Shown here in pieces: positions 1-5,078 of a stretch of DNA of 5,078 bases. A model generated the notes under the pieces. The model had not been told where the DNA came from. It saw nothing but the letters and a program-made list of their open reading frames with translations, and searched no databases. This DNA comes from Nitrospinae bacterium RIFCSPLOWO2_12_FULL_45_22 (GTDB lineage: Bacteria; 2-12-FULL-45-22): NCBI GenBank assembly GCA_001803565.1, contig MHDQ01000245.1:491-5568 (forward strand). The letters are read 5' to 3'. A program made the translations under genes and the position numbers. Numbering within the stretch: position 1 is the first letter of the stretch; every line of letters begins with the position of its first letter.

Positions 1-73
1 GCAGGCAGGGTTCAGAAAGGTCTTCAATATGGCCGGCGGCATGAAAGCCTTTCAGGAAGCAGAAAAATCGTAG
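1..73 (+). CDS. C-terminal end of a rhodanese-like domain protein (partial)
   Basis: The open frame read from base 2 ends at TAG (71-73) and gives a 23-residue tail, QAGFRKVFNMAGGM followed by KAFQEAEKS. The pattern 'GF-x-x-V-x-N-(hydrophobic)-x-GG-(M/I)-x-(A/W)-(F/W)' is the usual last strand and helix of a rhodanese (sulfurtransferase) domain, where a short tail follows the conserved GG. The catalytic cysteine loop lies upstream, outside the window, so I cannot say whether the domain is active or part of a larger protein. It lies 80 bases before the first sulfotransferase on the same strand. Whether it belongs to the same transcript is unknown. The assignment rests on a short stretch, but the match to the family ending is good. 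Confidence 0.6.
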   Translation, partial: QAGFRKVFNMAGGMKAFQEAEKS

Positions 74-143
74 CAATTTAGTTTTTTGAAAAATTAAACA
101 CTGTTAAGAGCATACTGTTTGTCGCTACTATATAAACTTAACC

Positions 144-151
144 GGGGAAGG
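144..151 (+). promoter_or_regulatory. Ribosome binding site deciding a TTG start
   Basis: GGGGAAGG lies just before the TTG at 154. The segment 134-151 aligns with 1079-1096 ahead of the second sulfotransferase, matching 15 of 18 bases, and that gene starts at ATG from AGGAGAAGG. The homologous position and purine-rich site support TTG at 154 as the true start of the first gene, although the G-run spacing is short to moderate. Confidence 0.55.
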
Positions 152-153
152 CT

Positions 154-1017
154 TTGAGAAGGAAAAAATTAACAAAAAAAATTATTAAAAAAGGCAAATA
201 TTTTTTTAGGAGATATACCTGTCATTTGAGGATATTGCCTGATTTTCTTATAGTCGGAGCCCAAAAATGTGGAACAAGCTCTCTTTACAGGAACTTGGTC
301 AGACATCCGTCAATTGTTCCCGCATTCGTTAAAGAAGTGCATTTTTTTGATAATAGCCGTAATTACTTTCAAAAAGGAGTCGGGTGGTACAAGGCTCATT
401 TCCCTTCTTTACTGTATAAATACTATATTACGCATATCTGTAAAAATGATTTTATCACCGGAGAGGCAAGTCCATTTTACCTATTTCATCCGCATGCGCT
501 TAGGAGAATATCAGAACTGCTACCGGAAGTTAAGATAATCGTCATTTTAAGAAACCCTGTTGACAGGGCTTATTCTCACTACCACCATGAAGTCGAAAAG
601 GGGCGTGAAACACTATCTTTCGAAGACGCCGTAAGAATGGAAGAAGAGAGGCTCCGCGGGGAATTTGATAAACTTATGGCAGACGAGAAGTACACAAGCC
701 TGAATTACAGTTGTTATGCATACCTTTTGCGGGGAATATATGTTGACCAGCTAAAACGTGTGTACAGCTACTTTGAAAAGAGCCAGGTCCTTATTTTGAA
801 GAGTGAGGATTTTTTTAAAGATTCACAATCCACTATTGATAAAGTATTTCAATTCTTAGGCTTGCCTGGATGGCAGATGGAGCATTTCAAAAAGGCCAAT
901 GTCGGTTCTTATCAAAAAATGAATAGCGCCACAAGAAATCGGTTGCTCAATTATTTTGAGCCTCATAACCACAAGCTCTATGAATATCTGGGCATTAATT
1001 TTGGCTGGGATAAATAG
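154..1017 (+). CDS. PAPS-dependent sulfotransferase, heparan-sulfate type, copy 1
   Basis: This is a 287-residue cytosolic-type sulfotransferase expected to move a sulfuryl group from PAPS to a hydroxyl or amine of a glycan or lipid; the acceptor is unknown. The 5'-phosphosulfate loop is at residues 31-43 (FLIVGAQKCGTSS), with K38 as the PAPS-contacting lysine. KEVHFF at 60-65 carries E61, aligning with the catalytic base of heparan sulfate N- and 3-O-sulfotransferases. The 3'-phosphate motif LRNPVDRAYSHY is at 132-143, with R133 and S141. The C-terminal part (about 194-287) has the family's GxY...L pattern, an 'EDF...FLGLP' stretch and a closing 'PHNxxLYxxLGxxFGW'. Length fits a single-domain enzyme. 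The N-terminus is lysine-rich with no signal peptide. TTG is taken as start because the site aligns with the ATG of the downstream paralogue. All key residues are present, so it should be active. Confidence 0.9.
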   Translation: MRRKKLTKKIIKKGKYFFRRYTCHLRILPDFLIVGAQKCGTSSLYRNLVRHPSIVPAFVKEVHFFDNSRNYFQKGVGWYKAHFPSLLYKYYITHICKNDFITGEASPFYLFHPHALRRISELLPEVKIIVILRNPVDRAYSHYHHEVEKGRETLSFEDAVRMEEERLRGEFDKLMADEKYTSLNYSCYAYLLRGIYVDQLKRVYSYFEKSQVLILKSEDFFKDSQSTIDKVFQFLGLPGWQMEHFKKANVGSYQKMNSATRNRLLNYFEPHNHKLYEYLGINFGWDK

Positions 1018-1087
1018 CAAACCGACCATGTTAAAATTCAGGCAGCGATTTTTTCGCCATTCTTTTTAATTTTATTTTAAATTTAAC

Positions 1088-1096
1088 AGGAGAAGG
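1088..1096 (+). promoter_or_regulatory. Strong ribosome binding site of sulfotransferase copy 2
   Basis: AGGAGAAGG sits one base before the ATG at 1098, with the AGGAG core five bases away. It is closer to the Shine-Dalgarno consensus than the equivalent site of copy 1, and it is paired with ATG rather than TTG. This suggests copy 2 is translated more efficiently (inference). Confidence 0.6.
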
Positions 1097-1097
1097 T

Positions 1098-1967
1098 ATG
1101 ACAGGTGGAAAAACCAAAAAAAATTTTATTAAAAAAAGCAGATTTCTTTACAGACTATCAACCTGCCATTTGAGGATATTGCCTGATTTTCTCATAGTCG
1201 GAGCTCAAAAATGTGGGACAACTTCTCTTTACAGGAATTTGGTCAAACATCCATCAATTGTCCCCGCATTCGTTAAAGAGGTACATTATTTTAATAATAG
1301 CCGTAATTACTTTCAAAAAGGCTTAGGCTGGTATAAGGCGCACTTCCCTACTTTACTGTATAAATATTATCGCAAACATATAGGTAAAAATGATTTTCTC
1401 ACCGGCGAGGCAAGTCCATTTTACATGTTTCATCCGCATGCACCCAGAAGAATTTCAGAACTGCTACCGGAAGTTAAATTAATCGTCATTTTAAGAAACC
1501 CTGTTGACAGGGCTTATTCTCATTATTACCATGAAGTCGAAAGGGGACGTGAACGTGAAACAGTATCTTTCGAAGACGCTATAAGAATGGAAGAAGAGAG
1601 GCTTTGCGGGGAATTTGATAAACTAATGGCAGACGAGAAGTACACAAGCTGGCATTACAATCATAATTCATACCTTTTGCGGGGAATATATGTTGACCAA
1701 CTAAAGCGTGTGTACAGCTACTTTGACAAGAGCCAGATACTTATTTTGAAGAGTGAGGATTTTTTTAAAGACTCACAATCCACCATTGATAAAGTATTGC
1801 AATTCTTATGCTTGCCTGAGTGGCAACTGAAGGATTTCACAAAGGACAACGTAGGTTCTTATCAAAAAATGGATCCCGCGACAAGAAGCCGATTGCTCGA
1901 TTATTTTAAACCTCACAATCAAAGACTGTATGATTACCTGGGTATCAACTTTGGATGGGAAAAATAA
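1098..1967 (+). CDS. PAPS-dependent sulfotransferase, heparan-sulfate type, copy 2
   Basis: This 289-residue paralogue of the preceding gene differs at about 43 of 266 aligned positions after residue 21 by hand count, so about 84% identity in the core. Residues 1-21 are much less conserved but still basic. All family motifs are kept: the phosphosulfate loop with K38 (GAQKCGTTS), E61 in KEVHYF, and R133 and S141 in the 3'-phosphate motif. Differences cluster at residues 185-191 (WHYNHNS against LNYSCYA in copy 1) and around 241-249, away from the PAPS motifs. This suggests a changed acceptor preference rather than loss of function (inference). Two extra residues (RE) follow R151-E152. It begins with ATG behind a strong ribosome binding site, 80 bases after copy 1, and is probably co-transcribed with it. 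The real acceptor, glycan or lipid, cannot be told from sequence. Confidence 0.9.
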   Translation: MTGGKTKKNFIKKSRFLYRLSTCHLRILPDFLIVGAQKCGTTSLYRNLVKHPSIVPAFVKEVHYFNNSRNYFQKGLGWYKAHFPTLLYKYYRKHIGKNDFLTGEASPFYMFHPHAPRRISELLPEVKLIVILRNPVDRAYSHYYHEVERGRERETVSFEDAIRMEEERLCGEFDKLMADEKYTSWHYNHNSYLLRGIYVDQLKRVYSYFDKSQILILKSEDFFKDSQSTIDKVLQFLCLPEWQLKDFTKDNVGSYQKMDPATRSRLLDYFKPHNQRLYDYLGINFGWEK

Positions 1968-1972
1968 AAATT

Positions 1973-1995
1973 CAATGAAGTGCATCGTGCCATTG
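1973..1995 (+). other. Imperfect hairpin in the gap before the ABC-like gene
   Basis: CAATG (1973-1977) can pair with CATTG (1991-1995), and GCA (1982-1984) with TGC (1988-1990), leaving a four-base bulge and a three-base loop. It is not followed by a T-run, so it is not an intrinsic terminator. It fills most of the 38-base gap and lies ten bases ahead of the TTG start at 2006, where no clear ribosome binding site is seen. It could affect translation or be chance. Confidence 0.25.
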
Positions 1996-2005
1996 GTTAT
2001 AAGAC

Positions 2006-3817
2006 TTGAATAGATTCATAGAAACAATTTGTCAATACAGCGCTACGCTCAGGCTGATAGCCACCGATTCGGTCTGGAGATTTAAGAAGGGGTCTGCCTT
2101 TATTCTCCTAACAGGCTTTCTGGGGACTTCTTTTCAATTGCTGACTATCGGTCTCGCTATCTATTATGCGCGTGCGCTGGAAAAAGGTGAACCTGTTAAG
2201 TTGCTTGGATACGAATTTCAGGCACGGACCTCGGTTGCCCTTCTTTTCCTTTTAGGCGCCGGGGTTTTTTTCTTTCTTTTGCTGTCCGCATGGTTGATCT
2301 ATTTTTCAAAGACAAAGACTATTGCATTGATGAGGAAGTACGAAACGTTTTGTTCAAAAAGGATATTCTCCCTGTTTGGCTCCAGTGTGAAAATATGGAC
2401 TCCCCCCCACCAGAACTTTTGTGATGACAGAACTATTTTCAGAATTGTACGCTTCGACTCCAGGCATAACAGCAAGGCACTGGGAATACTTCTGACGACG
2501 ATTGTTCCCGCCGTAACGTTACTGGTGTCTGTCTGCACGCTGTTTTACACCAACGTTTCGTTAACGTGTCTCATGATGGTTTTTTTTGGAATAGCTTCAT
2601 TTTTTCAATACAAAATAAATATTATTGGTATCAGAGATTCCGCCCGGTTGGAAAATTGTATAAGAGGATGTGCGTTGGAATATAGACAGATTATTCAACG
2701 GCAAAAAAGTATAGCTATGCCTTTGCCGAAAAATGAATCATGGTTTGAGAAGATGCTTTTCTCTTCAGGCAAAATCAGGCAATATAAAGATGCTTACACA
2801 GGCCGCCTGAAGGTGCTGGAAACCAGCCACCTTGTCAGCAACATATTATTTGCAATTACTATTTTTGTGCTCCTCCTGATTATGGGCTCCCGCATTATCT
2901 TCAGGGCGGATAACTGGAGCAGCTTGATTGTTTATCTGATTGCCTTACGCTTTTTTCTGGTTAATATAAGACAATTGAGCAGGCAAATTACCCATCTCAA
3001 CAGGTTTTATCCGCAAATAAAAAGATATTTTCAATTTCTGAATAATACGAAGGCATTGCAGGGAAACGGCGATCTGCGTTCGACACCCTATATGATACTC
3101 GCGGAGAAACCCATTGAAAATTCACTGAAAAATTGGCAATTACGCAAGGGAAGCAGGATCGGGCTAATCAGCGCGGTGAAGCTTAATCGTTACACCCTCG
3201 CATTTTTTATTCACTGCCTGCTTGGACATTCAAAGCAAGCCGCAGAAAATGCCCTTAGTTCTGCATGGTTCATGACATCGAATTACGGGAATGTGTATAC
3301 TTCATTAAGGGAGTTTCTGTGTCTTCCCTCCGGATATTCCTGGCAAGACCTCCGGGATGAATTGAAAGAGACAGAGATGTGCGATAGGCTCGAACAACAA
3401 CTTTCCGGTGATTTAGACAGCTACATTTCACCAGAAAAATGGAACCAGGCGGACGCTGACCTGAAAGTTGCACTGGCGTTGCTCGGCGCAATGCATTCTG
3501 ATAAGTATTGGATACTGCTTGAAGAGAATGTATTGCAGCACCTTCCCGATGCGGCGCTAAAATATTTCATCAATCGTCTTTCTGACAGAATTCTGGTGAT
3601 AGTTTCTTGTCCAAACACAAAAACACCGGGAAAGTACGGTGAAGAGGTAATTGCGGTGCTTTCAGATAATGGCGTTGCAGGGTTGGGATCTGCTGCGTGG
3701 TTTGAGGAAAACCGGCACAAAATCTTTGATACCCCGAAGCATATTCAACAGAATGATTCTTATATAAGTGACAGTGGTGCCGATAGCGAAGATTTGTTTG
3801 ATGACGAGGATATTTAA
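2006..3817 (+). CDS. ABC exporter-like membrane protein with degenerate (pseudo) nucleotide-binding domain
   Basis: This 603-residue protein has the layout of an ABC half-exporter. The membrane part covers about residues 28-345, with hydrophobic stretches near 31-54, 77-100, 158-200, 277-298 and 304-320. Residues about 360-575 follow the NBD pattern. The Walker A position aligns without gaps (LISAVKLNRYTL, 387-398) but has lost the glycines; Lys is R395 and Ser is Y396. The Q-loop Gln falls on T424, no LSGGQ is present (about 478-487), Walker B is WILLEEN (502-508) with Asp replaced by E506, and the H-loop His is C535. ATP hydrolysis therefore looks impossible for this half. The frame is intact, so it is not a simple pseudogene. 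Residues 585-603 are acidic. TTG at 2006 is the first start after the in-frame stop at 2000; later starts would cut the first membrane helix. A partner role beside an active ABC half, or a scaffold role, is inferred. Confidence 0.75.
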   Translation: MNRFIETICQYSATLRLIATDSVWRFKKGSAFILLTGFLGTSFQLLTIGLAIYYARALEKGEPVKLLGYEFQARTSVALLFLLGAGVFFFLLLSAWLIYFSKTKTIALMRKYETFCSKRIFSLFGSSVKIWTPPHQNFCDDRTIFRIVRFDSRHNSKALGILLTTIVPAVTLLVSVCTLFYTNVSLTCLMMVFFGIASFFQYKINIIGIRDSARLENCIRGCALEYRQIIQRQKSIAMPLPKNESWFEKMLFSSGKIRQYKDAYTGRLKVLETSHLVSNILFAITIFVLLLIMGSRIIFRADNWSSLIVYLIALRFFLVNIRQLSRQITHLNRFYPQIKRYFQFLNNTKALQGNGDLRSTPYMILAEKPIENSLKNWQLRKGSRIGLISAVKLNRYTLAFFIHCLLGHSKQAAENALSSAWFMTSNYGNVYTSLREFLCLPSGYSWQDLRDELKETEMCDRLEQQLSGDLDSYISPEKWNQADADLKVALALLGAMHSDKYWILLEENVLQHLPDAALKYFINRLSDRILVIVSCPNTKTPGKYGEEVIAVLSDNGVAGLGSAAWFEENRHKIFDTPKHIQQNDSYISDSGADSEDLFDDEDI

Positions 3818-3840
3818 TTTAGAGAAAGATTAAAAAAAGT

Positions 3841-4641
3841 ATGAATAACCGCTATTCTTTTGAAGAAGTTAAAGCTTCAGCCAAGCTCATAGACGCCTGG
3901 TGGACCGTTAAAGTTATTGACCCCGTTGCCTTTCGGCTTACCTACCTTCTTGCCAATTACACCAGACTTACTCCCAACCAGATTAGTTTCTGTGCCCTGA
4001 TCCTTGGGTTAGCAAGCGCCTATTTCTTCCTGAAAGGCGATTACATGCACCTTGTGCTGGGCGCAATAGTCATGGAACTGTCTTTTGTCTTTGATTGCGT
4101 GGATGGCAAGATTGCGCGTTTGAAGAAAGCGGGAACCAAATTCGGAGCTTACTGGGATTTTATTCAGGACAGGTTAGTACAGTTTGCTGCCCTCTTTGCC
4201 TTAATTTGGAGTCAGTGTCAGCATACAGGCAATACGGATTTTTGGATGCTGGGGATGACCTACGTTTTTGCAGACGCATTCCATCGCACAACCTCGTTCC
4301 ATATGCAAAATTTGGTTGCGGAAGAAGAGGGCAGGATTCCTAGGAAGCGTACGAAAAAGGAAATTGAGGAAATTCTGGCCAAATATGCAAAAACCCACAG
4401 CACCTGGAAGTCCTTTATCAAACGCTGGATGGTTAAAAACCGGCTGACAAGCTTTCCTACAACAATTGAAACCAGGGTGCTGCTGTTTTTCGTCTCCACC
4501 ACCCTTAACCAAGTTTTCTGGGGTCTGGTGCTGGCAGTCGCTGCACTGGCATTCCTTACCGTACTCAAAAGTATAATGTCCCTGCGTCACCTTTACAATA
4601 TTTCTTCAAATAAGGAAAGGGATTTTCCTAATATTGACTGA
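3841..4641 (+). CDS. CDP-alcohol phosphatidyltransferase family membrane enzyme
   Basis: This 266-residue integral membrane enzyme displaces CMP from a CDP-alcohol with a second alcohol, forming a phosphodiester, as in phospholipid head-group or inositol-phosphate synthesis. The full family signature is present: D85-xx-D88-G89-xx-A92-R93-x8-G102-xxx-D106-xxx-D110, the aspartates that bind the two metals. It follows the usual LTPNQIS lead-in (43-49) to the first core helix. Hydrophobic segments lie at about 47-65, 69-86, 110-126, 133-147 and 211-243. A charged loop (about 158-200, rich in Lys, Arg and Glu) separates the last two groups. Substrates cannot be set from sequence; the adjacent nucleotidyltransferase suggests a non-standard CDP-alcohol such as CDP-inositol, CDP-choline or a similar head group. 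It starts 23 bases after the ABC-like gene with a weak purine-rich site (AGAGAAAG, 3821-3828), consistent with an operon. Confidence 0.9.
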   Translation: MNNRYSFEEVKASAKLIDAWWTVKVIDPVAFRLTYLLANYTRLTPNQISFCALILGLASAYFFLKGDYMHLVLGAIVMELSFVFDCVDGKIARLKKAGTKFGAYWDFIQDRLVQFAALFALIWSQCQHTGNTDFWMLGMTYVFADAFHRTTSFHMQNLVAEEEGRIPRKRTKKEIEEILAKYAKTHSTWKSFIKRWMVKNRLTSFPTTIETRVLLFFVSTTLNQVFWGLVLAVAALAFLTVLKSIMSLRHLYNISSNKERDFPNID

Positions 4642-4650
4642 TAGATTAGG

Positions 4651-4675
4651 TGACTTTAGGATTTCCTTGAAGTCA
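4651..4675 (+). other. Hairpin between the CDP-alcohol gene and the nucleotidyltransferase
   Basis: TGACTT (4651-4656) is perfectly complementary to AAGTCA (4670-4675), and an inner AGG (4658-4660) can pair with CCT (4665-4667) around an ATTT loop. No T-run follows, so Rho-independent termination is not supported. It overlaps the -35-like element of the putative promoter at 4667-4695 and might be an operator or attenuating structure (inference). Confidence 0.3.
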
Positions 4676-4695
4676 ACAAACTATAATTATATAAT
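4667..4695 (+). promoter_or_regulatory. Putative sigma70-type promoter, possibly giving a leaderless mRNA
   Basis: TTGAAG (4667-4672) is separated by 17 bases from a perfect TATAAT (4690-4695). Transcription would be expected to begin near 4702, which is the A of the ATG of the next gene. No Shine-Dalgarno sequence is seen ahead of that ATG, which fits a leaderless transcript. A second TATAAT lies at 4682-4687 without a good -35. The AT-rich setting makes chance matches possible. Confidence 0.4.
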
Positions 4696-4701
4696 CAAAA
4701 C

Positions 4702-5078
4702 ATGAAAGTACTATTTCTAGCCGCCGGACTTGCCAACCGGCTTCGCCCCCTGACAAATAAAAAAACCAAGACCCTAATTGATTTAGGTGGAAAATCTATT
4801 ATGGAACATTCCCTGGAATCGCTGACAAGTCGTGGTTTTAGGGATTTTGTCGTTGTTTCAGGACACGGACACGAGTTCCTGAAAGAAGAGACCGAATCCC
4901 TTTCCAGGAAACTGGATTTTAAATACACCATTATCTTTAATCCGGATTTTGAAAAGAAAAACAATTGTAGTTCGGTTTTATTGGCCATTGATCATCTTGA
5001 TGACCACGTGCTGCTTATTAACTCTGATGTGGTTTACGACCCGGTAATTCTGGATGAAGTAGTTGATAAGTTCGATAC
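4702..5078 (+). CDS. Nucleotidyltransferase, cytidylyltransferase-like (partial, N-terminal 125 codons)
   Basis: The open frame starts at ATG 4702 and runs off the right edge. The Rossmann-like start LFLAAGLANRLRPLT (4-18) and TKTLIDLGGKSIMEH (22-36) match the sugar-phosphate nucleotidyl-transferase / NTP_transf_3 fold. R13 and K23 are the conserved nucleotide-contacting residues, and INSDV (106-110) carries the metal-binding D109. The pair NN at 87-88 followed by SSVLLA resembles the 'NN-x-x-S-L-x-x-A' segment of phosphocholine and inositol-1-phosphate cytidylyltransferases rather than glucose-1-phosphate enzymes. It is therefore likely to make a CDP-activated alcohol for the upstream CDP-alcohol phosphatidyltransferase (inference). 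Oddities are loss of the middle glycine of GxGxR (GLANR), Thr for the usual Pro before K23, and Ser for Gly before D109. The C-terminal half is missing, so fusion to another domain cannot be excluded. Confidence 0.8.
   Translation, partial: MKVLFLAAGLANRLRPLTNKKTKTLIDLGGKSIMEHSLESLTSRGFRDFVVVSGHGHEFLKEETESLSRKLDFKYTIIFNPDFEKKNNCSSVLLAIDHLDDHVLLINSDVVYDPVILDEVVDKFD

Follow-up and report, generated by a model that had tools for sequence, protein, structure and literature searches.

A family of ABC exporter homologs, mainly from Planctomycetota, that lacks the Walker A, signature and H-loop motifs

We describe a family of membrane proteins that, by profile comparison, descends from type IV ABC exporters and whose alignments show a family-wide loss of catalytic motifs. 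The family forms one clade under purifying selection, separate from canonical exporters. One member, the pseudo-ABC protein, is encoded in the window, our term for the whole 5,078-nucleotide stretch analyzed here (Nitrospinae bacterium RIFCSPLOWO2_12_FULL_45_22, contig MHDQ01000245.1, positions 491 to 5,568), in a frame that is intact over 603 codons, as the original prediction had it, and opens with TTG. Its gene looks like that of a working, repurposed protein and not like a broken gene; judging from its motifs, the protein cannot be an ordinary ATP-driven pump. The interval singled out by the original prediction, 3083-3730, corresponds to residues 360-575 and so to the nucleotide-binding domain (NBD), which follows a transmembrane domain (TMD). 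The window is laid out as follows.

154..1017, + strand: sulfotransferase gene (PF00685/PF13469; domain search)
1098..1967, + strand: sulfotransferase gene, 80% identical to the one at 154..1017 and directly upstream of the pseudo-ABC gene (domain search and comparison)
2006..3817, + strand: coding sequence of the pseudo-ABC exporter half, putatively ATPase-dead, 603 aa, TTG start (open frame; 17 homologs; full-length profile match to BmrA)
2006..3040, + strand: TMD, residues 1-345 (hhalign to canonical exporters; long helices in a low-confidence model; more conserved than the NBD)
3053..3745, + strand: pseudo-NBD, residues 350-580 (hhalign with shuffle control; 50 listed Foldseek matches from a weak model)
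3170..3196, + strand: former Walker A, SAVKLNRYT, residues 389-397 (family alignment, one distant row ambiguous)
3266..3283, + strand: former Q-loop, WFMTSN, residues 421-426, without Gln (alignment)
3302..3319, + strand: SLREFL, residues 433-438, remnant of the TVRENI segment that follows the Q-loop (alignment)
3431..3466, + strand: former signature region, PEKWNQADADLK, residues 476-487, without LSGGQ (alignment)
3506..3529, + strand: former Walker B, YWILLEEN, residues 501-508, with Asp replaced by E506 and with E507 at the catalytic Glu position (alignment)
3590..3619, + strand: former H-loop strand, ILVIVSCPNT, residues 529-538, with His replaced by C535 (alignment)
3779..3814, + strand: acidic C-terminal tail, residues 592-603 (in most members; D599 in 17/18)
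3841-4641: CDP-alcohol phosphatidyltransferase gene (domain search)
4702-5076: start of a nucleotidyltransferase gene, cut (domain search)

Searched singly against Pfam, NCBIfam and the PDB, the window protein returned nothing significant, only empty or noise-level results, and the members of alignment A3 fit no Pfam family. NCBIfam exporter models matched a few relatives weakly, the best being MsbA at 9.8e-5. Descent from ABC exporters is settled at the level of the family profile, which, where single-sequence searches had failed, matched BmrA in an hmmsearch of the PDB across profile positions 89-602 (E 2e-5); it also matched the isolated NBD TM_0288 (E 0.007). When aligned by hhalign with 15 canonical exporters drawn from the relatives' genomes, the family reached E 1.3e-17 over its whole length, 5.5e-9 over the TMD and 1.7e-8 over the NBD, and by these comparisons the window protein is homologous to type IV ABC exporters over both domains. 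The original prediction had staked its assignment on an ABC match of the C-terminal half, and the NBD alone indeed matched canonical exporters, scoring 67.6; once insertions were removed the score was 64.1, whereas 100 column shuffles reached at most 32.7 and the reversed profile 15.5. On this profile evidence the descent of the NBD from the ABC fold exceeds chance. Two AlphaFold models, each from a four-row alignment, had pLDDT values of 41 and 50 and were confident for the helical part of the NBD only. The matches listed by Foldseek for both of these low-confidence models were all ABC proteins (E about 1e-3 or worse, TM at most 0.41), giving the predicted ABC fold weak support.

Aligned with the 15 canonical exporters, the window protein has replaced the Walker A consensus G-x-x-G-x-G-K-S/T-T by SAVKLNRYT, in which Lys has become R395, Ser has become Y396 and every Gly is gone, and it lacks both the Q-loop Gln and the H-loop His. 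These losses are shared: GxxGxGKS/T is missing from 18/18 members, the H-loop His is found in 0/18, and LSGGQ is missing from all members whose sequence covers the signature region. The substitutions named in the original prediction (R395, Y396, the lost glycines, no Q-loop Gln, no LSGGQ, E506 and C535) are thus borne out by the alignment. Its wording that every catalytic motif had been lost holds for those motifs but goes slightly too far for the catalytic Glu, whose position after Walker B, E507, remains Glu both in the window protein and in the eight complete relatives closest to it, and is lost in distant members; it is overstated also since the whole family has Arg in place of the Walker A Lys. 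Among the 603 columns of the alignment, R395 is the sole residue identical in all 18 members, a count fairly given as 17 to 18 because the alignment of the distant member L033 is ambiguous, needing a three-residue gap and shifting in the joint alignment with canonical exporters. An acidic C-terminal tail is present in most members of the family and absent from canonical exporters.

One scan of genome contigs yielded four relatives with 53-83% identity, and profile searches of Planctomycetota added further members, giving 17 besides the window protein, with identities from 80 to about 20%, and 18 in the final alignment. Matches occurred in 11/392 Planctomycetota sampled, in 10/75 genomes of one class and in 8/298 of another, two of the last eight being canonical exporters; such sparse occurrence, in a minority of genomes, fits an accessory function. 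Apart from the window's gene, 386 genomes outside Planctomycetota gave the family profile weak partial matches only, of 37 bits or less and mostly with Walker A, and a search of a literature collection found no description of such a family. For non-saturated pairs, dN/dS was 0.10-0.19, with the TMD below the NBD in most pairs, and the TMD is the better conserved half. In trees of 17 members and 14 canonical exporters, the family fell on one side of a single branch, with support of 100/100 for full-length sequences and 100/99 for the TMD only, values to be read with caution given the long branches; because the TMD-only tree gives the same clade, the grouping does not depend solely on the degenerate NBD. 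The original prediction had asked whether the motif losses are conserved in homologs under purifying selection, or whether homologs with intact motifs would mark this copy as a decaying allele; the losses recur in the 17 homologs found here, the non-saturated pairs show purifying selection, and none of the 18 members has the motifs. Together, the NBD match, the shared losses and purifying selection support the repurposing that it had anticipated, without settling which of the roles it listed (regulatory subunit, scaffold or ATP-free flippase) applies.

The closer clade of the family is located in clusters of sulfotransferase and glycosyltransferase genes. In eight genomes of this clade, 23 PF13469 sulfotransferase genes, counted by hand from profile matches, lie at most 10 kb from the pseudo-ABC gene against 0.31 expected, with 7/8 genomes contributing; because sulfotransferase genes tend to occur in groups, this enrichment marks an association with the cluster and not proof of direct interaction. 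The window's own bin holds only two PF13469 genes, both of them the tandem pair beside the pseudo-ABC gene. Other neighbors in closer-clade loci include glycosyltransferases, a Wzy_C ligase, WcaJ-type initiating sugar transferases and unassigned genes. The pseudo-ABC gene shares four bases with the sulfotransferase gene upstream of it in L004 and L006, an overlap that suggests coupled translation. In the sulfotransferase-linked loci, genes for Wzx-type flippases (PF13440/PF01943) were absent from the contig of the pseudo-ABC gene or, where that contig is a whole chromosome, from within about 80 kb of it; Wzx genes are present elsewhere in these genomes. Distant members sit outside sulfation clusters, beside asparagine synthetase-like genes, a methyltransferase and a glycosyltransferase, and one of them, in G486, has no sulfotransferases nearby; sulfation therefore cannot be the whole story.

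The reading we favor, which we hold at a little under even confidence, is that the protein is an ATP-independent membrane subunit, probably homodimeric, in the assembly of mostly sulfated glycans, where it would bind, present or passively flip a lipid-linked glycan. An ancient Planctomycetota clade of exporter-shaped membrane proteins would have lost ATP hydrolysis, most simply once, and kept the remainder. As a homodimer in the cytoplasmic membrane, the protein could hold a polyprenyl-linked, possibly sulfated, glycan intermediate in its TMD cavity, while the cytosolic pseudo-NBDs and acidic tails might dock or position cytosolic sulfotransferases and glycosyltransferases. Any movement of the glycan would not depend on ATP, being either passive or driven by polymerization or ligation outside, and the present role of R395 would be structural or lie in binding an anion (a nucleotide, for instance PAP, or the phosphate of a glycan or lipid), not in catalysis. 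Against a flipping role, the Wzx genes elsewhere in these genomes could do the flipping. We propose more tentatively, as a conjecture on the history of the clade, that ATP hydrolysis was lost early in Planctomycetota and gave rise to a carrier, flippase or platform that serves sulfated surface glycans independently of ATP, with the fixed Arg repurposed.

Decay or a sequencing artefact is barely credible: the pseudo-ABC frame of the relative L006 is broken mid-gene at L006:6981-7086, which reflects either a short deletion or an error in assembly, but the other members have intact frames, the family falls in one clade, and strong purifying selection (dN/dS as above) with losses common to all members leads us to reject this explanation for the family. 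We also consider it rather improbable that the protein is the degenerate half of a heterodimeric exporter whose canonical half, encoded elsewhere, hydrolyzes ATP, as in TM287/288 or TAP. Heterodimeric exporters often have one degenerate site (PMC7756269), and canonical exporter halves are present in each genome checked. Yet each composite ATP site combines Walker A from one half with the signature from its partner (PMC7756269), and because the pseudo-ABC half lacks both, pairing with a canonical half would leave neither site complete. The original prediction had suggested looking beyond the window for such a half; none is encoded near any copy examined. A PF00664 search in five genomes found no canonical ABC half adjoining the pseudo-ABC gene, 256 kb of context held no ORF with Walker A plus signature, and the nearest exporter half lies more than 600 kb away in one single-contig genome and about 140 kb away in another. 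The lack of a complete ATP site in a heterodimer, together with the better conservation of the TMD, makes a homodimeric membrane carrier or platform the simplest reading.

The main rival to that carrier or platform, in our judgment unlikely, is a pure regulator or sensor, in which the pseudo-NBD would bind a nucleotide or phosphosulfate (ATP, PAP or PAPS) through R395 without hydrolysis and control a glycan-sulfation complex. It would account for the invariance of R395 and for sulfotransferases being the most consistent neighbors, and the Walker A Lys to Arg change has a precedent in the degenerate site of human ABCG5/G8 (PMC7756269); however, the P-loop glycines that hold phosphate are lost, and the TMD, as the more conserved half, points to a role in the membrane. 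We give an equally low chance to the idea that the protein is not specific to sulfation and serves the assembly of surface glycans or glycolipids in Planctomycetota more broadly, as a general scaffold or carrier in the membrane that different clusters have recruited. Such a scaffold would suit the distant members, with their asparagine synthetase-like, glycosyltransferase and methyltransferase neighbors, whereas the close clade, which is better sampled, is linked to sulfotransferases in 7/8 genomes tested.

Degeneration of ATP sites in ABC proteins is well documented, though it normally affects a single site. The pseudo-ABC protein resembles BmrA and MsbA in its full-length profile alignment, with TMD, NBD and segments in the same order, and differs from them in lacking Walker A, the Q-loop Gln, LSGGQ and the H-loop His. 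It shares with TM287/288, TmrAB and TAP a degenerate NBD kept under selection, but those exporters keep one complete site, whereas the pseudo-ABC protein would leave both composite sites incomplete and has no partner gene in its vicinity. SUR1/SUR2 and CFTR likewise put the ABC fold to a role other than pumping, but, unlike the pseudo-ABC family, they retain recognizable nucleotide-binding motifs. With PglK-type ABC flippases and Wzx flippases the protein may share the movement of lipid-linked glycans, and WcaJ/Wzy-type neighbors occur in several pseudo-ABC loci; PglK, however, is an ATP-using ABC transporter (PMC5395944), and the Wzx fold is an unrelated one. A conserved clade with both composite sites dismantled would imply that the exporter fold can persist without its engine, and would provide a natural setting in which to ask what the transmembrane part does by itself. 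The pseudo-ABC gene may also serve as a marker, and is a candidate component, for bacterial glycan-sulfation clusters.

The window's contig (L002, G000:C245; 5568 bp) belongs to an assembly of 321 contigs that is 85% complete. Its tetranucleotide profile correlates better with planctomycete relatives (r 0.947) than with the mean of sampled contigs from its own bin (0.855). The closest relatives of the pseudo-ABC protein are all from Planctomycetota, and the bin is placed in a phylum of two genomes in the set used. The contig may be misbinned or transferred, and its origin leaves the conclusions on the family unaffected.

Some further features of the loci can be recorded here. The genes in 3841-5076 of the window match the two halves of a fused model, NF041135 (inositol-1-phosphate cytidylyltransferase/DIPP synthase), as if split. 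Among the distant members, L079 and L080, from two genomes, lie directly 3' of an asparagine synthetase-like gene. In two distant genomes a protein of about 700 aa (L030:3099-5219 and L031:11113-13134), with a sulfotransferase-like middle and an unassigned N-terminal region, adjoins the pseudo-ABC gene.
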